From contig WRAC01000005.1 of the NCBI GenBank assembly GCA_009780415.1, positions 1 through 64,000 of the forward strand: a stretch of DNA of 64,000 nt. The letters run 5' to 3'. The stretch is from Defluviitaleaceae bacterium (GTDB taxonomy: Bacteria > Bacillota > Clostridia > Lachnospirales > WRAX01). This document shows, one piece after another, positions 1 to 64,000 of this stretch (positions are counted from its first letter, which is position 1; each line of letters starts with the position of its first letter). The notes below the pieces were generated by a model. The model was not told where the DNA came from and made no database searches. It saw nothing but the letters and a program-made list of their open reading frames with translations. Both the position numbers and the translations under genes were made by a program.

Positions 1-829
1 CGTTGTCGCCGGCCTGCGCGAAGTCGAGGGACTTCTTGAACATTTCAATACCGGTAACGACTGTCTTTCTCTTTTCGGTGGAAAGGCCGACGATATCCAC
101 TTCGTCCTGAATCTTGAGTGTGCCGCGTTCCACCCTGCCGGTGGCGACGGTGCCGCGCCCGGTAATGGTGAACACGTCCTCAACAGGCATAAGGAAGGGC
201 TTTTCAGTGTCGCGCTCGGGAGCGGGTATATAATCGTCAACGGTGTCCATAAGCTCCATAATCTTGTCGCCCCATTCGCCGCTGGGATCTTCAAGCGCTT
301 CACGGGCCGAACCCCTGATAATTGGCGTATCGTCGCCGGGGAACTCGTGTTTGTTAAGCTCTTCGCGGATCTCCATCTCGACCAGCTCAAGCAGCTCTTC
401 GTCGGCGATATCGCATTTGTTAAGGAATACGACGATCTTGGGAACGCCAACCTGACGGGCCAGCAGGATATGCTCCTTGGTCTGCGCCATGGGGCCGTCC
501 GTACCGGCGACGACGAGGATTGCGCCGTCCATCTGCGCCGCGCCTGTGATCATGTTCTTGATATAGTCGGCGTGGCCGGGGCAGTCAACGTGCGCGTAGT
601 GGCGGTTGTTGGTCTCGTACTCAATATGAGTAGTGGAGATTGTGATGCCTCTGGCCTTTTCTTCTGGAGCCTTATCGATTTTATCGAACGGTATGACTTC
701 GCCTTTGCCTGAGCGGGTGGCGAGGGTCTTGGAAATAGCGGCTGTAAGGGTTGTCTTGCCGTGGTCGATATGACCGATTGTGCCGATGTTAACGTGGGGT
801 TTGTTTCTTTCAAATTTCGCCTTACCCAT
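1..829 (-). CDS. tuf: Elongation factor Tu, 3' part cut off by window edge
   Basis: EF-Tu delivers aminoacyl-tRNA to the ribosome in the cytoplasm. The first 276 residues are visible. The start ATG at 829 follows AAGGAGG. The GTP-binding motifs are intact: GHIDHGKTT at residues 19-27, DCPGHADY near 81-88 and NKCD near 136-139; the beginning of domain 2 follows ([13 protein letters not shown]). The C-terminal third lies beyond position 1. It is the last visible gene of the str cluster, 242 bases downstream of fusA, and it has its own strong promoter (894-922), so it need not depend on read-through from rpsL. Confidence 0.98.
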
Positions 830-893
830 TAGAGATTTTCCTCCTTATAAATCATTTGCTGTGATTTAAACTTAATTTTTCCAATATATACTG

Positions 894-922
894 ATTATAG
901 TAAATAAATCCATAAATTGCAA
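894..922 (-). promoter_or_regulatory. Sigma-A type promoter of tuf
   Basis: On the minus strand TTGCAA (917-922) and a perfect TATAAT (894-899) are separated by 17 bases. The start would lie about 60 bases before the tuf ATG. This gives tuf independent transcription in addition to any read-through from fusA. Confidence 0.75.
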
Positions 923-967
923 TACTTTTTTGCAATTTAAGCTTGAGGGTGAACACTTCCGCTCCTG

Positions 968-1075
968 CTAGTCCATTGACCTAGTTAAATTTTAGTGTTC
1001 AGCGCTCAATTGCTTTCCATTAATAAGTAATTGATGCGCTGAACACCCTAAAATTTAACGCGGTCATTGGACTAG
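968..1075. repeat. Large near-perfect inverted repeat between fusA and tuf
   Basis: The left arm (968-1015) and right arm (1025-1075) are reverse complements over about 48 bases with four mismatches and two small gaps, around a 9-base loop. Both ends read CTAGTCC/GGACTAG. No run of T follows on the fusA strand, so it is not a classical intrinsic terminator. The fusA stop codon TAG (1072-1074) lies inside the right arm. The form (about 108 bases, terminal inverted repeats, no coding capacity) fits a miniature mobile element or a very stable RNA hairpin. I cannot see a clear target duplication, because CTAG is itself palindromic. Confidence 0.85.
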
Positions 1076-3162
1076 TACATCCCCATACTAATCCGGTTCT
1101 GCACCGCCTTTGGCGCGGGTTGGTAGTGGTGGACTTCCATGGCGTACACGCCGCGCCCCTGGGTTTTATTGCGCAGGTCTGTGGCGTAGCCGAACATCTC
1201 AGCCAACGGCACCAGGGCGTGTATGACGCGGGCGTTGCCGCGCTGCTCCATACCCTCGATGCTGCCGCGTTTTGCGTTGATATCGCCGATAACGTCGCCC
1301 ATGTAATCCTCGGGGACGGTTACGTCTACCTTCACGATAGGCTCAAGCAAAACGGGTCCGCCGCGGCGCATGGCGTCTTTGAAGGCCATGGAGCCGGCGA
1401 TCTTAAAGGCCAGTTCGCTGGAATCTATCTCATGGCAGCTGCCGTCGTAGAGGATGGCGCGGACGCCTAGAACGGGGTACCCGCCTATGACGCCGGACAG
1501 CATTGCGTCGCGTATGCCGGCCTCGATGGGGGCGATATATTCTTTGGGTATAACGCCGCCGGTGATTTTGTTGATAAACTCGAAATTCTTGTCGCTTTCC
1601 CGGTCCGTGATTTCAACGGGCTCGAACGTGATTTTACAGTGCCCGTACTGTCCGCGCCCGCCGGACTGCCGGACATAGCGGCCTTCGGCGTCAACAGGCG
1701 TGCGGAATGTTTCGCGGTACGCAACCTGGGGTTTGCCGACGTTGGCCTCGACGCGGAATTCGCGCAGCAGCCGGTCAACGATGATTTCAAGGTGCAGTTC
1801 ACCCATGCCGGAGATAATGGTTTGCCCCGTTTCCTGGTCGGTGAAGTGCTTGAATGTGGGGTCCTCGTCCGAGAGCTTGCCCAGCGCGATGCCCATCTTG
1901 TCCTGTCCGGCCTTGGTCTTTGGCTCTATGGACACGGAAATGACCGGTTCCGGGAATACCATGCTCTCCAAGATGATGCTGTCGCCATCCAGGCACAGGG
2001 TATCGCCGGTAGTCGTGTGTTTCAACCCGACCGCCGCGGCGATGTCCCCGGCAAAAACCATGTCGGCGTCTTCCCTGTGGTTTGCGTGCATCCTGAGGAT
2101 GCGCCCTAGGCGTTCCTTCTTGTCCTTTGTAGAGTTGTAGATATATGACCCCGTCGGTATCTTGCCGGAATAAACCCGGAAAAACGCAAGCTTGCCCACA
2201 TACGGGTCGTTCATGATCTTGAACGCCAGCGCGCTGAAGGGTTCGCTGTCGCTGGAATGGCGTTCCGTCTCCTCGCCCTTTTCGCCCAGCGTCCCGATAA
2301 TAGCGGGAATGTCAACGGGCGACGGCAGGTAATCGACAACGCCGTCCAAAAGCTTTTGAACGCCCTTGCATTTGTAAGCCGACCCGCAAAACACGGGTAT
2401 CATCTTTACGCCTACGCAACCCTTGCGGATGGCGGCTTTAATCTCGGAGACGGACGCTTCCTCGCCTTCGATATACTTCTCCATCAAATCGTCGTCGCAC
2501 TCGGCGGCGGCCTCGATGAGCCTGGCGCGGTGTTCCTCCGCGGCTTGAAGCATATCCGCCGGTATCTCACGCTCCACAACGTCAAGGCCGTTATCGCCTT
2601 CAAAGTAGTAAGCCTTCATCTCCAGCAAATCCACAACGCCTTCAAATACGGATTCCGCGCCGATGGGAAGCGTAACGGGCACGGGATTGGCCCCGAGCCT
2701 GTCCCTTATCATGTCGACGACGTAGAGGTAATCCGCGCCGATAATGTCCATCTTGTTGACAAAGGCAAGGCGCGGCACATCGTACTTGTCCGCCTGCCTC
2801 CAAACCGTCTCGGACTGCGGCTCGACGCCGCCTTTGGCGCAGAAAACCGCAACCGCTCCGTCCAGGACGCGGAGGCTTCGTTCGACCTCAACGGTAAAAT
2901 CCACGTGTCCGGGCGTGTCTATAATATTAATCCTATGATTGCTCCACTGGGTGGTGGTGGCGGCGGAGGTAATGGTGATGCCCCGCTCCCGTTCCTGATC
3001 CATCCAGTCCATTAATGCTGTTCCCTCATGGGTGTCGCCCATTTTATAGGTACGACCAGTGTAAAACAATATGCGTTCGGTCAGCGTTGTCTTACCCGCG
3101 TCTATGTGAGCCATAATACCTATATTACGTGTGCGTTCCAGCGGGAATACTCTGTCTGACAC
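1072..3162 (-). CDS. fusA: Elongation factor G
   Basis: This GTPase drives ribosomal translocation and takes part in ribosome recycling. At 696 residues it has the normal bacterial length. The start is GTG at 3162 with AAGGA upstream. The G1 motif AHIDAGKTT is near residue 18, DTPGHVDF near 82 and NKMD near 136, and the domain IV/V region ends with the usual [16 protein letters not shown]. The last residues (NRISMGMY) and the stop codon lie at the edge of the inverted repeat at 968-1075, so the extreme C-terminus may have been set by that element. It follows rpsG in the str operon, with a short hairpin repeat (3185-3208) in between. Confidence 0.98.
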
Positions 3163-3184
3163 AGTCTATCCGTCCTTTCGGAAC

Positions 3185-3208
3185 GGGTGAACACAGTTCA
3201 CCCCTACA
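3185..3208 (-). repeat. REP-like hairpin element, copy a
   Basis: GGGTGAAC (3185-3192) and GTTCACCC (3196-3203) form a perfect 8-base stem with a 3-base loop, followed by CTACA. Read on the minus strand it begins TGTAGGGGTGAAC, the same layout as the copies at 19070, 52761 and 53565. It lies between rpsG and fusA, 8 bases past the rpsG stop codon. Confidence 0.7.
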
Positions 3209-3215
3209 ACGTTTG

Positions 3216-3686
3216 TTACCACTTATAATGGGCGAAAGCTCTGTTTGCCTCAGCCATCTTATGAACGTCCTCTTTTTTCTTGACAGCGCCGCCAACGTTG
3301 TTCAGCGCGTCAAGCAGTTCTTTCGCGAGGCGTTCCTCCATCGTTCTCTCTCCGCGGCGCCTGGCGTATTGAACCAGCCAGCGGAGCGCTAACGCCTGAC
3401 GGCGTTCCGGTCTTATTTCCATCGGCACCTGATATGTGGAGCCGCCGACCCTGCGCGCTTTTACTTCCAGCACGGGTGTGATGTTCGCCAGCGCTTCCTC
3501 AAACGCCTCCATGGCAGGCGCGCCTTTATCCTTTGAGACCCTTTCAAGAGCGCCGTATACAATGCTCTCCGCTATACTTTTCTTGCCGTCCAGCATAACG
3601 CAGTTGATGAGCTTTGTAACGACCTTGCTTGTATAAACCGGGTCGGCTAAAACGTCCCGCTTTGATACATGTCCTTTGCGTGGCAC
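3216..3686 (-). CDS. rpsG: 30S ribosomal protein S7
   Basis: S7 is a primary 16S rRNA-binding protein that organises the head of the 30S subunit. At 156 residues it has the standard length, beginning [13 protein letters not shown] and ending [10 protein letters not shown], as expected for the family. The start ATG at 3686 has an AGGAGG-like site (GGAGGGAAGC). It lies second in the str operon, after rpsL and before fusA. Confidence 0.98.
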
Positions 3687-3838
3687 GATGCTTCCCTCCT
3701 AAAGCGGCTAAACAGCCGCAGGTACTCTGATCTCCAGTTTATAATCTCTCGATCAGTACGGCCTCTACGTCTATATTGACAATGGCGAATCAACAATTCG
3801 TTCGAGGCGCGGTAAATTCAATGAATAGTGAATGGTTG

Positions 3839-4252
3839 TTACTTTTTAGCGCGTTTGGCGCCGTATTTGGAACGGGCTTGGTTACGTTTCGCTACGCCGG
3901 CTGTATCTAAAGTGCCGCGCAGGATGTGGTAACGCACGCCGGGAAGGTCTCTGACCCTGCCGCCGCGGATGAGCACGACGCTGTGTTCCTGCAGGTTATG
4001 CCCCTCGCCGGGGATATAGGCCCATACCTCGATGCCGTTTGAAAGCCTGACGCGCGCCATCTTGCGAAGGGCCGAATTGGGCTTCTTGGGCTTGTCGGTT
4101 TTAACGTTTGTGCAGACGCCGCGTTTTTGCGGGTTGGGGCGGTCCGTACGCTTTTTGTTAAAAGAATTGTAGGACTTGCCCAGCGCGGGGGACTTGGATT
4201 TCCATGTCTTGGCTCCGCGCCCTTGCTTTACGAGCTGGTTGAATGTTGGCAA
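3839..4252 (-). CDS. rpsL: 30S ribosomal protein S12, TTG start
   Basis: S12 lies at the decoding centre and is a target of streptomycin resistance mutations. The start is the TTG at 4252, giving [12 protein letters not shown] as the N-terminus; AAGGAGG lies 7 bases before it. The open frame continues 38 codons further upstream, but those residues have no similarity to S12 and overlap the promoter and leader. The resulting length of 137 residues suits the Bacillota form. The conserved [14 protein letters not shown] and the [10 protein letters not shown] loop are present. It is the first gene of the str operon, 152 bases before rpsG. Confidence 0.97.
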
Positions 4253-4356
4253 TATTGCACCTCCTTTTAAGCTGATACGCCATTGTGAGCTCGGCTGTTT
4301 ATAGCCTGCGCGCCGATTCCATACAAAATACTGCGTATAAAGTAACGCGCTGAAAA

Positions 4357-4385
4357 ATTCTATCACCGAAACGTTTATTTGTCAA
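4357..4385 (-). promoter_or_regulatory. Promoter of the rpsL-rpsG-fusA operon
   Basis: On the minus strand a perfect TTGACA (4380-4385) and TAGAAT (4357-4362) are spaced by 17 bases. The start would be about 100 bases before the rpsL TTG codon, leaving a leader long enough for regulation; I see no recognisable ribosomal-protein leader fold. Confidence 0.85.
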
Positions 4386-4479
4386 GAAAATTTTATATTT
4401 GTCTTGTCTTTGATATATTTATGCGCAGAGCCAGCCCGCGCAGGCTGGTTTTATGTCATAATAATGTAATATTCCGCAC

Positions 4480-4508
4480 TTGAAAACGGGTTCCGCATAT
4501 GCTATAAT
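4480..4508 (+). promoter_or_regulatory. Promoter of the ileS-pyr transcript
   Basis: TTGAAA (4480-4485), a 17-base spacer and TATAAT (4503-4508) lie just before the T-box leader. The 544 bases between rpsL and ileS hold only the divergent promoters and the leader; I see no gene there. Confidence 0.85.
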
Positions 4509-4529
4509 CATCAAAGCATAAACGCATAT

Positions 4530-4785
4530 TACGGAGAGTAACCGCGCGGCGGAGCCGCAGAGAGCCGGTGATGGTGCAAATCCGGCGCGAACCCCGGGGT
4601 GAAGATCACCGTATTGCGCCGTTCGCGGTGCGGCGGCTTGGCCGATAATTTATTAATGGTAGGCTTGGACGAAAATCCCGCGTTAAGGGATATTGAGTGG
4701 GCATTTTATTTATGCCAATTTCAGGTGGTACCGCGGAAAATAACCCTTTCGCCCTGACGGGTGACGGGGTTTTCTTATTTATGAG
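4530..4785 (+). promoter_or_regulatory. T-box leader specific for isoleucine tRNA
   Basis: The leader binds uncharged tRNA and turns off a terminator. The hallmark AGGTGGTACCGCGG is at 4723-4736. Within it TGGT can pair with an NCCA end carrying discriminator A, as in tRNA-Ile. A stem I apical signature (GGTGATGGTGCAAATCC) is near 4567-4583 and the probable specifier ATC, followed by A, is at 4605-4607. A GC-rich terminator stem with TTTTCTT occupies about 4743-4776. The target is ileS directly downstream, and possibly the co-transcribed pyr genes. Confidence 0.93.
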
Positions 4786-4796
4786 GAGGCATTGCA

Positions 4797-7700
4797 ATGT
4801 TTGACAAGGTAACGAGCAGCATGGATTTTACGGCGCGCGAGCAGGAGATATTGAAATTTTGGGAAGATAACAAGATATTTGAAAAGAGTATCGGGTTAAG
4901 GGAAGGCGCGCCGGTTTTTACGTTTTATGACGGCCCGCCCACGGCCAACGGCAAGCCGCATATCGGGCATGTTATAACGCGGGCGTATAAGGACGCTATC
5001 CCGCGTTACAAGACCATGAAGGGATATAAGGTTTTGCGCAAGGCGGGCTGGGATACGCACGGGCTGCCCGTTGAGCTTGAGGTTGAGAAGGAACTGGGGT
5101 TAACGTGCAAGCAGGATATTGAGAAATACGGCGTGGAATCGTTTATAAAACGTTGTAAGGAGAGCGTTTGGAGGTACAAATCGGAATGGGAGGACATGAG
5201 CCGCCGCGTCGGTTTTTGGGCGGACATGGAGAACCCTTATATAACCTATGATAACAACTATATAGAGTCCGTATGGTGGGCCGTAAAGCAGATATGGGAC
5301 ATGGGCTTTATCTACAGGGGGCATAAAATTGTGCCGTATTGCCCGCGCTGCGGGACATCCTTGTCCAGCCACGAGGTGGCGCAGGGTTATAAGGATGTGA
5401 AAGAGGATTCGGCTTTTGTGCTGTTTAAGGTAAAAGACGCGGAAAACGAATATTTCATGGCGTGGACGACCACGCCCTGGACACTGCCGTCGAACGTGGC
5501 TCTGGCGGTTAACCCCGATGAATATTATGTCAGAGCGAAGGATGATTCAGGCCGGATAATGATACTTGCCGAAGCATTGGTCACAAAGGTGCTGGGTGAG
5601 GAAGCCGAGGTTTTGTCGCGCTTTTTAGGCAAAGAGATTGACCGCAAGCGTTATGAGCCGCTGTTTGACTTTGCCGGTGACGCAGACGCTTTCTACGTTG
5701 TCTGCGCGGATTATGTAACGCTTACGGACGGCACGGGTATCGTCCACACCGCGCCGGCGTTCGGCGAGGACGACTACCGCTCCGGCATGGCCTATGGTTT
5801 GCCTTTTGTGAACCTTGTCGATGAAAGGGGCTGCTTTACCGAAAACGTTAAGCCCTGGGCAGGGATGTTTGTAAAGGATGCCGACCCGCTGATAATAAGA
5901 AGTCTGAAAGAGTCGGGGCTTTTGTTCAAAAAGATGCCCTATGAGCACAGCTATCCTTTTTGCTGGCGCTGTGATACGCCGTTGATATATTACGCAAGGG
6001 AGTCATGGTTTATCAAGGTTACGGCGGTGCGTGACCGGCTTATAGAAAATAACAACTCGATAAACTGGCTGCCGGATAATTTCCGTACGGGCCGTATGGG
6101 CGACTGGTTAAAAAATGTTATAGACTGGGACATGAGCCGCGACCGCTATTGGGGTACGCCGGTGCCGATATGGCTTTGTGACTGCGGGCATCAAAAGGCT
6201 GTCGGAAGCGTTGCGGAATTGAAAGAATCCGCCGCAGCCGTTAATAGGGATATGATAGACGGGCTGGAGCTGCATAAGCCCTATATAGATGGAATCGCGT
6301 TGGACTGCCCTTTGTGCGGCGCTGTGATGAAGCGCACGCCGGAGGTAATGGACTGCTGGTTTGACGCCGGCTCAATGCCCTTCGCGCAGTGGCACTATCC
6401 TTTTGAAAACGCCGATACCTTTGACGAAAACTTCCCGGCTGACTTTATCTCTGAGGCGCAAGACCAGTCCCGAGGCTGGTTTTATACGCTGTTGGCGATA
6501 TCGACGCTTTTGTTTAAGAAATCCTCGTTTAAAAATTGCATTGTGTTAGGCCATATACAGGATAAAAACGGCCAAAAAATGTCAAAGTCCAAGGGCAATA
6601 TGGTGCAGCCCTGGGATTTTCTTAATAAACAGGGCGCGGACGCGGTGCGCTGGTACTTCTACACCTTCGGCGCGCCTTGGCTGTCCAACCGTTTTAACGA
6701 GGAAATGCTGAACGAAGGCCAGCGGAAGATGATGGGCACGCTGTGGAACGCCTACGCGTTTTTTGTGCTGTATGCCAACATCGACGGGTTTAATCCGGCG
6801 GAATATAAGCTTCCGGCAGCATCGGAGCTTGCGCCGATGGACCGTTGGGTGCTGTCAAAGCTGAACACCCTTGTCAAACATGTTGATAAAAATATAGGGG
6901 AATACCGACTGACCGAAGCCGCCCGTGAAATGGCACAGTTTACGGACGAGCTTTCAAACTGGTACATCCGCCGTTCCCGGGAGCGTTTTTGGGCGGCGGG
7001 TATGGAGACGGACAAGGTAAACGCGTATATGACGCTGTATACGGTTTTGGTTACGCTTGCGGAGCTTTGCGCGCCGTTTACGCCTTTCATAGCCGAGGGG
7101 CTTTACCAGAACCTGGTACGCTCCGTTGATAAATCGGCTGTTGAAAGCGTGCATTTGCGCCCGTTCCCCGTTTGCTGCAATGATTATGTGGATGTCAGGC
7201 TTGAAACCGACATGGACGGCGTACTGACAATAGTGGAACGCGGACGCGCCGCGCGCAACTCCGCTTCCGTCAAAAACCGCCAGCCCCTGCCCGCGATGTA
7301 TGTAAAAGCCGGCTTTGATCTGCCTGTGAGTTACCATGATATAATACTGGAAGAATTAAACGTCAAAGAATTGTTGTTTACCGACGATATGGAGCGTTTC
7401 GCCGCGTATTCATATAAGCCGCAGCTGCGTACGCTGGGCAAAAAATACGGCAAGCTTCTGCCGCAGATAGGCGAGGCGCTGGCGGCGCAGAGCGGCGGCG
7501 GGTTTTTGGCGCGGCTTAGGGAAGGCGGGGTAACGCTTAATATATCGGATAATGAGGTGCATTTGACCGAGGAGGATGTGCTTGTAGCCGAAGCGCGGGG
7601 TGAGGATTTCGCCGCTGATACGGGCAAAGGGGTCACGGTGGCGCTGGACATGCGCCTGACGCCGGAGCTTATCGAGGAGGGTTTCGTGCGTGAAGTTGTC

Positions 7701-7934
7701 TCAAAGCTTCAAAACATGCGCAAGGAAGCCGGGTTTAACGTTGTTGATAAAATACGCGTGGGGTTCAAAGCAAGCGGTGTTTTGTCCGGCGTTATCTCAC
7801 GCAACGCGGATTTTATAATGTCGGAGGTACTTGCCGTCACCGTATCGGAGGGGGCGGACACTGACGGCTTCGCCAAATCCTGGGACATAAACGGCGAGGA
7901 AGCGGAGTTCAGCGTGAGGGTTTGCAATGAGTAG
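4797..7934 (+). CDS. ileS: Isoleucyl-tRNA synthetase, long (type 2) form
   Basis: It attaches isoleucine to its tRNA and edits valine. The ATG at 4797 follows GAGGAGG. At 1045 residues it belongs by length and sequence to the long, eukaryote-like IleS2 class rather than the roughly 930-residue IleS1. The class I motifs are HIGH (in ANGKPHIGHV, near residue 56) and KMSKS (near 593). A WTTTPWTLPSN stretch marks the CP1 editing domain and two Cys-pair motifs are visible (CPRCG, CPLCG). IleS2 enzymes are known as a family for low sensitivity to mupirocin; that is inference here. The gene is T-box controlled and overlaps pyrC by 8 bases. Confidence 0.97.
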   Translation: MFDKVTSSMDFTAREQEILKFWEDNKIFEKSIGLREGAPVFTFYDGPPTANGKPHIGHVITRAYKDAIPRYKTMKGYKVLRKAGWDTHGLPVELEVEKELGLTCKQDIEKYGVESFIKRCKESVWRYKSEWEDMSRRVGFWADMENPYITYDNNYIESVWWAVKQIWDMGFIYRGHKIVPYCPRCGTSLSSHEVAQGYKDVKEDSAFVLFKVKDAENEYFMAWTTTPWTLPSNVALAVNPDEYYVRAKDDSGRIMILAEALVTKVLGEEAEVLSRFLGKEIDRKRYEPLFDFAGDADAFYVVCADYVTLTDGTGIVHTAPAFGEDDYRSGMAYGLPFVNLVDERGCFTENVKPWAGMFVKDADPLIIRSLKESGLLFKKMPYEHSYPFCWRCDTPLIYYARESWFIKVTAVRDRLIENNNSINWLPDNFRTGRMGDWLKNVIDWDMSRDRYWGTPVPIWLCDCGHQKAVGSVAELKESAAAVNRDMIDGLELHKPYIDGIALDCPLCGAVMKRTPEVMDCWFDAGSMPFAQWHYPFENADTFDENFPADFISEAQDQSRGWFYTLLAISTLLFKKSSFKNCIVLGHIQDKNGQKMSKSKGNMVQPWDFLNKQGADAVRWYFYTFGAPWLSNRFNEEMLNEGQRKMMGTLWNAYAFFVLYANIDGFNPAEYKLPAASELAPMDRWVLSKLNTLVKHVDKNIGEYRLTEAAREMAQFTDELSNWYIRRSRERFWAAGMETDKVNAYMTLYTVLVTLAELCAPFTPFIAEGLYQNLVRSVDKSAVESVHLRPFPVCCNDYVDVRLETDMDGVLTIVERGRAARNSASVKNRQPLPAMYVKAGFDLPVSYHDIILEELNVKELLFTDDMERFAAYSYKPQLRTLGKKYGKLLPQIGEALAAQSGGGFLARLREGGVTLNISDNEVHLTEEDVLVAEARGEDFAADTGKGVTVALDMRLTPELIEEGFVREVVSKLQNMRKEAGFNVVDKIRVGFKASGVLSGVISRNADFIMSEVLAVTVSEGADTDGFAKSWDINGEEAEFSVRVCNE

Positions 7935-9168
7935 TTTGTTGATTAAAAACGGGCATATTATTGACCCCGCTAACGGCATATCCGAGGTTGGCGACGTGCT
8001 TGTTAGGGACGGTAAAATATCGGAAATTAAAGGAAACATTGACACAAACGCGGAGATTGCCGTGGACGCCGCGGGCAAGCTTGTCGCGCCGGGGTTTATC
8101 GACCTGCACGTCCATTTCCGCGAGCCGGGCTTTGAGCATAAGGAAACCATTGCCACGGGCGCGGCTTCGGCGGCGCGCGGCGGTTTTACCACCGTCTGCT
8201 GTATGGCCAACACCAATCCGGTTGTTGATAATGCGGTACTTGTAAAGTTTATCCGCCAAAAGGCCGCCGGTATACCAGTAAACCTGCTTCAATTCGGGGC
8301 CGCCACGCGCGGTATGCTGGGCGCGGAGCTTGCCGAGCTTGAGGGCATGGCTAAAGCCGGTATAGCCGGGATAAGCGAGGATGGTAAAACCGTAGCCAAC
8401 GCGGGGCTGTACCTGAAAATTTTGATAAAGGCCAAAGAACTTGGCTTGACGGTGTACTCCCATTGCGAGGAGCTTACCCTCATAAACGGCGGCGTTCCGG
8501 CGATTGCAGAGGATATCATCATTGCGAGGGATATCATGCTGGCGGAGGAAGCCGGCGCTAACCTCCATATCTGCCATCTTTCCACGGAGGGGGGCGTCAG
8601 GCTTGTAAGGGAAGCTAAAGCCAGGGGAGTAAAAGTGACATGCGAGGTTGCGCCGCATCATTTGTTTTTAACGCGGGCCGACATCCCCGGCGAAGACACC
8701 AACTATAAAATGAGCCCGCCGCTGCGCCGAAAAGAGGACGCCGCCGTCCTTCGCAAGGCCTTGCGTGAAGGTGTGATCGACTGTATCGCGACGGATCACG
8801 CGCCGCATAGCGCGGAGGATAAATCTTGCGGCTGGTTTAATGCCGCTAATGGTGTAACCGGCTTGGAAACAGCGTATCCGGTGTGTTTTACTAAGTTGGT
8901 GAAAACCGGATTTATGTCCGATGTAGAACTAATAGAACGGCTGTCAACTAATCCGGCGCGGATTTTGGGTATCAATAAAGGTTCGCTCACAATTGGTTCA
9001 GATGCTGATATAGTTATTATAGATCAAGAGAAAAAACACATAATAAATGCTGCGGATTTCGCGTCCATGGGTAAAAATACACCCTGGAGCGGCCGCGAAG
9101 TCTGCGGGGATGTTGATATGACGATTCTAGGCGGGAAGGTTGTTTACAAATGTTGGGCACGGCGGTAA
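7927..9168 (+). CDS. pyrC: Dihydroorotase
   Basis: It cyclises carbamoyl-aspartate to dihydroorotate, the third step of pyrimidine synthesis. It has 413 residues, the class I/type length. The metal-binding HVHFREPG is near residue 60 and a second zinc-site motif ATDHAPHS is near 290; the CEVAPHH segment is also present. It overlaps the end of ileS by 8 bases and the following DUF554 gene by 19, so translation is probably coupled. pyrB, pyrE, carAB and pyrR are not in the window. Confidence 0.96.
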   Translation: MSSLLIKNGHIIDPANGISEVGDVLVRDGKISEIKGNIDTNAEIAVDAAGKLVAPGFIDLHVHFREPGFEHKETIATGAASAARGGFTTVCCMANTNPVVDNAVLVKFIRQKAAGIPVNLLQFGAATRGMLGAELAELEGMAKAGIAGISEDGKTVANAGLYLKILIKAKELGLTVYSHCEELTLINGGVPAIAEDIIIARDIMLAEEAGANLHICHLSTEGGVRLVREAKARGVKVTCEVAPHHLFLTRADIPGEDTNYKMSPPLRRKEDAAVLRKALREGVIDCIATDHAPHSAEDKSCGWFNAANGVTGLETAYPVCFTKLVKTGFMSDVELIERLSTNPARILGINKGSLTIGSDADIVIIDQEKKHIINAADFASMGKNTPWSGREVCGDVDMTILGGKVVYKCWARR

Positions 9169-9854
9169 ACGCGGCGGCGATTGTTGCCGGAGGGCTTGTG
9201 GGATTATTGATTAAAGGCCGCCTGAAAGAGAATTTGCGCGCCACGATTATGCAAGGCATCGCGTTGGCTGTCGCCCTTATAGGTTTTTCCGGCGCGGCGG
9301 ATACGCTGATAAACGGCGGCGCGTCAACGCTGGTGTTTATCATGAGCCTTGCCGTTGGCGGGCTTGCCGGCGCTGCGCTGGACATCGACCATAAATTCAC
9401 CGTGTTCGCCGCCTTTATAGAACGCAAGATTTCACGCGGTAAGGAAGGCTTGTCCAAAGGTTTTGTCACGGGCAGCATCCTTTATTGCGTGGGAACGATG
9501 GCGGTAGTCGGTTCAATCGAGAGCGGCGTTTTGGCGAAGCACGACATCTTATTTGCGAAATCAGCCTTGGACGGCATTTCCGCCATAGTTTTGGGAGCGG
9601 CTCTCGGCCCCGGCATTATCCTCTCAGCCGCGTCGGTTTTTTTATACCAAGGCGCGATAACCCTTGCGGCGGGCCTGGTTTCGCCTTACATAACGCAGGA
9701 CATGCTGGCGCAGATATCTGTTACAGGCGGGGTGCTGGTGCTCGCCATAGGATTAAACTTGTTGAATGTAACAAAAATAAAACTGGCAAATTTCCTGCCG
9801 GCGATTTTTGTGCCTGTTGTATATTATGCTATATATGGTCTATTCGTTGTATAA
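9150..9854 (+). CDS. DUF554 family membrane protein
   Basis: It is a 234-residue, very hydrophobic protein with about six to seven predicted membrane segments, rich in Gly and Ala, starting MLGTAVNAAAIVAGGLVGLLIKGRL. This matches the DUF554 family (YdfK/YqgA-like), a set of inner-membrane proteins of unknown function. The start ATG lies inside the 3' end of pyrC, with GGGAAGG before it. Its position between pyrC and pyrF suggests co-expression with pyrimidine synthesis, but nothing in the sequence shows a transport substrate. Confidence 0.88.
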   Translation: MLGTAVNAAAIVAGGLVGLLIKGRLKENLRATIMQGIALAVALIGFSGAADTLINGGASTLVFIMSLAVGGLAGAALDIDHKFTVFAAFIERKISRGKEGLSKGFVTGSILYCVGTMAVVGSIESGVLAKHDILFAKSALDGISAIVLGAALGPGIILSAASVFLYQGAITLAAGLVSPYITQDMLAQISVTGGVLVLAIGLNLLNVTKIKLANFLPAIFVPVVYYAIYGLFVV

Positions 9855-9878
9855 CAATATAATAAAGGGGCGGTTTGA

Positions 9879-10784
9879 ATGGCATTCGCGATTGACAGGT
9901 TGATTGAGAGGATTAAGGAACTTCGTTCGCCCGTATGCGTTGGGCTTGACCCAAGCACGGACTTGCTGCCGGAATCGTTGCTGCGACGTTATGCCGCAGA
10001 CGTACCGGGCGCGTTCTTAGAGTTTAACAAATGTATTATTGACGCCGTTTACGGCATTGTACCTGTAGTTAAGCCGCAGATTGCTTTTTATGAGCGATAT
10101 GGGATTGCCGGGATCAGCGCGTATCTTGAAACGGTGAGTTATGCGAAAAGCCGTGGTTTGCTTGTTATAGGCGATATAAAACGGGGAGATATCGGCTCTA
10201 CCGCCGCCGCTTACGCCGACGCTCATTTAGGGGAGGACGGCCCCGATTTTGTTACGATTAACCCCTATTTAGGCCGCGACGCGGTTGAGCCGTTCATTAA
10301 CGCCTGCCAGAAAAATGGAAAAGGTTTATTTGTGCTGGTAGTGACTTCCAATCCCGGCGGCGCGGATTTGCAAAATCTGGAATTGCAAAAGGGCGGGCGG
10401 TTGTACGAGCATGTAGGCGGTCTTGTATCAGAGTGGGGAAAGGATTTGGTAGGTACAAAAGGCTACAGCTCCGTCTGTGCGGTAGTCGGAGCGACGGCGC
10501 CCGCTCAGGCAAAGAAGCTTAGGATGTCTATGCCGCAGACATTCTTCCTCATACCCGGATACGGGGCGCAGGGCGGTACGGCGGCGGACGCGGCGGTGTG
10601 TTTTAACAAGGACGGGATAGGCGGTATAGTAAACTCCTCGCGCGGGATTATCGCAGCGTGGAAAAAGCCTGAGTACGCCGAAAAATACGGCAAGGATGCC
10701 GGGTGTTACGCCGATTGCGCCAGAAGCGAAGCAATAAAAATGATAGAGGATTTGCGCGGGCATATCGGGGGTTTAAATGATTAA
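9879..10784 (+). CDS. pyrF: Orotidine 5'-phosphate decarboxylase, type 2
   Basis: It converts OMP to UMP, the last step of de novo UMP synthesis. At 301 residues it is the long type 2 form. The catalytic Lys-Asp network is visible as DIKRGDIGSTAAAYA near residue 105, and the phosphate-binding end as FLIPGYGAQGG plus NSSRGI. GGGG lies before the ATG. Its 3' end overlaps pyrK by 8 bases. Confidence 0.96.
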   Translation: MAFAIDRLIERIKELRSPVCVGLDPSTDLLPESLLRRYAADVPGAFLEFNKCIIDAVYGIVPVVKPQIAFYERYGIAGISAYLETVSYAKSRGLLVIGDIKRGDIGSTAAAYADAHLGEDGPDFVTINPYLGRDAVEPFINACQKNGKGLFVLVVTSNPGGADLQNLELQKGGRLYEHVGGLVSEWGKDLVGTKGYSSVCAVVGATAPAQAKKLRMSMPQTFFLIPGYGAQGGTAADAAVCFNKDGIGGIVNSSRGIIAAWKKPEYAEKYGKDAGCYADCARSEAIKMIEDLRGHIGGLND

Positions 10785-11568
10785 CAGCAACAATGCGCTG
10801 ATACTTAAAAATGAGCAAGTAGCGCGTGATATATATGTTATAGAACTGCATATACCAAATATAACGTTTATATGCCGCGCAGGGCAGTTTGTAAACCTTT
10901 ACACAGGTAACAACGCCATGCTGCTGCCGCGTCCGATAAGCATCTGCCGTGCCGATAAAAACCGCGGTGTTATCAAACTCGTTTACCGAATCGCGGGCAA
11001 GGGTACGGAGATCATCAGCCGCATGAAGCCGGACAGCCTGATAAGGGTTATGGGGCCTCTTGGGAACGGGTTCAAACTTGAACACGGAAAGGTGGCTTTG
11101 GTTGGCGGCGGGGTGGGTATACCCCCGCTTCTTGAGCTTGCTCATGCCTTGCGGGAAAATGATGATGAAACTGATATCAATGTATTTATAGGATACAGAA
11201 ACAACGAAACCTTCCTGCTGAACGAATTTAGAGAAATCTGCCGGCACGTAGATATCGCGACGGATGACGGCAGCGCCGGATTTCATGGCAATTCGGTTGA
11301 TTTATTTAAAAATGGGGATACAACCCAGGCGGATTTTGTTTATGCCTGCGGTCCCTTGCCCATGTTGAAAAGCTTGTCGGAATATATGAGGAACCGCGCG
11401 GATAGGCTTTTCTTATCGCTGGAGGAACGCATGGGATGCGGAACGGGCGCTTGTATGGGATGCGCGGTAAAGGTTCGTGACGGCGCAAATTGGGTATATA
11501 AACGTGTTTGCCGGGACGGGCCGGTATTTACCGCGTCGGATTTGCTATTTGACATTGAAGGGGCTTAA
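10777..11568 (+). CDS. pyrK: Dihydroorotate dehydrogenase electron transfer subunit
   Basis: It is the FAD and 2Fe-2S subunit that passes electrons from PyrD to NAD+ in type 1B dihydroorotate dehydrogenase. It has 263 residues: an N-terminal flavin-binding barrel (LPRPISICRAD), a nucleotide-binding core (LVGGGVGIPPL) and a C-terminal cluster site with four cysteines (GCGTGACMGC and, further on, KRVC). It overlaps pyrF by 8 bases and ends one base before pyrD, as expected for obligate partners. Confidence 0.96.
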   Translation: MINSNNALILKNEQVARDIYVIELHIPNITFICRAGQFVNLYTGNNAMLLPRPISICRADKNRGVIKLVYRIAGKGTEIISRMKPDSLIRVMGPLGNGFKLEHGKVALVGGGVGIPPLLELAHALRENDDETDINVFIGYRNNETFLLNEFREICRHVDIATDDGSAGFHGNSVDLFKNGDTTQADFVYACGPLPMLKSLSEYMRNRADRLFLSLEERMGCGTGACMGCAVKVRDGANWVYKRVCRDGPVFTASDLLFDIEGA

Positions 11569-11569
11569 T

Positions 11570-12472
11570 ATGAGGGTCAATTTATCTGGTGTGGAATGGA
11601 AAAACCCTGTAACTACGGCTTCCGGGACGTTCGGATCCGGGCGGGAATTCGCGGAATTCTTTGAGCTTGGCAAGCTCGGGGCGGTTACTGTTAAAGGCGT
11701 TTCATTAAAACCCTGGGCTGGGAACCCTCCGCCGCGCATTGCCGAAACCTTCGGCGGAATGCTTAATTCGATAGGATTGCAAAACCCGGGCGTTGAGGCA
11801 TTTATACGTGACGACATACCCTTTTTGCGCGGATTCAACGTTAATATAATCGTAAATGTCTGCGGTAACAGCATTGATGAATATGCAGCTGTTATAGAAC
11901 GTTTAGCATCGGCAGATATTGATATGCTGGAGCTTAATATAAGCTGCCCAAATATTTCCTCGGGCGGCATAGCCTTTGGTACAGACAGCCGCCTCACCCA
12001 CGAAGTGGTAAAACGATGTAAAGCCGCGGCACGTCAGCCTTTGTTTGTAAAGCTATCTCCAAACGTCACCGATATAGCAGAGATTGCGAAAGCCGCCGAA
12101 GCCGGCGGCGCGGACGGATTATCGCTGATCAATACGCTGGTTGGCATGAAAATTGATATACGGCGTAAAAAGCCGCTGCTCGGCAACCGGGTCGGCGGTT
12201 TATCCGGCCCGGCTATTATGCCTGTTGCCGTACGCGCTGTGTACCAGGTCTATAAAGCGGTGAGGATTCCTATAATTGGTATGGGCGGGATAACAACCGG
12301 AAGTGACGCCGTGGAATTCTTAATGGCGGGCGCCTCTGCCGTTGCCGTCGGCACGGCGGGACTGATAAATCCCTATGCCGTTATAGAAGTTATAGAAGGT
12401 ATAGAACAATTTATGCAAAACGAAGGTTATTCAAATATAAAAGAGATTGTCGGCTGTGCGCATAATGAATAA
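11570..12472 (+). CDS. pyrD: Dihydroorotate dehydrogenase, catalytic subunit (type 1B)
   Basis: It oxidises dihydroorotate to orotate with FMN and works as a heterotetramer with PyrK. The ATG at 11570, one base after the pyrK stop, gives MRVNLSGVEWKNPV and 300 residues; an in-frame upstream ATG inside pyrK would add 31 unrelated residues. The motif ELNISCPNISSGG contains the catalytic Cys (in NISCPN), and the FMN phosphate site is in IGMGGITTGSDAVEFLMAGASAVAVGTA. It is the last gene before a strong hairpin. Confidence 0.96.
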   Translation: MRVNLSGVEWKNPVTTASGTFGSGREFAEFFELGKLGAVTVKGVSLKPWAGNPPPRIAETFGGMLNSIGLQNPGVEAFIRDDIPFLRGFNVNIIVNVCGNSIDEYAAVIERLASADIDMLELNISCPNISSGGIAFGTDSRLTHEVVKRCKAAARQPLFVKLSPNVTDIAEIAKAAEAGGADGLSLINTLVGMKIDIRRKKPLLGNRVGGLSGPAIMPVAVRAVYQVYKAVRIPIIGMGGITTGSDAVEFLMAGASAVAVGTAGLINPYAVIEVIEGIEQFMQNEGYSNIKEIVGCAHNE

Positions 12473-12474
12473 TA

Positions 12475-12514
12475 TTAAGAAGGGGAAGCTAACGGATAAG
12501 CTTCCCCTTCTTAA
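12475..12514. terminator. Bidirectional hairpin terminator between pyrD and the 43-residue gene
   Basis: A 16-base perfect stem (12475-12490 with 12499-12514) and an 8-base loop fill the gap between two convergent stop codons. The centre is GC-rich (GGGGAAGCT) and the ends are AT-rich, so it can act in both directions, although the T runs are short. Confidence 0.85.
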
Positions 12515-12646
12515 TTACTTATGTTTCTTCTTTCCCTTAATCTCCGGCACAGGCAAATGATCGTTTTTAGGGATATTCTGAGTTTCGCTGCTCTCGGTGC
12601 CGTGCGGTTCCTTCGGGCTTGGACGGCGCATTCCTGCTTTAGCCAA
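12515..12646 (-). CDS. Small basic protein of 43 residues, function unknown
   Basis: The probable start is TTG at 12646, 8 bases after AGGAG; a GTG two codons upstream is too close to that site. The product begins (M)AKAGMRRPSPKEPHGT, has an acidic-polar middle and ends with a Lys-rich tail (EIKGKKKHK). The stop codon abuts the terminator exactly. A proline-rich RRPSPKEPHGT start followed by a PVPE-K-basic tail resembles small conserved proteins I recall from Clostridia, but I cannot name a family. There is no membrane segment or signal peptide. The tight fit of RBS, frame and terminator supports a real gene. Confidence 0.7.
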   Translation of the reverse strand: MAKAGMRRPSPKEPHGTESSETQNIPKNDHLPVPEIKGKKKHK

Positions 12647-12723
12647 TTCAAACACTCCTAAACTGTTATTGTTATAATAGTTATAGGATTATTATTATCA
12701 GTATAACAGAATTTATACAACCA

Positions 12724-13116
12724 TTAATTCTCCCTGTTTTCCTCGTCCTTTTCAGCGCCGCAGCCGCAGCATTCCTCGTTTTCGGATTCGCATTTGTTAA
12801 GGCTGTTCAGGCAGGCGGCAAGGGCTTTGCCCAGTTCGTCCACAAGATCGGCGGTCTTGGATACGGCTACTTTGGTAACGTTGCGCACACGGGGTTCCAT
12901 ATCCTTCGCGAACTCACCTATTTTACAGCCCACATTTTTAAGAAAAGTCTCGGTGTTATGGCAAAATTCCTGAAACCTGTCGGCGATGTCCTCATCGTCA
13001 CAAAAAAACTCGTTCCCGCACGACGCTTTAAGGGCTTCCAGAAGCTTGCCGGCCTCCTCAACGCTGATCTTGCCGTCCTCTACCATTTGCAATATCTTGA
13101 TTCTCTCTTCTTTCAT
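12724..13116 (-). CDS. Small protein with YvlB/LiaX-type N-terminal helical domain
   Basis: It has 130 residues. The first 30 (MKEERIKILQMVEDGKISVE...) match the short helical SHOCT-like domain found at the N-terminus of YvlB and LiaX proteins, which typically sense envelope stress. The middle is a helical, charged region. The C-terminus is Cys-rich (CESENEECCGCGAEK) and could bind metal. GGGAGG precedes the ATG. There is no membrane segment. It stands alone, with neighbours in other functions. The domain assignment is good; the role is unknown. Confidence 0.75.
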   Translation of the reverse strand: MKEERIKILQMVEDGKISVEEAGKLLEALKASCGNEFFCDDEDIADRFQEFCHNTETFLKNVGCKIGEFAKDMEPRVRNVTKVAVSKTADLVDELGKALAACLNSLNKCESENEECCGCGAEKDEENREN

Positions 13117-13169
13117 CTTCGTTGCCTCCCATCTATTTTTATTTATATACGTTAAAAATCCGGTAAAGT

Positions 13170-14321
13170 TTAAAAATCATCGGGCCTATCGGAATTTATG
13201 CCTAAATGATGCAAAACAGCCGAAACAATGCGTTGGCTGGCTTTCCCGTCGCCAAAGGGGTTTGCCGCGGCCGCCATTCTGTTGTAAACACCCGTATCAT
13301 TCAAAACGCTTTTCACGGCGCCATACACCGTTTCGTATGAATTCCCGCCAAGCATCAGCGCGCCTGTTTCAACGCCCTCCGGGCGCTCCGTGACGTTGCG
13401 CAGCACAACGCAGGGTTTGTTCAGAATAGGCGATATCTCCTGTATTGCCGCGGAATCCGTCGCTATCATAAAGGCTGAGCCGGCTAAGCGGTACATATCT
13501 TCGGTATCGACAGCGTCCGTCAAAACAATACGGTTGTGGCCGCTAAGCTCGGCATACGCCGCGGTACGTACATCCGGGTTTGGATGAATGGGCCAAACAA
13601 GCGTGACATCCGGGTTTTCGTCAACCACGCGGCGAAGCGCGCGGCACATGTCTGTCATCGGCTGCCCAAGGTTTTCGCGCCTGTGGGAGGTCATTACAAT
13701 AAGACGTCCGTTTTTATCCAACCCGTTAAGCGCGTCCCTTTTGTAGCGGTATTCACCTTCTTTGGATAAAATACTTAAAATTGCGTCTATTTCGGTGTTG
13801 CCCGTTACATAGATACTATCAGCGGGGGTATTCTCATTCAAAAGGTTTTGCCTGGCGGATTTCGTTGGCGCGAAGTGTACGTCGGCGATACGCCCGGTTA
13901 AAAGGCGGTTCATTTCCTCCGGATACGGCTCGCGTTTATTATACGTCCTAAGCCCGGCCTCAACATGCCCGACAGAGACCCCCGCGTAAAAACCCGCCAA
14001 AGACGCGGCAAAGGTTGTCGCCGTATCGCCGTGCACCAATAGGATATCCGGGCGGATTTCATTCAGATATTCCCCGGCTCCGGTCAGCGCTTTGGTTACG
14101 ATCTCGGTCAGTGTCTGCCCGCCGCGCATGATGTTCAGGTCATGGTCGGGCACAATGCCGAAGGTATCCAGCACCGAATCCAGCAGTTCCCTGTGCTGCG
14201 CCGTTACAAGCACTTTTGTGTCAAACGCGGGATGGGCGCGGAGAGCCAGCACCAAGGGCGACATCTTTATGGCTTCCGGCCTTGTGCCGAAAGCGCAGAC
14301 AATGTTGATTTTCTTATCCAT
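13170..14321 (-). CDS. wecB: UDP-N-acetylglucosamine 2-epimerase (non-hydrolysing)
   Basis: It interconverts UDP-GlcNAc and UDP-ManNAc for wall-linked polymers. It has 383 residues, the normal length. Typical segments are FGTRPEAIKMSPL at the N-terminus, VTAQHRELLD, VHGDTATTFAASLAGFY, HVEAGLRT near residue 120 and TSHRRENLG. CAGGAG precedes the ATG. It lies 20 bases after the PIG-L deacetylase gene and probably shares its transcript with it and the ROK gene, suggesting an amino-sugar pathway. Confidence 0.95.
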   Translation of the reverse strand: MDKKINIVCAFGTRPEAIKMSPLVLALRAHPAFDTKVLVTAQHRELLDSVLDTFGIVPDHDLNIMRGGQTLTEIVTKALTGAGEYLNEIRPDILLVHGDTATTFAASLAGFYAGVSVGHVEAGLRTYNKREPYPEEMNRLLTGRIADVHFAPTKSARQNLLNENTPADSIYVTGNTEIDAILSILSKEGEYRYKRDALNGLDKNGRLIVMTSHRRENLGQPMTDMCRALRRVVDENPDVTLVWPIHPNPDVRTAAYAELSGHNRIVLTDAVDTEDMYRLAGSAFMIATDSAAIQEISPILNKPCVVLRNVTERPEGVETGALMLGGNSYETVYGAVKSVLNDTGVYNRMAAAANPFGDGKASQRIVSAVLHHLGINSDRPDDF

Positions 14322-14341
14322 TAGTTTCTCCTGTTAATCGA

Positions 14342-15196
14342 TTATTTAAACTTTGAAATACGGTTTAAAGCATCGCTTTTGAAACGGTTGATATACCCTT
14401 CTATAAAACTTTCCGGGTCAAGGGTTTCATCGGTGATAAACCGTGACATATCTATACCGTAGATAGCTTCTTGTATTTTATCCGTAAAATGGGAGGCGAG
14501 GAAGGTAGCGTTTGCGCGGCGCCGCCCTAAAACGGCGCTGTCGTAGCTCTTGCCGCCCGTGATCTGCGAATCGAAAACCCCTGCCAGCGCCGCTCCGATT
14601 CCGGGCCGCAAGCCTACGTCAAACACAGTTTTATCCCCATCGCAAAGCCAGTCCAAGCCGCGCCAGAGCTCGCAGCCGTAAAGTGTTTCCGGACGCTCCC
14701 CGGGGGGCAGCGAGCGTATGGCCTTAATAACGCGTAAAGCCACAGCCACATGGGTGTCGTGCTTATCCGCCGGGTTATGCGTATAAACAACCCTGGGGCG
14801 CGCGGCGCGCAAGAGCTTGGTTATATCTTGAACGGGCGCGTCATTGCCGTTCTCCTTTATTTCCTCCGAAGAATGCATAAGCTGCACACAGACGGCGTAT
14901 TCGCCGATATAAGCGGCTTTGCGCTGCTCCGCCACACGCGCGCGCTTCATGTCCTCATCGGTGTACGAAGCGTAAAGCCCGTCTCTGGGCGAGCCAGCGC
15001 CGTTCGACACCACAACGCCCGTGTACCAGAGTTCAGTATGCCCGAAGCATTTCAAAATCCCGTCATAGGACATAAATTCCAAATCGTCCTGATGCGCTCC
15101 TATACCCATGTGGGTAGTGCGCGCAAAAGCCTGCTCCGTGCCGGTTCCGTCAGGGATGAAGATGTCGCGGTCCGATTTGCTGAAGGATATGTTCAT
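14342..15196 (-). CDS. PIG-L family deacetylase
   Basis: Members of this zinc-dependent LmbE/PIG-L family remove acetyl groups from N-acetylglucosaminyl compounds. It has 284 residues. The metal and catalytic motif AHQDDLE is near residue 34, and the second metal-binding part (HNPADKHDTHVAVA) is near 140. GGAGG is 11 bases before the chosen ATG; a nearer ATG is in another frame. Its neighbours are a ROK sugar kinase upstream and a UDP-GlcNAc 2-epimerase downstream, so a GlcNAc-type substrate is plausible but not shown. Confidence 0.9.
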   Translation of the reverse strand: MNISFSKSDRDIFIPDGTGTEQAFARTTHMGIGAHQDDLEFMSYDGILKCFGHTELWYTGVVVSNGAGSPRDGLYASYTDEDMKRARVAEQRKAAYIGEYAVCVQLMHSSEEIKENGNDAPVQDITKLLRAARPRVVYTHNPADKHDTHVAVALRVIKAIRSLPPGERPETLYGCELWRGLDWLCDGDKTVFDVGLRPGIGAALAGVFDSQITGGKSYDSAVLGRRRANATFLASHFTDKIQEAIYGIDMSRFITDETLDPESFIEGYINRFKSDALNRISKFK

Positions 15197-15248
15197 TGCG
15201 GTTCATGCCTCCGAATGTCTTTTTCAAGTGCCAAGCGTATAATAAACA

Positions 15249-16628
15249 TCAGACCATACTCGCCGCGGCTACGCTCTGACCTACGCGGCGGTTACGCTCA
15301 TCGGGGAGACGCAGCGTTATTTTTTCGCTTAGCGCGCAATACTCATCCCTCAATACCATCTCCGCGTTTTCAAGGATTAATGCGCCGCCCCCGCCGGACA
15401 TGACGCGTCCGAGCAGCAGCAGGTGCTTAATATCGTAAAAACGGCTGTAGTACGCCAATGTATAGCCTAAGTATATCCCTATGGAAATAAATATATCGCG
15501 GGCGCGGGTATCCCCATCCTTCATTAAATCCTGCACAGCCTTCAATTTTTCGGCGGGCGAAAGGCTTTCGTCAAGCTCTATGCCCGCGGCAGGCGCAAGC
15601 TTTATAACCGCATCCTGAGAGAAGTACTTCACCCCGCGCCCTGTATCGCGTGACCACTCGTCATAACAGGCCTCCGGGGAGGCGTCGATGGGGACGAACG
15701 CAAGCTCGTTCAGCCAGCCCGTAATGCCGCCGCTTTCGTTTATATACCCGCCGGCCTCGCTGGTTCCCATTGCGATACCCAAAACGCGGCCTTCGCCGTA
15801 TTCCATCGCCCCCGCCAATGCGGTGACATCACCGTCGTTTGCCACAACCAGCGGCACATTGCCTATTTCAGCCGCCGCCCGGGGATAGATATCCTTTACA
15901 TGTTCGTCAAATTTATGCTTGGGAACCTTTAAAAACAGGGACGCCGCCATTGTACGGTTATCAATATAAATACCCGCCGAGCTTACGCCGATTGAATCGA
16001 CGCGCGGCATTTTTGACGCCGCCAGTTTCATCGCGCCCACAATATGCCCGAAATGGTAGCCGGGGTCTTTGTTCAGCTTGGGATGCCATACGATTTCCTC
16101 AGAAAATACCGGAACACCGTCTACTACGGCGGATACCTTTATGTCGCTTCCCCCGGCGTCAAAGCCCAGACGGCAGCCGTCCAGCCCGCCTCCGATTTTC
16201 CCGCCGCCGGAATCCTTTCCTTCCGGCAAATCCTCAAACGCAACGGGCATTACCTTAAATTCCGATTCAAACACATTTGCCATAAAAACAAAGTCAAACG
16301 CCATCTTACCGCTTCCAAGGCTTTCAATATACCCGGCAAGGGCGCCGCTCCCAGCGACGTAAACCTTACACCCGCCGTAAATCCACAGCATCCCGGTTAA
16401 AACCCGCCATGCCATATACTTGTCCAAATCCGTTAAGTTTTCGGCATTTTCCACGTTATATGCAATACGGTTTACACCGTTGGCGCGTTCTACGGCAACA
16501 ACAACCCCATCGCCGTTTTCAGCCTTTTCCGCATAGGCCGATAAAAGTTTGTCCAACGGCAAAAAACCCGCGTCCAAAGGCGGATGATGTTTAAAAGAAA
16601 CGTCCAGTCCCATAAATGACCTGTTCAT
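15249..16628 (-). CDS. ROK-family sugar kinase-like protein
   Basis: It has 459 residues from the ATG at 16628. GGGGG lies 10 bases before this ATG. The more distal in-frame ATG at 16682 overlaps the promoter at 16663-16691 and is unlikely to be transcribed. An N-terminal region of about 165 residues of unclear type precedes a ROK-like ATPase core: GFDAGGSDIKVSAV (phosphate 1), VVANDGDVTALAGAM with the likely catalytic Asp, and GIAMGTSEAGGYINESG. I do not see the typical zinc motif CxCGxxGC of many ROK proteins. It heads the operon with the PIG-L deacetylase and wecB. Confidence 0.82.
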   Translation of the reverse strand: MNRSFMGLDVSFKHHPPLDAGFLPLDKLLSAYAEKAENGDGVVVAVERANGVNRIAYNVENAENLTDLDKYMAWRVLTGMLWIYGGCKVYVAGSGALAGYIESLGSGKMAFDFVFMANVFESEFKVMPVAFEDLPEGKDSGGGKIGGGLDGCRLGFDAGGSDIKVSAVVDGVPVFSEEIVWHPKLNKDPGYHFGHIVGAMKLAASKMPRVDSIGVSSAGIYIDNRTMAASLFLKVPKHKFDEHVKDIYPRAAAEIGNVPLVVANDGDVTALAGAMEYGEGRVLGIAMGTSEAGGYINESGGITGWLNELAFVPIDASPEACYDEWSRDTGRGVKYFSQDAVIKLAPAAGIELDESLSPAEKLKAVQDLMKDGDTRARDIFISIGIYLGYTLAYYSRFYDIKHLLLLGRVMSGGGGALILENAEMVLRDEYCALSEKITLRLPDERNRRVGQSVAAASMV

Positions 16629-16662
16629 TAGAGCAAAACCCCCGGTAAATTCAATCATCCAT

Positions 16663-16691
16663 ATTTTAGCAAACCCGGACATTTAACGCAA
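16663..16691 (-). promoter_or_regulatory. Promoter of the ROK-PIG-L-wecB operon
   Basis: On the minus strand TTGCGT (16686-16691), a 17-base spacer and TAAAAT (16663-16668) lie in the 70 bases after the Gx transporter gene. The predicted start falls about 25-30 bases before the chosen ATG. Confidence 0.65.
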
Positions 16692-16698
16692 GCACTGC

Positions 16699-17205
16699 TT
16701 AACTTCTTTTTTGCGGCGGGAACGCTTTAAGGATTGCAATAAGCGCCAGCCTGGCGCAAAGTCCCGTAACAACGCCGGCTGCGGCCCCCGATACAATTAG
16801 AATTGGCAAATAATATAATATACCCGCGTTTTCAACAACCAGGGCCGCCGCTAAAAGCTGGCCTATATTGTGGAACACCCCCCCGGCTATGCTTACGCCA
16901 ATAACCGTCGGGAAGCGCGTTTGCTTCAACCCGATCATTACGGCGCAGGACAAAAACCCGCCCGCCGCGCTGTAGATAATACCCGACACGCCGCTGTACA
17001 TAGCCCCCGTAAGAAGGACGCGCACCGCGGTGACGCCGAACGCGCAGCCGCCTCCGAACAAATGCATTGTTATAAGCGTAACGGTATTGGAAAGCCCAAG
17101 TTTTACGCCCGGAACCGCCGCGTCCAGAGGTATCAGCCGCTCCAGCCAGGCGAGGCAGACCGCCAAAGCGGTTAAAATGCCTATATACGCCGTTTTTTTA
17201 GCCAT
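16699..17205 (-). CDS. Gx transporter family membrane protein
   Basis: It has 168 residues and about five membrane segments. The sequence (KLGLSNTVTLITMHLFGG near residue 36, AGGVFHNIGQLLAAALV near 108) matches the family once annotated as heptaprenyl diphosphate synthase component I and now called Gx transporter. It starts 3 bases after the NusG-II gene ends, and this pair recurs in Bacillota near flavin or quinone-related genes. The substrate is unknown. Confidence 0.85.
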   Translation of the reverse strand: MAKKTAYIGILTALAVCLAWLERLIPLDAAVPGVKLGLSNTVTLITMHLFGGGCAFGVTAVRVLLTGAMYSGVSGIIYSAAGGFLSCAVMIGLKQTRFPTVIGVSIAGGVFHNIGQLLAAALVVENAGILYYLPILIVSGAAAGVVTGLCARLALIAILKAFPPQKRS

Positions 17206-17208
17206 ATG

Positions 17209-17601
17209 CTACCTCGTGACCGCGTCAATATGGGGGTCGCGGTTTTCGCCGGCAACTTCCACAACTACCCTATTCGGCAGGCAGACAATAAACTGCCCGG
17301 CCCGCGATATGCTTCCCTGTCTGACGCAGGAGCCGCCGGGGCAGCCCGCGTATGCCATGCGCACCGTTCCGCCGCGGATTTCCAGTATGTTTACACCGCT
17401 GTAAGCGGGAATGATGCTGTATTCCGGGACGTCCTCCGACAGCGGCAGCTCAGCCGCGACGCTTCCGTTCACGCTGATACGGGCGTAGCCCCCTTGGGGG
17501 GCATTGCGCCCCGTTATAAAGAATATCGCCGAAAGGGCAACAGCCGCTCCCAGCGATATCAGCAGTATCAGCACATCATATTTGTTAAAGAGCCTTTTCA
17601 T
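17209..17601 (-). CDS. NusG domain II-containing membrane-anchored protein
   Basis: It has 130 residues: one N-terminal membrane segment (VLILLISLGAAVALSAIFFIT, about residues 10-30) and an extracytoplasmic beta domain of the NusG-II type with the motif AYAGCPGGSCVRQG (two Cys) and PNRVVVEV near the end. It is not the transcription factor NusG. It overlaps glgA by 4 bases (ATGA) and is followed by the Gx transporter, its usual partner. Its role is unknown; an envelope function is inferred from topology. Confidence 0.87.
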   Translation of the reverse strand: MKRLFNKYDVLILLISLGAAVALSAIFFITGRNAPQGGYARISVNGSVAAELPLSEDVPEYSIIPAYSGVNILEIRGGTVRMAYAGCPGGSCVRQGSISRAGQFIVCLPNRVVVEVAGENRDPHIDAVTR

Positions 17602-19046
17602 TTTCCTATTATCTTGTTATACAGCTTGATATACTTACGCGCCGAGCTTTCCCAGGAATAATCGCAGGACATTGCGTTCCTTACCGCGGCGGCCATCATG
17701 TCCTTATTTCCGTAAACGTCCAGCGCGTCGCTGATGGCCCACATAAGGCCGCTGGCAAGGTAGTCCTCAAAGCTGAACCCGTTGCCGGACATTGTTTTCT
17801 TGTCGAAATGCTGCACCGTGTCGGCCAGGCCGCCGGTGCGGCGGACGATGGGAAGCGCGCCGTATCGCATGGCGGTAAGCTGGCCCAGCCCGCATGGCTC
17901 AAACAGTGACGGCATGAGGAAGAAATCCGACGAAGCGTATATTTTCTGCGCCAACGTGTCGTTGAACCCCAGGTAAATATTGCATTTTTCGGGGTATTTC
18001 CAGCGGAAATAATTGAGCATATGCTCATAACGCCCGTCGCCCTGACCCAGCATGATAAGCTGTACGTCGCGGTTCAGCAGCTCGTCCATAATAATGGATA
18101 ATATGTCGAAGCCCTTTTGATCCGTAAGGCGTGAAATTATGCCGAGTACGGGCACATCGGGGCGTTGCGGCATTTGAAGCTCCTTTTGCAGGCCCGCCTT
18201 GTTCGTGGCTTTGCCCGCTACGGCGTTTTGGATGGTATAATTCTCAAAAATATGCCTGTCCGTTTCGGGATTATTCCTGTCATAATCAATGCCGTTTAAA
18301 ATCCCGTACAGATCGGCGGAGCGTGACCGTATGACACCGTCCATGCTGAATCCGTACGACGGCGTCGTTATCTCCTGCGCGTAGGTCTCGCTTACCGTCG
18401 AAACCGCTGAGCTGTGCGCGATGCCCGCTTTTAACAGGCTTATATTATTATAGAACTCAAGCCCTGAAACGGAGAAATAGCCGTCGTTTAGATCCAGGTC
18501 GGACAGCACGCCGCGCCCGAAGACCCCCTGATATTGCAGGTTATGTATGGTAAACAGGCTTTTGGTTTCCTCATAAAAGACATATTTGGACAGCTTGTCA
18601 CGTAAATAAACCGGAGCCAGCCCCGTCTGCCAATCATTTGTGTGGATTATATCCGGCTTAAAATCAACAGCCCCGGCCATTTCAACGGCGGCCTTGGAGA
18701 AAAACCCGAACCGCTCGTGATCGTCGCCGTAGCCGTAATACCCGTCCCTGTCAAAGAAATAATCGTTCCCGATAAAATAGGTTATAACCCCGTCCCACTC
18801 CAGCTGATAAACCGAAGCGTGCTGTTTGCGCCAGCCCATGCTTGTTTCAAAGCTTTTTCTGTAAACAAGCCCGTCCAGCAGACGCGCCGGGATTTTTCCG
18901 TATTTCGGCGTAACCACGCGGCAGTCTACGCCTTGCTTGACAAGCTCTTTCGGCAATGCCGCCGCAACCTCGCCCAGCCCGCCGCTTTTGGAAAAGGGTG
19001 TTACTTCTGAGGAAATGAATAGTATTTTAAGTTTATCTTCTGTCAT
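17598..19046 (-). CDS. glgA: Glycogen synthase (ADP-glucose type)
   Basis: It extends alpha-1,4-glucan from ADP-glucose. The ATG at 19046 follows AGGAG and gives 482 residues beginning MTEDKLKILFISSEVTPFSK; an upstream in-frame ATG would add 11 residues and reach into the repeat element. The ADP-glucose site KSGGLGEVAAALPKEL and the GT5 C-terminal motif EPCGLGQLTAMRYGALPIV are intact. The gene lies downstream of dnaX-ybaB-recR and upstream of NusG-II, without other glycogen genes in the window; this is an unusual place for glgA. Confidence 0.95.
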   Translation of the reverse strand: MTEDKLKILFISSEVTPFSKSGGLGEVAAALPKELVKQGVDCRVVTPKYGKIPARLLDGLVYRKSFETSMGWRKQHASVYQLEWDGVITYFIGNDYFFDRDGYYGYGDDHERFGFFSKAAVEMAGAVDFKPDIIHTNDWQTGLAPVYLRDKLSKYVFYEETKSLFTIHNLQYQGVFGRGVLSDLDLNDGYFSVSGLEFYNNISLLKAGIAHSSAVSTVSETYAQEITTPSYGFSMDGVIRSRSADLYGILNGIDYDRNNPETDRHIFENYTIQNAVAGKATNKAGLQKELQMPQRPDVPVLGIISRLTDQKGFDILSIIMDELLNRDVQLIMLGQGDGRYEHMLNYFRWKYPEKCNIYLGFNDTLAQKIYASSDFFLMPSLFEPCGLGQLTAMRYGALPIVRRTGGLADTVQHFDKKTMSGNGFSFEDYLASGLMWAISDALDVYGNKDMMAAAVRNAMSCDYSWESSARKYIKLYNKIIGK

Positions 19047-19069
19047 AGCGTCTCCTGTAAAGTTTGTTT

Positions 19070-19095
19070 GGGCAGACATGAAGTCTGCCCCTACA
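19070..19095 (-). repeat. REP-like hairpin element, copy b, supplying the recR stop codon
   Basis: GGGCAGAC (19070-19077) and GTCTGCCC (19083-19090) form a perfect stem with a 5-base loop, followed by CTACA. On the minus strand it reads TGTAGGGGCAGAC. The TAG of that TGTAG is the recR stop codon (19091-19093). Confidence 0.8.
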
Positions 19096-19690
19096 GCTCT
19101 CTCCGCCCATCCAGCGCCCGCGCCAGCGTCGCTTCGTCTACATACTCAAGGTCGCCGCCTACGGGTACGCCGTGCGCTATACGCGTGACTTTGATTTCAA
19201 GGGGTTTGATCAGGCGGCTTAGGTACATTGCCGTCGCTTCCCCTTCGATGGTTGGGTTTGTGGCTATTACAACCTCGTGGAGCTCCTCGCCGCCGAGACG
19301 GGTCAGAAGCTCCTTAATTTTAATTTCAGCCGGGCTGATGCCGTGCAGCGGTGATATGGCCCCGTGCAGGATATGGTAAAGCCCCTTGAACTCGCGGGTT
19401 TTCTCATATGCCGCCATCGCCCTGGGGTCCTCCACCACCATAATCATGCCCCTGTCGCGGGCCTCGTCCTCGCAGATATGGCAGGGGTCGGCATCCGCCA
19501 GATTTTGGCATACCTGACAGTATTTAACCGTTTTCCTGGCCTCCGTTATGGTGTTTGCCAAATCAAAGGCCTTTTCCCGGGGCAGGTTCAGGATATGGAA
19601 CGCGATACGCTGCGCCGATTTCGGCCCTATGCCCGGAAGCCGGGACAGCTCCTCAATCAGGCGGGCGACAACTTCGCCGTAATAATTCAT
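19091..19690 (-). CDS. recR: Recombination protein RecR
   Basis: RecR works with RecO and RecF to load RecA at gaps. It has 199 residues, the standard length: a helix-hairpin-helix start ([16 protein letters not shown]), a four-Cys zinc site (CQVCQ ... CHIC), a Toprim domain with [14 protein letters not shown] and [10 protein letters not shown], and a Walker-B-like C-terminal region. The stop codon is supplied by repeat copy b. The order dnaX-ybaB-recR is conserved across many bacteria. Confidence 0.97.
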
Positions 19691-19693
19691 ATT

Positions 19694-20038
19694 TTAAAAC
19701 GGCAGGTTAAGGCCGCCGGTTATCTTGCCCATTTCGTTTTGCGACAGCTCATCGGCGGCGCGGATGGCCTCGTTTACAGCCGTAAGCACCAGATCCTGGA
19801 GCATTTCGATATCGTCCGGGTCAACGACGTCCGGGCTTATGACAATCTCCTGCAGCTCTTTCTTGCCGCTGATAACGATCTTAACCGCGCCGCCGCCGCT
19901 TGTGACCTCAAGGGTGCGCTGTTCAAGGGCTTCCTGCGCGGCCTCCATCTGCTGCTGCATTTTTTGCGCCTGCTTCATTAACTGGTTCATATTGCCCATG
20001 CCGCCGGGCATACCGCCAAAAGGTTTCTTGTTCGCCAT
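19694..20038 (-). CDS. YbaB/EbfC family nucleoid-associated protein
   Basis: It is a small dimeric DNA-binding protein of 114 residues. The N-terminus is rich in Met, Gly and Gln ([20 protein letters not shown]), and the core [20 protein letters not shown] and [20 protein letters not shown] is typical. GGAGG precedes the ATG. It sits between dnaX and recR, 3 bases before recR. Confidence 0.95.
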
Positions 20039-20063
20039 TATTAATCCTCCACTATCTGTATTG

Positions 20064-21488
20064 TCAATTTTTACGTATTATAAACTCCACTTCGGCGTTA
20101 AAGCCGTATTTTTCCTTTATCCTTGCCTTTAAGCTTTCCCTCTTGGTTTTAAGTATATCGTAAATGCCGGGGTTTTGGCAAATAACATGGATCATACCGT
20201 TTCCGGCGTACTCCGCCGATGTGGAGAGCAGTAAGCTCCGCTCCGCCGCGCCGAACCCCGCTATAATGCCGCCCCATTCGTCCCGGATGCGGGAAAGGGG
20301 GTTATCCGGCGGTTCTGTTTCTTGCGGTTTGTTTTCTTGCTTTTTCTCTTGCTTTATTTCTTGCTTTTCTATTATTTTAAGCTCTTCCTTTTTCTCTGTT
20401 TTCTCAGCCGTTAAGCCAATGCACTCCGCTTCCAGCAGAATCCTCGGATTCCCGGCGTAACGCATTTTCGGCACAAGTTCACTGAAAACACTTATAAAAC
20501 GCGTCAATACCCCCGCCGTAATCCCGGCGGCGGCTTCTCGCAGACGGTTTACCTTTTCAACGGATAAATCGAGTATATGCGCCGCGCTGTCCCCGGCGGC
20601 AAGGGCGATAAGCGTATCGCGCAAATGGCTGAGGAATTCCGCCGTAACCTGATGCACATCCTTGCCGTTTTTTACCAGATTACTGATAATCTCCAGGCAG
20701 GATGCCGTATTTCCCGCGGATATACCGGAAAGCAGCCGGGAAAGGGCTTCCGTGCCGACTGAACCCGTAACTTCCATAATTTTCTCAAGGGTTATGCGCT
20801 CGTTCATATAAAAAGCCGCGCACTGGTCTAAAACCGAAAGGATATCGCGCATGGAGCCGTCCGCTATACGCGCGGCGTACCTTACGGCGTCGCCGTCGCA
20901 GACGATGCCCTCCGCCTCAAGATATCCCTCAACGGTCACAGCCATTGTTTCAAGGGACAGGCGCTTAAAATCAAACCGCTGACAGCGCGAATGGATGGTG
21001 GGCGGGATTTTTTGCGGGTCTGTGGTGGCAAGGATGAAAATAACGCCCTCTGGCGGCTCCTCAAGGGTTTTTAACAGCGCGTTGAATGCGCTTGTGGAGA
21101 GCATATGCGCCTCGTCAATAATATAAACCTTGTAACGCCCCTCGGCGGGCGGGTACTTCACTTCCTCGCGTATGTCGCGTATGTTGTCCACGCCGTTGTT
21201 TGATGCCGCGTCTATTTCGATAACGTTAAACCCGGTACCCCTGGAGATTGCTTCGCATGGGGCGCATGTTCCGCAGGGTTCGCCGTTTTTCTTTGCGCCA
21301 CAATTTATCGCCTTGGCAAAAACAAGGGCGGTTGTGGTCTTGCCCGTGCCTCTGGTGCCGCAGAACAGATACGCGTGGGAAACCTTGCCCATCGTTACCT
21401 GGTTGCGCAAAGTCCGTACTATATGCTCCTGGCCCACTATGTCGGCGAAAAGCCGGGGCCTTAATCTCCTGTACAGCGCGGAATACAA
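20064..21488 (-). CDS. dnaX: DNA polymerase III gamma/tau subunit, TTG start
   Basis: It is the clamp-loader ATPase of the replicase. The start is TTG at 21488 ([19 protein letters not shown]); no ATG is available in frame nearby and the ribosome site is weak (AGGGA at a long distance). Walker [10 protein letters not shown] is near residue 45, the zinc cysteines follow ([16 protein letters not shown]), and the Walker B/SRC regions are present (DEAHMLS, HSRCQRF). At 474 residues it is short for tau, with a Lys/Glu-rich linker ([15 protein letters not shown]) before a compact C-terminal domain. Confidence 0.95.
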
Positions 21489-21534
21489 ACGGCTTCATTC
21501 CCTATGGTTTAATCGGACAAAACTTCCAATTGCT

Positions 21535-21540
21535 ATTATA
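21535..21540 (-). promoter_or_regulatory. Probable -10 element of the dnaX operon
   Basis: TATAAT on the minus strand lies about 47 bases before the dnaX start codon. The -35 region is weak (TGGCAT at 18 bases spacing), within an A/T-rich stretch. Confidence 0.5.
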
Positions 21541-21574
21541 CTAAATTTTTTGAAAAAATGCCATAAAAATTTAA

Positions 21575-21603
21575 TTGTATTTTTTAAATTGCTGATATAT
21601 AAT
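21575..21603 (+). promoter_or_regulatory. Promoter of the GIN-domain lipoprotein gene
   Basis: TTGTAT (21575-21580), a 17-base spacer and a perfect TATAAT (21598-21603) lie 70 bases before the ATG. mbl and the flagellar genes may be read from it as well. Confidence 0.7.
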
Positions 21604-21673
21604 TAGTTTCAAACATATTCCCGCCGCGCGCGTATATTACGAGTACAATTTATTAACCGGAGGGGTTAGGTTT

Positions 21674-22432
21674 ATGATGAAAAGAATTTTTGCGTTAGTT
21701 ATGGCGTTTGCTTGTTCCGCATTTGCTTTGAGCGGTTGCTTCACGCTTGGGGATGTGACGGTCGGATACACCGGAACCGCGCTGAGAGGGAACGGGAATT
21801 CAGTTACTGTTGTAAACGTTATTTACGAACCGATACGCAGAATTGAAGCAGCCAATGTATCCGTTACATTAAATATTTCCGCCGAAAGCAGCACTTCGGT
21901 AATCCACACGGCTGACAGCAACCTGGACGAACATTTATCCGTAAGTCTGAAAGACGGCGTGCTGACGATAGACTCCAATAACCGCCGGTATCTGGGAATG
22001 GACAACAGTATAATCTTTACCATAGGTACGGATGTTCTTGAGGGGCTGAAAATATCCGGGGATGCCGTAATCAACGGGGACGGGACGTTTACCGCCGATA
22101 CGTTTAGCTTAAACATAAGCGGCGTTGCGAACGGGCAGCTTGACCTTGACGCCAGCACGGTTGAGATGACCGTTAGCGGCGCGGGCGCGTTCACGCTTAC
22201 GGGCGGAACGGATAAACTGGATATAAGGAGCAGCGGCGCGTCCAGCATTAATACGCGCGGCCTGCTTGCAAGGGATGCGAAGGTGAACCTCAGCGGAGCG
22301 GGCTCCGTCAGCGTTTACGCTTCGGAAAACTTGGATATGGGCATTACCGGGGTAGGTTCTATAACTTACTTTGGCAGCCCGGATGTGTCGCAAAGGATAA
22401 CAGGGATAGGTTCCATAAGAAAAGGTGACTAA
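21674..22432 (+). CDS. Putative lipoprotein with GIN (DUF2807) beta-helix domain
   Basis: It has 252 residues. The N-terminus is a lipoprotein signal (MMKRIFALVMAFACSAFALSGC; lipobox LSGC near residue 23). The rest is a beta-repeat domain of the GIN/DUF2807 type with recurring short strands (LKISGDAVINGDG, MTVSGAGAFTLTGG, VNLSGAGSVSVYAS, MGITGVGSITYFG). GGAGGGG precedes the ATG. Such proteins are surface-exposed and of unknown function. It stands 25 bases before mbl. Confidence 0.85.
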   Translation: MMKRIFALVMAFACSAFALSGCFTLGDVTVGYTGTALRGNGNSVTVVNVIYEPIRRIEAANVSVTLNISAESSTSVIHTADSNLDEHLSVSLKDGVLTIDSNNRRYLGMDNSIIFTIGTDVLEGLKISGDAVINGDGTFTADTFSLNISGVANGQLDLDASTVEMTVSGAGAFTLTGGTDKLDIRSSGASSINTRGLLARDAKVNLSGAGSVSVYASENLDMGITGVGSITYFGSPDVSQRITGIGSIRKGD

Positions 22433-22457
22433 AGCTTGTATAGGATAGTGATGCTCC

Positions 22458-23492
22458 GTGTTCGGATGTGATATAGGCATTGATCTGGGCACGGCGAGCG
22501 TTCTGGTCTATGTGCGCGGGCGGGGGATAGTGCTGCAGGAGCCTTCGGTGGTCGCGGTCATCAACTCAACCGGCGAAGTGCTTGAGGTAGGGGCGGCGGC
22601 CCAGCGGATGCTGGGCAGGACGCCGGGAAGCATATCCGCCATACGCCCGTTAAAGGAAGGCGTAATATCAAATTTCGATATAACGGAAAAATTGCTGCAA
22701 TATTTCATCCGCAAGGTTGTAGGCAAGGGCATATTCTCACGCAAGCCGCGCATAGCCATCTGCGTGCCATGCAGGGTGACTGAGGTTGAGCGCAGGGCGG
22801 TTGAGGACGCCGCAAGGGAAGCGGGCGCCAGGCAGGTTTACGTCATAGAGGAACCCATAGCCGCCGCAATCGGCGCGGGTATAGACATAACCGCCGCGCG
22901 GGGCAGTATGGTTGTGGATGTGGGCGGCGGCACAACGGATGCCGCGGTTATCGCCCTTGGCGGTTTTGTGACGTCGGTCAGCATAAAAACGGGCGGCGAC
23001 CACATGGACGACGCTATCATAAATTATGTGCGCAAAAAGTATAACCTCCTTATAGGGGAGCGCACGGCTGAATCGGTAAAAATAAGCATAGGCACGGCTT
23101 ATCCCGCGCTTATAAAGGAATCTATAGAGATACGCGGCAGGAGCCTTAGCTCCGGGCTGCCGGAAAACCGTATTATTACGTCGGACGAGATTGCCGGGGC
23201 GTTGTCCGAGCCCATATCGGCGATAATGAGGGCTGTGCGCAATGTGCTGGAAACGACGCCGCCGGAGCTTGTGGCGGATATAGCCGACAGGGGTATCGTC
23301 CTGACCGGCGGCGGGTGCCTGCTGCACGGGCTTGATGTGCTGATGGCCGAGCAAATGGGCATTGACGTGGTTGTGGCGGACGATGCCGTAACCTGCGTGG
23401 CTTCGGGCACGGGCAAGTATGTGGAGCATATAGCGAGATATAACGCAAATGATTTCCTTGCCGGCAAAACGGGAAGGGAACTGGAGTTTTAA
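22458..23492 (+). CDS. mbl: MreB-family cell-shape protein, Mbl-like
   Basis: It forms actin-like filaments under the membrane that guide wall synthesis. It has 344 residues from a GTG start at 22458. Actin-fold motifs are DIGIDLGTASVLVYV (phosphate 1), DVGGGTTDAAVIALGG (phosphate 2) and GIVLTGGGCLLHGLD (adenosine). The choice of Mbl over MreB rests on context: in Bacillus subtilis mbl is directly followed by flhO-flhP, as here by flgF-flgG, and mreC/mreD are absent. The ribosome site is weak. Confidence 0.9.
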   Translation: MFGCDIGIDLGTASVLVYVRGRGIVLQEPSVVAVINSTGEVLEVGAAAQRMLGRTPGSISAIRPLKEGVISNFDITEKLLQYFIRKVVGKGIFSRKPRIAICVPCRVTEVERRAVEDAAREAGARQVYVIEEPIAAAIGAGIDITAARGSMVVDVGGGTTDAAVIALGGFVTSVSIKTGGDHMDDAIINYVRKKYNLLIGERTAESVKISIGTAYPALIKESIEIRGRSLSSGLPENRIITSDEIAGALSEPISAIMRAVRNVLETTPPELVADIADRGIVLTGGGCLLHGLDVLMAEQMGIDVVVADDAVTCVASGTGKYVEHIARYNANDFLAGKTGRELEF

Positions 23493-23513
23493 GGTTGAAA
23501 AGGAGGCCGAAAC

Positions 23514-24308
23514 ATGCTAAGAGGCTTATATATATCAGGTATCGGAATGCAGGCGCAAATGAACAGGATGGACGTTTTATCCAACAACCTTGCCAATGCG
23601 GATACCACGGCATTTAAAAGGGACGCGACGGCCTCGCGCGCTTTTACGGATGAGCTGATGCAGCGCATCCACGGCGAACAGTCCAATCCCGTCGGTATGC
23701 AAAGGCACGGGCGTCATATCGGGCAGTTCAGCAGCGGCGTTTTTGTTGATGAGGTATATACGGACTTTACGCAGGGAAGGCTGCGGAACGTGCATGACCC
23801 CTACACCGCGGCGATTGAGGGCCCCGGTTTCTTCGCGGTCAGCGTGGCGCTTCCCACCGGTGAGGTTGCGACGCGTTATACAAGGGACGGCAATTTTACG
23901 CTGAACCCCAACGGTATGCTTGTGACCAAGGACGGCGGCATGGTGCTTGACCAGAACGATATGCCCGTCTACATATCAATCGCGGACGGAGATACGGCAA
24001 TCGGCCTGAGGGGTGAGGTTTTATCCGGCGGCAACTATATCACCACCCTCCAGCTTGTGGATTTTGAGGATTACACGACCCTGCGCAAGGTTGGCAATAA
24101 TTACTACGATATCACGGAGCAGACGCAGCAGGTTGTTTTCACAGGTGCCGTCATTCACATGCATGTTGAGGATTCCAACATAAACGCCGTGCGTGAGATG
24201 ATTGAGATCATTAACGTATCGCGGATTTATGAGGCTAACGCCCGTTTTGTGCAGGTAATGGACACGACGCTGGGCAAGGCCGTGAATGATATAGCGCGGA
24301 AGGGATAA
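23514..24308 (+). CDS. flgF: Flagellar basal-body rod protein FlgF (FlhO-like)
   Basis: It is a rod component of the flagellar basal body, exported by the type III apparatus. It has 264 residues. The N-terminal rod motif (LYISGIGMQAQMNRMDVLSNNLANADTTAFKRD) and the C-terminal helix (EMIEIINVSRIYEANARFVQVMD) frame a variable middle with GPGFFAVS. GGAGG precedes the ATG. It follows mbl by 21 bases and precedes flgG. It could also be named FlhO after the Bacillus gene. Confidence 0.93.
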   Translation: MLRGLYISGIGMQAQMNRMDVLSNNLANADTTAFKRDATASRAFTDELMQRIHGEQSNPVGMQRHGRHIGQFSSGVFVDEVYTDFTQGRLRNVHDPYTAAIEGPGFFAVSVALPTGEVATRYTRDGNFTLNPNGMLVTKDGGMVLDQNDMPVYISIADGDTAIGLRGEVLSGGNYITTLQLVDFEDYTTLRKVGNNYYDITEQTQQVVFTGAVIHMHVEDSNINAVREMIEIINVSRIYEANARFVQVMDTTLGKAVNDIARKG

Positions 24309-24323
24309 TGAAAAAATTCCTTG

Positions 24324-24352
24324 TTGAAAAAATTTTGCAATTGTGTTAGTAT
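24324..24352 (+). promoter_or_regulatory. Possible promoter before flgG
   Basis: TTGAAA (24324-24329), a 17-base spacer and TAGTAT (24347-24352) lie in the 85-base gap between flgF and flgG. It looks like a housekeeping promoter, not a sigma-D one. Confidence 0.5.
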
Positions 24353-24393
24353 ATTATGAACGGCAATAGGATGCAGGACAGGGGGCATATATT

Positions 24394-25215
24394 ATGATGC
24401 GTTCGTTATGGACAGGGGCTTCGGGCATGATAGCCCAGCAAACCAACGTCGATGTTATCGCGAATAACCTCGCGAACGTAAACACCACGGGATATAAGAA
24501 AGAAAGGCTTGAATTCAAGTCGCTGCTATACCAGACCCTCGCCCAGGCGGATCTGGACCCCGCGAACGGAATGGGTTCGCGCCCCGTAAACCTTCAGGTG
24601 GGTTTGGGCGTACGCCCCGTCGCCACTGCGAGGATGTTTGACCGCGGGAACCTTGAGGTAACGGAAAACAACCTGGACTTTGCCATTGAGGGTTTCGGAT
24701 TTTTCGCCGTAGAAACGCCGAACGGAGTCGCGTACACGCGCGACGGCTGTTTTAAGCTTGCGACGACCGTCCAGGGCTCATACCTCGTTACTTCCGACGG
24801 TTATATGGTGCTTTCCACAGACGGAGGCCCCATCATCCTTCCGCCCGAAGTCACCATGCACGATGTAGAAGTGGATTACAGAGGCAGGTTCTTATTCATG
24901 GGTGAAGAAGGGGAGCAGATAGAACTGGGTTTCCAATTGGAGATTGTGCAGTTTTCCAACACCCAGGGGCTTGAAGCCGTCGGCTCAAACCTTTTCCGCG
25001 AAACCGTGGCCTCCGGTCTGCCTTTATCGGAACCCGGCGGCGATGTGCCCAGCCTGAGCAAAGTAATACAAGGCGTGCGCGAAATGCCAAACGTGCAGAT
25101 AGCGGAAGAGATGGTGCGCCTGATAATCGCGCAGCGCGCTTACGAAATTAATTCCAAGGTCATAAGCACCTCGGACGATATGCTGCAAACGGCGAACGGC
25201 CTGAAGAGACCGTAG
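24394..25215 (+). CDS. flgG: Flagellar basal-body distal rod protein FlgG
   Basis: It forms the distal rod that crosses the wall. It has 273 residues, the usual length. The start MMRSLWTGASGMIAQQTNVDVIANNLANVNTTGYKK and the end MVRLIIAQRAYEINSKVISTSDDMLQTANGLKRP are diagnostic. GFGFFAVE marks the central domain. It lies between flgF and a rod-binding protein gene. Confidence 0.96.
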   Translation: MMRSLWTGASGMIAQQTNVDVIANNLANVNTTGYKKERLEFKSLLYQTLAQADLDPANGMGSRPVNLQVGLGVRPVATARMFDRGNLEVTENNLDFAIEGFGFFAVETPNGVAYTRDGCFKLATTVQGSYLVTSDGYMVLSTDGGPIILPPEVTMHDVEVDYRGRFLFMGEEGEQIELGFQLEIVQFSNTQGLEAVGSNLFRETVASGLPLSEPGGDVPSLSKVIQGVREMPNVQIAEEMVRLIIAQRAYEINSKVISTSDDMLQTANGLKRP

Positions 25216-25257
25216 TTAACAATTAATATTTAGCAATTAATATAAGGAGGCGCGGCT

Positions 25258-25677
25258 ATGAGTATATCTATTGGGAACATACCGGCTTATGTGCCTCCGT
25301 CCAGCGCATATGTTGCGGAGGCGGCGACGCATCTGCAATCGGAAATGGCAAAGACGGATAACCTTGTAAATGATATCCGCAACGCCCAGAGCGGGGAGTG
25401 CCCCGTCGCGCTTATGGATGCGTGCAAGGCGTTCGAGTCGTATTTCCTGCAGATTATGTTCAAGGAGATGCGGAATACCATTCCAGAGGCGAAGGACGGC
25501 TTTTTTGTCAAATCCAACGCGGAGAAGATATTTGAGGGAATGCTGGACGAACAGATGTCGATAATGGCGGCAAATAACGGCGGCATCGGCCTTGCCGCGT
25601 TTATGTTCCGGCAAATGCAGCGCGAGGGCCTCACATACGAAAACGCCGGGAGCCTCGGACAAGGGCAGCCGGAATGA
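25258..25677 (+). CDS. Rod-binding (FlgJ N-terminal domain) protein
   Basis: It has 139 residues and corresponds only to the rod-cap/rod-binding half of FlgJ: ALMDACKAFESYFLQIMFKEMRNT and IFEGMLDEQMSIMAANNGGIGLAAFMFRQM. The muramidase half is missing, as is common in Gram-positive bacteria. GGAGG precedes the ATG. It overlaps recD2 by 4 bases, and it assists rod assembly with FlgF and FlgG encoded just upstream. Confidence 0.9.
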   Translation: MSISIGNIPAYVPPSSAYVAEAATHLQSEMAKTDNLVNDIRNAQSGECPVALMDACKAFESYFLQIMFKEMRNTIPEAKDGFFVKSNAEKIFEGMLDEQMSIMAANNGGIGLAAFMFRQMQREGLTYENAGSLGQGQPE

Positions 25678-27914
25678 CCAATGGGGTTGTGACGCTTGAA
25701 GGCTCCGTTGAAAACGTAATTTTTAGGAATGATCAGAACGGATATACGGTTTTTGAAGTTTTAAGCGTTTCCGGCGGGGATTTGCCCGGCGCGGAAAGTA
25801 AGGTTACCTGCACCGCCTTTTTGCCCGATATCAGTACCGGCGAAAATGTGCGGCTGACAGGTAATTTTGTTATGCACCCCTCTTACGGGATGCAGTTTGG
25901 CGTACAAGCCTTGGAACGCAGCGCGCCTACCTCTGTCCCGGGGATTATTAAGTATTTGTCAAGCTCCGTAAAGGGCATCGGCGAGCGGACGGCAAAGCGC
26001 ATAACGGATATGTACGGCGCGGAAACGTTTGATATAATCGAGCGGCATCCCGATATGCTGGCAAAGGTACCGGGTATAACACATAAAAAGGCGCGGGCGA
26101 TAAGCGAATTGTTCAAGGAACAGAGTTCCCTGCGCCACACAATGATGTATTTGCAGCAGTTCGGCGTATCCCCGGCGTTTATAAATAAAATTTACAGGCG
26201 GTATAAGGAAGAGAGCATCGAAATCGTCCGGCGCAACCCGTACCTTCTTGCGGAGGATATCATCGGCATCGGCTTTAAGACTGCCGACGCTATCGCCGGA
26301 CGTGTCGGTATTGAGCCGGATTCGGAGTTCCGCGTCAGGGCGGGGATTAAGTTTATTTTAAACGAAGCCGCAAGGGGCGGTCATGTGTATTTGGAAAAGG
26401 ACGAGCTGTGCCGGGAAACGGCGGAGCTTCTGGGCGTGGACGGCGACACCGCGGAGAACGCGCTGCATAAATTGCAATTCGAACGGCAGGTTATGCAGGA
26501 CAATCAAAACGGGATAACTGCCGTTTATCTGAACAGGTATTTTTATGCGGAGAGTTTTGTCGCAAAGAAGCTGCTTGAGTTGAATTCCGGCGTTAAGAGG
26601 ACTATTATTGGCGAGGAAAATGAAATTTTCCGGCGGGAAGGCGGGTTTGCGCTGGCGGAATGCCAAAAGCAAGCGGTACGCGCTGCGTTTGATTCCGGCG
26701 TTTTGGTTATTACCGGCGGTCCCGGGACGGGTAAAACAACTGTAATAAATACATTGATATCCCTGTTCGACAAATGCGGCCTTACTGTAGAACTGGCGGC
26801 CCCAACCGGGCGCGCGGCTAAGCGCATGGAGGAAGCCGCCGGGCGGGAAGCCAAGACCATCCACAGGCTTCTGGGCATGAGCGGCGGCGACGAGGGCCGC
26901 GACAATAAGGTTGAGCGGGATGAGGACAATCCCATCGAGGCCGATGTTGTAATTATTGACGAAAGCTCGATGGTTGATATAACGTTGATGTATTATCTGC
27001 TTAGGGCTATTAAACGCGGCACAAGGCTTATCCTTGTGGGCGACGCCGATCAGCTGCCCTCCGTCGGGCCGGGCAATGTTTTAAAAGATATTATTAAGTC
27101 CGGCGAAATCGTTGTGGCGCGGCTTACGGAGATTTTCCGGCAGTCCAGAGAAAGCGCCATTGTGATGAACGCGCATCGCATAAATCAGGGAGAGCGTCCC
27201 GAGCTTAACGCCAACGGGCGCGGGTTTTATTTTATGACATGCAAAAGCATGGAGAGTGTGCAGGAGGCGATAACGGGCCTTGTGCGAGACAGGCTGCCGG
27301 GATACGCGAACGCAGACCCCCTGACCGAAATACAGGTGCTTACCCCCATGCGAAAATCCGGGCTGGGCGCGCAGCATTTGAACCATATATTACAGCAGGC
27401 GCTGAACCCGCCCGACTCAGGGCGCAGGGAGAAGGAGCTGGGCGGCTATATCCTCCGCGAGGGGGACAAGGTTATGCAGATAAAGAACAACTATAATCTG
27501 GCGTGGCGTACGGGTGACGGGGCAACCGAGGGAACGGGCGTATACAACGGGGACGGCGGGGTTATCGTTAAAATCGACGAGGACAGCGAACTGCTGCGCG
27601 TATGCTTTGACGGAGGGCGGCTGGTGGATTACGAATTCGGCAGGCTTGATGAATTAACGCCCGCATATGCCGTAACCATCCATAAATCCCAGGGCAGTGA
27701 ATATAAGGTTGTTGTAATACCGGTATTCAGCGGCCCGCCGCAGCTTATGACGCGCAACCTCCTATATACCGCCGTAACCCGCGCCAGGGAGCTGGTCGTA
27801 CTGGTAGGCCTGCCTGAAACTATGTACGCGATGGTGCGCAATAACCGTGAGGTTCGCCGTTTTTCGGCCCTTGACCACAGAATTAATAAGATTAAACATA
27901 TGATGGCTGATTAA
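25674..27914 (+). CDS. recD2: RecD2-type DNA helicase
   Basis: It is a 5'-3' superfamily 1B helicase acting without RecBC in Gram-positive bacteria. It has 746 residues: an N-terminal OB-like region, a helix-hairpin-helix region (VPGITHKKARAISEL near residue 130, then IGIGFKTADAIA), Walker A GGPGTGKTT near residue 348, Walker B IDESSMVD and the C-terminal motif AVTIHKSQGSEYK. Its ATG overlaps the rod-binding gene stop (ATGA) and its stop abuts the next methyltransferase start. Confidence 0.95.
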   Translation: MTNGVVTLEGSVENVIFRNDQNGYTVFEVLSVSGGDLPGAESKVTCTAFLPDISTGENVRLTGNFVMHPSYGMQFGVQALERSAPTSVPGIIKYLSSSVKGIGERTAKRITDMYGAETFDIIERHPDMLAKVPGITHKKARAISELFKEQSSLRHTMMYLQQFGVSPAFINKIYRRYKEESIEIVRRNPYLLAEDIIGIGFKTADAIAGRVGIEPDSEFRVRAGIKFILNEAARGGHVYLEKDELCRETAELLGVDGDTAENALHKLQFERQVMQDNQNGITAVYLNRYFYAESFVAKKLLELNSGVKRTIIGEENEIFRREGGFALAECQKQAVRAAFDSGVLVITGGPGTGKTTVINTLISLFDKCGLTVELAAPTGRAAKRMEEAAGREAKTIHRLLGMSGGDEGRDNKVERDEDNPIEADVVIIDESSMVDITLMYYLLRAIKRGTRLILVGDADQLPSVGPGNVLKDIIKSGEIVVARLTEIFRQSRESAIVMNAHRINQGERPELNANGRGFYFMTCKSMESVQEAITGLVRDRLPGYANADPLTEIQVLTPMRKSGLGAQHLNHILQQALNPPDSGRREKELGGYILREGDKVMQIKNNYNLAWRTGDGATEGTGVYNGDGGVIVKIDEDSELLRVCFDGGRLVDYEFGRLDELTPAYAVTIHKSQGSEYKVVVIPVFSGPPQLMTRNLLYTAVTRARELVVLVGLPETMYAMVRNNREVRRFSALDHRINKIKHMMAD

Positions 27915-29063
27915 ATGGACAACGGTCTGGAAAAATCTTTGAACGGCATAGCGGCAGCCGCGCCGGAAAAACTGGTATTAAGCGGCCCGGAAAAAGGGGC
28001 GGCTTTTAGGCGCGTAAACATAAGGCTGGGCAAACAAGGTTATCAGGTTGAGAAACTTACTGAAACCCAGGCATTTCATGAACGTATCGGCGAAGGAAAG
28101 CTTGCGGCGTATTTAAGCGGCTTGTTCGGAATGGGTTTTCGGCAGCTTCACGCCTGGGACGCGGACGGCAGGGAATATGCCGTGCGGGTTGCGAAATCCG
28201 GTAAGGTTATATCGAATAAACGGAATGCCGGGGTTAAGCCTGTTGAACGGACGGAGCATGACCGGGACAAACGGTATATTATTTCCGAGGGCGCGGATGT
28301 GCCGGCCTTTAGGGATATGGGGATTTTTACGGCATCGGGCAAAGTCGCCGCCAATATGTACGATAAATTCAAACAAATAAACCGATTCCTAGAAATAATT
28401 GATGATGTCTATAAATCCGGCGTCCCCAATCCCGTGCGCGTGGCGGACTTCGGGTGCGGCAAGAGTTACCTCACTTTCCTTGTTTATTATTATTTTACCG
28501 TAATAAAAGGGGTTTCCGCCGAAATAGTGGGGCTGGATTTGAAAGAGGATGTTATAAAGTCCTGCCGGGAAACGGCGGAACGGTACGGCTATACCGGGCT
28601 TTCCTTCAAACGCGGGAATATTGCGGAATACGATAATTTTCAGGCGGATTTGCTGATATCCCTGCACGCGTGCGACACCGCGACGGACTATGCCCTGTTC
28701 AACGCCGTTAAAAACAATGCGCGCGTAATTCTTGTATCCCCGTGCTGCCAGCATGAACTGAACGGGCAGATGAGGGCGGAAAACCTTGGCCTGTTCACGA
28801 GGTACGGATTGTTAAAGGAGCGCGCCGCCGCCGTTCTGACCGACGCGATACGCGCGAACCTGCTGACATACGCCGGATACAAGGTGCAGATACTGGAATT
28901 CGTTGACCTGTCGCACACACCGAAAAATGTGCTTATCCGCGCGGTTAAAGCAAATCTCCCCCGGGAAAATCGGCAGGCGGCATACGAAGAGGCAATGGCG
29001 GCAATAAAGGAATTTAACCTTGACCCGGCGTTTTTAAGACTTTTAAATGACATGAAATTTTAA
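27915..29063 (+). CDS. SAM-dependent methyltransferase of the METTL25/RRNAD1-like type
   Basis: It has 382 residues. A Rossmann methyltransferase core starts near residue 175 (VRVADFGCGKSYLTFLVYYY), followed by VGLDLKEDVI and, near residue 272, the signature SPCCQHELNGQM of the family with eukaryotic METTL25/RRNAD1. The N-terminal 170 residues form a further domain with substrate-binding potential (NIRLGKQGYQVEKLT). It begins immediately after the recD2 stop. The target (RNA or protein) is unknown. Confidence 0.82.
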   Translation: MDNGLEKSLNGIAAAAPEKLVLSGPEKGAAFRRVNIRLGKQGYQVEKLTETQAFHERIGEGKLAAYLSGLFGMGFRQLHAWDADGREYAVRVAKSGKVISNKRNAGVKPVERTEHDRDKRYIISEGADVPAFRDMGIFTASGKVAANMYDKFKQINRFLEIIDDVYKSGVPNPVRVADFGCGKSYLTFLVYYYFTVIKGVSAEIVGLDLKEDVIKSCRETAERYGYTGLSFKRGNIAEYDNFQADLLISLHACDTATDYALFNAVKNNARVILVSPCCQHELNGQMRAENLGLFTRYGLLKERAAAVLTDAIRANLLTYAGYKVQILEFVDLSHTPKNVLIRAVKANLPRENRQAAYEEAMAAIKEFNLDPAFLRLLNDMKF

Positions 29064-29110
29064 TTTGACATTGATATAAAGGGGTATTATAATTGTTAAG
29101 GTGATGGGAG

Positions 29111-29866
29111 ATGAACGAAGCCAGATTTGACGGAATGGGGAAGGAATATTCACAATTCCGCCCGTGCTATCCGGATGCCTTCATGGATTATTTATACTCT
29201 GATATCGGAATGGCGGAATGCGGTGCCGTCGCTGATATAGGCTCCGGCACGGGGATACTGACCAAACAGCTTCTTCTGAAGGGGAGCCGGGTATACGCTG
29301 TTGAACCTAATGACAGTATGCGCGCGGTTGCCGAGGATGATTTAAAGGCCTTTACGTATTTTTATTCGTATAACGGAACGGCTGAAGACACGGGGCTGCT
29401 TGATGGATGTGTCGATTTCGTTACGGCGGCGCAGGCGTTCCATTGGTTTGACAGGCGGCGTTTTAAGGCCGAGTGCGGGCGGATACTAAAGCCCGGCGGG
29501 AAAGTAATCCTGGTTTGGAACAGGCGTGACGAAAGCAGCGTATTGGTTCAGGAAACGGATATTATCCATAAGGAATACTGCCCGGACTTCAAGGGTTTTT
29601 CCGGCGGTATGCGCGGAGCCGGGAACGCAGGCGAATTCAATGATTTCTTCGTTAACGGGTATGAGGCAAAGGTATTTGAAAACGGTCTGGAATATACCGA
29701 GCAAGGCTTTATCGGGCGCAATCTTTCCGCTTCATATGCGTTGAAGGAAGATAACCCGCGATATGCCGATTATATCCGCGAATTGAAAGCGGTTTTCGCA
29801 AATCATTCAAAAGACGGCATTTTGGTAATGCCAAACCAGACGCATAGTTTTACGGGTAATGTATAG
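29111..29866 (+). CDS. Class I SAM-dependent methyltransferase
   Basis: It has 251 residues. The SAM site is VADIGSGTGILTKQLLLKG near residue 41, followed by VYAVEPNDSMRAVA and, near 111, AQAFHWFDRRRF, as in the Methyltransf_11 group (similar to trans-aconitate- or ubiquinone-type enzymes). The C-terminus (ILVMPNQTHSFTGNV) is short. It stands 47 bases after the previous methyltransferase and before the threonine T-box. The substrate is unknown. Confidence 0.85.
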   Translation: MNEARFDGMGKEYSQFRPCYPDAFMDYLYSDIGMAECGAVADIGSGTGILTKQLLLKGSRVYAVEPNDSMRAVAEDDLKAFTYFYSYNGTAEDTGLLDGCVDFVTAAQAFHWFDRRRFKAECGRILKPGGKVILVWNRRDESSVLVQETDIIHKEYCPDFKGFSGGMRGAGNAGEFNDFFVNGYEAKVFENGLEYTEQGFIGRNLSASYALKEDNPRYADYIRELKAVFANHSKDGILVMPNQTHSFTGNV

Positions 29867-29879
29867 TATATATTTAACA

Positions 29880-30105
29880 CATTGACGGGGACAGAGGCCG
29901 GAAGCAAAGAAAAACAGAGAATAACGGCAGAGCTGAAAGCCGCTGTGACAAACAGGCCGAAACCACCTCCGAGTGGCTTTAATAGAGTCCGTTGATTACG
30001 TTATAATCTATAGAGAGGCATATTATTTGGTATGCAATTTGGGTGGAACCGCGGGAGATGTCCCGTCCCTTGTTTATGACAACGGACGCGGGCATTTTTA
30101 ATTTA
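29880..30105 (+). promoter_or_regulatory. T-box leader specific for threonine tRNA
   Basis: GGGTGGAACCGCGG is at 30041-30054. Its TGGA would pair with a tRNA end having discriminator U. The probable specifier ACC, followed by A, is at 29962-29964, after the stem I segment from 29900. A terminator stem (CCCGTCC with GGACGCGGG, then CATTTTT) ends near 30100. A clear -35/-10 pair before it was not found. The first gene after it is not thrS but the acetyltransferase gene, so both genes should respond to threonine-tRNA charging. Confidence 0.92.
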
Positions 30106-30123
30106 TATTAAAGGAGCGTACAT

Positions 30124-31341
30124 ATGGAAATACGCAAAATAAAGAACCATGAAGAGTTTGACTTAACTAAGATCGGGCACATCTGCTTCAGCGTCCCGGG
30201 GCAAAAGGACGTTGACAAAGAAGCCTTCGTTTCCCGCATGAAATCAGAGGACGCAAGCTGGAACCCCGACGCGGAGAAAACAGGGGACTATGCCGCGTTT
30301 ACCGGCGGCTATATGGTCGGCGCCGTGTTAACTCCCGAATACACCGTTTATTTCGACGGCGGGCAGTATAATATGCGCGGCATCGGCGGCGTCTGCGCTT
30401 TGCCGGCTTATCGCAAGCAAGGGGTCGTCCGCGGGATTATGGAGCGGGTTTTACGGGATATTTACAACGATGGCGCTGTTTTTTCCGTACTGTATCCGTT
30501 CAGCTTCGATTTCTACCGCAAGATGGGTTACGAATGCGCGCTGGCTATGACCACATATGATGTCAAAATCACGGCTTGCCCGGAGGGGGATTTCGGAGGT
30601 TCCTTCATTTTATGCGAAACAAGGGCTCACTTTAACGATGCCGCCGCGGTTTACAGCACGTACGCCGAACGTTCCGCCCTTGCCGCCGTCCGCAATGACT
30701 CCCGCTGGGACGCCATTTTTACAAAGAAACCCTCCGTAGACGGGATTACCACCTATATATGGAAGGATAACGACGGCAAACCCCGCGCTTATATTACCTA
30801 TGAGATCGGTAAAAACGAAGGCGAAATGTTTCTTGACGTAAAGGAGCTGTGCTTCACGGACAGCACGGCGCTCCGGGCCTTGATCAGCTTCGTGCGCGGC
30901 TCGTTCCTGGGATTTTACGGCTTCATGCGCATAACCGTCCCCGCCGGCGCGGATATCCGCTTTTTGTTCACCGAGCATAACTCCATTAAGGGAACGACCA
31001 ATTTCAGGGGCATGACGCGTATCGTGAACGTGAAAAAGACCTTTGAAGCCGTGAAAGCTAAGGGTTTTGGCGTGGCCTATATCGAGGTGACCGACAGGCA
31101 AATCCCCGAAAACAACGGCTGCTGGCGCGTTGAATCCGGCGAGGGCGGCATTAAGGCGGAAAAAGCTGACGGTGTGAATCCGTGCATGTCGGCGCCGGTC
31201 TGCGCGCTGAGCGCGATGCTTACCGGGGTTATAGACTTTGAGCATGTTGATTTTTTCCCCGCCGTTACCGTTAACGGGAACAGGGATATGCTCTCCGGCC
31301 TGTTCTGCAGCAGAACCAATTTTCTCTATGAGTATTTTTAA
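30124..31341 (+). CDS. Eis-like GNAT N-acetyltransferase
   Basis: It has 405 residues. An N-terminal GNAT domain carries the acetyl-CoA loop (GGVCALPAYRKQGVVRGIM near residue 95) and FDFYRKMGYE, which holds the Tyr used as general acid in Eis enzymes. A second GNAT-like part and a C-terminal SCP2-type domain follow, and the chain ends in Phe (FLYEYF), as in Eis, where the terminal carboxylate is catalytic. Family members acetylate amines, including aminoglycosides. It is placed between the threonine T-box and thrS, 17 bases before thrS; the meaning of this link is unknown. Confidence 0.85.
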   Translation: MEIRKIKNHEEFDLTKIGHICFSVPGQKDVDKEAFVSRMKSEDASWNPDAEKTGDYAAFTGGYMVGAVLTPEYTVYFDGGQYNMRGIGGVCALPAYRKQGVVRGIMERVLRDIYNDGAVFSVLYPFSFDFYRKMGYECALAMTTYDVKITACPEGDFGGSFILCETRAHFNDAAAVYSTYAERSALAAVRNDSRWDAIFTKKPSVDGITTYIWKDNDGKPRAYITYEIGKNEGEMFLDVKELCFTDSTALRALISFVRGSFLGFYGFMRITVPAGADIRFLFTEHNSIKGTTNFRGMTRIVNVKKTFEAVKAKGFGVAYIEVTDRQIPENNGCWRVESGEGGIKAEKADGVNPCMSAPVCALSAMLTGVIDFEHVDFFPAVTVNGNRDMLSGLFCSRTNFLYEYF

Positions 31342-31358
31342 ATGAAAGGATAAAAAAC

Positions 31359-33257
31359 ATGATTACTCTGACATTGAAAGACGGCAAGGAGCTTATGTTA
31401 GAAGCCGGGTTGTCCGTTTACGACATAGCCGGAAGGCTCAGCGAAGGCTTACAGCGCAACGCTCTGGCGGCTCTGGTTGACGGCGGGCTTTCGGATCTGC
31501 GCGCGGTTCTTGACAAGGACGCATCCTTGGAAATCCTGACCTTTAACGACGAAGGCGGTAAATGGACGCTTAGGCATACCGCGGCGCATTTGCTTGCCCA
31601 AGCCGTGCTGAACCTTTACCCCGGGACGCTGCTTGCGATTGGCCCCGCCATCGACGACGGGTTTTACTACGATTTTGAATTCGCCAAACCCCTTACGGCT
31701 GATGAATTGCCCGCCATTGAGGACGAAATGAAACGCCTTGCTAAAACCGGAATGAAGCCTAAACGTTACGCCCTCTCCCGCGCCGATGCCTTAGAGTCCG
31801 TAAAAAACGAGCCCTATAAGACCGAGCTGATAACCGACCTGCCCGAGGGCGAGGAGATTTCGTTCTACGAACAGGGCGGCTTCACCGACTTATGCGCCGG
31901 GCCGCATGTGATGGACACGAAGGCCGTGAAAGCCGTAAAGCTTACGTCCGTCGCCGGGGCATATTGGCGCGGCAGCGAAAAAAATAAGATGCTTACGCGT
32001 ATTTACGGCACGGCTTATACAAAGCAAGCGGATTTGGACGCTTATCTGGAGCGGCTGGAGGAAGCCAAGAAGCGCGACCACCGTAAGCTTGGGAGGGAGC
32101 TGTCGCTCTTTGCCATGCTTGACGAGGGTCAGGGATTTCCGTTTTGGCTGCCCAACGGGCTTATCCTTAAAAATATCCTGACCGATTATTGGCGCGGAGT
32201 GCATAAACGCGAGAATTATATGGAAATCTCCACACCCCTAATGCTGGACGCGAATCTTTGGGATGTCAGCGGACATAGGAAAAGCTTTGGCGAAAAAAAT
32301 ATGTACGCAACCAAGATTGACGATTACGAATATTTTATGAAACCCATGAACTGCCCGGGCGGTATACTCATTTATAAGCAGGACTTACATTCCTACCGCG
32401 AGTTTCCACTGCGTATAGGCGAATTGGGTATCGTCCACCGCCACGAGAAATCGGGGACGCTCCACGGGCTGATACGTGTGCGGAGCTTTACGCAGGACGA
32501 CGCGCATATATACATTACGCCCGATCAGATCAAAGACGAGGTTAAGCATGTAATGGGCTTAATGGACGAGATATACGGGACTTTCGGGTTTACCTATAAA
32601 TTGGAGCTGTCAACGAGGCCTGAAAATTCCGTGGGTACGGACGAGATGTGGGAGAACGCCACGAACGCGCTGCGCGAAACATTGGAAGAAACGGGCAAGG
32701 TTTATAAGGTAAACGAGGGCGATGGGGCGTTTTACGGGCCTAAGATAGATTATCACCTGACGGACGCTATCGGGCGCACCTTTCAATGCGGTACTATACA
32801 GCTTGATTTCAATCTTCCCGAACGGTTCGGAATGGAATATGTCGCGCCCGACGGCAGCAAACAGCGCCCGGCAATGATCCACCGCACGATTTACGGGGCG
32901 CTTGAACGCTTTTTGGGCTTGCTGATTGAGCATTACGCCGGACAGTTCCCGCTGTGGCTTTCGCCCGTGCAGGCTATCGTTCTGCCTATCTCCGACAAAT
33001 TCCTTTCCTACGCCCGGTCCGTCGAGAACCGCTTAAACGCCGAGGGCTTCCGCGTCGAGACAGACCGGCGCCAGGAAAAAATCGGTTATAAAATCCGCGA
33101 GGCGCGTAACCGCCGCATCCCATATATCCTGGTAGTGGGCGAGGCTGAAGAGGCCGCGAACACCGTATCCCTGAGAAGCCGTGAGGGCGACGAAGGGGCG
33201 CAGGCCGCGGACGCTGTGATTTCGCGTATGCGTGACGAGGTGAAGGAGAAGAGGTAA
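31359..33257 (+). CDS. thrS: Threonyl-tRNA synthetase
   Basis: It charges threonine onto its tRNA and edits serine. It has 632 residues: a TGS domain (residues 1-60), an editing domain with RHTAAHLLAQAV near residue 70, and a class II core with MNCPGGILIYKQ, motif 2 RIGELGIVHRHEKSGTLHG and motif 3 near SPVQAIVLPIS. GAAAGGA precedes the ATG. It is the second gene after the threonine T-box. The stop abuts the next ATG. Confidence 0.97.
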   Translation: MITLTLKDGKELMLEAGLSVYDIAGRLSEGLQRNALAALVDGGLSDLRAVLDKDASLEILTFNDEGGKWTLRHTAAHLLAQAVLNLYPGTLLAIGPAIDDGFYYDFEFAKPLTADELPAIEDEMKRLAKTGMKPKRYALSRADALESVKNEPYKTELITDLPEGEEISFYEQGGFTDLCAGPHVMDTKAVKAVKLTSVAGAYWRGSEKNKMLTRIYGTAYTKQADLDAYLERLEEAKKRDHRKLGRELSLFAMLDEGQGFPFWLPNGLILKNILTDYWRGVHKRENYMEISTPLMLDANLWDVSGHRKSFGEKNMYATKIDDYEYFMKPMNCPGGILIYKQDLHSYREFPLRIGELGIVHRHEKSGTLHGLIRVRSFTQDDAHIYITPDQIKDEVKHVMGLMDEIYGTFGFTYKLELSTRPENSVGTDEMWENATNALRETLEETGKVYKVNEGDGAFYGPKIDYHLTDAIGRTFQCGTIQLDFNLPERFGMEYVAPDGSKQRPAMIHRTIYGALERFLGLLIEHYAGQFPLWLSPVQAIVLPISDKFLSYARSVENRLNAEGFRVETDRRQEKIGYKIREARNRRIPYILVVGEAEEAANTVSLRSREGDEGAQAADAVISRMRDEVKEKR

Positions 33258-33713
33258 ATGAGGCGAACGGACAGGGAAAGAGACGCCGCTTTTGCTTTTG
33301 ACGTGCTGAGGGATTGCGAATACGCGACCCTTGCCACCGTTAACGCGGACGGAACGCCGTATTGCATACCCATATCTATCGTTTTGGTTGATAAAAGCGT
33401 ATATTTCCATTGCGCGGCGGAAGGGCGCAAATTGGACAATATCGGAAAGAACAACGCCGTTTGCATCAGCGGCGCGCGCCATACAAAGCTTTTACCCCAT
33501 AAATATACAACGGAGTATGAAAGCGCGGTTGCTTTTGGAAAATGTGATATAATAACCGATGAAGCGGAGAAAATATCGGCGCTTAGGGTTATTTGTGAAA
33601 AATACGCTCCGGGCAATATGGGCGGCTTTGACGAAAAGATAGCCCAATTATTGCACAGAACCTTGGTTTGTAAGGTAACTATCGAAGAAATAACCGGCAA
33701 GGCCAACATGTAG
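33258..33713 (+). CDS. Pyridoxamine 5'-phosphate oxidase family flavin-binding protein (NimA-like)
   Basis: It is a 151-residue split-barrel protein. The sequence LRDCEYATLATVNADGTPYCIPISIVLVD is typical of the NimA-like branch, which includes nitroimidazole reductases, and HCAAEGRKLDNI with AVCISG forms the flavin cradle. It starts immediately after thrS. FMN is expected as cofactor; the substrate is not known. Confidence 0.85.
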   Translation: MRRTDRERDAAFAFDVLRDCEYATLATVNADGTPYCIPISIVLVDKSVYFHCAAEGRKLDNIGKNNAVCISGARHTKLLPHKYTTEYESAVAFGKCDIITDEAEKISALRVICEKYAPGNMGGFDEKIAQLLHRTLVCKVTIEEITGKANM

Positions 33714-33732
33714 TATTAATGGCGGTGATTTT

Positions 33733-34896
33733 ATGCATTTACAGGATAAAGTATGGCTGATGGTTAATTCCGCGCGTTTTGACGTGTCGGAAGAGGATGT
33801 TTTCTTTGAGTCCAATCTTAGCGGCGGCGGATGCGCGAAATTACCGCCGCCGAACAAGGTGCCGAAGGTCTTTATGACCAACGAATGCGCGTTTAACTGC
33901 CAATACTGCACATGCCGCAGGTCAAACGAGGAGCGCCGGAACTTTGTTTTGCCGCCCAAGGAATTGGCTGATATTGCTGTGAAGGGGGCCGCCGCGAACG
34001 CTGCCGGCATATTTCTGACATCGGCGGTTTATAAGTCCCCCGATTATACGCAGGAGCTGATAAACCGCACACTGCTTGAAATACGCGGCTCACACGGATA
34101 CAAGGGTTACCTGCACGCGAAGATCATGCCCGGTGTGGACGAAAGGCTGATATACGAAGCCGGGCTTTTAGCGGACAGGCTGAGCGTAAACATTGAGCTG
34201 CCGCACAGCTCGGGTTATCAAACCATAGCGCGGCAAAAAAGCAGGGAGAACATCCTGCGTCCCATGGGAGCTATCAGCAGGATGATCAGGGATTTAAACG
34301 GAACCCAATTCGCCCGCAGCCAGATTACCCAGCTTATGGTAGGCACGATGGACGAGGATGACCGCACGATTATAACCTTGTCGGAGGCTATGTATAAGAA
34401 ATACGGCCTTAAACGCGTCTACTACAGCGCGTTTTGGCCCGTGCAAGCCACATCGGCGCTGCCGGAAAACAACACCCCGATATGGCGCAGAAACCGCCTG
34501 TACCAGGCCGACAGGCTTCTCGCCCTGTACGGCATGACCGCGGAAGAACTTGCGCCGGGAAACACCCCGTTTCTGGAGCATGACATAGACCCCAAAACAG
34601 CGTGGGCTTTACGTAACTTGCAATTATTCCCAATCGAAATAAACAAGGCCGATTACGAAATGCTTTTGCGCGTCCCGGGCATCGGCGTAACCGGCGCGAA
34701 ACGGATAATCCAAGCCCGCAGATACGGACGCGTAACACCGGAAATATTAAAGAAAATGCGCGTATCATTAAAAAACAGCCGTTATTTCCTGACATTCAGC
34801 GGCAAATATTACGCAAGCCCTGCCCCCGGCAACGAAATGTTAAGGGCAAGGCTGTCCAGTGTTGCTGTCAGGCCGGAGCAGTTGTCATATTTATAA
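33733..34896 (+). CDS. Radical SAM protein of the putative DNA modification/repair type with helix-hairpin-helix
   Basis: It has 387 residues. The 4Fe-4S site CAFNCQYC (CX3CX2C) is near residue 54, with a further Cys two residues on (CQYCTC). The barrel contains GIFLTSAVYKSPDYTQELI and RLSVNIELPHSSG. A C-terminal helix-hairpin-helix (LLRVPGIGVTGAKRIIQARR, near residue 316) points to DNA binding. The match is the family named putative DNA modification/repair radical SAM protein, which usually has a uracil-DNA-glycosylase-like partner gene next to it. No such partner is visible here within the window. Confidence 0.88.
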   Translation: MHLQDKVWLMVNSARFDVSEEDVFFESNLSGGGCAKLPPPNKVPKVFMTNECAFNCQYCTCRRSNEERRNFVLPPKELADIAVKGAAANAAGIFLTSAVYKSPDYTQELINRTLLEIRGSHGYKGYLHAKIMPGVDERLIYEAGLLADRLSVNIELPHSSGYQTIARQKSRENILRPMGAISRMIRDLNGTQFARSQITQLMVGTMDEDDRTIITLSEAMYKKYGLKRVYYSAFWPVQATSALPENNTPIWRRNRLYQADRLLALYGMTAEELAPGNTPFLEHDIDPKTAWALRNLQLFPIEINKADYEMLLRVPGIGVTGAKRIIQARRYGRVTPEILKKMRVSLKNSRYFLTFSGKYYASPAPGNEMLRARLSSVAVRPEQLSYL

Positions 34897-34913
34897 ATAC
34901 GAAACAGAAGGGT

Positions 34914-34934
34914 CAAGGGACGAATGTCCCTTGC
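34914..34934. repeat. Small hairpin resembling the REP-like family
   Basis: CAAGGGACGAATGTCCCTTG is a near-perfect hairpin just after the radical SAM stop codon. It shares GGGACGAA with copy d. It precedes the terminator at 34941. Confidence 0.5.
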
Positions 34935-34940
34935 GGGGGT

Positions 34941-34970
34941 TTGGGGGCGGCGTCCCCAAGGTTTTATTTA
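34941..34970 (+). terminator. Intrinsic terminator after the radical SAM gene
   Basis: TTGGGG (34941-34946) pairs with TCCCCAA (34953-34959) around GCGGCG, followed by GGTTTTATTTATTT. The T run overlaps the last codon of the convergent corrinoid protein gene. Confidence 0.75.
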
Positions 34971-35605
34971 TTTAAAATCGCCTGCTTAGCGGCCTCGGCG
35001 GCGGAAGCGGCGTCGGCGGTGTAGATATCGGCGCCGGCGCTGTTGCGGAAGCTGTCCGTCACGGGCGCCCCGCCTATCATTATCGTCACGCTGTCACGGA
35101 TGCCGGCGGCCGTGAACGCTTCGACGGTGTTTTTCATTTCGCCCATTGTCGTGGTCAGAAGCGCGGATAAAGCGACAACGTCCGGTTTTTCGGTTTCATA
35201 GGCTTCCACGAATTTTTCGGGGGAAACGTCTACGCCAAGGTCGACGACTTCGATGCCCTTGCCTTCAAACATCATGCGGACAAGATTCTTGCCGATATCG
35301 TGCAGATCGCCCTTTACCGTGCCGATAATCGCCTTGCCGATGGGTTTGGCCCCGGCTTCGGCAAGATGCGGCTTCAACAGTGTGGTTCCGGCATTCATCG
35401 CCCGCGCCGCTATTAATACTTCAGGGACGTACACCTCGTTTTTTTGGAACTTATCCGCGACGATATCCATACCCGCCAGCAAGCCTTTTTCCAAAATGTC
35501 CTTGGAACTGACGTTTTCGGACAGGGCCTGCTCGATCAGTTCCGTAACGGCTTTGGCTTTGCCGCTTTGCAGCGCTTCCGAAATTTGGTTAATAAGTTCG
35601 CTCAT
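34964..35605 (-). CDS. Corrinoid (B12-binding) methyl-carrier protein
   Basis: It has 213 residues. An N-terminal four-helix cap (residues 1-90) is followed by a B12-binding domain with DLHDIGKNLV, the DxHxxG cobalamin ligand motif near residue 104, and SALLTTTM plus GGAPVTDSF. This is the MtbC/MtaC type that carries a methyl group from substrate methyltransferase to acceptor. GGGAGG precedes the ATG. A weak promoter (TTAGAC at 35661-35666, TATCAT at 35637-35642) may lie in the 65-base gap after the UroD-like gene. Partner genes are upstream. Confidence 0.92.
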   Translation of the reverse strand: MSELINQISEALQSGKAKAVTELIEQALSENVSSKDILEKGLLAGMDIVADKFQKNEVYVPEVLIAARAMNAGTTLLKPHLAEAGAKPIGKAIIGTVKGDLHDIGKNLVRMMFEGKGIEVVDLGVDVSPEKFVEAYETEKPDVVALSALLTTTMGEMKNTVEAFTAAGIRDSVTIMIGGAPVTDSFRNSAGADIYTADAASAAEAAKQAILNK

Positions 35606-35670
35606 GTAATATTGCCTCCCAAGGTTAATTATTTGTATGATATCAAAAAATTCACAGTTTGTCTAACATT

Positions 35671-36747
35671 TTAGTATTTTCCCAGCTCCAAACCCTTTTC
35701 CAGAAAATACCGGAACGAGTCGTAACGCACCGTCGGCGGTATGGAATGGTCGCTGCTAAGAATGTATCCGAAACCGTCTTTTACAACGGGTATTTTGGAT
35801 TTTAACTCCGCGCCGATGATGTCCCGGTCGTTGGAATAAAGGCAGCGCACATCAATGCCGCCAAGCAAGGCAATTTTATCTCCGTAATTTTTATGTATGC
35901 GGAGCAAGTCCATCCCCGCCTTTATTTCAATGGTTTGATAACCGTTTATGCCCGCTTCGATCATCTTAGGAAGAAGCGGCTCAACATAACCGCAGGAATG
36001 CATAATCACGGGTAACTTCAAAGAACGCGCAAAATCAATCGTTTTCTTGTGCGACGGGAAAATCAGCTCACCGTACATTGCGGGAGACATAAACGGCCTT
36101 TCCTTAAAACCCATGTCCTCGCAAAACCAAAGGCCGTCCGGCTTGCCTTCTCTGGCAAACAATATTTCCATCAGCGCTACCGTCAGGTTCGCGTATGTTT
36201 CCGCCATATCCAAAATCCACCCGGGGTCAAGCGCCATCCCGGCCAACATATGCTCATGGCCCGCGATGGGGTGCATACACTCAAACACATTAACGCCGCT
36301 CCATGTGAAGAAACGGTTTGCTTTACGGGCGGCTTCCTTTGACTGCCTGTACCGCTCAAAATTAATCCTGCGCTCGTCCGGTTTAACCAGGAAAGGCTTG
36401 TATTCCTCCCAGTCGCGGCGCGTTTTGACCGTGAAATCAACGTGTTCCGGCGTGGTTTCTCGTTTTTTATGCCTTCTGAGGTATGCCCCGTTTCCGTCAA
36501 GGGTCGTTACGGTTTCATCCGTCTCGGCAACTATTTTGACGGTAAAATCAAGGTCGGCGGTGAGGTTAAAGGGCCAGCCCTCCTGCATGTCAAACCCGAA
36601 ATGATCCTCAAAGCTTTCGTCCGCGCCGACTTTGCCGTCTTTGCGGTATTCGGGGTAAGTCCCGTCCCAAAAATGCTCGTAAACGCCGAGCCTGTCCACG
36701 GGTTTCTTGTTCAGGATATTTGAAATACGCTCTATACCCGTCATCAT
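35671..36747 (-). CDS. Uroporphyrinogen decarboxylase-family (methyltransferase-like) protein
   Basis: It has 358 residues from the ATG at 36747, which overlaps the stop of the SGNH gene (ATGA); an ATG 8 codons upstream is inside that gene. The UroD-like barrel shows SDHSIPPTVRYDSFRYFLE and HSCGYVEPLLPKMIEAGINGYQTIE. In this branch the enzymes move methyl groups between corrinoid proteins and coenzymes or other acceptors rather than making haem. The adjacent corrinoid protein supports this. The donor substrate is unknown. Confidence 0.88.
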   Translation of the reverse strand: MMTGIERISNILNKKPVDRLGVYEHFWDGTYPEYRKDGKVGADESFEDHFGFDMQEGWPFNLTADLDFTVKIVAETDETVTTLDGNGAYLRRHKKRETTPEHVDFTVKTRRDWEEYKPFLVKPDERRINFERYRQSKEAARKANRFFTWSGVNVFECMHPIAGHEHMLAGMALDPGWILDMAETYANLTVALMEILFAREGKPDGLWFCEDMGFKERPFMSPAMYGELIFPSHKKTIDFARSLKLPVIMHSCGYVEPLLPKMIEAGINGYQTIEIKAGMDLLRIHKNYGDKIALLGGIDVRCLYSNDRDIIGAELKSKIPVVKDGFGYILSSDHSIPPTVRYDSFRYFLEKGLELGKY

Positions 36748-37379
36748 ATTACGCCAACGTGGCGCAGCCATTCCCGCGCAATCAACGCATGCCCGTAATC
36801 AGTGGGGTGTACGCCGTCCTCCGCTATATCGCGGGCCGGGACTCCCTGAACGGCGAAACGGGCCAGCAAGCCGTCCAACGGTATGTAGATATCGGCAAAT
36901 TCCCCCGCCAGCTCGCGCACGGCCTGTATCTTGGGCTCAAGGTCTTCGCGCCAGGCGTTCTGGCCCGGCAAGACGTGCAGGAGAAAGGGATCCATCATGA
37001 TGATTTTTGTTTCGGGGAGATCCCGTTTTATAAATGACAGCAGCTCACGGTAACCGCCGGTAAAAGTGTCTTCCGCTGTTGGGTCGCCGCTGTCATATCT
37101 GCGCCAGACATCGTTTATCCCGATAAGAATGGACAGCGCATCAGGCTTTAGCTCCAAAATATCCGCGGCATACCGCGCAAGCACGTCGCGCACGCGGTTC
37201 CCCGAAACGCCCCGGTTTAAAAATACGGTTCCCGAATCCGGGCACAGGGAGTTGTAAATATCAGCGGCACGTTTTACATAGCCGTTTCCCAATGAGCCGC
37301 AATCACAGCGGTCACGCCCGCAGTCCGTAACGGAATCCCCTTGAAACAATACTCTCTGTTTATTAAAAATATACTTCAT
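36744..37379 (-). CDS. SGNH/GDSL-type hydrolase
   Basis: It has 211 residues from the ATG at 37379; an in-frame TTG three codons earlier has a poorer ribosome site distance. The SGNH blocks are FQGDSVTDCG (Ser in block I near residue 17), NRGVSGNRVRDV (block II), IGINDVW (block III) and GVHPTDYGHALIA (block V with Asp and His). It is cytoplasmic, with no signal peptide. Such enzymes cut esters of sugars or lipids. It overlaps the UroD-like gene, so it may supply or process that enzyme's substrate; this is inference. Confidence 0.88.
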   Translation of the reverse strand: MKYIFNKQRVLFQGDSVTDCGRDRCDCGSLGNGYVKRAADIYNSLCPDSGTVFLNRGVSGNRVRDVLARYAADILELKPDALSILIGINDVWRRYDSGDPTAEDTFTGGYRELLSFIKRDLPETKIIMMDPFLLHVLPGQNAWREDLEPKIQAVRELAGEFADIYIPLDGLLARFAVQGVPARDIAEDGVHPTDYGHALIAREWLRHVGVI

Positions 37380-37562
37380 ACGCGTCAATCCCTTTTGAAT
37401 TATTGCGTTAACTTATTTAAATACGTTTCCGCAGCGGAGCGCGGCTTATCGCATAAAACCAATTAAGGTTCCTTATATAGAATACCACATGGGTATACAT
37501 ATGTCTATCCGCTCTTTCTGTTTTATGTATAGGAATACACCCCGGGCAACACATGAATAAAT

Positions 37563-37591
37563 TTGACATTGAACAATCGCGGTGATATACT
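37563..37591 (+). promoter_or_regulatory. Promoter of the hybrid kinase-receiver-diguanylate cyclase operon
   Basis: A perfect TTGACA (37563-37568), 17 bases and TATACT (37586-37591) lie 50 bases before the GTG start. The 261 bases between the SGNH start and the kinase hold nothing else that I can identify except this and the short motif group discussed in the findings. Confidence 0.85.
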
Positions 37592-37640
37592 GTAATGGCA
37601 AATGTAAGCACCGCAAAGACTGTACCTAAGGTGGTCCACA

Positions 37641-40600
37641 GTGAAAACACTCAGGAGTATAACGTACTTTCTTCTTTTTGCGATGCTGTTTACCGCCGTT
37701 TGTTCGGGCTGCCGGGATACCGGCGTACATAAATCCGCCGGAGCGCCGGCGTTCTCCACATACCGCGATATCCCCGGCGTTACAGCCGCGGAAATAGCGG
37801 CGATAGAAGCGTTGCGCGGGCAAACCGACTATTTTACATACGGAATGATGCACAGTACCGAGGCATTCATTGATGTTGACGGCAATACCGGCGGGTATGC
37901 CGTTTTGGTATGCGAATGGCTGACTGATTTGTTCGGGATTTCGTTCGTTCCAAGGATTGTTACATGGGAAGGCCTGTTTGAAGGGCTTGCAAACGGCGGG
38001 ATTGATTTTACCGGAACCTTGACGGCTGCCATGGAACGCGAACAAATATACCATATGACCACCCCCATCGCATGCCGCACGATAAAATCCTTCCGAATCA
38101 TAGGAAGCGAACCCCTTCCGGAAATCGCGCTAAAGCGCCTGCCGCGATATGCGCTCCTCCAGGGCGCGGCAAGCGCCGCCGATATCCTGCTTTACGCTAT
38201 TGAAGACTTTGAACCCGTATTTGTCAATGAATACATAGACGCGTACCGGCTGTTAAAATCCGGGGAGGCTGACGCCCTTCTCGCTGAAAATTCCGCGGAA
38301 GCTATTTTCGATGAATACGGCGATATATTAACATCGGTTTATATACCGATGATTCGCGCTTGCGTGTCTTTCGCAACGCAAAACCCCGAGCTTGCGCCGA
38401 TTGTCTCAGTCATGCAAAAAGCGCTGGATAACAGCGGTAATTATTATTTAGACGAGTTATATTACGAGGGCCATCAAGTGTATTTAAAGCATAAGATGCT
38501 TATGCGGCTTACCGATGAGGAGGTTGAGTACATAAGCAACAATCCCGTTATACCGCTTGGAGCCGAATTCGATAATTATCCCGTAAGTTTTTTTAATACC
38601 CACGATAACGTGTGGGAGGGGATAAGCTTTGATGTTCTCAAGCAAATTGAACTATTGACGGGGCTTGCATTTGAGGTAAAGAATAATAAAAATACGGCGT
38701 TCTTCGAACTTCTCCAAATGCTTCGGAATGGGGAAGTATATATTGTTTCAGAGGTAATACGCACCGACGACCGGGAAGGGTTGTATTTATGGCCCGAAAA
38801 CTCGTTTATGGAGGAACGGTCGGTGCTGATATCCCGGATAGACCATCAAAATATCAGCATAGACAGGATCCACGCCGAAACAATCGGATTAAGCAGAGGC
38901 ACCGCCCACGCCGAATTTTTCCGCAGACTGTTTCCGCATCACCCGGATACAATTGATTACGAAAGCCAGGAAGCCTCCTTTGACGCCCTGAGACGGGGCG
39001 AGGTGTGTATGGTGATGAACAGCTACAGCACGCTCCTGCATCTTACGCACTATCTGGAAGACCCTGATTTCAAGGCGAATTATATTTTCGACAACATGTT
39101 TACGTCAACCTTCGGCATTAACGTAAATCAACCCGTTTTACGCTCCGTCATCGATAAGTCGCTTGATTTTATCGACACCCGCGCAATCTCGGAGCAGTGG
39201 CGGCATAGGACATACGATTACGAGCTGAGGCTGGCCCGGGCAAGAATGCCGTGGTTTATCGGCACAACGGTTTTGACCGTGCTTGTCCTCATCCTTGTCG
39301 CCGCCGTGCTTGTCAGAAGCCGCCTTCATGAGAAGCGGCTGGAAAAAATCGTAGGGGAGCGCACCCACGAACTGGCGATCCAAACAACCACGCTCAGCAC
39401 ATTGTTTGATTCAATCCCCGACCATATATTTACAAAGGATTTTGACCTGCGTTATACGCATGTGAATAAAGCGCTTTTGGAACACCACGGCAAGCGCTTG
39501 GAAGACGTCATCGGTAAAACCGACTCGGAGGGCCTTGGCATACCCGAGGATATGGCGGCATTTTTTAATTACAATGACCGTGTGGTAATGCGCGAGGGGC
39601 GGACGGTTGTAATTCAGGAACACATACCCAATGTCAGCGGGGCGAACCCCCTTTACGAAACGGTAAAAATGCCGCTTATTGTGGACGGCGAAGCAGTCGG
39701 GATCATGGGCGTGGCGCATAATATTACAAAGCTTAAAGAATCGGAGCTTGCCATGGCGGCCCATTTTGAATATGTTAAGAAGCTGAGCGACGCGCTGGCG
39801 TTCATTACAAAATCCCCAACCATTTCCAACGGTAATCTGAAAAGCGCCGCCGATGTTATCGCACAGAAGGGCGGCCTTGCGCTGGACGCCGGCAGCGTCA
39901 GCGTTTGGCGCTTGGCGGAAGGAAGGGATGTTCTTGAAAACATCACAAAGTATGTTGTTTCAACCTGTGCGATTACCACTCAGGAAGACTTCGATATTTC
40001 ACAAAGGCCTGAATACGAGCGTCTCCTCAGAAACGAGCGGCTTATCGTTATAAATGATATAGTCACGAACGACCCGGGGGATTATTACAAATACAATACC
40101 AAGCTGCGCGCCATTCTTGAAGCCCCCATACGTATCGGCGGCAAGCTGTACGGGTTGGTCAGCATAGAGCAGGAAGCCTGCGAACGGTATCCGGGAAGGC
40201 GCGACTGGACGACTGAGGAGCAGAATTTCGCCTCGTCCCTTGCCGATATCATGGCGGTCGCTGTGACGAGCTACGAGCGGCGCATGGCAAGCGAGGAAGC
40301 GGAAATGGCCAATCAGGCCAAGTCCACTTTCCTGGCGAATATGAGCCACGAAATACGAACGCCGATGAACGCCATCCTGGGCGTTACCGAAATCCTTATG
40401 CAGGATGATACGCTTTCCGGCGAGGTTGAGGAAGGGCTTGACAAGATATATAATTCGTGCAATCTGCTTCTGGGCATCATCAACGATATACTGGACTTCT
40501 CCAAGATAGAGGCGGGGAAGATGGACATAACACCCGCGCGGTATAAGGTCGCCAGCCTGATAAACGACGCCGTGCAGCTTAATATGATGCGGATAGACAG

Positions 40601-42683
40601 CAAACCCATCGAATTTGAGCTTCAAATTGACGGGGACGTCCCGGAAAAACTGGTTGGCGACGAGGTACGCATAAAACAGATTTTGAACAACCTGCTTTCC
40701 AACGCCTTTAAATACACGGATTCCGGCAAGGTTACGCTGTCGGTCTCAGCGGAACCCGGGGTGGATAAAGACGTGGTAACGCTGATTTTCGGCGTGCGCG
40801 ATACGGGCTTTGGCATGACGGAGGCTCAGCTTGGCAAATTGTTTGACGAGTATTCCCGGTTTGCAAAGACCGACGCAACCATCGAGGGCGCGGGATTGGG
40901 CCTTGCCATCACCCAACGGCTGACCGGCCTTATGGAGGGCGGGATACATGTTGAGAGCGAGCCCGGCGCAGGCTCCATGTTTACGGTGTGGCTGCCTCAG
41001 GGGAAGGTTGACGGCAATGTGCTGGGCGGGGATGTCGCCGAAAACCTGAAGCAATTCCGCACGAACTATATGGCGAATAAGAAAAGGCCCCAGATTGCCC
41101 GTGACCCGATGCCTTACGGGAACATCCTCCTTGTCGACGACGTGGAGACGAACCTGTATGTCGCCGTGGGCCTGATGAAGCTTTACAAGCTGCGGATCGA
41201 CACCGTAATGAGAGGGCGCGATGCCATCGACAAAATAAAAGCCGGCAATGTGTACGATATTATATTTATGGATCATATGATGCCGGAAATGGACGGCATA
41301 GAGACGACGAGGCATTTGCGCGATATGGGGTATACAAGACCCATTGTGGCGCTGACGGCCAACGCCGTGTCCGGCCAGTCGGATATGTTTTTGCAAAACG
41401 GCTTCGATGAGTTCATTTCAAAGCCGATTGACGTACGCCAGCTGAACTCCATACTTCTGCGGCTTGTAAGGGACAAGCAGCCCCCCGAGGTCATTGAGGC
41501 CGCGCGCCTGGAAATGGACAGGCAAAAAGGAGCGCAGGACGAGGACGGCGAGCATCCGAAAACGGACGCGATGCTGATGGAGTCCTTTATGCGGGATGCC
41601 CGCAAGGCGATAGAGGCTTTGGAAGAGCAGCGCGAAAAAGGCGGGTTTGAGGACGCCGAATCCCTGCGTAAGTTTACCGCCATCGTACACGGCATGAAAA
41701 GCTCCCTGCTTTATATCGGCGAGCCGGCGCTTTCAGACGAGGCGTTTAAACTGGAAACAGCGGGGCGCAAGCAGGATACGGACTTGATAACGTCGTCCGT
41801 TTGCGGGTTTGTGGATGAATTACGTTCGCTTATAGATAAACTGACAAAAACCCGTGAAGCCGCCGGCACAGCCGGGGATACGCGGGATATACGCGGCAGG
41901 CTGCTGGCCATTGCGGAAATGTGCGCGGATTATAACAGGAAGGATGCCTTGAAAGCCATTGCCGGGATCGAAAACCCCTCCGCCGGAACAAGGGCGGTAT
42001 TGGTTAATATTAAGGAACTGATTCTGCACAGTGAATTTGAGGAAGCCGAAAGCGTGCTGGAAGCATACGCATCCGGCCTGACCGGCGGCTGTGACTCAAA
42101 AACACCGCCTATTATCCAAAACAAGGAAATAACCGGGCTGGACATTGCCAAAGGCATAAAACGGTATGACGGCGACGAAAATACATATATCAAAATACTG
42201 CGCTCATATGCCGCAAACATCCGCTCCATATTAGATTCATTGGGGACTGTAGGCGAAGAGAGCCTTAAAGAGTATAAAATCAAGGTACACGGCATCAAAG
42301 GGGCAAGCTTTGATATCTTTGCCCCCGAAATAGGCGAAGCGGCGAAAAAACTGGAGGAAGCGGCAACCGTCGGCGACCTCGTTTATATACACGGGCATAA
42401 TCCGGCATTCGTTGAATCCGCGCGGATATTCATAGGCGATATTGACGGTGTGCTCTCAGCCATAGACGCGGAAAACCCCAAACCCAAAAAAGACAAGCCG
42501 GACCCCGGGGTGCTGTCAAAGCTGAGCGATGCCTGTGTCATCTACGATATAACCGGCGTGGACGCCGCGATGGACGAGATAGAAAAATACCGGTATGAAT
42601 CCGATGGCGGCCTTGCAAGCTGGCTGCGGGAGAACGTGGATATGATGAGATTCCCGCAGATCGTTGAAAAACTTACGGAGTAA
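37641..42683 (+). CDS. Giant hybrid sensor histidine kinase with two solute-binding domains
   Basis: It has 1680 residues; GTG start after AAGGTGG. An export signal (MKTLRSITYFLLFAMLFTAV...C, possible lipid attachment at Cys24) leads to two SBP_bac_3-like sensor domains (about 55-270 and 300-515), then one membrane helix (536-556, WFIGTTVLTVLVLILVAAVLV), PAS (590-697), GAF (706-873), HisKA with SHEIRTPMN (His about 901), HATPase (N box about 1006, DTGFGM about 1054, GAGLGLAI about 1082), a receiver with MDHMMPEMDG (Asp about 1210) and two Hpt-like parts with VHGMKSS (about 1349) and VHGIKGAS (about 1549). Extracellular small-molecule binding should feed a phosphorelay to the receivers encoded next. 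Confidence 0.93.
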   Translation: MKTLRSITYFLLFAMLFTAVCSGCRDTGVHKSAGAPAFSTYRDIPGVTAAEIAAIEALRGQTDYFTYGMMHSTEAFIDVDGNTGGYAVLVCEWLTDLFGISFVPRIVTWEGLFEGLANGGIDFTGTLTAAMEREQIYHMTTPIACRTIKSFRIIGSEPLPEIALKRLPRYALLQGAASAADILLYAIEDFEPVFVNEYIDAYRLLKSGEADALLAENSAEAIFDEYGDILTSVYIPMIRACVSFATQNPELAPIVSVMQKALDNSGNYYLDELYYEGHQVYLKHKMLMRLTDEEVEYISNNPVIPLGAEFDNYPVSFFNTHDNVWEGISFDVLKQIELLTGLAFEVKNNKNTAFFELLQMLRNGEVYIVSEVIRTDDREGLYLWPENSFMEERSVLISRIDHQNISIDRIHAETIGLSRGTAHAEFFRRLFPHHPDTIDYESQEASFDALRRGEVCMVMNSYSTLLHLTHYLEDPDFKANYIFDNMFTSTFGINVNQPVLRSVIDKSLDFIDTRAISEQWRHRTYDYELRLARARMPWFIGTTVLTVLVLILVAAVLVRSRLHEKRLEKIVGERTHELAIQTTTLSTLFDSIPDHIFTKDFDLRYTHVNKALLEHHGKRLEDVIGKTDSEGLGIPEDMAAFFNYNDRVVMREGRTVVIQEHIPNVSGANPLYETVKMPLIVDGEAVGIMGVAHNITKLKESELAMAAHFEYVKKLSDALAFITKSPTISNGNLKSAADVIAQKGGLALDAGSVSVWRLAEGRDVLENITKYVVSTCAITTQEDFDISQRPEYERLLRNERLIVINDIVTNDPGDYYKYNTKLRAILEAPIRIGGKLYGLVSIEQEACERYPGRRDWTTEEQNFASSLADIMAVAVTSYERRMASEEAEMANQAKSTFLANMSHEIRTPMNAILGVTEILMQDDTLSGEVEEGLDKIYNSCNLLLGIINDILDFSKIEAGKMDITPARYKVASLINDAVQLNMMRIDSKPIEFELQIDGDVPEKLVGDEVRIKQILNNLLSNAFKYTDSGKVTLSVSAEPGVDKDVVTLIFGVRDTGFGMTEAQLGKLFDEYSRFAKTDATIEGAGLGLAITQRLTGLMEGGIHVESEPGAGSMFTVWLPQGKVDGNVLGGDVAENLKQFRTNYMANKKRPQIARDPMPYGNILLVDDVETNLYVAVGLMKLYKLRIDTVMRGRDAIDKIKAGNVYDIIFMDHMMPEMDGIETTRHLRDMGYTRPIVALTANAVSGQSDMFLQNGFDEFISKPIDVRQLNSILLRLVRDKQPPEVIEAARLEMDRQKGAQDEDGEHPKTDAMLMESFMRDARKAIEALEEQREKGGFEDAESLRKFTAIVHGMKSSLLYIGEPALSDEAFKLETAGRKQDTDLITSSVCGFVDELRSLIDKLTKTREAAGTAGDTRDIRGRLLAIAEMCADYNRKDALKAIAGIENPSAGTRAVLVNIKELILHSEFEEAESVLEAYASGLTGGCDSKTPPIIQNKEITGLDIAKGIKRYDGDENTYIKILRSYAANIRSILDSLGTVGEESLKEYKIKVHGIKGASFDIFAPEIGEAAKKLEEAATVGDLVYIHGHNPAFVESARIFIGDIDGVLSAIDAENPKPKKDKPDPGVLSKLSDACVIYDITGVDAAMDEIEKYRYESDGGLASWLRENVDMMRFPQIVEKLTE

Positions 42684-42703
42684 GGTTTAAAGGAGTTTTG
42701 AAC

Positions 42704-43501
42704 ATGAACGGCACGCGTAAGAAGATTATGCTGATTGACGACATCAATTACCACTTGATGTCCACAAAGGAAAGGTTAAAGGCATATTACGATGTTTATA
42801 CCGCCAGGACTGCGGAGATTTTCTTTGAGACGCTGGAAAATGTTACGCCCGATATTGTATTGCTGGATATTAATATGCCGGATGCGGATGGTTATGAGGT
42901 TTTTGACCGGTTTAAGGCCGATACGCGTTTTGACGGGATACCGGTGGTGTTTCTGACATCGCAGAACGACAGGAAGAATATAATCAAGAGCATGAATCTG
43001 GGCGTGTCCGATTTTATAACCAAGCCCTATACCGACACGGAATTGACCGAATGCATAGAGTATCAGCTGCATCCTGAAAAACGCGGCACGAACAAACCTA
43101 TAATCCTGGCTGTTGACGACAACCCCAGCATCTTAAAAACGCTCAACGCTTTATTGCAGGAGGATTACACGGTATATACGCTGCCGGAACCGGATAAGAT
43201 GCAGGTGCTGCTGGGTATTGTAACCCCGGATTTATTTCTGCTGGACTATATGATGCCCGTAATAAACGGGTTTGACCTTGTCCCGGTAATACGGAAAATT
43301 CCGGTGCACGCGGAAACCCCGATAATGTACTTGACATCCGAGGCTACGATTGATAACATTTCCGTGGCGATGACCATCGGGGCCTGCGATTTCCTGGTAA
43401 AGCCAATCAACGACAGGATATTGCGTGAAAAAGTAGCTATGCATACGAAGAATTTTATTATGATGCGCCGTTTGAGGGAGCTTGACACAAACAGAAGATA
43501 G
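42704..43501 (+). CDS. Double-receiver response regulator
   Basis: It has 265 residues from the ATG at 42704 with AGGAG before it; a TTG two codons earlier is less likely. It has two tandem REC domains and no output domain: the first with LIDDIN and LLDINMPDADG (Asp near 50), the second with AVDDNPS and LLDYMMPVINGFD (Asp near 180), each with a KP motif (TKPYTD, VKPIND). It lies 20 bases after the kinase. A role as phosphate relay or sink is inferred. Confidence 0.9.
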   Translation: MNGTRKKIMLIDDINYHLMSTKERLKAYYDVYTARTAEIFFETLENVTPDIVLLDINMPDADGYEVFDRFKADTRFDGIPVVFLTSQNDRKNIIKSMNLGVSDFITKPYTDTELTECIEYQLHPEKRGTNKPIILAVDDNPSILKTLNALLQEDYTVYTLPEPDKMQVLLGIVTPDLFLLDYMMPVINGFDLVPVIRKIPVHAETPIMYLTSEATIDNISVAMTIGACDFLVKPINDRILREKVAMHTKNFIMMRRLRELDTNRR

Positions 43502-43514
43502 GGGGAGTTTTGCC

Positions 43515-43880
43515 TTGCAGGGATTGGTTTTTATTGTTGACGATAACGACGCCAACCTGACCGTAGCCGCGTCGGCGCTGGAGAACGATTACCGTGTGCT
43601 GACGATGCCTTCCGCGCAAAAAATGTTTGCGCTTTTGAATAAAAAGAAACCGGATATAATTCTGCTGGATGTTGAAATGCCAGAAATGAGCGGGCTTGAA
43701 GCTATTGTTGAATTGAAGAGGAATCCGGAATGGAGCGGTATCCCCGTTTTTTTTGTTACAGGCTGGATTGACGACGGGCTTATAAACAAGGCCATGGAAT
43801 TGGGCGCGGTGAACGTTATAAGCAAGCCGTTCGTGCCGTCGGCGCTGCTTGAATGCATAAAAAATAGCGTAAAGGTGTAA
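43515..43880 (+). CDS. Single-domain receiver protein, TTG start
   Basis: It has 121 residues, a stand-alone REC domain. GGGGGAG lies 7 bases before the TTG at 43515; a further upstream ATG would overlap the previous gene by 20 bases. Acidic pocket VDDND, phospho-Asp in LLDVEMPEMSG (near residue 49) and SKPFVPSA are present. There is no output domain. It stands between the double receiver and the diguanylate cyclase. Confidence 0.87.
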   Translation: MQGLVFIVDDNDANLTVAASALENDYRVLTMPSAQKMFALLNKKKPDIILLDVEMPEMSGLEAIVELKRNPEWSGIPVFFVTGWIDDGLINKAMELGAVNVISKPFVPSALLECIKNSVKV

Positions 43881-43883
43881 AAC

Positions 43884-44783
43884 ATGGGTAAGAAACATAG
43901 CGTGCTTGTTATCGACGATCAGGAAACAACCATTTGGGCCCTTACGAGGATGTTAAACTCCGATTATAACGTTTATGCGGCAAAAAGCGGGGTTGAGGGC
44001 ATATTAGCCGCTGAAAGGCATCTGCCCGACGTTATTTTGCTGGACATACTTATGCTGGATATGGACGGTTACGCCGTAATTACGGAACTTAAAAAATCCG
44101 AGAAAACAATGCACATCCCCGTCATTTTTATCACGGGGCTATATGGTGATGACAACGAGGAGAAAGCGCTTGCTTTGGGGGCCGCCGATTATATCACCAA
44201 GCCATTTTCCCCCGATATCGTGAAGCTTAGGTTAAGGAACCAGATAAGAATGCTTGAGCAGCTTAGGACAATCGAGCGGCTTAGTATGCATGACCAGCTT
44301 ACGGAACTGCCCAACAGGCGCAGTTTTGAGATACGGCTGAAGGAAGAATGGGGAAGGTCTGCGCGTGAGCATACCCCGCTCAGCGCTCTGGTGGTTGATA
44401 TAGATAATTTTAAAATATATAACGATACTTATGGACACCAGCAGGGGGACGCCGCGCTGCAGGCCGTCGCCGGGATATTCCCCCGGGTATTGAAACGCAC
44501 AAGCGACTTTGCCGCGCGCTGGGGCGGCGAGGAGTTTATAGTGCTTTTATACAACACATGCGCGGACGGCGCAAAGGACGTCGCGGAGCAATTGCGCAAA
44601 CATGCCGAGGACATGGAAATCCCCGGCCCCGACGGAATAACAAAGGTAACCGTCAGCATCGGCGCGAACACGCGGGAGCATGGCAACAGCTGCTCTGTAA
44701 ACGAATTTATCTCCGCCGCCGATATGGCGCTTTATGAAGCTAAGAACAAAGGCCGTAACCGGGTTTGCTGCAATGTAAATTAG
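43884..44783 (+). CDS. Receiver-GGDEF diguanylate cyclase
   Basis: It has 299 residues: REC domain (VIDDQE; Asp in LLDILMLDMDG near 52; TKPFSPD) followed by a GGDEF domain with the active-site motif GGEEF near residue 214. An inhibitory I-site RTSD lies exactly five residues before it, so product inhibition is likely. It makes c-di-GMP from two GTP. It is the terminal output of the operon begun by the giant kinase. Its stop overlaps the convergent rRNA methyltransferase gene by 4 bases. Confidence 0.94.
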   Translation: MGKKHSVLVIDDQETTIWALTRMLNSDYNVYAAKSGVEGILAAERHLPDVILLDILMLDMDGYAVITELKKSEKTMHIPVIFITGLYGDDNEEKALALGAADYITKPFSPDIVKLRLRNQIRMLEQLRTIERLSMHDQLTELPNRRSFEIRLKEEWGRSAREHTPLSALVVDIDNFKIYNDTYGHQQGDAALQAVAGIFPRVLKRTSDFAARWGGEEFIVLLYNTCADGAKDVAEQLRKHAEDMEIPGPDGITKVTVSIGANTREHGNSCSVNEFISAADMALYEAKNKGRNRVCCNVN

Positions 44784-46150
44784 CAATCGGCCGGCTTCAA
44801 TACGGCGATAACCTCAACATGCCGTGTCCTTGGAAATAGATCCGCCGCCCGCGATTTAATCACCGTATACCCATATTTGCCCAGCAGGCTAATATCGCGC
44901 GAGAGCGTCGCCGGGTCGCATGAAATATATACTATACGGCGCGGATGGGCGGCGGCTATGGCGGAAACGGTATGATTACCAAGGCCTTTCCTCGGCGGGT
45001 CAACGATGACGGCGGAAAAACCGCTTACCAGCCGGCTTATATCATTGCCGGAAAAATCAAGGTCGGCCTGAACAAACCGTATATTATTTACCGCGTTATG
45101 TTTAGCGTTTTCGCGCGCGTCCGCAACCGCTTTCCCATCAATCTCAACCCCCGTAACGTTTATGTCCGGGCGTTTTTTAGCGAAAAACAAACCGATGGCC
45201 CCCGCTCCGCAAAACAAATCCAAAACGGTCTCATTCTCTTCCAAATCAGCCATATCAAAAGCCGCCCCGTACAATTCCTCCGCGGCCGATGTGTTCACCT
45301 GATAAAAAGCGCCCGCGCTTATCCGCATCTCCAGCCCGCAAATATTGTCCATAATATAATCGCGCCCGTACAGCACGGACCAGCCGCTTCCAAGGTTGGC
45401 GTTGCCGCGCGCCGTGTGCGTGTTGATCAGCACGCCCCGTACCGCGGGAAACTCGCCGGCAAGCATCGCGGCAAGCTCATCCCCGTCTTTCAAACATTCC
45501 CCATTTATCACAAAACAAACCATTATCTCGCCGGAACGCTCCCCGCGCCGTAAATATAAATGGCGCAGAATCCCTTTTCCCGTTTCCTCGCCGTAAGCGG
45601 GTATGCGTCTTGCGTTCAAAAAACCAAGCGCTTTCCTTTGAATGCTTGCAAAGATATCGGGGCATAAATCGCAGTATTCTGCCGGCACAAGCCTGTGACT
45701 TCGCCCGGCGTAAAATCCCAGGCGCACATCGCCGCATTCGCCGCCAAAGGGCAGAACCGCTTTGTTACGGTAGCCCGAAATCAAGGTCGACGGTATTATT
45801 CCACATGGCTTTATATCCGTCCCTCCAATGCGTTTTAACGCGCTTGCCGCGATATTCAGCTTGGCCCTAAGCTCGGCGTCATAACTCATATGCCTGAACG
45901 CGCAGCCGCCGCATTTGCCGTATACGGGGCAGCCGGCTTCCGCGCGCTCCGGCGAGGGCTTTATGATTTTCAATACCTTCGCAAAGGCATGGTTCTTGTT
46001 AACCTTTAAAATAAGCGCCTCAACCACCTCGCCGGGCGCGGTAAACGGCGCAAAGACGACAAGCCCGCCAAACTTAGCCACACCCTGGCCTTCCGCCGAT
46101 ATGTCCGTAACAGAAAGCGTTACAACATCATTTTTGCTTACCGCTTCCAT
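44780..46150 (-). CDS. rlmD: 23S rRNA (uracil-5-)-methyltransferase, RlmD/RlmCD family
   Basis: It makes 5-methyluridine in 23S rRNA with SAM. It has 456 residues from the ATG at 46150; longer upstream reading would cross the terminator stem. A TRAM domain (VTLSVTDISAEGQGVAKFGGLVVFAPF) is followed by a four-Cys 4Fe-4S site (GCPVYGKCGGCAF plus an upstream Cys region), a SAM site (ETVLDLFCGAGAIGLFFA) and the catalytic Cys in VYISCDPATLSRD. Naming between RlmD and RlmCD is not certain. It is convergent with the diguanylate cyclase gene. Confidence 0.92.
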   Translation of the reverse strand: MEAVSKNDVVTLSVTDISAEGQGVAKFGGLVVFAPFTAPGEVVEALILKVNKNHAFAKVLKIIKPSPERAEAGCPVYGKCGGCAFRHMSYDAELRAKLNIAASALKRIGGTDIKPCGIIPSTLISGYRNKAVLPFGGECGDVRLGFYAGRSHRLVPAEYCDLCPDIFASIQRKALGFLNARRIPAYGEETGKGILRHLYLRRGERSGEIMVCFVINGECLKDGDELAAMLAGEFPAVRGVLINTHTARGNANLGSGWSVLYGRDYIMDNICGLEMRISAGAFYQVNTSAAEELYGAAFDMADLEENETVLDLFCGAGAIGLFFAKKRPDINVTGVEIDGKAVADARENAKHNAVNNIRFVQADLDFSGNDISRLVSGFSAVIVDPPRKGLGNHTVSAIAAAHPRRIVYISCDPATLSRDISLLGKYGYTVIKSRAADLFPRTRHVEVIAVLKPADC

Positions 46151-46197
46151 CCGATTTCCGCCTTTTTTTATGTTTTTATGTCTTATGCGGTTGTATA

Positions 46198-46230
46198 ATA
46201 AAAAACTCCATGACGTAGTCGCCATGGAGG
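46198..46230 (-). terminator. Intrinsic terminator after the cold-shock gene
   Basis: On the minus strand CTCCATG (46223-46229) and CATGGAG (46206-46212) form a stem with a 10-base loop, followed by six T. It separates csp from rlmD. Confidence 0.8.
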
Positions 46231-46311
46231 GTCGTGTGCTATAAAACCATTTAAATATTTACGCGTGATATCTTTGTGTCGTTTTCCAAAGCGCTTAAAA
46301 AATCGTAACCA

Positions 46312-46327
46312 GGTTTCACGTGAAATA
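46312..46327. promoter_or_regulatory. parS-like palindrome (possible ParB site)
   Basis: GGTTTCACGTGAAATA matches the bacterial parS consensus TGTTTCACGTGAAACA at 14 of 16 positions, with the full central TTTCACGTGAAA. It is intergenic, between csp and its terminator. ParB itself is not in the window. Confidence 0.5.
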
Positions 46328-46361
46328 GATTTCGTGGGTTTAAAGCTTACGAATAGTTGTT

Positions 46362-46562
46362 TTAGAGCTTGATAACGTTCGAAGCCTGCGGGCCTTTCGC
46401 GCCGTTTACGACTTCAAACTCGACCTCCTGGCCTTCTTCAAGCGTCTTGTAACCATCGGAGTTGATAGCGGAGAAATGTACGAATACATCGTCCTCACCC
46501 TGTACGGAAATAAATCCGAAACCCTTTTCTGCGTTGAACCATTTCACGGTACCTTTTTTCAT
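46362..46562 (-). CDS. Cold-shock domain protein
   Basis: It is a 66-residue RNA-binding protein starting [19 protein letters not shown] at 46562, 6 bases after AGGAGG. RNP1 (KGFGFI) and RNP2 (VFVHFSAI) motifs are intact, as in CspA/CspB. The open frame extends 19 codons upstream but has no similarity and no site. The leader is about 60 bases long. It ends with a hairpin terminator at 46206-46229. Confidence 0.96.
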
Positions 46563-46627
46563 GTTGCATCCTCCTGGATATAAATAAAAATGCGTGTACG
46601 GTGCAGTATGCCCGCACATCGTTTATT

Positions 46628-46656
46628 ATGCTAACACAGTTTTCCCGGTATGTCAA
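46628..46656 (-). promoter_or_regulatory. Promoter of the cold-shock gene
   Basis: A perfect TTGACA (46651-46656 on the minus strand), 17 bases, and TAGCAT (46628-46633). Confidence 0.75.
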
Positions 46657-46682
46657 CATAAAAATAAATAATTCAATTCCCT

Positions 46683-48392
46683 TTATCCGGCACCTTCCTC
46701 CGCAAAGAACTTCCGGGTATTTTCCGCAATGGCTGATATGTTGTCGTAGGACGCGTTTACGCTGGCGCTGATCTTCACTATCATCTCGTTGACGGAACTG
46801 ATGGCGCCTGTTGCCTTAACGGAGGTATCCTTTGTCTGTTTTGCTGATTCGGCGGATCTGGTAGCCAGCGTTCTTATCTCCTCCGCCACAACGCTGAACG
46901 CGCGCCCCGCCGTACCGGCCCTGGCGGCTTCGATTGAGGCGTTCAGCGATATAATATTAATCTGCATCGCTATTTTTTCAATTTCCATGACCATCTTATT
47001 ATACGCGGTGATGGCATCGGTGATATCCTTTATGTTTGATACGATGCCCTCGGTCAGCTCCTTTGTATTTGCGGTGTCGGTAAGTATATATTCAAAGTTG
47101 CTCAAATTCGCCTTGGCTTCGGCATGTTCGCGCTGAACGTCCTTATGCGCCTTGTCAACGCAGTTGCCGGGAATATCAAGCCCCTTCGCTATCCTCAGCA
47201 CCATTTCATGGCAAGTGTCGCAGCCGCAAGCGCCGCAGTCGAACGTCCTGCCGGCTTCATCATGCTTGCCAAGCGCTTCGTAAATCTTTTTGATGGCTTC
47301 CTGTGAAACCTGTATACGGCGGGTCGGGAGGGGTTTGTAATGTCTTATGAAATCCTCCAGGCGCAGTGTTCTGTCAAATTCCTCAAACAGCTCGTCCAGA
47401 TACTGTCTCTTGTCCTCGCGGATTGAGTTTTTGCGCGCGGAATCCATTGATGTGTTCATATCAAACACGTTTTTGTTATGGATACAGCCGGTGCCAAGGT
47501 TGCATCCCTCCGCGCAGTTGAGTACGTCAAACACTGCGGGAAGCGCGTTGACCGGCTGGATGGCATATTCGTCCAGGGCTTTATAGACGACGTCCGGCCC
47601 TTCCGATTTATCTATGCGGAGGGCTTTGCCTATGTAATACTCCACATTTTCCTTCAACCCTCCGGGCATCGGGTAAAGCGAACCCAATCCTGAGTCATAA
47701 TGGTCGAACCCGGATGACTGGACGGGGAGGCTGATGCGGTGACTGTCCATATACTCTTGGAGCTTTTTGAAAGTGACGTTGTATTCCGCAAGGCCGGTGG
47801 CCTCGAATTCGTGGGTTTTCGCGATGCATGGGGAAAGCGCCGCGATTCTGGTATTTACATTGGCGTACTTTTTCATATATACCGCGGAGCAGAGCATGGG
47901 CGAATGTACGGGGGACAGCTTCTTGACCAGTTCATTTTTATGCAGCAGCACGTAATTCACAATAGCGGGGCATGGCTGTGAGATTATGGGGTTTGCGCCG
48001 TGTTTCTGGATATATCTGATATGCGCCCATGTGCAGATGTCCGCGCCAAGGGAAACATCGTGGATTTCCCTGACTCCAAGCTGACGCAGCCATGTCAGCA
48101 TACGCTCCCAGTCATTGAAGTTCGTTTTAAAAGCCGGCGCGGCAAAGACGCTGATGGGAACGCCGCTTTTCAGGTCACTGAAGAATCGCTCCGTATCGTC
48201 CTCGTACTGCCTCGCGCCGTGATGGCACGCGCTGATACAAGCTCCGCAGCTTATACATTTGCTGCTGTCCACCTCGACTTTGACATCTCCGCCGATTAGC
48301 CTGGAGATATTTGCTTCGTCAATAGGGCATACTCTAACGCAGCGGTTGCATCCGACGCAATTCTCGCTCAGGTTGATGATCAGGTTCCTCAT
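46683..48392 (-). CDS. Fusion of iron-only hydrogenase-like module to chemoreceptor signalling domain
   Basis: It has 569 residues and no membrane segment. Two ferredoxin 4Fe-4S sites (CVGCNRCVRVCP near 12-23, CISCGACISAC near 46-56) lead to a hydrogenase large-subunit-like domain with QPCPAIV near 140, LSPCIAKTHE near 187 and NCAEGCNLGTGC near 292. The four H-cluster ligand Cys positions appear kept, while the proton-relay Cys before CP is replaced by Pro. A further Fe-S domain (DCGACGCDTCHEM, near 386) and a C-terminal MCP module (INIISLNASIEAARAG ... VVAEEIRTLA, about 464-545) complete it. A cytoplasmic redox or H2 sensor for chemotaxis is inferred. Confidence 0.9.
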   Translation of the reverse strand: MRNLIINLSENCVGCNRCVRVCPIDEANISRLIGGDVKVEVDSSKCISCGACISACHHGARQYEDDTERFFSDLKSGVPISVFAAPAFKTNFNDWERMLTWLRQLGVREIHDVSLGADICTWAHIRYIQKHGANPIISQPCPAIVNYVLLHKNELVKKLSPVHSPMLCSAVYMKKYANVNTRIAALSPCIAKTHEFEATGLAEYNVTFKKLQEYMDSHRISLPVQSSGFDHYDSGLGSLYPMPGGLKENVEYYIGKALRIDKSEGPDVVYKALDEYAIQPVNALPAVFDVLNCAEGCNLGTGCIHNKNVFDMNTSMDSARKNSIREDKRQYLDELFEEFDRTLRLEDFIRHYKPLPTRRIQVSQEAIKKIYEALGKHDEAGRTFDCGACGCDTCHEMVLRIAKGLDIPGNCVDKAHKDVQREHAEAKANLSNFEYILTDTANTKELTEGIVSNIKDITDAITAYNKMVMEIEKIAMQINIISLNASIEAARAGTAGRAFSVVAEEIRTLATRSAESAKQTKDTSVKATGAISSVNEMIVKISASVNASYDNISAIAENTRKFFAEEGAG

Positions 48393-48425
48393 TTACCCCA
48401 CCCCAGTTATGGATTTGAAGAAAAT

Positions 48426-48431
48426 ATTATA
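48426..48431 (-). promoter_or_regulatory. Probable -10 element of the hydrogenase-like/MCP gene
   Basis: TATAAT on the minus strand lies 34 bases before the ATG. A -35 at 17 bases is poor (TTAATT). Confidence 0.45.
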
Positions 48432-48518
48432 CGGCAAGTGTATATAAAAATTAAAATAACATAGGTTTATACAAAATGCAAGTGAATTAAACATTCCTCG
48501 CCAAAAAGAATTTACCGT

Positions 48519-48547
48519 TTGCATTTTTGGAAATATAGCTGTATACT
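48519..48547 (+). promoter_or_regulatory. Promoter of the Gfo/Idh oxidoreductase gene
   Basis: TTGCAT (48519-48524), 17 bases and TATACT (48542-48547), 28 bases before the ATG. Confidence 0.7.
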
Positions 48548-48575
48548 GGGAGAAAATAGGTAAAGGGGCATTGTC

Positions 48576-49754
48576 ATGATTGGTGTGGCATTGATTGGTA
48601 CCGGCGATATAAGCGGTATTTACTTGAAAAATATAACCCAGGTTTTCCGCGGCGTTAACCTTATCGGCGTTTGCGACCTCATAGGCTCCCGCGCGGAAAA
48701 AGGCGCCGCTTATGTCAGCGAATTAAATCCGAGGAAAACCGTTAAGATTTACAAAGACATGTACGAAGCCTTTAACGACCCGGATGTCAGCGTTATCTTA
48801 AACCTGACGAGGCCCGGCGAGCATTACGGGGTCAGCAGGCAGGCACTGCTCCACGGCAAGCATGTCTACGCCGAAAAACCCATATCCGTAAGCATGGAGG
48901 AAGCGACGGAGCTGCTTGCGCTTGCGAAGGAAAAAAACCTTTTAATGGGCGGCGCGCCGGACACATTCATGGGAGCGGGCATACAGACCTGCCGCAAGCT
49001 TATTGACGGCGGCATTATAGGCGATGTTATCGGCGCGGATTGCGCAATGATCTGCAGGGGGCACGAGACATGGCATCCCGACCCGGAATTCTACTATAAA
49101 CGCGGAGGCGGCCCGATGCTGGACATGGGCCCGTACTACCTGACCGGACTCCTTAACCTCCTTGGCGAAGCTAAAGGCGTCACGGGCATGACAAAGCGCT
49201 CTTTTAAAAGCCGTCCCATCAGCTCGCAGCCGCGTTTCGGCGAAATCATCTCCGTGGATGAGGACACATACGCCGCCGGCTGTATAGAGTTCACAAGCGG
49301 CGCGGTGGCGCAGGTCATCACGACGTTCGACGTACACTACACCACCCAGGCGCGTTTTGAGGTTTACGGCACCGAAGGCACAATGATCGTCCCCGACCCC
49401 AACACCTTCGGCGGCCCCATCCTCCTTTACCGCCGCGAGGACGCCGCGAACCTGCCAAGCGTTGACCCCGCCCTCATAAAACCCGAGGAAATCAGCCTGT
49501 ACCGCGGCTACCGCCAAATCCCGCTAATGTTCGGCTACCGTGAAAACAGCCGCGGCCTGGGACTTGCGGATATGTGCAGGGCTATAGAGTCAAAGAGGCT
49601 CCACCGCGCCAACTCCGAGCAGCAAATCCATGTATTGGAAATCATGACGGCCTTTGGTGAGTCCAGCCGCCAAAAACGCTGCATAGACTTAAAAACAAAA
49701 TACACCCGTGCCGAACCGATGAAGAACGCGGATTTGCCGGGTGTATTGGAATAG
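48576..49754 (+). CDS. Gfo/Idh/MocA family NAD(P)-dependent oxidoreductase
   Basis: It has 392 residues. The Rossmann start MIGVALIGTGDISGIYLKN carries the dinucleotide loop; EKPISVSMEEA is the family Lys motif near residue 98; the C-terminal alpha/beta domain follows (GGPMLDMGPYYLTGLLNLLG). AAGGGG precedes the ATG. Enzymes of this family oxidise or reduce cyclic polyols and sugars. It stands alone between the hydrogenase-like gene (divergent) and etfA (convergent). The substrate is unknown. Confidence 0.9.
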   Translation: MIGVALIGTGDISGIYLKNITQVFRGVNLIGVCDLIGSRAEKGAAYVSELNPRKTVKIYKDMYEAFNDPDVSVILNLTRPGEHYGVSRQALLHGKHVYAEKPISVSMEEATELLALAKEKNLLMGGAPDTFMGAGIQTCRKLIDGGIIGDVIGADCAMICRGHETWHPDPEFYYKRGGGPMLDMGPYYLTGLLNLLGEAKGVTGMTKRSFKSRPISSQPRFGEIISVDEDTYAAGCIEFTSGAVAQVITTFDVHYTTQARFEVYGTEGTMIVPDPNTFGGPILLYRREDAANLPSVDPALIKPEEISLYRGYRQIPLMFGYRENSRGLGLADMCRAIESKRLHRANSEQQIHVLEIMTAFGESSRQKRCIDLKTKYTRAEPMKNADLPGVLE

Positions 49755-49768
49755 TTAAATTTCGGTGT

Positions 49769-50767
49769 TTACGCCTTTTCGTAAGCCTCGATAATAGCCG
49801 GGATGACCGTGTACAAATCCCCCACTATGCCATAATCCGCCACTTCAAATATAGGCGCGTTTTCATCTTTGTTTATGGCGATAATGCAGTCGGCGTTCTG
49901 CATACCCGCCAGATGCTGGATCGCGCCGGAAATGCCGCATGCGATGTAGATTTTGGGTTTTACCGTTGTGCCGGTCTGGCCTACCTGGTGGTTTTTGGAT
50001 ATCCAGCCCGCGTCAACCGCGGCGCGGCTGGAGCCTACCAAGCCGCCGAAGGTTTTCGCCAGCTTGCCGATCAGCTCAAATCCATGAGGGCCTCCAAGCC
50101 CGCCGCCGCCGGAGACTATGACATCGGCGTCGGTTAGGGAAACGGCTTCGTGCACGGTTTTTACTATTTCCAATATTTTCTGGCGCGCGTCGTTTTCGGT
50201 GAGGGATATGTCAAGCTTTACCAGCTCGCCTTTTCTGCCGGGCGTTCTTTCGGCTTTTTCCATTACGCCTGGGCGAACGGTCGCCATTTGCGGGCGGTTG
50301 TCCGGCGTAATGATTGTCGCCATAAGGTTTCCGCCAAAAGCGGGGCGGGTTTGCAGCAGTTTTTTATCCTCCGGGTCTATCTCAAGCTTTGTGCAATCCG
50401 CCGTAAGCCCCGCGCCCAGCCTTAACCCCACGCAAGGCGCAAGGTCGCGCCCGATGTGCGTCGCGCCCATCAGGATAATCTCGGGCTTATATTTCGCCGC
50501 CGCGTCCGCCATAACCTTTGTGTACGCGTCGTTGGTATAATTCTTTAATTCCGGGGCGTCGGCGGCGTATACGGTGTCCGCGCCCAGTTCAAATAATTCC
50601 TGTATCAAATGCTCCACATTTTCGCCGCAAAGCACGGTTCCAAGGCTCGTCCCGGCCGCTTCGGCCAGCTTACGGCCTTCGCCCAAAAGCTCCATGACCA
50701 CGGGCATAAGCTTTCCGCCGCGGCTCTCCGCAAAAACCCACACACCGCGATATTCATTAATCGCCAT
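49769..50767 (-). CDS. etfA: Electron transfer flavoprotein alpha subunit
   Basis: It carries FAD and, with EtfB, couples electron flow to butyryl-CoA dehydrogenase. It has 332 residues. The C-terminal FAD domain shows [44 protein letters not shown] and the [32 protein letters not shown] end, which is diagnostic. It starts 4 bases after etfB. It is the last gene of the bcd-etfB-etfA set. Confidence 0.96.
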
Positions 50768-50771
50768 AACC

Positions 50772-51569
50772 TTAGCCCTCCTTCTTCAGCATATTCTTAT
50801 GATTAAGCGCGTCAATCAGCGCGGCGGCGGCGTCCCCGGCGCTGCCCCCAAGCATCTGCCCCTTACCCTTGGGCGGCGGCGTAAAACTCTTCCACACCTT
50901 GGTCGGGCTTGCTTTCAAGCCGCATTTCTCGGGCTCTATGTTTAAATCCTTTTCGTCCCATACCGTAATTTCTCTGGCATACGCGTCCTCAATGCCCATA
51001 AGTGTCATGTAACGCGGGCTGTTAAGCTCCTTCACAGCCGTAAGCACGCAGGGCAGGGGAATCTCAATAACCTCGTAGCCGTCCTCCATCTGCCGCTCCA
51101 CGATGACGCTTTTTTCCTTAACCTCACGGATCGCCTGCACATATGTCACGACGGGAAGCCCCAGCCTTCCGGCTATCTGCGGGCCGACCTGCGCGGTGTC
51201 GCCGTCTATGGCCTGGCGCCCGGCAAAGATGATATCAAAGCCGCCGATTTTTTTAATACCCTCGGCAACCGTATTCGCCGTGACATATGTGTCCGCCCCG
51301 CCGAAAACGCGGCTGGACAGCAGGACGGCGTCATCGGCGCCCATGGCAAGGCACTCGCGCAGCATATACTTCGCCTGACCCGGCCCCATGGAAATTACAT
51401 GCACTTCCCCGCCGTAAGTGTCTTTCAGGGAGAGGGCGGCTTCCAGCGCGTTCGCGTCGTCTGGGTTCAATATCGACGGAACTCCCTCGCGTATCAATGT
51501 CCCCTTTACGGGATCGATCTTAACCTCGTTAGTATCCGGCACCTGCTTGGCGCACACGATTATCTTCAT
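50772..51569 (-). CDS. etfB: Electron transfer flavoprotein beta subunit
   Basis: It has 265 residues, beginning [20 protein letters not shown], with the signature [18 protein letters not shown] and an [12 protein letters not shown] segment. In Clostridia the EtfB of bcd clusters binds a second FAD and NADH and can take part in electron bifurcation with ferredoxin; that is family knowledge, not visible here. It lies between bcd and etfA. Confidence 0.96.
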
Positions 51570-51582
51570 ATATAAAACTCCT

Positions 51583-52731
51583 TTATCTCTTCAGCAGTTG
51601 CGCTGCCATAACCATTTTCTGCACTTCGCTTGTGCCCTCGTAAATCGGCAGTATGCGCGCGTCGCGGTACAGGCGTTCAACGCGGTAGTCCTTCATAAAG
51701 CCGTAGCCGCCGTGGATCTGGATGGCGTCGTAGGCGATCTGGTTTACCGCCTCGGCGGAATAGAGCTTGCAGGTGGAGGCGGCAAGGGATATCTGCCCGC
51801 CCGTAACGCCCGCGTCAACCAGCAGGGCGGCCTGATAAGTAAGCTCTTTCGCGGCCTGAAGCTTCGCGTACATATCGGCGAGCTTGAAGCTAACGCCTTG
51901 GAACTCGCCTATGCGCTTGCCGAACTGCTTGCGTTCGTTGGCGTATTTAACGGATTCATCCAAGCAGGCTTGTCCTATGCCGATGGCTTGGGCCGCGATG
52001 CCTATGCGCCCGATATCCAGCGTTCCCATGGCGTTGGCAAATCCCCTGCCCAAATCACCCAGCAGGCCGCTTTTATGAACCCGTACGTTTTCCATGATAA
52101 TATCGCTTGTCGGGCAGCCGCGGATGCCCAGCTTGTTTTCCGGTTTCCCCAAAGAAACGCCGGGGGCGCGCATATCCATTACAAAGGTGGAGATGCCGCG
52201 CAAACCCTTGTCCGGGTCGGTCTTTGCGTAAATAATCGCGATATCGGCCGTAGGCGCGCCTGTGATAAATGTCTTGCGCCCGCTTAGGATATAGTAATCC
52301 CCGTCAAGGACGGCCCTTGTGGTCATACCGCCCGCGTCACTGCCCGCGCCGGGTTCGGTCAGGCCGAATGCGCCGATGTATTCGCCGGATGAGATAGGCG
52401 GCATGTATTTCTCCTTTTGCTCCCTGCTGCCCGAAATCATGATTGGCATACTGACAAGGGAATTCTGTGTGGAGATGTACAGCCCGAAAGCCGCGCTGGC
52501 CCGGCACATTTCTTCCGTGGCGATAACATAGGCCAAACAGTCCGAACCCTGCCCGCCCAGTTCCTTCGGCGTTTTAATGCCAAAAAACCCAATCTTACCC
52601 ATCTTGTCCAACAACGCCCGGTCAAAATAACCTCTTTCCTCCGCCTCGTCAAGCACCTCGGAGGTCAGCTCGCGGTCAGCGAAGCCCTTGGCAAGCTTAC
52701 GTATAAGCTCATGCTTTTCTTGAAAAATCAC
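51583..52731 (-). CDS. bcd: Acyl-CoA dehydrogenase, probable butyryl-CoA dehydrogenase
   Basis: It reduces crotonyl-CoA to butyryl-CoA with FAD. It has 382 residues; GTG start at 52731 with GGTGG upstream. Signatures are GAFGLTEPGAGSDAGGM near residue 120, ERKQFGKRIGEFQGVSFKLADM, QIHGGYGFMKDYRVERLYRDARI and the catalytic Glu in IYEGTSEVQKMV. The choice of butyryl-CoA as substrate rests on the etfB-etfA neighbours and the thlA-hbd genes 8 kb away. Confidence 0.93.
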   Translation of the reverse strand: MIFQEKHELIRKLAKGFADRELTSEVLDEAEERGYFDRALLDKMGKIGFFGIKTPKELGGQGSDCLAYVIATEEMCRASAAFGLYISTQNSLVSMPIMISGSREQKEKYMPPISSGEYIGAFGLTEPGAGSDAGGMTTRAVLDGDYYILSGRKTFITGAPTADIAIIYAKTDPDKGLRGISTFVMDMRAPGVSLGKPENKLGIRGCPTSDIIMENVRVHKSGLLGDLGRGFANAMGTLDIGRIGIAAQAIGIGQACLDESVKYANERKQFGKRIGEFQGVSFKLADMYAKLQAAKELTYQAALLVDAGVTGGQISLAASTCKLYSAEAVNQIAYDAIQIHGGYGFMKDYRVERLYRDARILPIYEGTSEVQKMVMAAQLLKR

Positions 52732-52748
52732 TTAACCACCCTCTACAT

Positions 52749-53492
52749 CTATATAGTGTTCGCAGGGGCAGGCATGAGACCCGCCCCCGCGTTGCAGACT
52801 GTTACGCAAACATTTCCAATAAGAATTCTTCGTAAATCTTCTTTTAACTCGGAGGGCTCATAATGGATGTTATTGAAGTCGTATTTGGCATAGAATTTGA
52901 GTATGTTATCCCGGTCATTCATAAAATTTCCAAAATCATGCACATCAAAGCCCTCGGGCACATCAATGACGAATTCATGCCCATTCCCGAACAAACCCAC
53001 TATTTTATCTTTTCCGTCGTTGCCTTTAATGAAAAAAATGGAAAATTCATAGGGAACATATCCCCCGTATGAAGCCTGCACCGTCCCGTTAAAACGGCTG
53101 CTTGCGCCGGCTGTCTTTTGCTCTTCAATTTCATTCAGATCAAGCATCCAATCGGCGTACTCCTGCGTGAATATGCCCAATTCAACCATTTGCGCATAAT
53201 AGGTTTTTAAATCGACCATGTAAAATTCCGGTCCGTACTCCTCAAGTAAATAGGGTATTTCCTTCGGCCAAAATTCCTCCGCCGGCGTCGGAATATTATG
53301 ACTGTTCAGTTTCGTGGGATAAAACAGGGGGTTCATAGAACCAAGCGGCCTTATTTCGCGTTGGCTTGCGTTGGATCCGGCAAGCGCCGCCCCGAACGAG
53401 CTGCCTGATTTCGGCGGTGACGCTGAGTTTCTCTGTGACGCCCATTTTACATGGGCATTCCCTAAACTGCTGATACAAATACCGTTTGTCAT
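52749..53492 (-). CDS. Hypothetical protein with repeat-derived C-terminus
   Basis: It has 247 residues; the start at 53492 has GGAGG. I do not recognise a family. Residues 1-55 are Ser/Asn/Pro-rich and probably flexible, and the rest is a globular-looking mix with many aromatics (EFWPKEIPYLLEEYGPEFYMVDL, FFIKGNDGKDKIVGLFGNGHEF). There is no signal peptide or membrane segment. The last 12-15 residues (NAGAGLMPAPANTI) are translated from REP-like copy c. It lies 17 bases before bcd and likely shares its transcript. A cytosolic enzyme-associated role is only a guess. Confidence 0.7.
   Translation of the reverse strand: MTNGICISSLGNAHVKWASQRNSASPPKSGSSFGAALAGSNASQREIRPLGSMNPLFYPTKLNSHNIPTPAEEFWPKEIPYLLEEYGPEFYMVDLKTYYAQMVELGIFTQEYADWMLDLNEIEEQKTAGASSRFNGTVQASYGGYVPYEFSIFFIKGNDGKDKIVGLFGNGHEFVIDVPEGFDVHDFGNFMNDRDNILKFYAKYDFNNIHYEPSELKEDLRRILIGNVCVTVCNAGAGLMPAPANTI
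52761..52791 (+). repeat. REP-like hairpin element, copy c, inside a coding end
   Basis: GGGGCAGG and CCCGCCCC form a stem with one mismatch, flanked by CGCA and GCG. It resembles copies a and b but lies in the opposite orientation and is read through as coding sequence. Confidence 0.75.
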
Positions 53493-53548
53493 TGACTGCT
53501 GCCTCCAGAGTCCTGCGTCCGTGCTATATATTTGAATCCTTCATGTTA

Positions 53549-53578
53549 ATTATATCGGCATAATCCGGTCCGGCACAA
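53549..53578 (-). promoter_or_regulatory. Possible promoter of the hypothetical-bcd-etf operon
   Basis: On the minus strand TTGTGC (53573-53578), 18 bases, and a perfect TATAAT (53549-53554). The -35 part lies inside repeat copy d. Confidence 0.5.
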
Positions 53579-53592
53579 GGTTCGTCCCTACA
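53565..53592 (-). repeat. REP-like hairpin element, copy d, supplying an HD-GYP gene stop codon
   Basis: On the minus strand it reads TGTAGGGACGAACC followed by a degenerate partner arm (GTGCCGGACC). The TAG of TGTAG is the stop codon of the HD-GYP regulator gene (53588-53590). Confidence 0.65.
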
Positions 53593-54664
53593 CATGCTTG
53601 AACCTATCCTCCATAGAGAGAAACAGGTTTACCAAATGCGGGTCGAATTGCGTCCCGCGCCCTTCTTTTATTATTTCAACGGCCTTTTCGTGGGAATAGG
53701 CGGCCTTGTATACCCGCTGCGAGATCAGGGCGTCGTATACGTCTACAATAGCCAGGAGACGCGCCGGCAGCGGGATATCCGTACCGGATAAGCCGTTGGG
53801 ATAGCCTTTGCCGTCCCAGCGCTCGTGATGCCCCTCGGCTAAAACCTTGGCGTAGTTCAGGAAGGCCTGCTCGCTTGTTTTTGACTGTATTTTATTTATA
53901 ACCTGCCCCCCGAAGGCGGCGTGTTTCTTCATCAGCTCAAACTCTTGCTGGCTCAGGCGTTCGGTTTTTGTCAATATATTGTCGCTTATGCTTATTTTAC
54001 CTACATCGTGGAGCTGTGCGGACAGGACGAGCAAATCGACATCCCATGCGGATGTTTCCTCGCTGTACAGGCCGCTTTCAATCAATCCGTCAACCAGCAG
54101 CCTCATATACTTCTGCGTACGGTCTATATGCCCGCCGGTTTCGTTGTCGCGCCATTCAACCAGCTCCGCCATCGTTTCAAGCACCGCGTTTTGCAGCTCT
54201 AAAACGGATTGCGTTTTCTTTGTCACCATTTCCTCAAGGTTGTTGTTCAGATCCAGCAGTTCCTTGCGCTGTTCGTCCACCAGCAGGTGCGCTTCGATAC
54301 GCTTCAGCAGCAGCGGCGGGGAATAGGGCTTGTAGATATAGTCCACCGCGCCCAGTGAAAACCCCTCAAGCTCGCTTCCAAGGTCGGATTTCGCCGTGAC
54401 AAACACCACCGGGATATGGTTAAAATCCGGGAGGCTCTTGATTATTTTCATTACGTCATAGCCGCTCATAACCGGCATCTCAACATCCAGCAAAATCATG
54501 TCCGGCGTAATTTTCTGCATCAAAAGAAGCAGCTTCTCGCCCGATGGCACGGTAAACACATCATATATATGAGACAGGACGTTTCTGCCGATGTTCAGGT
54601 TGGTTATCTGGTCGTCAACCAAAACTATTTTTTTTCTTGCCGTTGCGGTACCTACAGCGTTCAT
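53588..54664 (-). CDS. Response regulator with HD-GYP c-di-GMP phosphodiesterase domain
   Basis: It has 358 residues. A REC domain (LVDDQIT; Asp in LLDVEMPVMSG near 57; YKPYSPP) is joined by a coiled helix (residues 130-170) to an HD-GYP domain with HDVGKIS near 218 and HHERWDGKGYPNGLSG near 278. It degrades c-di-GMP. The ATG overlaps the kinase stop (ATGA). It is regulated by the kinase immediately upstream. Its stop codon is inside repeat copy d. Confidence 0.94.
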   Translation of the reverse strand: MNAVGTATARKKIVLVDDQITNLNIGRNVLSHIYDVFTVPSGEKLLLLMQKITPDMILLDVEMPVMSGYDVMKIIKSLPDFNHIPVVFVTAKSDLGSELEGFSLGAVDYIYKPYSPPLLLKRIEAHLLVDEQRKELLDLNNNLEEMVTKKTQSVLELQNAVLETMAELVEWRDNETGGHIDRTQKYMRLLVDGLIESGLYSEETSAWDVDLLVLSAQLHDVGKISISDNILTKTERLSQQEFELMKKHAAFGGQVINKIQSKTSEQAFLNYAKVLAEGHHERWDGKGYPNGLSGTDIPLPARLLAIVDVYDALISQRVYKAAYSHEKAVEIIKEGRGTQFDPHLVNLFLSMEDRFKHV

Positions 54665-57663
54665 GCGCTAAGCGTTCCTTTCAAATCATCTATTAATCTG
54701 CCGGCGTTGTCAAAATCAAACCGCTCGAAAGCGCTCACCATATCCGCCACCATACGGTTAATGTCCCCGCCAAAATCCGTTTTTATCAGCGGGTCCAGCG
54801 TTTCCAGAGCCAGAGCGCTGTCAAAGAACTCGCAGGCCATCTCCAGCGCGGACATGCTGGCGGAAAGCGCGCCCGTACCGTCCGCCCTGCGTTTGTGCGT
54901 ATCGGCGTTGTTGAAAACCGCCATTACCCTTTCAACAAAGTGCGTAAGCGCACCCGCGAAGGAACGGTGCAGCTCGGCGCAGGCTTCGCCTTCGCCGTCA
55001 TTTGCCAGGATTTCCAGCTTATACGCGATTTCGCCAAGCCCATATGCCCCTATGTTGTTCAGCACGCCCTTTATGCCATGTATCCCGACGGCGTAGAGCT
55101 TTAGGTCCGTGGCAAGGGTGTTATTTATTTCCTCGATATTTTCCGGCAAAAGCCGCACGGCTACTTTGACAATACGTTCGTAGGTCTCCTTGGAGCCGTT
55201 TACCATAAGAAGCGCCTTGTCAACCGAAAGCTCGGGGATATCCGTCAGCGCCGCCGCCATACCCTCAGCGGAGGCGCTGTGCCTGACTTCCGCCGGCTTG
55301 CGGCGTTTCGCGCGCGGAATCCATCTGTCCAGAATAGCGCCCAGCTTCACCGTTTCTATGGGTTTCGCAAGGTAATCGTTCATGCCTTCGTCAATAAACC
55401 GCTCCCGCCCGCCCGCCGCGGCGTTTGCGGTTAGGGCTATGATGGGAAGCTTTTCGTAGTATTCCCCGGTGTTGGCCCGGATAAGCTTCGTAGCCTCGAT
55501 ACCGTCCATTTCCGGCATCATGTGGTCCATAAACACCATGTCGAATTGTGTTGTGGAGATAAGCCCCACGGCGTCGGGGCCGTGCTGGCACAGCGTTACC
55601 TGCATTTCGTAGGGCGACAGCAGGCCCTCCATAACCTCAAGGTTGGCCTTGACATCGTCAACTATCAGGATCTTCGCCTCAGGGGCGGTAAAATCCGCTT
55701 CCATCACGTACGAAATGCCGTCCTGGATATTATTGAGCACATTCGAGATGGTCAGCGTATGGGCCGGCATTATAAGCATACGCGCGTCCTGCGCCGCCAT
55801 TGTTTCCGTGATATCGGTCAGAAGCGTCAGGTTTGGCGGATTTTCTATATTTTTTATTATCGGCGCGATACGTTCGTAAACAAAGGACGGTGTAAATATA
55901 TGCGGATACTTCGAAAGATTTTCTATAAGCTGCGAAATATTATCCGCGCATTTGTATTCGACGCCTAAATCCTCAAAGCTTCTGACGACGGATTCGCGGT
56001 AGACGCGGCGCGTTTCGTAGAACAGAACCTTTGTCGGGTTTATTACCTCGGCGAAGGGCTTGTGTTCCTTTATCTTTTGCGGCAGGGTCATGGTAAACGC
56101 GCTGCCCTTGCCGTATGTACTCTTAACCGTGATATCGCCGCCCATCGCGACGCACAGGCTACGCGTTATAACAAGGCCCAGGCCGGTACCCTCGATGTCC
56201 CTGTTCCTGTTCACGTCAAGCTGCACGAAATCCTGAAAGAGCTTGCCAAGATCCTCTTCCCTTATACCAATGCCGGTGTCCTCAATCACCGCGGTCAGCA
56301 AGACGCTGTTCCCCTCCGCTTCGCCCGTGATATCCAGCGATATATGGCCTTCCTGCGTATATTTGACCGCGTTAGCCAAAAGGTTGAGGAGTATCTGCCG
56401 GATACGCACCTCGTCGCCCCACAGTACGCCGGGCAGACGGCTGTCGATGTTTGTCGTAAACAGGACGGGCTTTTCGGTCAGGCGCATACGCATGATGTTC
56501 GCGACGTCGTTTATAAGAGCGGATAGCTCATATTCGCCTTCCATTATTTCGTAGCCGCCTGATTCCAATTTGGAAAAGTCCAGAACATCGTTGATTATAG
56601 AAAGCAAATTAACGCTGGCGCTTTTTATGCCTATGGCTTTTTCGTAAAGATCGCGGGAGATATCCTTGCGCAGGATCAACTCGCTCATGCCCATTATAGC
56701 GTTCATGGGCGTGCGTATTTCATGGCTCATTTTCGCAAGGAAGTCGCTCTTTGCCTTGTCCGCCGCCTCAGCCAGATTCCTGGCCTCAACCAGCGGCGTT
56801 ATGTCTACCCATTCGAAAAACCGCGCCGCCGTATGTTTCCCCACCAAAGAGGAGCGCATCATCAGCCAGCTCATTTCATCGTCCATCGGCACGTGGAAAT
56901 TTTTCTCCACATAGCCGTCCTCCGGTGAAAGCTGCCGAACCGCGTCCTTCAGCTCCTGAAACTTAAACAAATCCGGCAGAGGACGGCCTAAAATCTGACT
57001 TTCATCTTCAAGCCCCAGTGATTCGATCATAGCCGCGCTCATATGCGACACTTCGCCCTTGTCGTTGGTTATGGCAAGGAAAGTAGGGATTTTAGCCATA
57101 ATCATATCGCAGGTCAGGCTGCCCTCGTGGTATTTTTCACTTTTTGCCACTAATCTGATACCAACGGAAACAAAAACCAGGCTAAGAAATACAAAGGCTA
57201 TAATATTACCGGCATAATCCCGGAAACCATAACCTTCGCCAAGCATGGGGAAGCCTAATATCACAACAAACGTAAATACAATGATATTGGAAAAGCCTAT
57301 GTACATCGCAAGGGTCTTGAGGTCCAAATGAACCAGGCAAAAGCCTACCAGGCCGATTTGGAACAGGAAGTACGAGTGATCCCCGCCGCCTGCGGCGCAC
57401 ATTATTGAGTGGATAAGCGAAAGCACGACGGAGGTCATCACAGTGCCTATCCTGCCGCTAAAACGCTTACTGATTGCATAGGGCAAAACAGCTGCGACCA
57501 TAGCCGCCCCCCCGACGGCCCTGGGGATAAGAAGATGGCTGTATGTATCTATCGCAAGGCTTAACGTTATAGTTACGGCAACATACAAAACAAGGAGCAT
57601 ACTGGCTATGCGCCTTGTTTTATCCTGTACGGACATCTCCGCAAAACCGCCGAATCCTCGCAT
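54661..57663 (-). CDS. Membrane hybrid sensor histidine kinase with receiver and Hpt domains
   Basis: It has 1000 residues. Several N-terminal membrane helices (about 20-190, with LVLYVAVTITLSLAID, IVFTFVVILGF) form an integral sensor, then PAS (195-300), HisKA with KMSHEIRTPMN near 315, HATPase with LLNLLANAVKYT near 418 and GTGLGLVITRSL, a degenerate receiver-like region (535-665), a full receiver with FMDHMMPEMDG near 711, and an Hpt with HGIKGVLNNIG near 863. No soluble sensor binding domain is seen. It is paired with the HD-GYP regulator by a 4-base overlap. A promoter lies at 57704. Confidence 0.92.
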   Translation of the reverse strand: MRGFGGFAEMSVQDKTRRIASMLLVLYVAVTITLSLAIDTYSHLLIPRAVGGAAMVAAVLPYAISKRFSGRIGTVMTSVVLSLIHSIMCAAGGGDHSYFLFQIGLVGFCLVHLDLKTLAMYIGFSNIIVFTFVVILGFPMLGEGYGFRDYAGNIIAFVFLSLVFVSVGIRLVAKSEKYHEGSLTCDMIMAKIPTFLAITNDKGEVSHMSAAMIESLGLEDESQILGRPLPDLFKFQELKDAVRQLSPEDGYVEKNFHVPMDDEMSWLMMRSSLVGKHTAARFFEWVDITPLVEARNLAEAADKAKSDFLAKMSHEIRTPMNAIMGMSELILRKDISRDLYEKAIGIKSASVNLLSIINDVLDFSKLESGGYEIMEGEYELSALINDVANIMRMRLTEKPVLFTTNIDSRLPGVLWGDEVRIRQILLNLLANAVKYTQEGHISLDITGEAEGNSVLLTAVIEDTGIGIREEDLGKLFQDFVQLDVNRNRDIEGTGLGLVITRSLCVAMGGDITVKSTYGKGSAFTMTLPQKIKEHKPFAEVINPTKVLFYETRRVYRESVVRSFEDLGVEYKCADNISQLIENLSKYPHIFTPSFVYERIAPIIKNIENPPNLTLLTDITETMAAQDARMLIMPAHTLTISNVLNNIQDGISYVMEADFTAPEAKILIVDDVKANLEVMEGLLSPYEMQVTLCQHGPDAVGLISTTQFDMVFMDHMMPEMDGIEATKLIRANTGEYYEKLPIIALTANAAAGGRERFIDEGMNDYLAKPIETVKLGAILDRWIPRAKRRKPAEVRHSASAEGMAAALTDIPELSVDKALLMVNGSKETYERIVKVAVRLLPENIEEINNTLATDLKLYAVGIHGIKGVLNNIGAYGLGEIAYKLEILANDGEGEACAELHRSFAGALTHFVERVMAVFNNADTHKRRADGTGALSASMSALEMACEFFDSALALETLDPLIKTDFGGDINRMVADMVSAFERFDFDNAGRLIDDLKGTLSA

Positions 57664-57703
57664 AAAATATCACCGTTTTTATTCATCGGAAAATTGCATA
57701 GTA

Positions 57704-57732
57704 ATTATACCACAGCGGAGCATTCCGCGCAA
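57704..57732 (-). promoter_or_regulatory. Promoter of the hybrid kinase-HD-GYP operon
   Basis: On the minus strand TTGCGC (57727-57732), 17 bases and TATAAT (57704-57709), with TGG before the -10 (extended type). Confidence 0.75.
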
Positions 57733-57741
57733 TATCTTATG

Positions 57742-59187
57742 TCAGAGGAATTTTTCGACTAAATTAAGCAAAGATGGACAGACTCCCAGCAGCTTGCAAA
57801 TGCCAAGGGCGTCGTTCGGCACGGAATCCGCCGGCTGCGCCTTGATCAGCCTGTAATCCATCAGCCCCGGTATCATTTCCGGCGATAAACGTTTTTTATC
57901 GGATTCCAGCGCGGCCAGGAGTTCTTTTTTCAATCCCGCCGCCATGTAGCAATTATATTCTTCTTTAGCCACATTGTCATAATGGGTGGAAAGGATGGAT
58001 ATGGATGACAGCCCGTTTAAACACGCGGCCAGCCCCGCCGCTATGGCGCGGCCCTCGCGGGGGTTCGTGCCCCTTGCCGGTTCGTCCAGGATGATGAGGG
58101 AGAAGCCGTTCAAAGCGCGTTCAAGCAAGGCGTTAACATTGGACATTTCCGCGCCGAAGCTGGACAGGCCGGAGTAGACGCTCTGCTCATCGTCAAAGAT
58201 AAAGTCGATATTGTCAAATAAAGGCAGCCCGGCTTCGGCGGCAAACACCAAAAAACCGCATTGGAACAGGTAGCAGTTAAGCGCAACGGTTTTGAGCGCG
58301 ACGCTCTTGCCCCCCATGTTCGCGCCGGTTAAAACAGCCGTTCCGGGCGCGAGGCTCAAGCTTACGGGTGTAACGCGCCCGCCGCGTTCTTTCAGGGCGG
58401 CGTCCGCTTCCGGGCTGTAAACGTCTTTCAGCATTATTGTATTTTCGGTAATCGACGCTTTTACGCAGCCGTATTCACGTGCCAGAGAAGCCTTTGCCAA
58501 GGTCAGATCCAGCCTTGCCAGGGCATCGATATTCACGTCGAAATCCATTTTGTGCGTTGCAAGCCTAAACGTAAGCGCGGTACGCACCGCCAGCTCCTCT
58601 TCCTCCTCCTCAGCCACAATTTTCAGGCGTTCGCGCTCCAGCTCTTTTAGGGTTTCCGCGTTATTCACGGCGTTTAACCCGGCATCGATTATCAGTTTTT
58701 TCTCACGTATTATACGAAGCTTTTCCGAATATTTTTCATTGACATAAAAACTACGCAGGCGCGTCCTTTCCGGGTCCAGTACCAGCAGCGCGTCCTCCAT
58801 GGGAGCAATCCCTATGCCTGTAAGCCCGGCGGATCCGTTAAAGCGCGCGTACGCCTCCGCCAACTCGCTAAGGGCAAGCAGAAAGGATTTAACCTCAAAC
58901 AGCTCCACCTCACCCAGCGCTTTGCCTTCTTCACCGGTCAGCTTTTTTACCGAACCCCTGATATCGCGGAATTTCGGTAATATTCTGGTGAAGGCTGAAT
59001 TATCCGCGCCGGAAAAAGCCGCGCGCTCCACATTTTCCAATTCTATCGCAAGTGCGCCCGCCTGAGCCTTTAAAAACGGCGCAATATGCCTTGCCGCGTC
59101 CCTTCCGTATGGCGTGACGGGGGTAAGCTTATTCAGCGCGTACGCCGCTCCAACCGTGCGCAGTTGTTTATCCGTAAACCGTTTCAT
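57742..59187 (-). CDS. MutS-like ATPase, possible KamC reactivase subunit
   Basis: It has 481 residues from the ATG at 59187 (GAGGA before it); a further 25 codons are open upstream but have no support. A helical N-terminal part is followed by a MutS-type ATPase: VLTGANMGGKSVALKT near 289, DEQSVYSGLSSFGAEMSN, LIILDEPARGTNPREG near 363. There is no mismatch-recognition domain. This layout fits KamC, the ATPase subunit that reactivates lysine 5,6-aminomutase, and the preceding gene fits its partner KamB. The mutase genes kamD/kamE are not in the window. It could also be an unrelated MutS-like protein. Confidence 0.68.
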   Translation of the reverse strand: MKRFTDKQLRTVGAAYALNKLTPVTPYGRDAARHIAPFLKAQAGALAIELENVERAAFSGADNSAFTRILPKFRDIRGSVKKLTGEEGKALGEVELFEVKSFLLALSELAEAYARFNGSAGLTGIGIAPMEDALLVLDPERTRLRSFYVNEKYSEKLRIIREKKLIIDAGLNAVNNAETLKELERERLKIVAEEEEEELAVRTALTFRLATHKMDFDVNIDALARLDLTLAKASLAREYGCVKASITENTIMLKDVYSPEADAALKERGGRVTPVSLSLAPGTAVLTGANMGGKSVALKTVALNCYLFQCGFLVFAAEAGLPLFDNIDFIFDDEQSVYSGLSSFGAEMSNVNALLERALNGFSLIILDEPARGTNPREGRAIAAGLAACLNGLSSISILSTHYDNVAKEEYNCYMAAGLKKELLAALESDKKRLSPEMIPGLMDYRLIKAQPADSVPNDALGICKLLGVCPSLLNLVEKFL

Positions 59188-60073
59188 GTTCCTCCACATC
59201 AAAGACAGGGACAGATACCCTGTCACGAACCGCCGCGAGAAACTCAGCCCGGTCAAAGGCATAGCCGAGACCGGGGGCGGTTGGGTTGAGGGCCGCCGCG
59301 ATTAAATCAGCCGGCTTGTTAACATAAATCTTTCCGCCCCTGTGCAGAAATCTGTCCAGAACGGCGGATTTTACGAAGATTTTTGACATATCGGCTGCAA
59401 TTACCGCCGTTATTTTAATATCGGCGCAGTCTGTGATTTCCCCAAGGATTTCGTCCGTCAGCGCGCCGCTTATCCGACGTATAACCGCGTCTTCTCTGCA
59501 TTCCGCCTCCAGCGGCAGATTCATTAAACGGCAGATATGCGCGCATTCGGCGGCTACCGCGTTTATATCGCGGTTAAGCGCGGCCCCGGCGCATAAAATG
59601 ACCCCTCCGGAAGCTTGGGCGAATGTGCGCCTGTCGCCTGAGCCGTCAACCAAAATTTGGCCCGCTCCGATTTCCGCGCGCATGTAGCGGCATAGTTCAC
59701 CCAGCTGGCTGTTGACGGACGGCCCGGCAAGGCTTACGCGCCCGTCGGACAGGGCTTCCGCTACGATAACCTCGCCCAAAGGCGTGGAGATGCCCGTCGT
59801 ATGGACGATGCGCCTGGTGAAATCGCAATCCCTCAGTACCCCGGCGGCTGTTGCGGCGTACATCCCTTTGTATATGCGGATTTCGGGAAAAACGCCGCCC
59901 TGCCCGACGGATGTAACGGCTAACGGGGGCAGGGCTTGGGCATTGCTTTTGGTATATCGTTTATATGCGTGGATCAAATGCTTTAAAACAGTGGTTTTAC
60001 CGGCCGATTTCGACAATCCGACCAGCGAAACGACCGGATACGGACGGCAAAGGCTGAACAAATCATTTTGCAT
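59168..60073 (-). CDS. P-loop protein, possible KamB reactivase subunit
   Basis: It has 301 residues. A P-loop GLSKSAGKTT is at residues 19-28, then VGQGGVFPEIRIYKG and GQILVDGSGDRRTFAQAS, a Walker-B-like stretch. It overlaps the MutS-like gene by 20 bases and hbd by 11, so it is tightly co-translated with both. The pairing with a MutS-like ATPase is that of KamB-KamC. I recognise no other family. The function is inferred from context. Confidence 0.62.
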   Translation of the reverse strand: MQNDLFSLCRPYPVVSLVGLSKSAGKTTVLKHLIHAYKRYTKSNAQALPPLAVTSVGQGGVFPEIRIYKGMYAATAAGVLRDCDFTRRIVHTTGISTPLGEVIVAEALSDGRVSLAGPSVNSQLGELCRYMRAEIGAGQILVDGSGDRRTFAQASGGVILCAGAALNRDINAVAAECAHICRLMNLPLEAECREDAVIRRISGALTDEILGEITDCADIKITAVIAADMSKIFVKSAVLDRFLHRGGKIYVNKPADLIAAALNPTAPGLGYAFDRAEFLAAVRDRVSVPVFDVEEHETVYG

Positions 60074-60908
60074 AGCTGAAAAAGCCTTCTCCGGTCTTTT
60101 TACCCAGCCTGCCCGCCCTTACCATTTTGCGGAGCAGCGTGCTGGCGCGGTATTTGGTGTCCCCGGTTTCCGTAAGCAAGGTGTCCATAATAAACAGCAC
60201 AACGTCGTTGCCGATGAGGTCGGACAGCGCCAGCGGCCCGATGGGATGGTTCGCGCCCAGCGTCATCGCCTTGTCGATGTCCGCGGCGGAGGCCACGCCC
60301 TGCTCCAGCACGCAAATGGCCTCGTTAATCATCGGCACAAGAATCTTGTTCACGACAAAACCCGGCGCTTCCTTTACCTCGACAGGCTCCTTGCCGATTT
60401 CCCTCGAAAGTTCAACAACCCTTTCAAATGTCTCGTCGGATGTCAGGAACCCGCGGATAACCTCGACAAGCTTCATAACAGCCGCCGGGTTGAAGAAATG
60501 CATACCGATAACCTTGTCCGGGCGGCTTACGGCCTGAGCAAGCTCGGTTATCGAAATGGACGATGTATTCGACGCGAGAATGGTGTCAGGCTTACAAATC
60601 TTATCAAGTTTGCCGAACAGTTCTTTTTTAATAGCCGGGTTTTCAATTACAGCCTCAACAGCTAAATCACAATCCGCCGCAGACGATAAATCGGCTGTAC
60701 CGCTTATACGCCCCATAATTTCGCTTTTTTTACCCGCTTCAATCTTGCCTTTTTCAACCAGCTTTGAAAGGCCCTTGTCCAGCCCCGCGACGCCCTTTGC
60801 CGCTATCTCATCCGAAATATCATATAAAACCGCCGTATGCCCGGACTGGGCGAAAACCTGCGCGATGCCCGCGCCCATGGTTCCCGCGCCCGCTATGAAT
60901 ACCCTCAT
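60063..60908 (-). CDS. hbd: 3-Hydroxybutyryl-CoA dehydrogenase
   Basis: It reduces acetoacetyl-CoA to (S)-3-hydroxybutyryl-CoA. It has 281 residues from the ATG at 60908, 8 bases after GAGGGG; a frame extension of 30 codons upstream is not supported. The NAD loop GAGTMGAGIA is at residues 7-16; the catalytic His is in IGMHFFNPAAVMKLVEVI; GFVVNKILVPMINEA and GPLALSDLIGNDV follow. It overlaps the KamB-like gene by 11 bases and follows thlA. Confidence 0.96.
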   Translation of the reverse strand: MRVFIAGAGTMGAGIAQVFAQSGHTAVLYDISDEIAAKGVAGLDKGLSKLVEKGKIEAGKKSEIMGRISGTADLSSAADCDLAVEAVIENPAIKKELFGKLDKICKPDTILASNTSSISITELAQAVSRPDKVIGMHFFNPAAVMKLVEVIRGFLTSDETFERVVELSREIGKEPVEVKEAPGFVVNKILVPMINEAICVLEQGVASAADIDKAMTLGANHPIGPLALSDLIGNDVVLFIMDTLLTETGDTKYRASTLLRKMVRAGRLGKKTGEGFFSYAK

Positions 60909-60946
60909 GTCTACACCCCTCTCTTTTACTTTTTGCTTATTACCTT

Positions 60947-62128
60947 TTAACTTTCCCTCTCCACCGCCACGGCTATACCCATACCGCCGCCGATGCACAG
61001 TGCGGCCAGCCCCTTCCGTACGCCGCGCTTTTCCATTTCGTATAAAAGCGTTACGAGGATCCGCGCGCCGCTGGCTCCGATGGGGTGGCCCAGAGCGATT
61101 GCGCCGCCGTTTACGTTTACTATGTCCATGTTTAATTTAAGCTCTTTCGCGACGGAAAGCGACTGCGCCGCGAATGCTTCGTTGGTCTCAATCAGCTCAA
61201 CCTCGTCCATGCTCCAGTTTGCCGCCGCGAGGGCGTTCTTGACGGCTTGGACGGGGCCGATTCCCATAATTGCGGGGTCCACGCCGGCTTGTCCCATGGC
61301 TTTTATCACCGCCAGCGGTTTAAGACCGCGCTTTTCGACTGCGGCTTCGGAAGCGAGCATCAGAGCCGCCGCGCCGTCGTTGATGCCGGAGGAATTGCCC
61401 GCCGTAACCGTGCCGCCCTCTTTAAAGGCGGGGCGCAGCCGGGCGATCTTTTCGATGTTGGTATCGGGGCGCGGGAATTCGTCGGTTTTGAATTGGACGG
61501 TTTCCTTATTTACCGTAATCTCCACCGGTACGATCTCGTCGTTAAAACGCCCGGATGTAACGGCGTCGGCTGTTTTGCGCTGGCTTTCCACCGCGTATAT
61601 GTCCTGCTCAAGGCGGGAAATGCCGTATTTTTCCGCAAGGTTTTCCGCCGTAATGCCCATATGGATGTGATTCATGGCGCAGAGCAAGCCGTCGTTGATC
61701 ATTGTGTCAACAACCGCGCCGTTGAAAAGCTTGTAGCCGAAACGCGCGTCCAACAGGGCGTAAGGCGCTTTGCTCATGCTTTCCATGCCGCCGGCGGCCA
61801 CGATGTCATTGTCACCGGCTATAATGCTCTGCCGCCCCAGGGTAAGCGACTTTAAGCCCGACCCGCACAGCATGTTGACCACCGTTGCGCATACGTTTTC
61901 GCCAATCCCGGCTTGAAGGGCGGCCTGTCTTGCCACGTTCTGCCCGAACCCGGCGGTCAGCACCGCGCCCATTATAACTTCGTCCACGTCGGCGGGGGTA
62001 AGCCCCGCGCGTTTTACGGCTTCTGCTATTGCCACGGCTCCCAGCTTCGGCGCCGGGACGTTCATCAGCGCTCCGCCCATTGACCCGATTGCGGTTCTTG
62101 CCGCTCCCACAATATACACCTTGCTCAT
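60947..62128 (-). CDS. thlA: Acetyl-CoA C-acetyltransferase (thiolase)
   Basis: It condenses two acetyl-CoA to acetoacetyl-CoA. It has 393 residues. The nucleophile Cys is in NMLCGSGLKSL near residue 88; ETNEAFAAQSL, GGAIALGHPIGASGARI and the second Cys in ALCIGGGMGIA complete the active site. It begins 10 bases after the MaoC gene and lies 38 bases before hbd. Confidence 0.97.
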   Translation of the reverse strand: MSKVYIVGAARTAIGSMGGALMNVPAPKLGAVAIAEAVKRAGLTPADVDEVIMGAVLTAGFGQNVARQAALQAGIGENVCATVVNMLCGSGLKSLTLGRQSIIAGDNDIVAAGGMESMSKAPYALLDARFGYKLFNGAVVDTMINDGLLCAMNHIHMGITAENLAEKYGISRLEQDIYAVESQRKTADAVTSGRFNDEIVPVEITVNKETVQFKTDEFPRPDTNIEKIARLRPAFKEGGTVTAGNSSGINDGAAALMLASEAAVEKRGLKPLAVIKAMGQAGVDPAIMGIGPVQAVKNALAAANWSMDEVELIETNEAFAAQSLSVAKELKLNMDIVNVNGGAIALGHPIGASGARILVTLLYEMEKRGVRKGLAALCIGGGMGIAVAVERES

Positions 62129-62138
62129 TTAAAGGCTC

Positions 62139-62561
62139 CTATTCAACTTTTACTCTTGGCGGGCTGATGATTCCTTCCCCTTCAAGGACTGTAACGCCGT
62201 CTTGATTTACGCAGGCGGCTTTGATTTTAATTTTCGACTTTTCAAGCTTTTCCGCAATCTCGACAACGGCGGTAATAGTATCCCCAAATTTAACCGGAGC
62301 CATAAAATTAAGCTGCTGGGAAATCCAGATAGTGCCGTGGCCCGGCATAATATTGCCGAGCACGCCCGACACAAGTCCCGCCGATATCAGCCCGTGGGCT
62401 ATCCTTGTTTTGAAGAATGTGTTCTTCGCGTATTCCTCACTGAGGTGAGCCGGGTTTATGTCGCCCGAAATCCCCGCGAAAAGGTATACGTCCGTCTCCG
62501 TGACGGTCTTGCTGAAAGATGCCTTTTGGCCTACAGACAGTTCGTCGTACAGATAATTCAT
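62139..62561 (-). CDS. MaoC-family (R)-specific enoyl-CoA hydratase-like protein
   Basis: It is a 140-residue hot-dog protein. The hydratase motif YLFAGISGDINPAHLSEEYA holds the Asp-His pair near residue 35-41, and FKTRIAHGLISAGLVSG follows. In this operon it may interconvert 3-hydroxybutyryl-CoA and crotonyl-CoA. MaoC enzymes normally act on the R form, while Hbd makes the S form, so it may serve another branch; no crotonase (crt) is visible. Confidence 0.88.
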   Translation of the reverse strand: MNYLYDELSVGQKASFSKTVTETDVYLFAGISGDINPAHLSEEYAKNTFFKTRIAHGLISAGLVSGVLGNIMPGHGTIWISQQLNFMAPVKFGDTITAVVEIAEKLEKSKIKIKAACVNQDGVTVLEGEGIISPPRVKVE

Positions 62562-62603
62562 GATAACCCTCCTTATACTCAGCCAACTTCTAAAAAATGT
62601 TTA

Positions 62604-63281
62604 TTATTTACAAGCCTCGATAAAAGGCCTGAATAATTCAATCATCAACGCGTGCTCCGGGGATTCCAGCATAGCCTCGGGATGCCATTGGTAACAGGCG
62701 CAGAACCAATCCCCGCTGTATTCATAAGCTTCTGTGAAACCTTCGGCGGAACGCGCCGTAACGATAAAACCGGGGGCCAGCTTATCCGCAAGCTGGTGGT
62801 GGAAGCTGTTAACCCGGACGGAGCTCTGTCCAAGCCATTTGCGCAGTTTAGTCCCGTCCGTTATGTCAATGCTGTGCGTTGCGGTGCTTCTGGCGTCTTT
62901 TTGGTCGTGGCCGTCTATATGCTGGATGAGATTTCCGCCCAAGGCTACGTTGATGACCTGCTCACCCCGGCAGATGCCCAGCAGCGGCTTCTTCGCCTCG
63001 AAAGCGAGCCTTGCCAGCGTAATCTCGAACATATCTCGCTCCTCGGATATACCGGACACTTTCTCATGGTTATCCTGACTGAAATATTTAGCCTGTACAT
63101 CGCCGCCGCCGCTGAAGAGCAGGCCGTTGCAGGCGGCAAGGTATTCATTCTCAAAACCCGGCTTATTTGGCAGCACAACGGGAATGCCCCCTGCCGCCGC
63201 CACGGCGTTTACATATGTTTTTTGCACCGACGTAAGGGTTTTATCGGCTGCGGATGATGTTATGCCAATTATTGGCAGCAT
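62604..63281 (-). CDS. Gamma-glutamyl-gamma-aminobutyrate hydrolase family protein (class I amidotransferase-like)
   Basis: It has 225 residues. The nucleophile Cys104 is in LLGICRGEQVINVALGG, and the His/Glu are in YQWHPEAML near the end; both are as in PuuD and peptidase C26 proteins. It would cleave gamma-glutamyl amides in the cytoplasm. GGAGG precedes the ATG. It is the first gene of the butyrate operon and carries the promoter and operator. The exact substrate is unknown. Confidence 0.9.
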   Translation of the reverse strand: MLPIIGITSSAADKTLTSVQKTYVNAVAAAGGIPVVLPNKPGFENEYLAACNGLLFSGGGDVQAKYFSQDNHEKVSGISEERDMFEITLARLAFEAKKPLLGICRGEQVINVALGGNLIQHIDGHDQKDARSTATHSIDITDGTKLRKWLGQSSVRVNSFHHQLADKLAPGFIVTARSAEGFTEAYEYSGDWFCACYQWHPEAMLESPEHALMIELFRPFIEACK

Positions 63282-63341
63282 TTAAATCCTCCTTAAAGAT
63301 GGCTTTCGTTTTATTATTGTTTGTCAGGCTTCTGCAAAAAA

Positions 63342-63357
63342 ATGACAAGATTGTCAT
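63342..63357. promoter_or_regulatory. Palindromic operator-like site
   Basis: ATGACAA (63342-63348), two bases, TTGTCAT (63351-63357): a perfect 7-base inverted repeat just downstream of the -10 element, overlapping the expected start. The sequence does not match a Rex site (TTGTTAA...TTAACAA). The cognate regulator is not known. Confidence 0.6.
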
Positions 63358-63361
63358 ACTA

Positions 63362-63391
63362 ATTATACAACGAATATGAAGCTTATGGCAA
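63362..63391 (-). promoter_or_regulatory. Promoter of the hydrolase-MaoC-thlA-hbd operon
   Basis: On the minus strand TTGCCA (63386-63391), 18 bases and a perfect TATAAT (63362-63367). The palindrome at 63342-63357 follows. Confidence 0.75.
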
Positions 63392-63398
63392 TCATTTT

Positions 63399-64000
63399 TT
63401 ACTTTATTTGATTTTGCAGAATCTCCGCGGCAATGTGAGCGGGGAGGGTGTCCAGAAGCCTGAATTCCGGCGGGCAGAAATAGAACCCCTGCCCGTAATC
63501 TACGCCCAACTCGATCAGGGCGCACAATTCCTGCGCGGTTTCCACGCCCTCCGCTATGACCTTGGCGCCGTGAAGGCGGGCCAGCTCAACGGCTTCCAGG
63601 GCTTTTGCGCTGTTGCCGCCGTCTTTGTGGATGCCGCGCACGATTTCCGGGGACAGTTTGAGGAAATCCGGATTCAATTCGGAAACGCGCTGTTTTTCCG
63701 ATTCGGTGCAGCTATAGTCGTCCATTGAGATACGGATGCCGTTGCGGCGCGCGCGGTCTATTTTGCGCTTTTGCAAGGCCGTGTCGGTATAACGGCTTGA
63801 CGAGACCTCCATAACAATGGTTACGCTGTTATCATCCGCCTCGCCAAGCTGGTGCAGATGCGTGAAAAAGTCCCCGTCAATGAGGTATTGGTCATAGATG
63901 GTGTTGAACGTTATGGCGTAGCCGCTGAGGCGTTTCAGGTTGTAATGCGTCCACTTGCAGAAATTTTCAAACAGGAACAGCTCAAGCTCGTAAAGCTTGC
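63399..64000 (-). CDS. EAL-domain c-di-GMP phosphodiesterase-like protein, 5' part missing
   Basis: The last 199 residues are visible; the frame stays open to the window edge. Segments of the EAL fold are LSGYAITFNTIYDQYLID, IVMEVSSSRYTD, GIRISMDDYS (DDFGTG position), LKLSPEIVRGI and KVIAEGVETAQELCALIELG, with QGFYFCPPE at the end. The metal-binding Asp pair is kept as DDY and the Glu of AEGVET is present; the EAL motif itself would be further upstream, outside the window. Whether it is catalytic cannot be decided. Confidence 0.85.
   Translation of the reverse strand, partial: KLYELELFLFENFCKWTHYNLKRLSGYAITFNTIYDQYLIDGDFFTHLHQLGEADDNSVTIVMEVSSSRYTDTALQKRKIDRARRNGIRISMDDYSCTESEKQRVSELNPDFLKLSPEIVRGIHKDGGNSAKALEAVELARLHGAKVIAEGVETAQELCALIELGVDYGQGFYFCPPEFRLLDTLPAHIAAEILQNQIK

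Follow-up and report, generated by a model that had tools for sequence, protein, structure and literature searches.

HydDB lists among the [FeFe] hydrogenases a class C2, 'Chemotactic (putative)', in which an H domain is linked to an MCP and for which H2 sensing has been proposed (PMC5037454; this and the other papers given by PMC number are cited from excerpts). A survey of Clostridium acetogens dropped its C2 matches after further checks (PMC9431212). More broadly, the [FeFe] proteins of groups C and D are putative sensors whose partners have yet to be found (PMC13104023), and all groups arguably share the H-cluster since the maturases HydEFG are conserved (PMC8163306). For the termite gut, it is a published hypothesis that Fibrobacteres orient to H2 gradients via sensory hydrogenases (PMC4704652, citing Warnecke 2007). 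The fusion type, the C2 class and this H2-gradient hypothesis are already known. Work by Ballor from 2012 is also said to concern termite-gut sensory hydrogenases and orientation to H2. New in what follows are a receptor hairpin without methylation arms, the position of hydG right behind the sensor gene, and maturase-bearing genomes whose only H-domain proteins are of the sensor type.

The protein described here is encoded by a contig of a Defluviitaleaceae bacterium (WRAC01000005.1), the first 64,000 nucleotides of which are referred to as the window. Its features are as follows.

46683..48392, minus strand: whole gene of the hydrogenase-fold chemoreceptor, 569 aa (ORF and domain search)
48213..48368, minus strand: two 4Fe-4S motifs, C12 C15 C18 C22 and C46 C49 C52 C56, aa 9-60 (Pfam; alignment)
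47493..48152, minus strand: H domain, Fe_hyd_lg_C, aa 81-300 (Pfam and structure match)
47961..47981, minus strand: L1 motif SQPCPAI with ligand C141; P140 is at the position of the proton-relay Cys (residue alignment)
47808..47837, minus strand: L2 motif LSPCIAKTHE with ligand C189; S187 is at the Met353 and K192 at the Lys358 position
47484..47528, minus strand: L3 motif DVLNCAEGCNLGTGC with ligands C293 and C297; L291 is at the Met497 position (residue alignment)
47160..47237, minus strand: third FeS motif Cx2Cx4Cx16C, C386 C389 C394 C411 (alignment; scan of sensors)
46686..47159, minus strand: coiled-coil MCP hairpin lacking methylation arms, aa 412-569 (Pfam; model; arm lengths)
46893..46985, minus strand: tip of the hairpin, where contacts to CheA/CheW are predicted, aa 470-500 (alignment to Tsr, 1qu7)

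An earlier note on this DNA had proposed an order of two ferredoxin clusters, hydrogenase-like domain, another Fe-S domain and MCP module, and Pfam and alignment confirm it, the further Fe-S domain being the Cx2Cx4Cx16C motif (Fe_hyd_lg_C 86.6 bits; MCPsignal 81.7 bits, far above the cut-off). The Fe_hyd_lg_C match and four H-cluster cysteines together place the protein in the [FeFe] H-domain family. The fold of its H domain in the predicted model matches active [FeFe] hydrogenases, in a structure comparison that listed hydrogenases only and has no bearing on the hairpin. Confidence in the AlphaFold model (mean pLDDT 69.3) is low at the N-terminal clusters, the third FeS site and the hairpin.

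At the active site, all four H-cluster cysteines claimed by the note (C141, C189, C293 and C297) are indeed kept, and both substitutions it had pointed out are real: P140 occupies the position of CpI C299 (numbered along the 4xdc chain) and S187 that of CpI M353. In addition, L291 stands at the M497 position, while the lysine at the K358 position is kept as K192. The group A proton path C299-E279-S319-E282 is mostly gone: in alignment A2, H124 falls in the E279 column and E282 in a gap, and only S160, in the S319 column, is kept. The eight N-terminal 4Fe-4S cysteines do not vary across 22 aligned sequences, and neither do two extra cysteines, C120 and C168, which are also present in 49/49 sensors compared; the same 49 are identical at C141, S187, C189, K192, P243-L246, D289, L291, C293 and C297. 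Cx2Cx4Cx16C was found in 80/80 sensors scanned. One sensor locus, L107, has no QPCP frame and was left out of the residue and neighbour counts.

Among characterised proteins, the group D sensor TamHydS of Thermoanaerobacter mathranii is a close likeness, as it also carries two N-terminal 4Fe-4S clusters and a C-terminal Cx2Cx4Cx16C, has no PAS domain and shares Ser and Leu at the positions of M353 and M497 (PMC8163306). The window's protein shows the features by which group D is defined, i.e. the C-terminal Cx2Cx4Cx16C, M353 replaced by Ser/Thr and no PAS domain (PMC8163306). It differs from TamHydS in having Pro rather than Ala at C299, in adding the invariant C120 and C168 and a fused MCP hairpin, and in having Leu for the group-D-exclusive Glu252 (PMC10407848). 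The latter relay residue corresponds to L246 in the xGGx column, where L052 and L001 have Glu and Val, respectively; the correspondence was inferred via alignment A2, which does not contain the TamHydS sequence. Because of this Leu, we do not file the sensor under group D. The group C sensor TmHydS of Thermotoga maritima shares, according to the part of the source used, the C-terminal FeS motif, the loss of the relay Cys and a proposed sensory role, but has a PAS domain, a criterion of group C, whereas none was found in our protein (Pfam, E ≤ 0.01). With HydDB C2 it shares the hydrogenase-type domain joined to an MCP and the proposed sensing of H2 (PMC5037454); as a direct fusion it shows the link of H domain and MCP that marks C2 and would probably belong there, yet it is a 569-aa sensor without PAS domain and methylation arms.

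The genome also holds a paralogue of 1005 aa (L023:4084-7101; G000:C1) that shares the module of ferredoxin, H domain and FeS motif (43% identity in alignment A2) but differs in its output: HisKA-HATPase-receiver-Hpt instead of an MCP. Beside the paralogue lie genes of the double-receiver, hybrid-kinase and receiver-GGDEF type (neighbours named by eye), and at 37641-44783 the window has a hybrid kinase whose domains are SBP_bac_3, PAS, GAF, receiver and Hpt, followed by receiver-type and receiver-GGDEF-type ORFs. Both hydrogenase-fold sensors are hence near a similar set of hybrid-kinase, receiver and GGDEF genes (receiver and GGDEF again named by eye).

The signalling end is unusually short. 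Model helices 411-491 and 493-567 form a hairpin (AlphaFold, low confidence in that region), and 76 residues follow the tip glycine, compared with 128-129 in L015-L018, four of the seven other MCPsignal matches of the same genome; L019 has 287, and in L021 and L022 the arm-length scan recognised no tip. Across the 70/80 sensors in which both motifs were found, leaving out 10 rows without a tip motif, the median arms measure 86 and 75 residues (ranges 79-89 and 31-132), and the upper end of the second range means that in a few sensors the second arm is longer than in the window's copy. By arm lengths and by alignment to Tsr, the methylation helices needed for adaptation by CheR/CheB are absent: the second would fall past the C-terminus and the first onto the third FeS motif, going by the methylation-site numbers of Tsr. 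This mapping suggests that the third FeS site would feed the hairpin directly and that CheR/CheB would not adapt this sensor, raising the question of how an adaptation-less receptor guides swimming.

The note had held that a tip at odds with CheA/CheW contacts would count against its reading; the tip is recognisable by alignment to Tsr (1qu7). It keeps N381, E385 and R388, with Thr at the position of E391 (Tsr numbering). This Thr, together with a hairpin shorter than in the genome's other receptors, could be taken to mean that the hairpin works outside the chemotaxis array and has another output, which we regard as very improbable given the clear MCPsignal match, the three kept tip residues and the presence of CheA and CheW in the genome, which also encodes CheR and flagellar genes.

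What did not stand in the earlier interpretation is the view of the direct MCP fusion as 'less usual'; its reading of the residues and of how the domains are ordered did, as did the proposal of a chemoreceptor for H2 or redox state. At least 6016 homologues at E ≤ 1e-20 were found among 7999 candidates scored, and the best 120 all have both an H domain and an MCP domain at 93-100% coverage. Genome contigs contain 402 relatives, with titles spanning several phyla, the best 80 of which form our set of sensor loci. Many isolate codes among these 80 belong to what we take to be termite or cockroach gut MAGs. A PDB sequence search had hydrogenases, ferredoxin-type proteins and MCPs among the matches listed and no fusion of this kind.

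What argues for a real H-cluster in relatives is the company that the sensor gene keeps. In 9/79 loci with a readable sensor frame, titled Fibrobacterota, Deferribacteraceae or Azoarcus, hydG lies directly behind the sensor gene: in seven of the nine a possible hydG start follows 0-33 bases past the sensor stop, in L106 the two genes overlap by 4 bases, and in L064 they adjoin with the hydG start unsettled. Some maturase gene was seen in the flanks of 11/79 loci, the flanks being at most about 4 kb long and often ended by the contig. In L106 (titled Azoarcus), sensor, hydG, hydE and hydF follow one another with ends overlapping or close, although HydE scores slightly below its cut-off (249.8 vs 254.6 bits). 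L186 (Deferribacteraceae, G057) has sensor and hydG, then hydE; L183 (Fibrobacterota, G030) has sensor, hydG, a 318-aa ORF, hydF and a Crp-like regulator; and in L103, hydG and hydF are divergent from the sensor. The ORF in L183 (5667-6623) is lipoprotein-like by eye and has no Pfam match.

The genomes as wholes point the same way. Of the 28 maturase-bearing genomes (HydF and/or HydG present), 14 have sensor-type H-domain proteins only, counting as sensor-type a PF02906 protein below 125 bits and as HydA-like one of 125 bits or more. Sensor and maturase genes share a contig in 12/14 of these sensor-only genomes and in 0/14 of those bearing a HydA-like protein (p 6e-6), a linkage that is open to MAG binning error, chiefly for the Azoarcus record. 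From this linkage we infer that maturation in the sensor-only relatives would serve the chemoreceptor; linkage and sensor-only genomes together support a real H-cluster, and with it probable H2 sensing, in the linked relatives. Termite-gut sensory hydrogenases, for which H2 orientation has been proposed and whose carriers include Fibromonadaceae, are a close counterpart, and the excerpted text mentions neither maturase neighbours nor sensor-only [FeFe] genomes nor absent maturases (PMC4704652). Similarly, the titles and abstract openings of the open-access literature searched name no chemoreceptor-maturase operon.

In the mechanism that we propose, sensor, hydG and, in some cases, hydE and hydF would form an operon in relatives, and the maturases would load the sensor with the [2Fe] subcluster. 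Binding of H2 to the predicted H-cluster would alter the cluster or the protein conformation, and the change would be relayed via the third FeS site, which appears to abut the hairpin where ordinary receptors have their methylation sites. The output of CheA, contacted together with CheW, may then shift without CheR/CheB adaptation at this receptor, and the cell would probably follow H2 gradients as it swims. We extend the same mechanism to the window's copy because of its identity to the linked sensors (58-61% to those of Fibrobacterota, 49-52% to the others) and its identical pocket; in a quick tree, it falls into a supported clade of 30 rows that includes the linked Fibrobacterota sensors. 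The largely lost group A proton path and the Leu in place of the group D Glu weigh against this mechanism.

A real H-cluster would not by itself settle the ligand. H-clusters bind CO, and the two N-terminal clusters would accept electrons from ferredoxin, so the ligand could be a small molecule other than H2, for example CO, or the cue could be the ferredoxin/NADH redox state as read via the cluster. We hold this to be improbable, if less so than an output outside the array: many relatives look like MAGs from termite or cockroach guts, as we presume from their isolate codes, and for Fibrobacteres in such guts it is H2 gradients that have been put forward as the cue (PMC4704652). Moreover, inhibition by CO is decreased in TamHydS (PMC8163306).

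For the window's copy itself, the maturases are unaccounted for despite the identical pocket. The genome (2.53 Mb in 85 contigs, rated 100% complete) yields best scores of 94.1 bits for HydF (cut-off 325.55), 33.6 for HydG (312.15) and 108.9 for HydE (254.6), none of which counts as a find; the earlier note had regarded such an absence as speaking against its reading, and at face value it does. Nor is this genome alone. Among 16 genomes of the family, HydF passes in 2, HydG in 2 (with fragments in another 2) and HydE in 3, and 9/14 HydA-bearing members show no maturase trace where 2.5 would be expected from marker completeness (P 5e-5), which excludes MAG incompleteness as the whole reason. 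Hence the possibility that a [4Fe-4S] cluster is all that the H domain carries in the window's lineage and the protein is a chemoreceptor for redox state rather than H2, charged via its ferredoxin domain. In line with this, the pocket shows the same invariance whether the sensors come from maturase-negative (21) or maturase-positive (28) genomes, so that its conservation seems not to require [2Fe].

Several findings weigh against such a reading. In G012, hydE, hydG and hydF are contiguous, so that one gap can lose all three, and in G002, G003 and G004 lone or cut maturase genes sit on contigs of 4-5 kb. More widely, across 50 sensor-bearing genomes (the 80 loci have 71 distinct WGS prefixes, of which the first 50 were taken), HydF is present in 27, HydG in 27, both in 26 and neither in 22. 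A catalytic-type HydA is kept in 18/22 of the maturase-negative genomes, and a pattern scan found L2 and L3 intact in 14/17 HydA loci fetched from them, having misread L2 or L3 in three of the 17 and L1 in two. This persistence with intact motifs suggests that the H-cluster is still made and that maturases are dropping out of assemblies. Likewise, the maturase call is not the same for L077 as for L078 and L079, close sensors whose MAGs share a sample prefix, and hydG adjoins the sensor in relatives.

The absence nevertheless has a lineage signal: HydF and HydG are both missing from 18/25 Bacillota vs 4/25 other genomes (p 1.5e-4; phyla taken from record titles and counted by hand), and the maturase label changes 14 times on the sensor tree compared with a mean of 19.7 in shuffles, only 4/500 of which are as low. 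Setting the persistence of HydA and pocket against the excess of absent maturases (9 vs 2.5), we lean towards an H2 chemoreceptor with an H-cluster that signals to CheA/CheW for the window's protein as well, judging from its sequence, and consider a [4Fe-4S]-only redox receptor clearly less likely. The short argument 'no maturases, therefore no H2 sensor' was rejected in view of hydG behind sensor genes, the sensor-only maturase genomes and HydA persistence in maturase-negative genomes.

A combination of the two is conceivable, albeit doubtful: a receptor-hydG-hydE-hydF cassette for H2 taxis in some lineages and, in the window's maturase-less lineage of Bacillota, a redox receptor with a [4Fe-4S] cluster only, its H-cluster pocket being fully kept. 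If this were true, H-cluster synthesis in the cassette mode would serve taxis alone. The maturase-negative genomes also call into question the claim that all groups share the H-cluster via conserved HydEFG (PMC8163306). Where the receptor stands beside its own maturases and no other [FeFe] hydrogenase was found, an effect of hydG loss on H2 taxis could be traced to the receptor.

A few further observations concern the maturase and HydA searches. The genome's own HydA carries TSCSPGW, which might suggest a non-hydrogenase; this was dismissed, as HydA1 of Acetobacterium woodii (7q4v) shares the motif. TSCSP occurs at 9/15 maturase-negative and 2/8 maturase-positive HydA loci (of 17 and 13 loci, the others being misread or unprinted). 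In the family member G004, hydG ends mid-gene (L181:3175-4395; G004:C73), and behind it, on the other strand, comes an ORF bearing DUF4368, a domain that we take to be associated with site-specific recombinases. The genes upstream are TM1266-like and prismane genes. HydG/ThiH-like matches that each contain a single in-frame TGA occur in two MAGs titled Clostridiales Family XIII (G051:C82:11237-12235 and G063:C43:18458-19459).

Finally, a HydE-like match in the window's genome (G000:C29) was ruled out as a maturase, being PylB (398.8 bits) beside PylD (L028:702-2505). The genome likely uses pyrrolysine, as far as these genes tell, and its TAG codons therefore deserve care. In keeping with this, the window encodes an MtgC/MtbC-type corrinoid protein beside a URO-D-type gene at 34964-36771.
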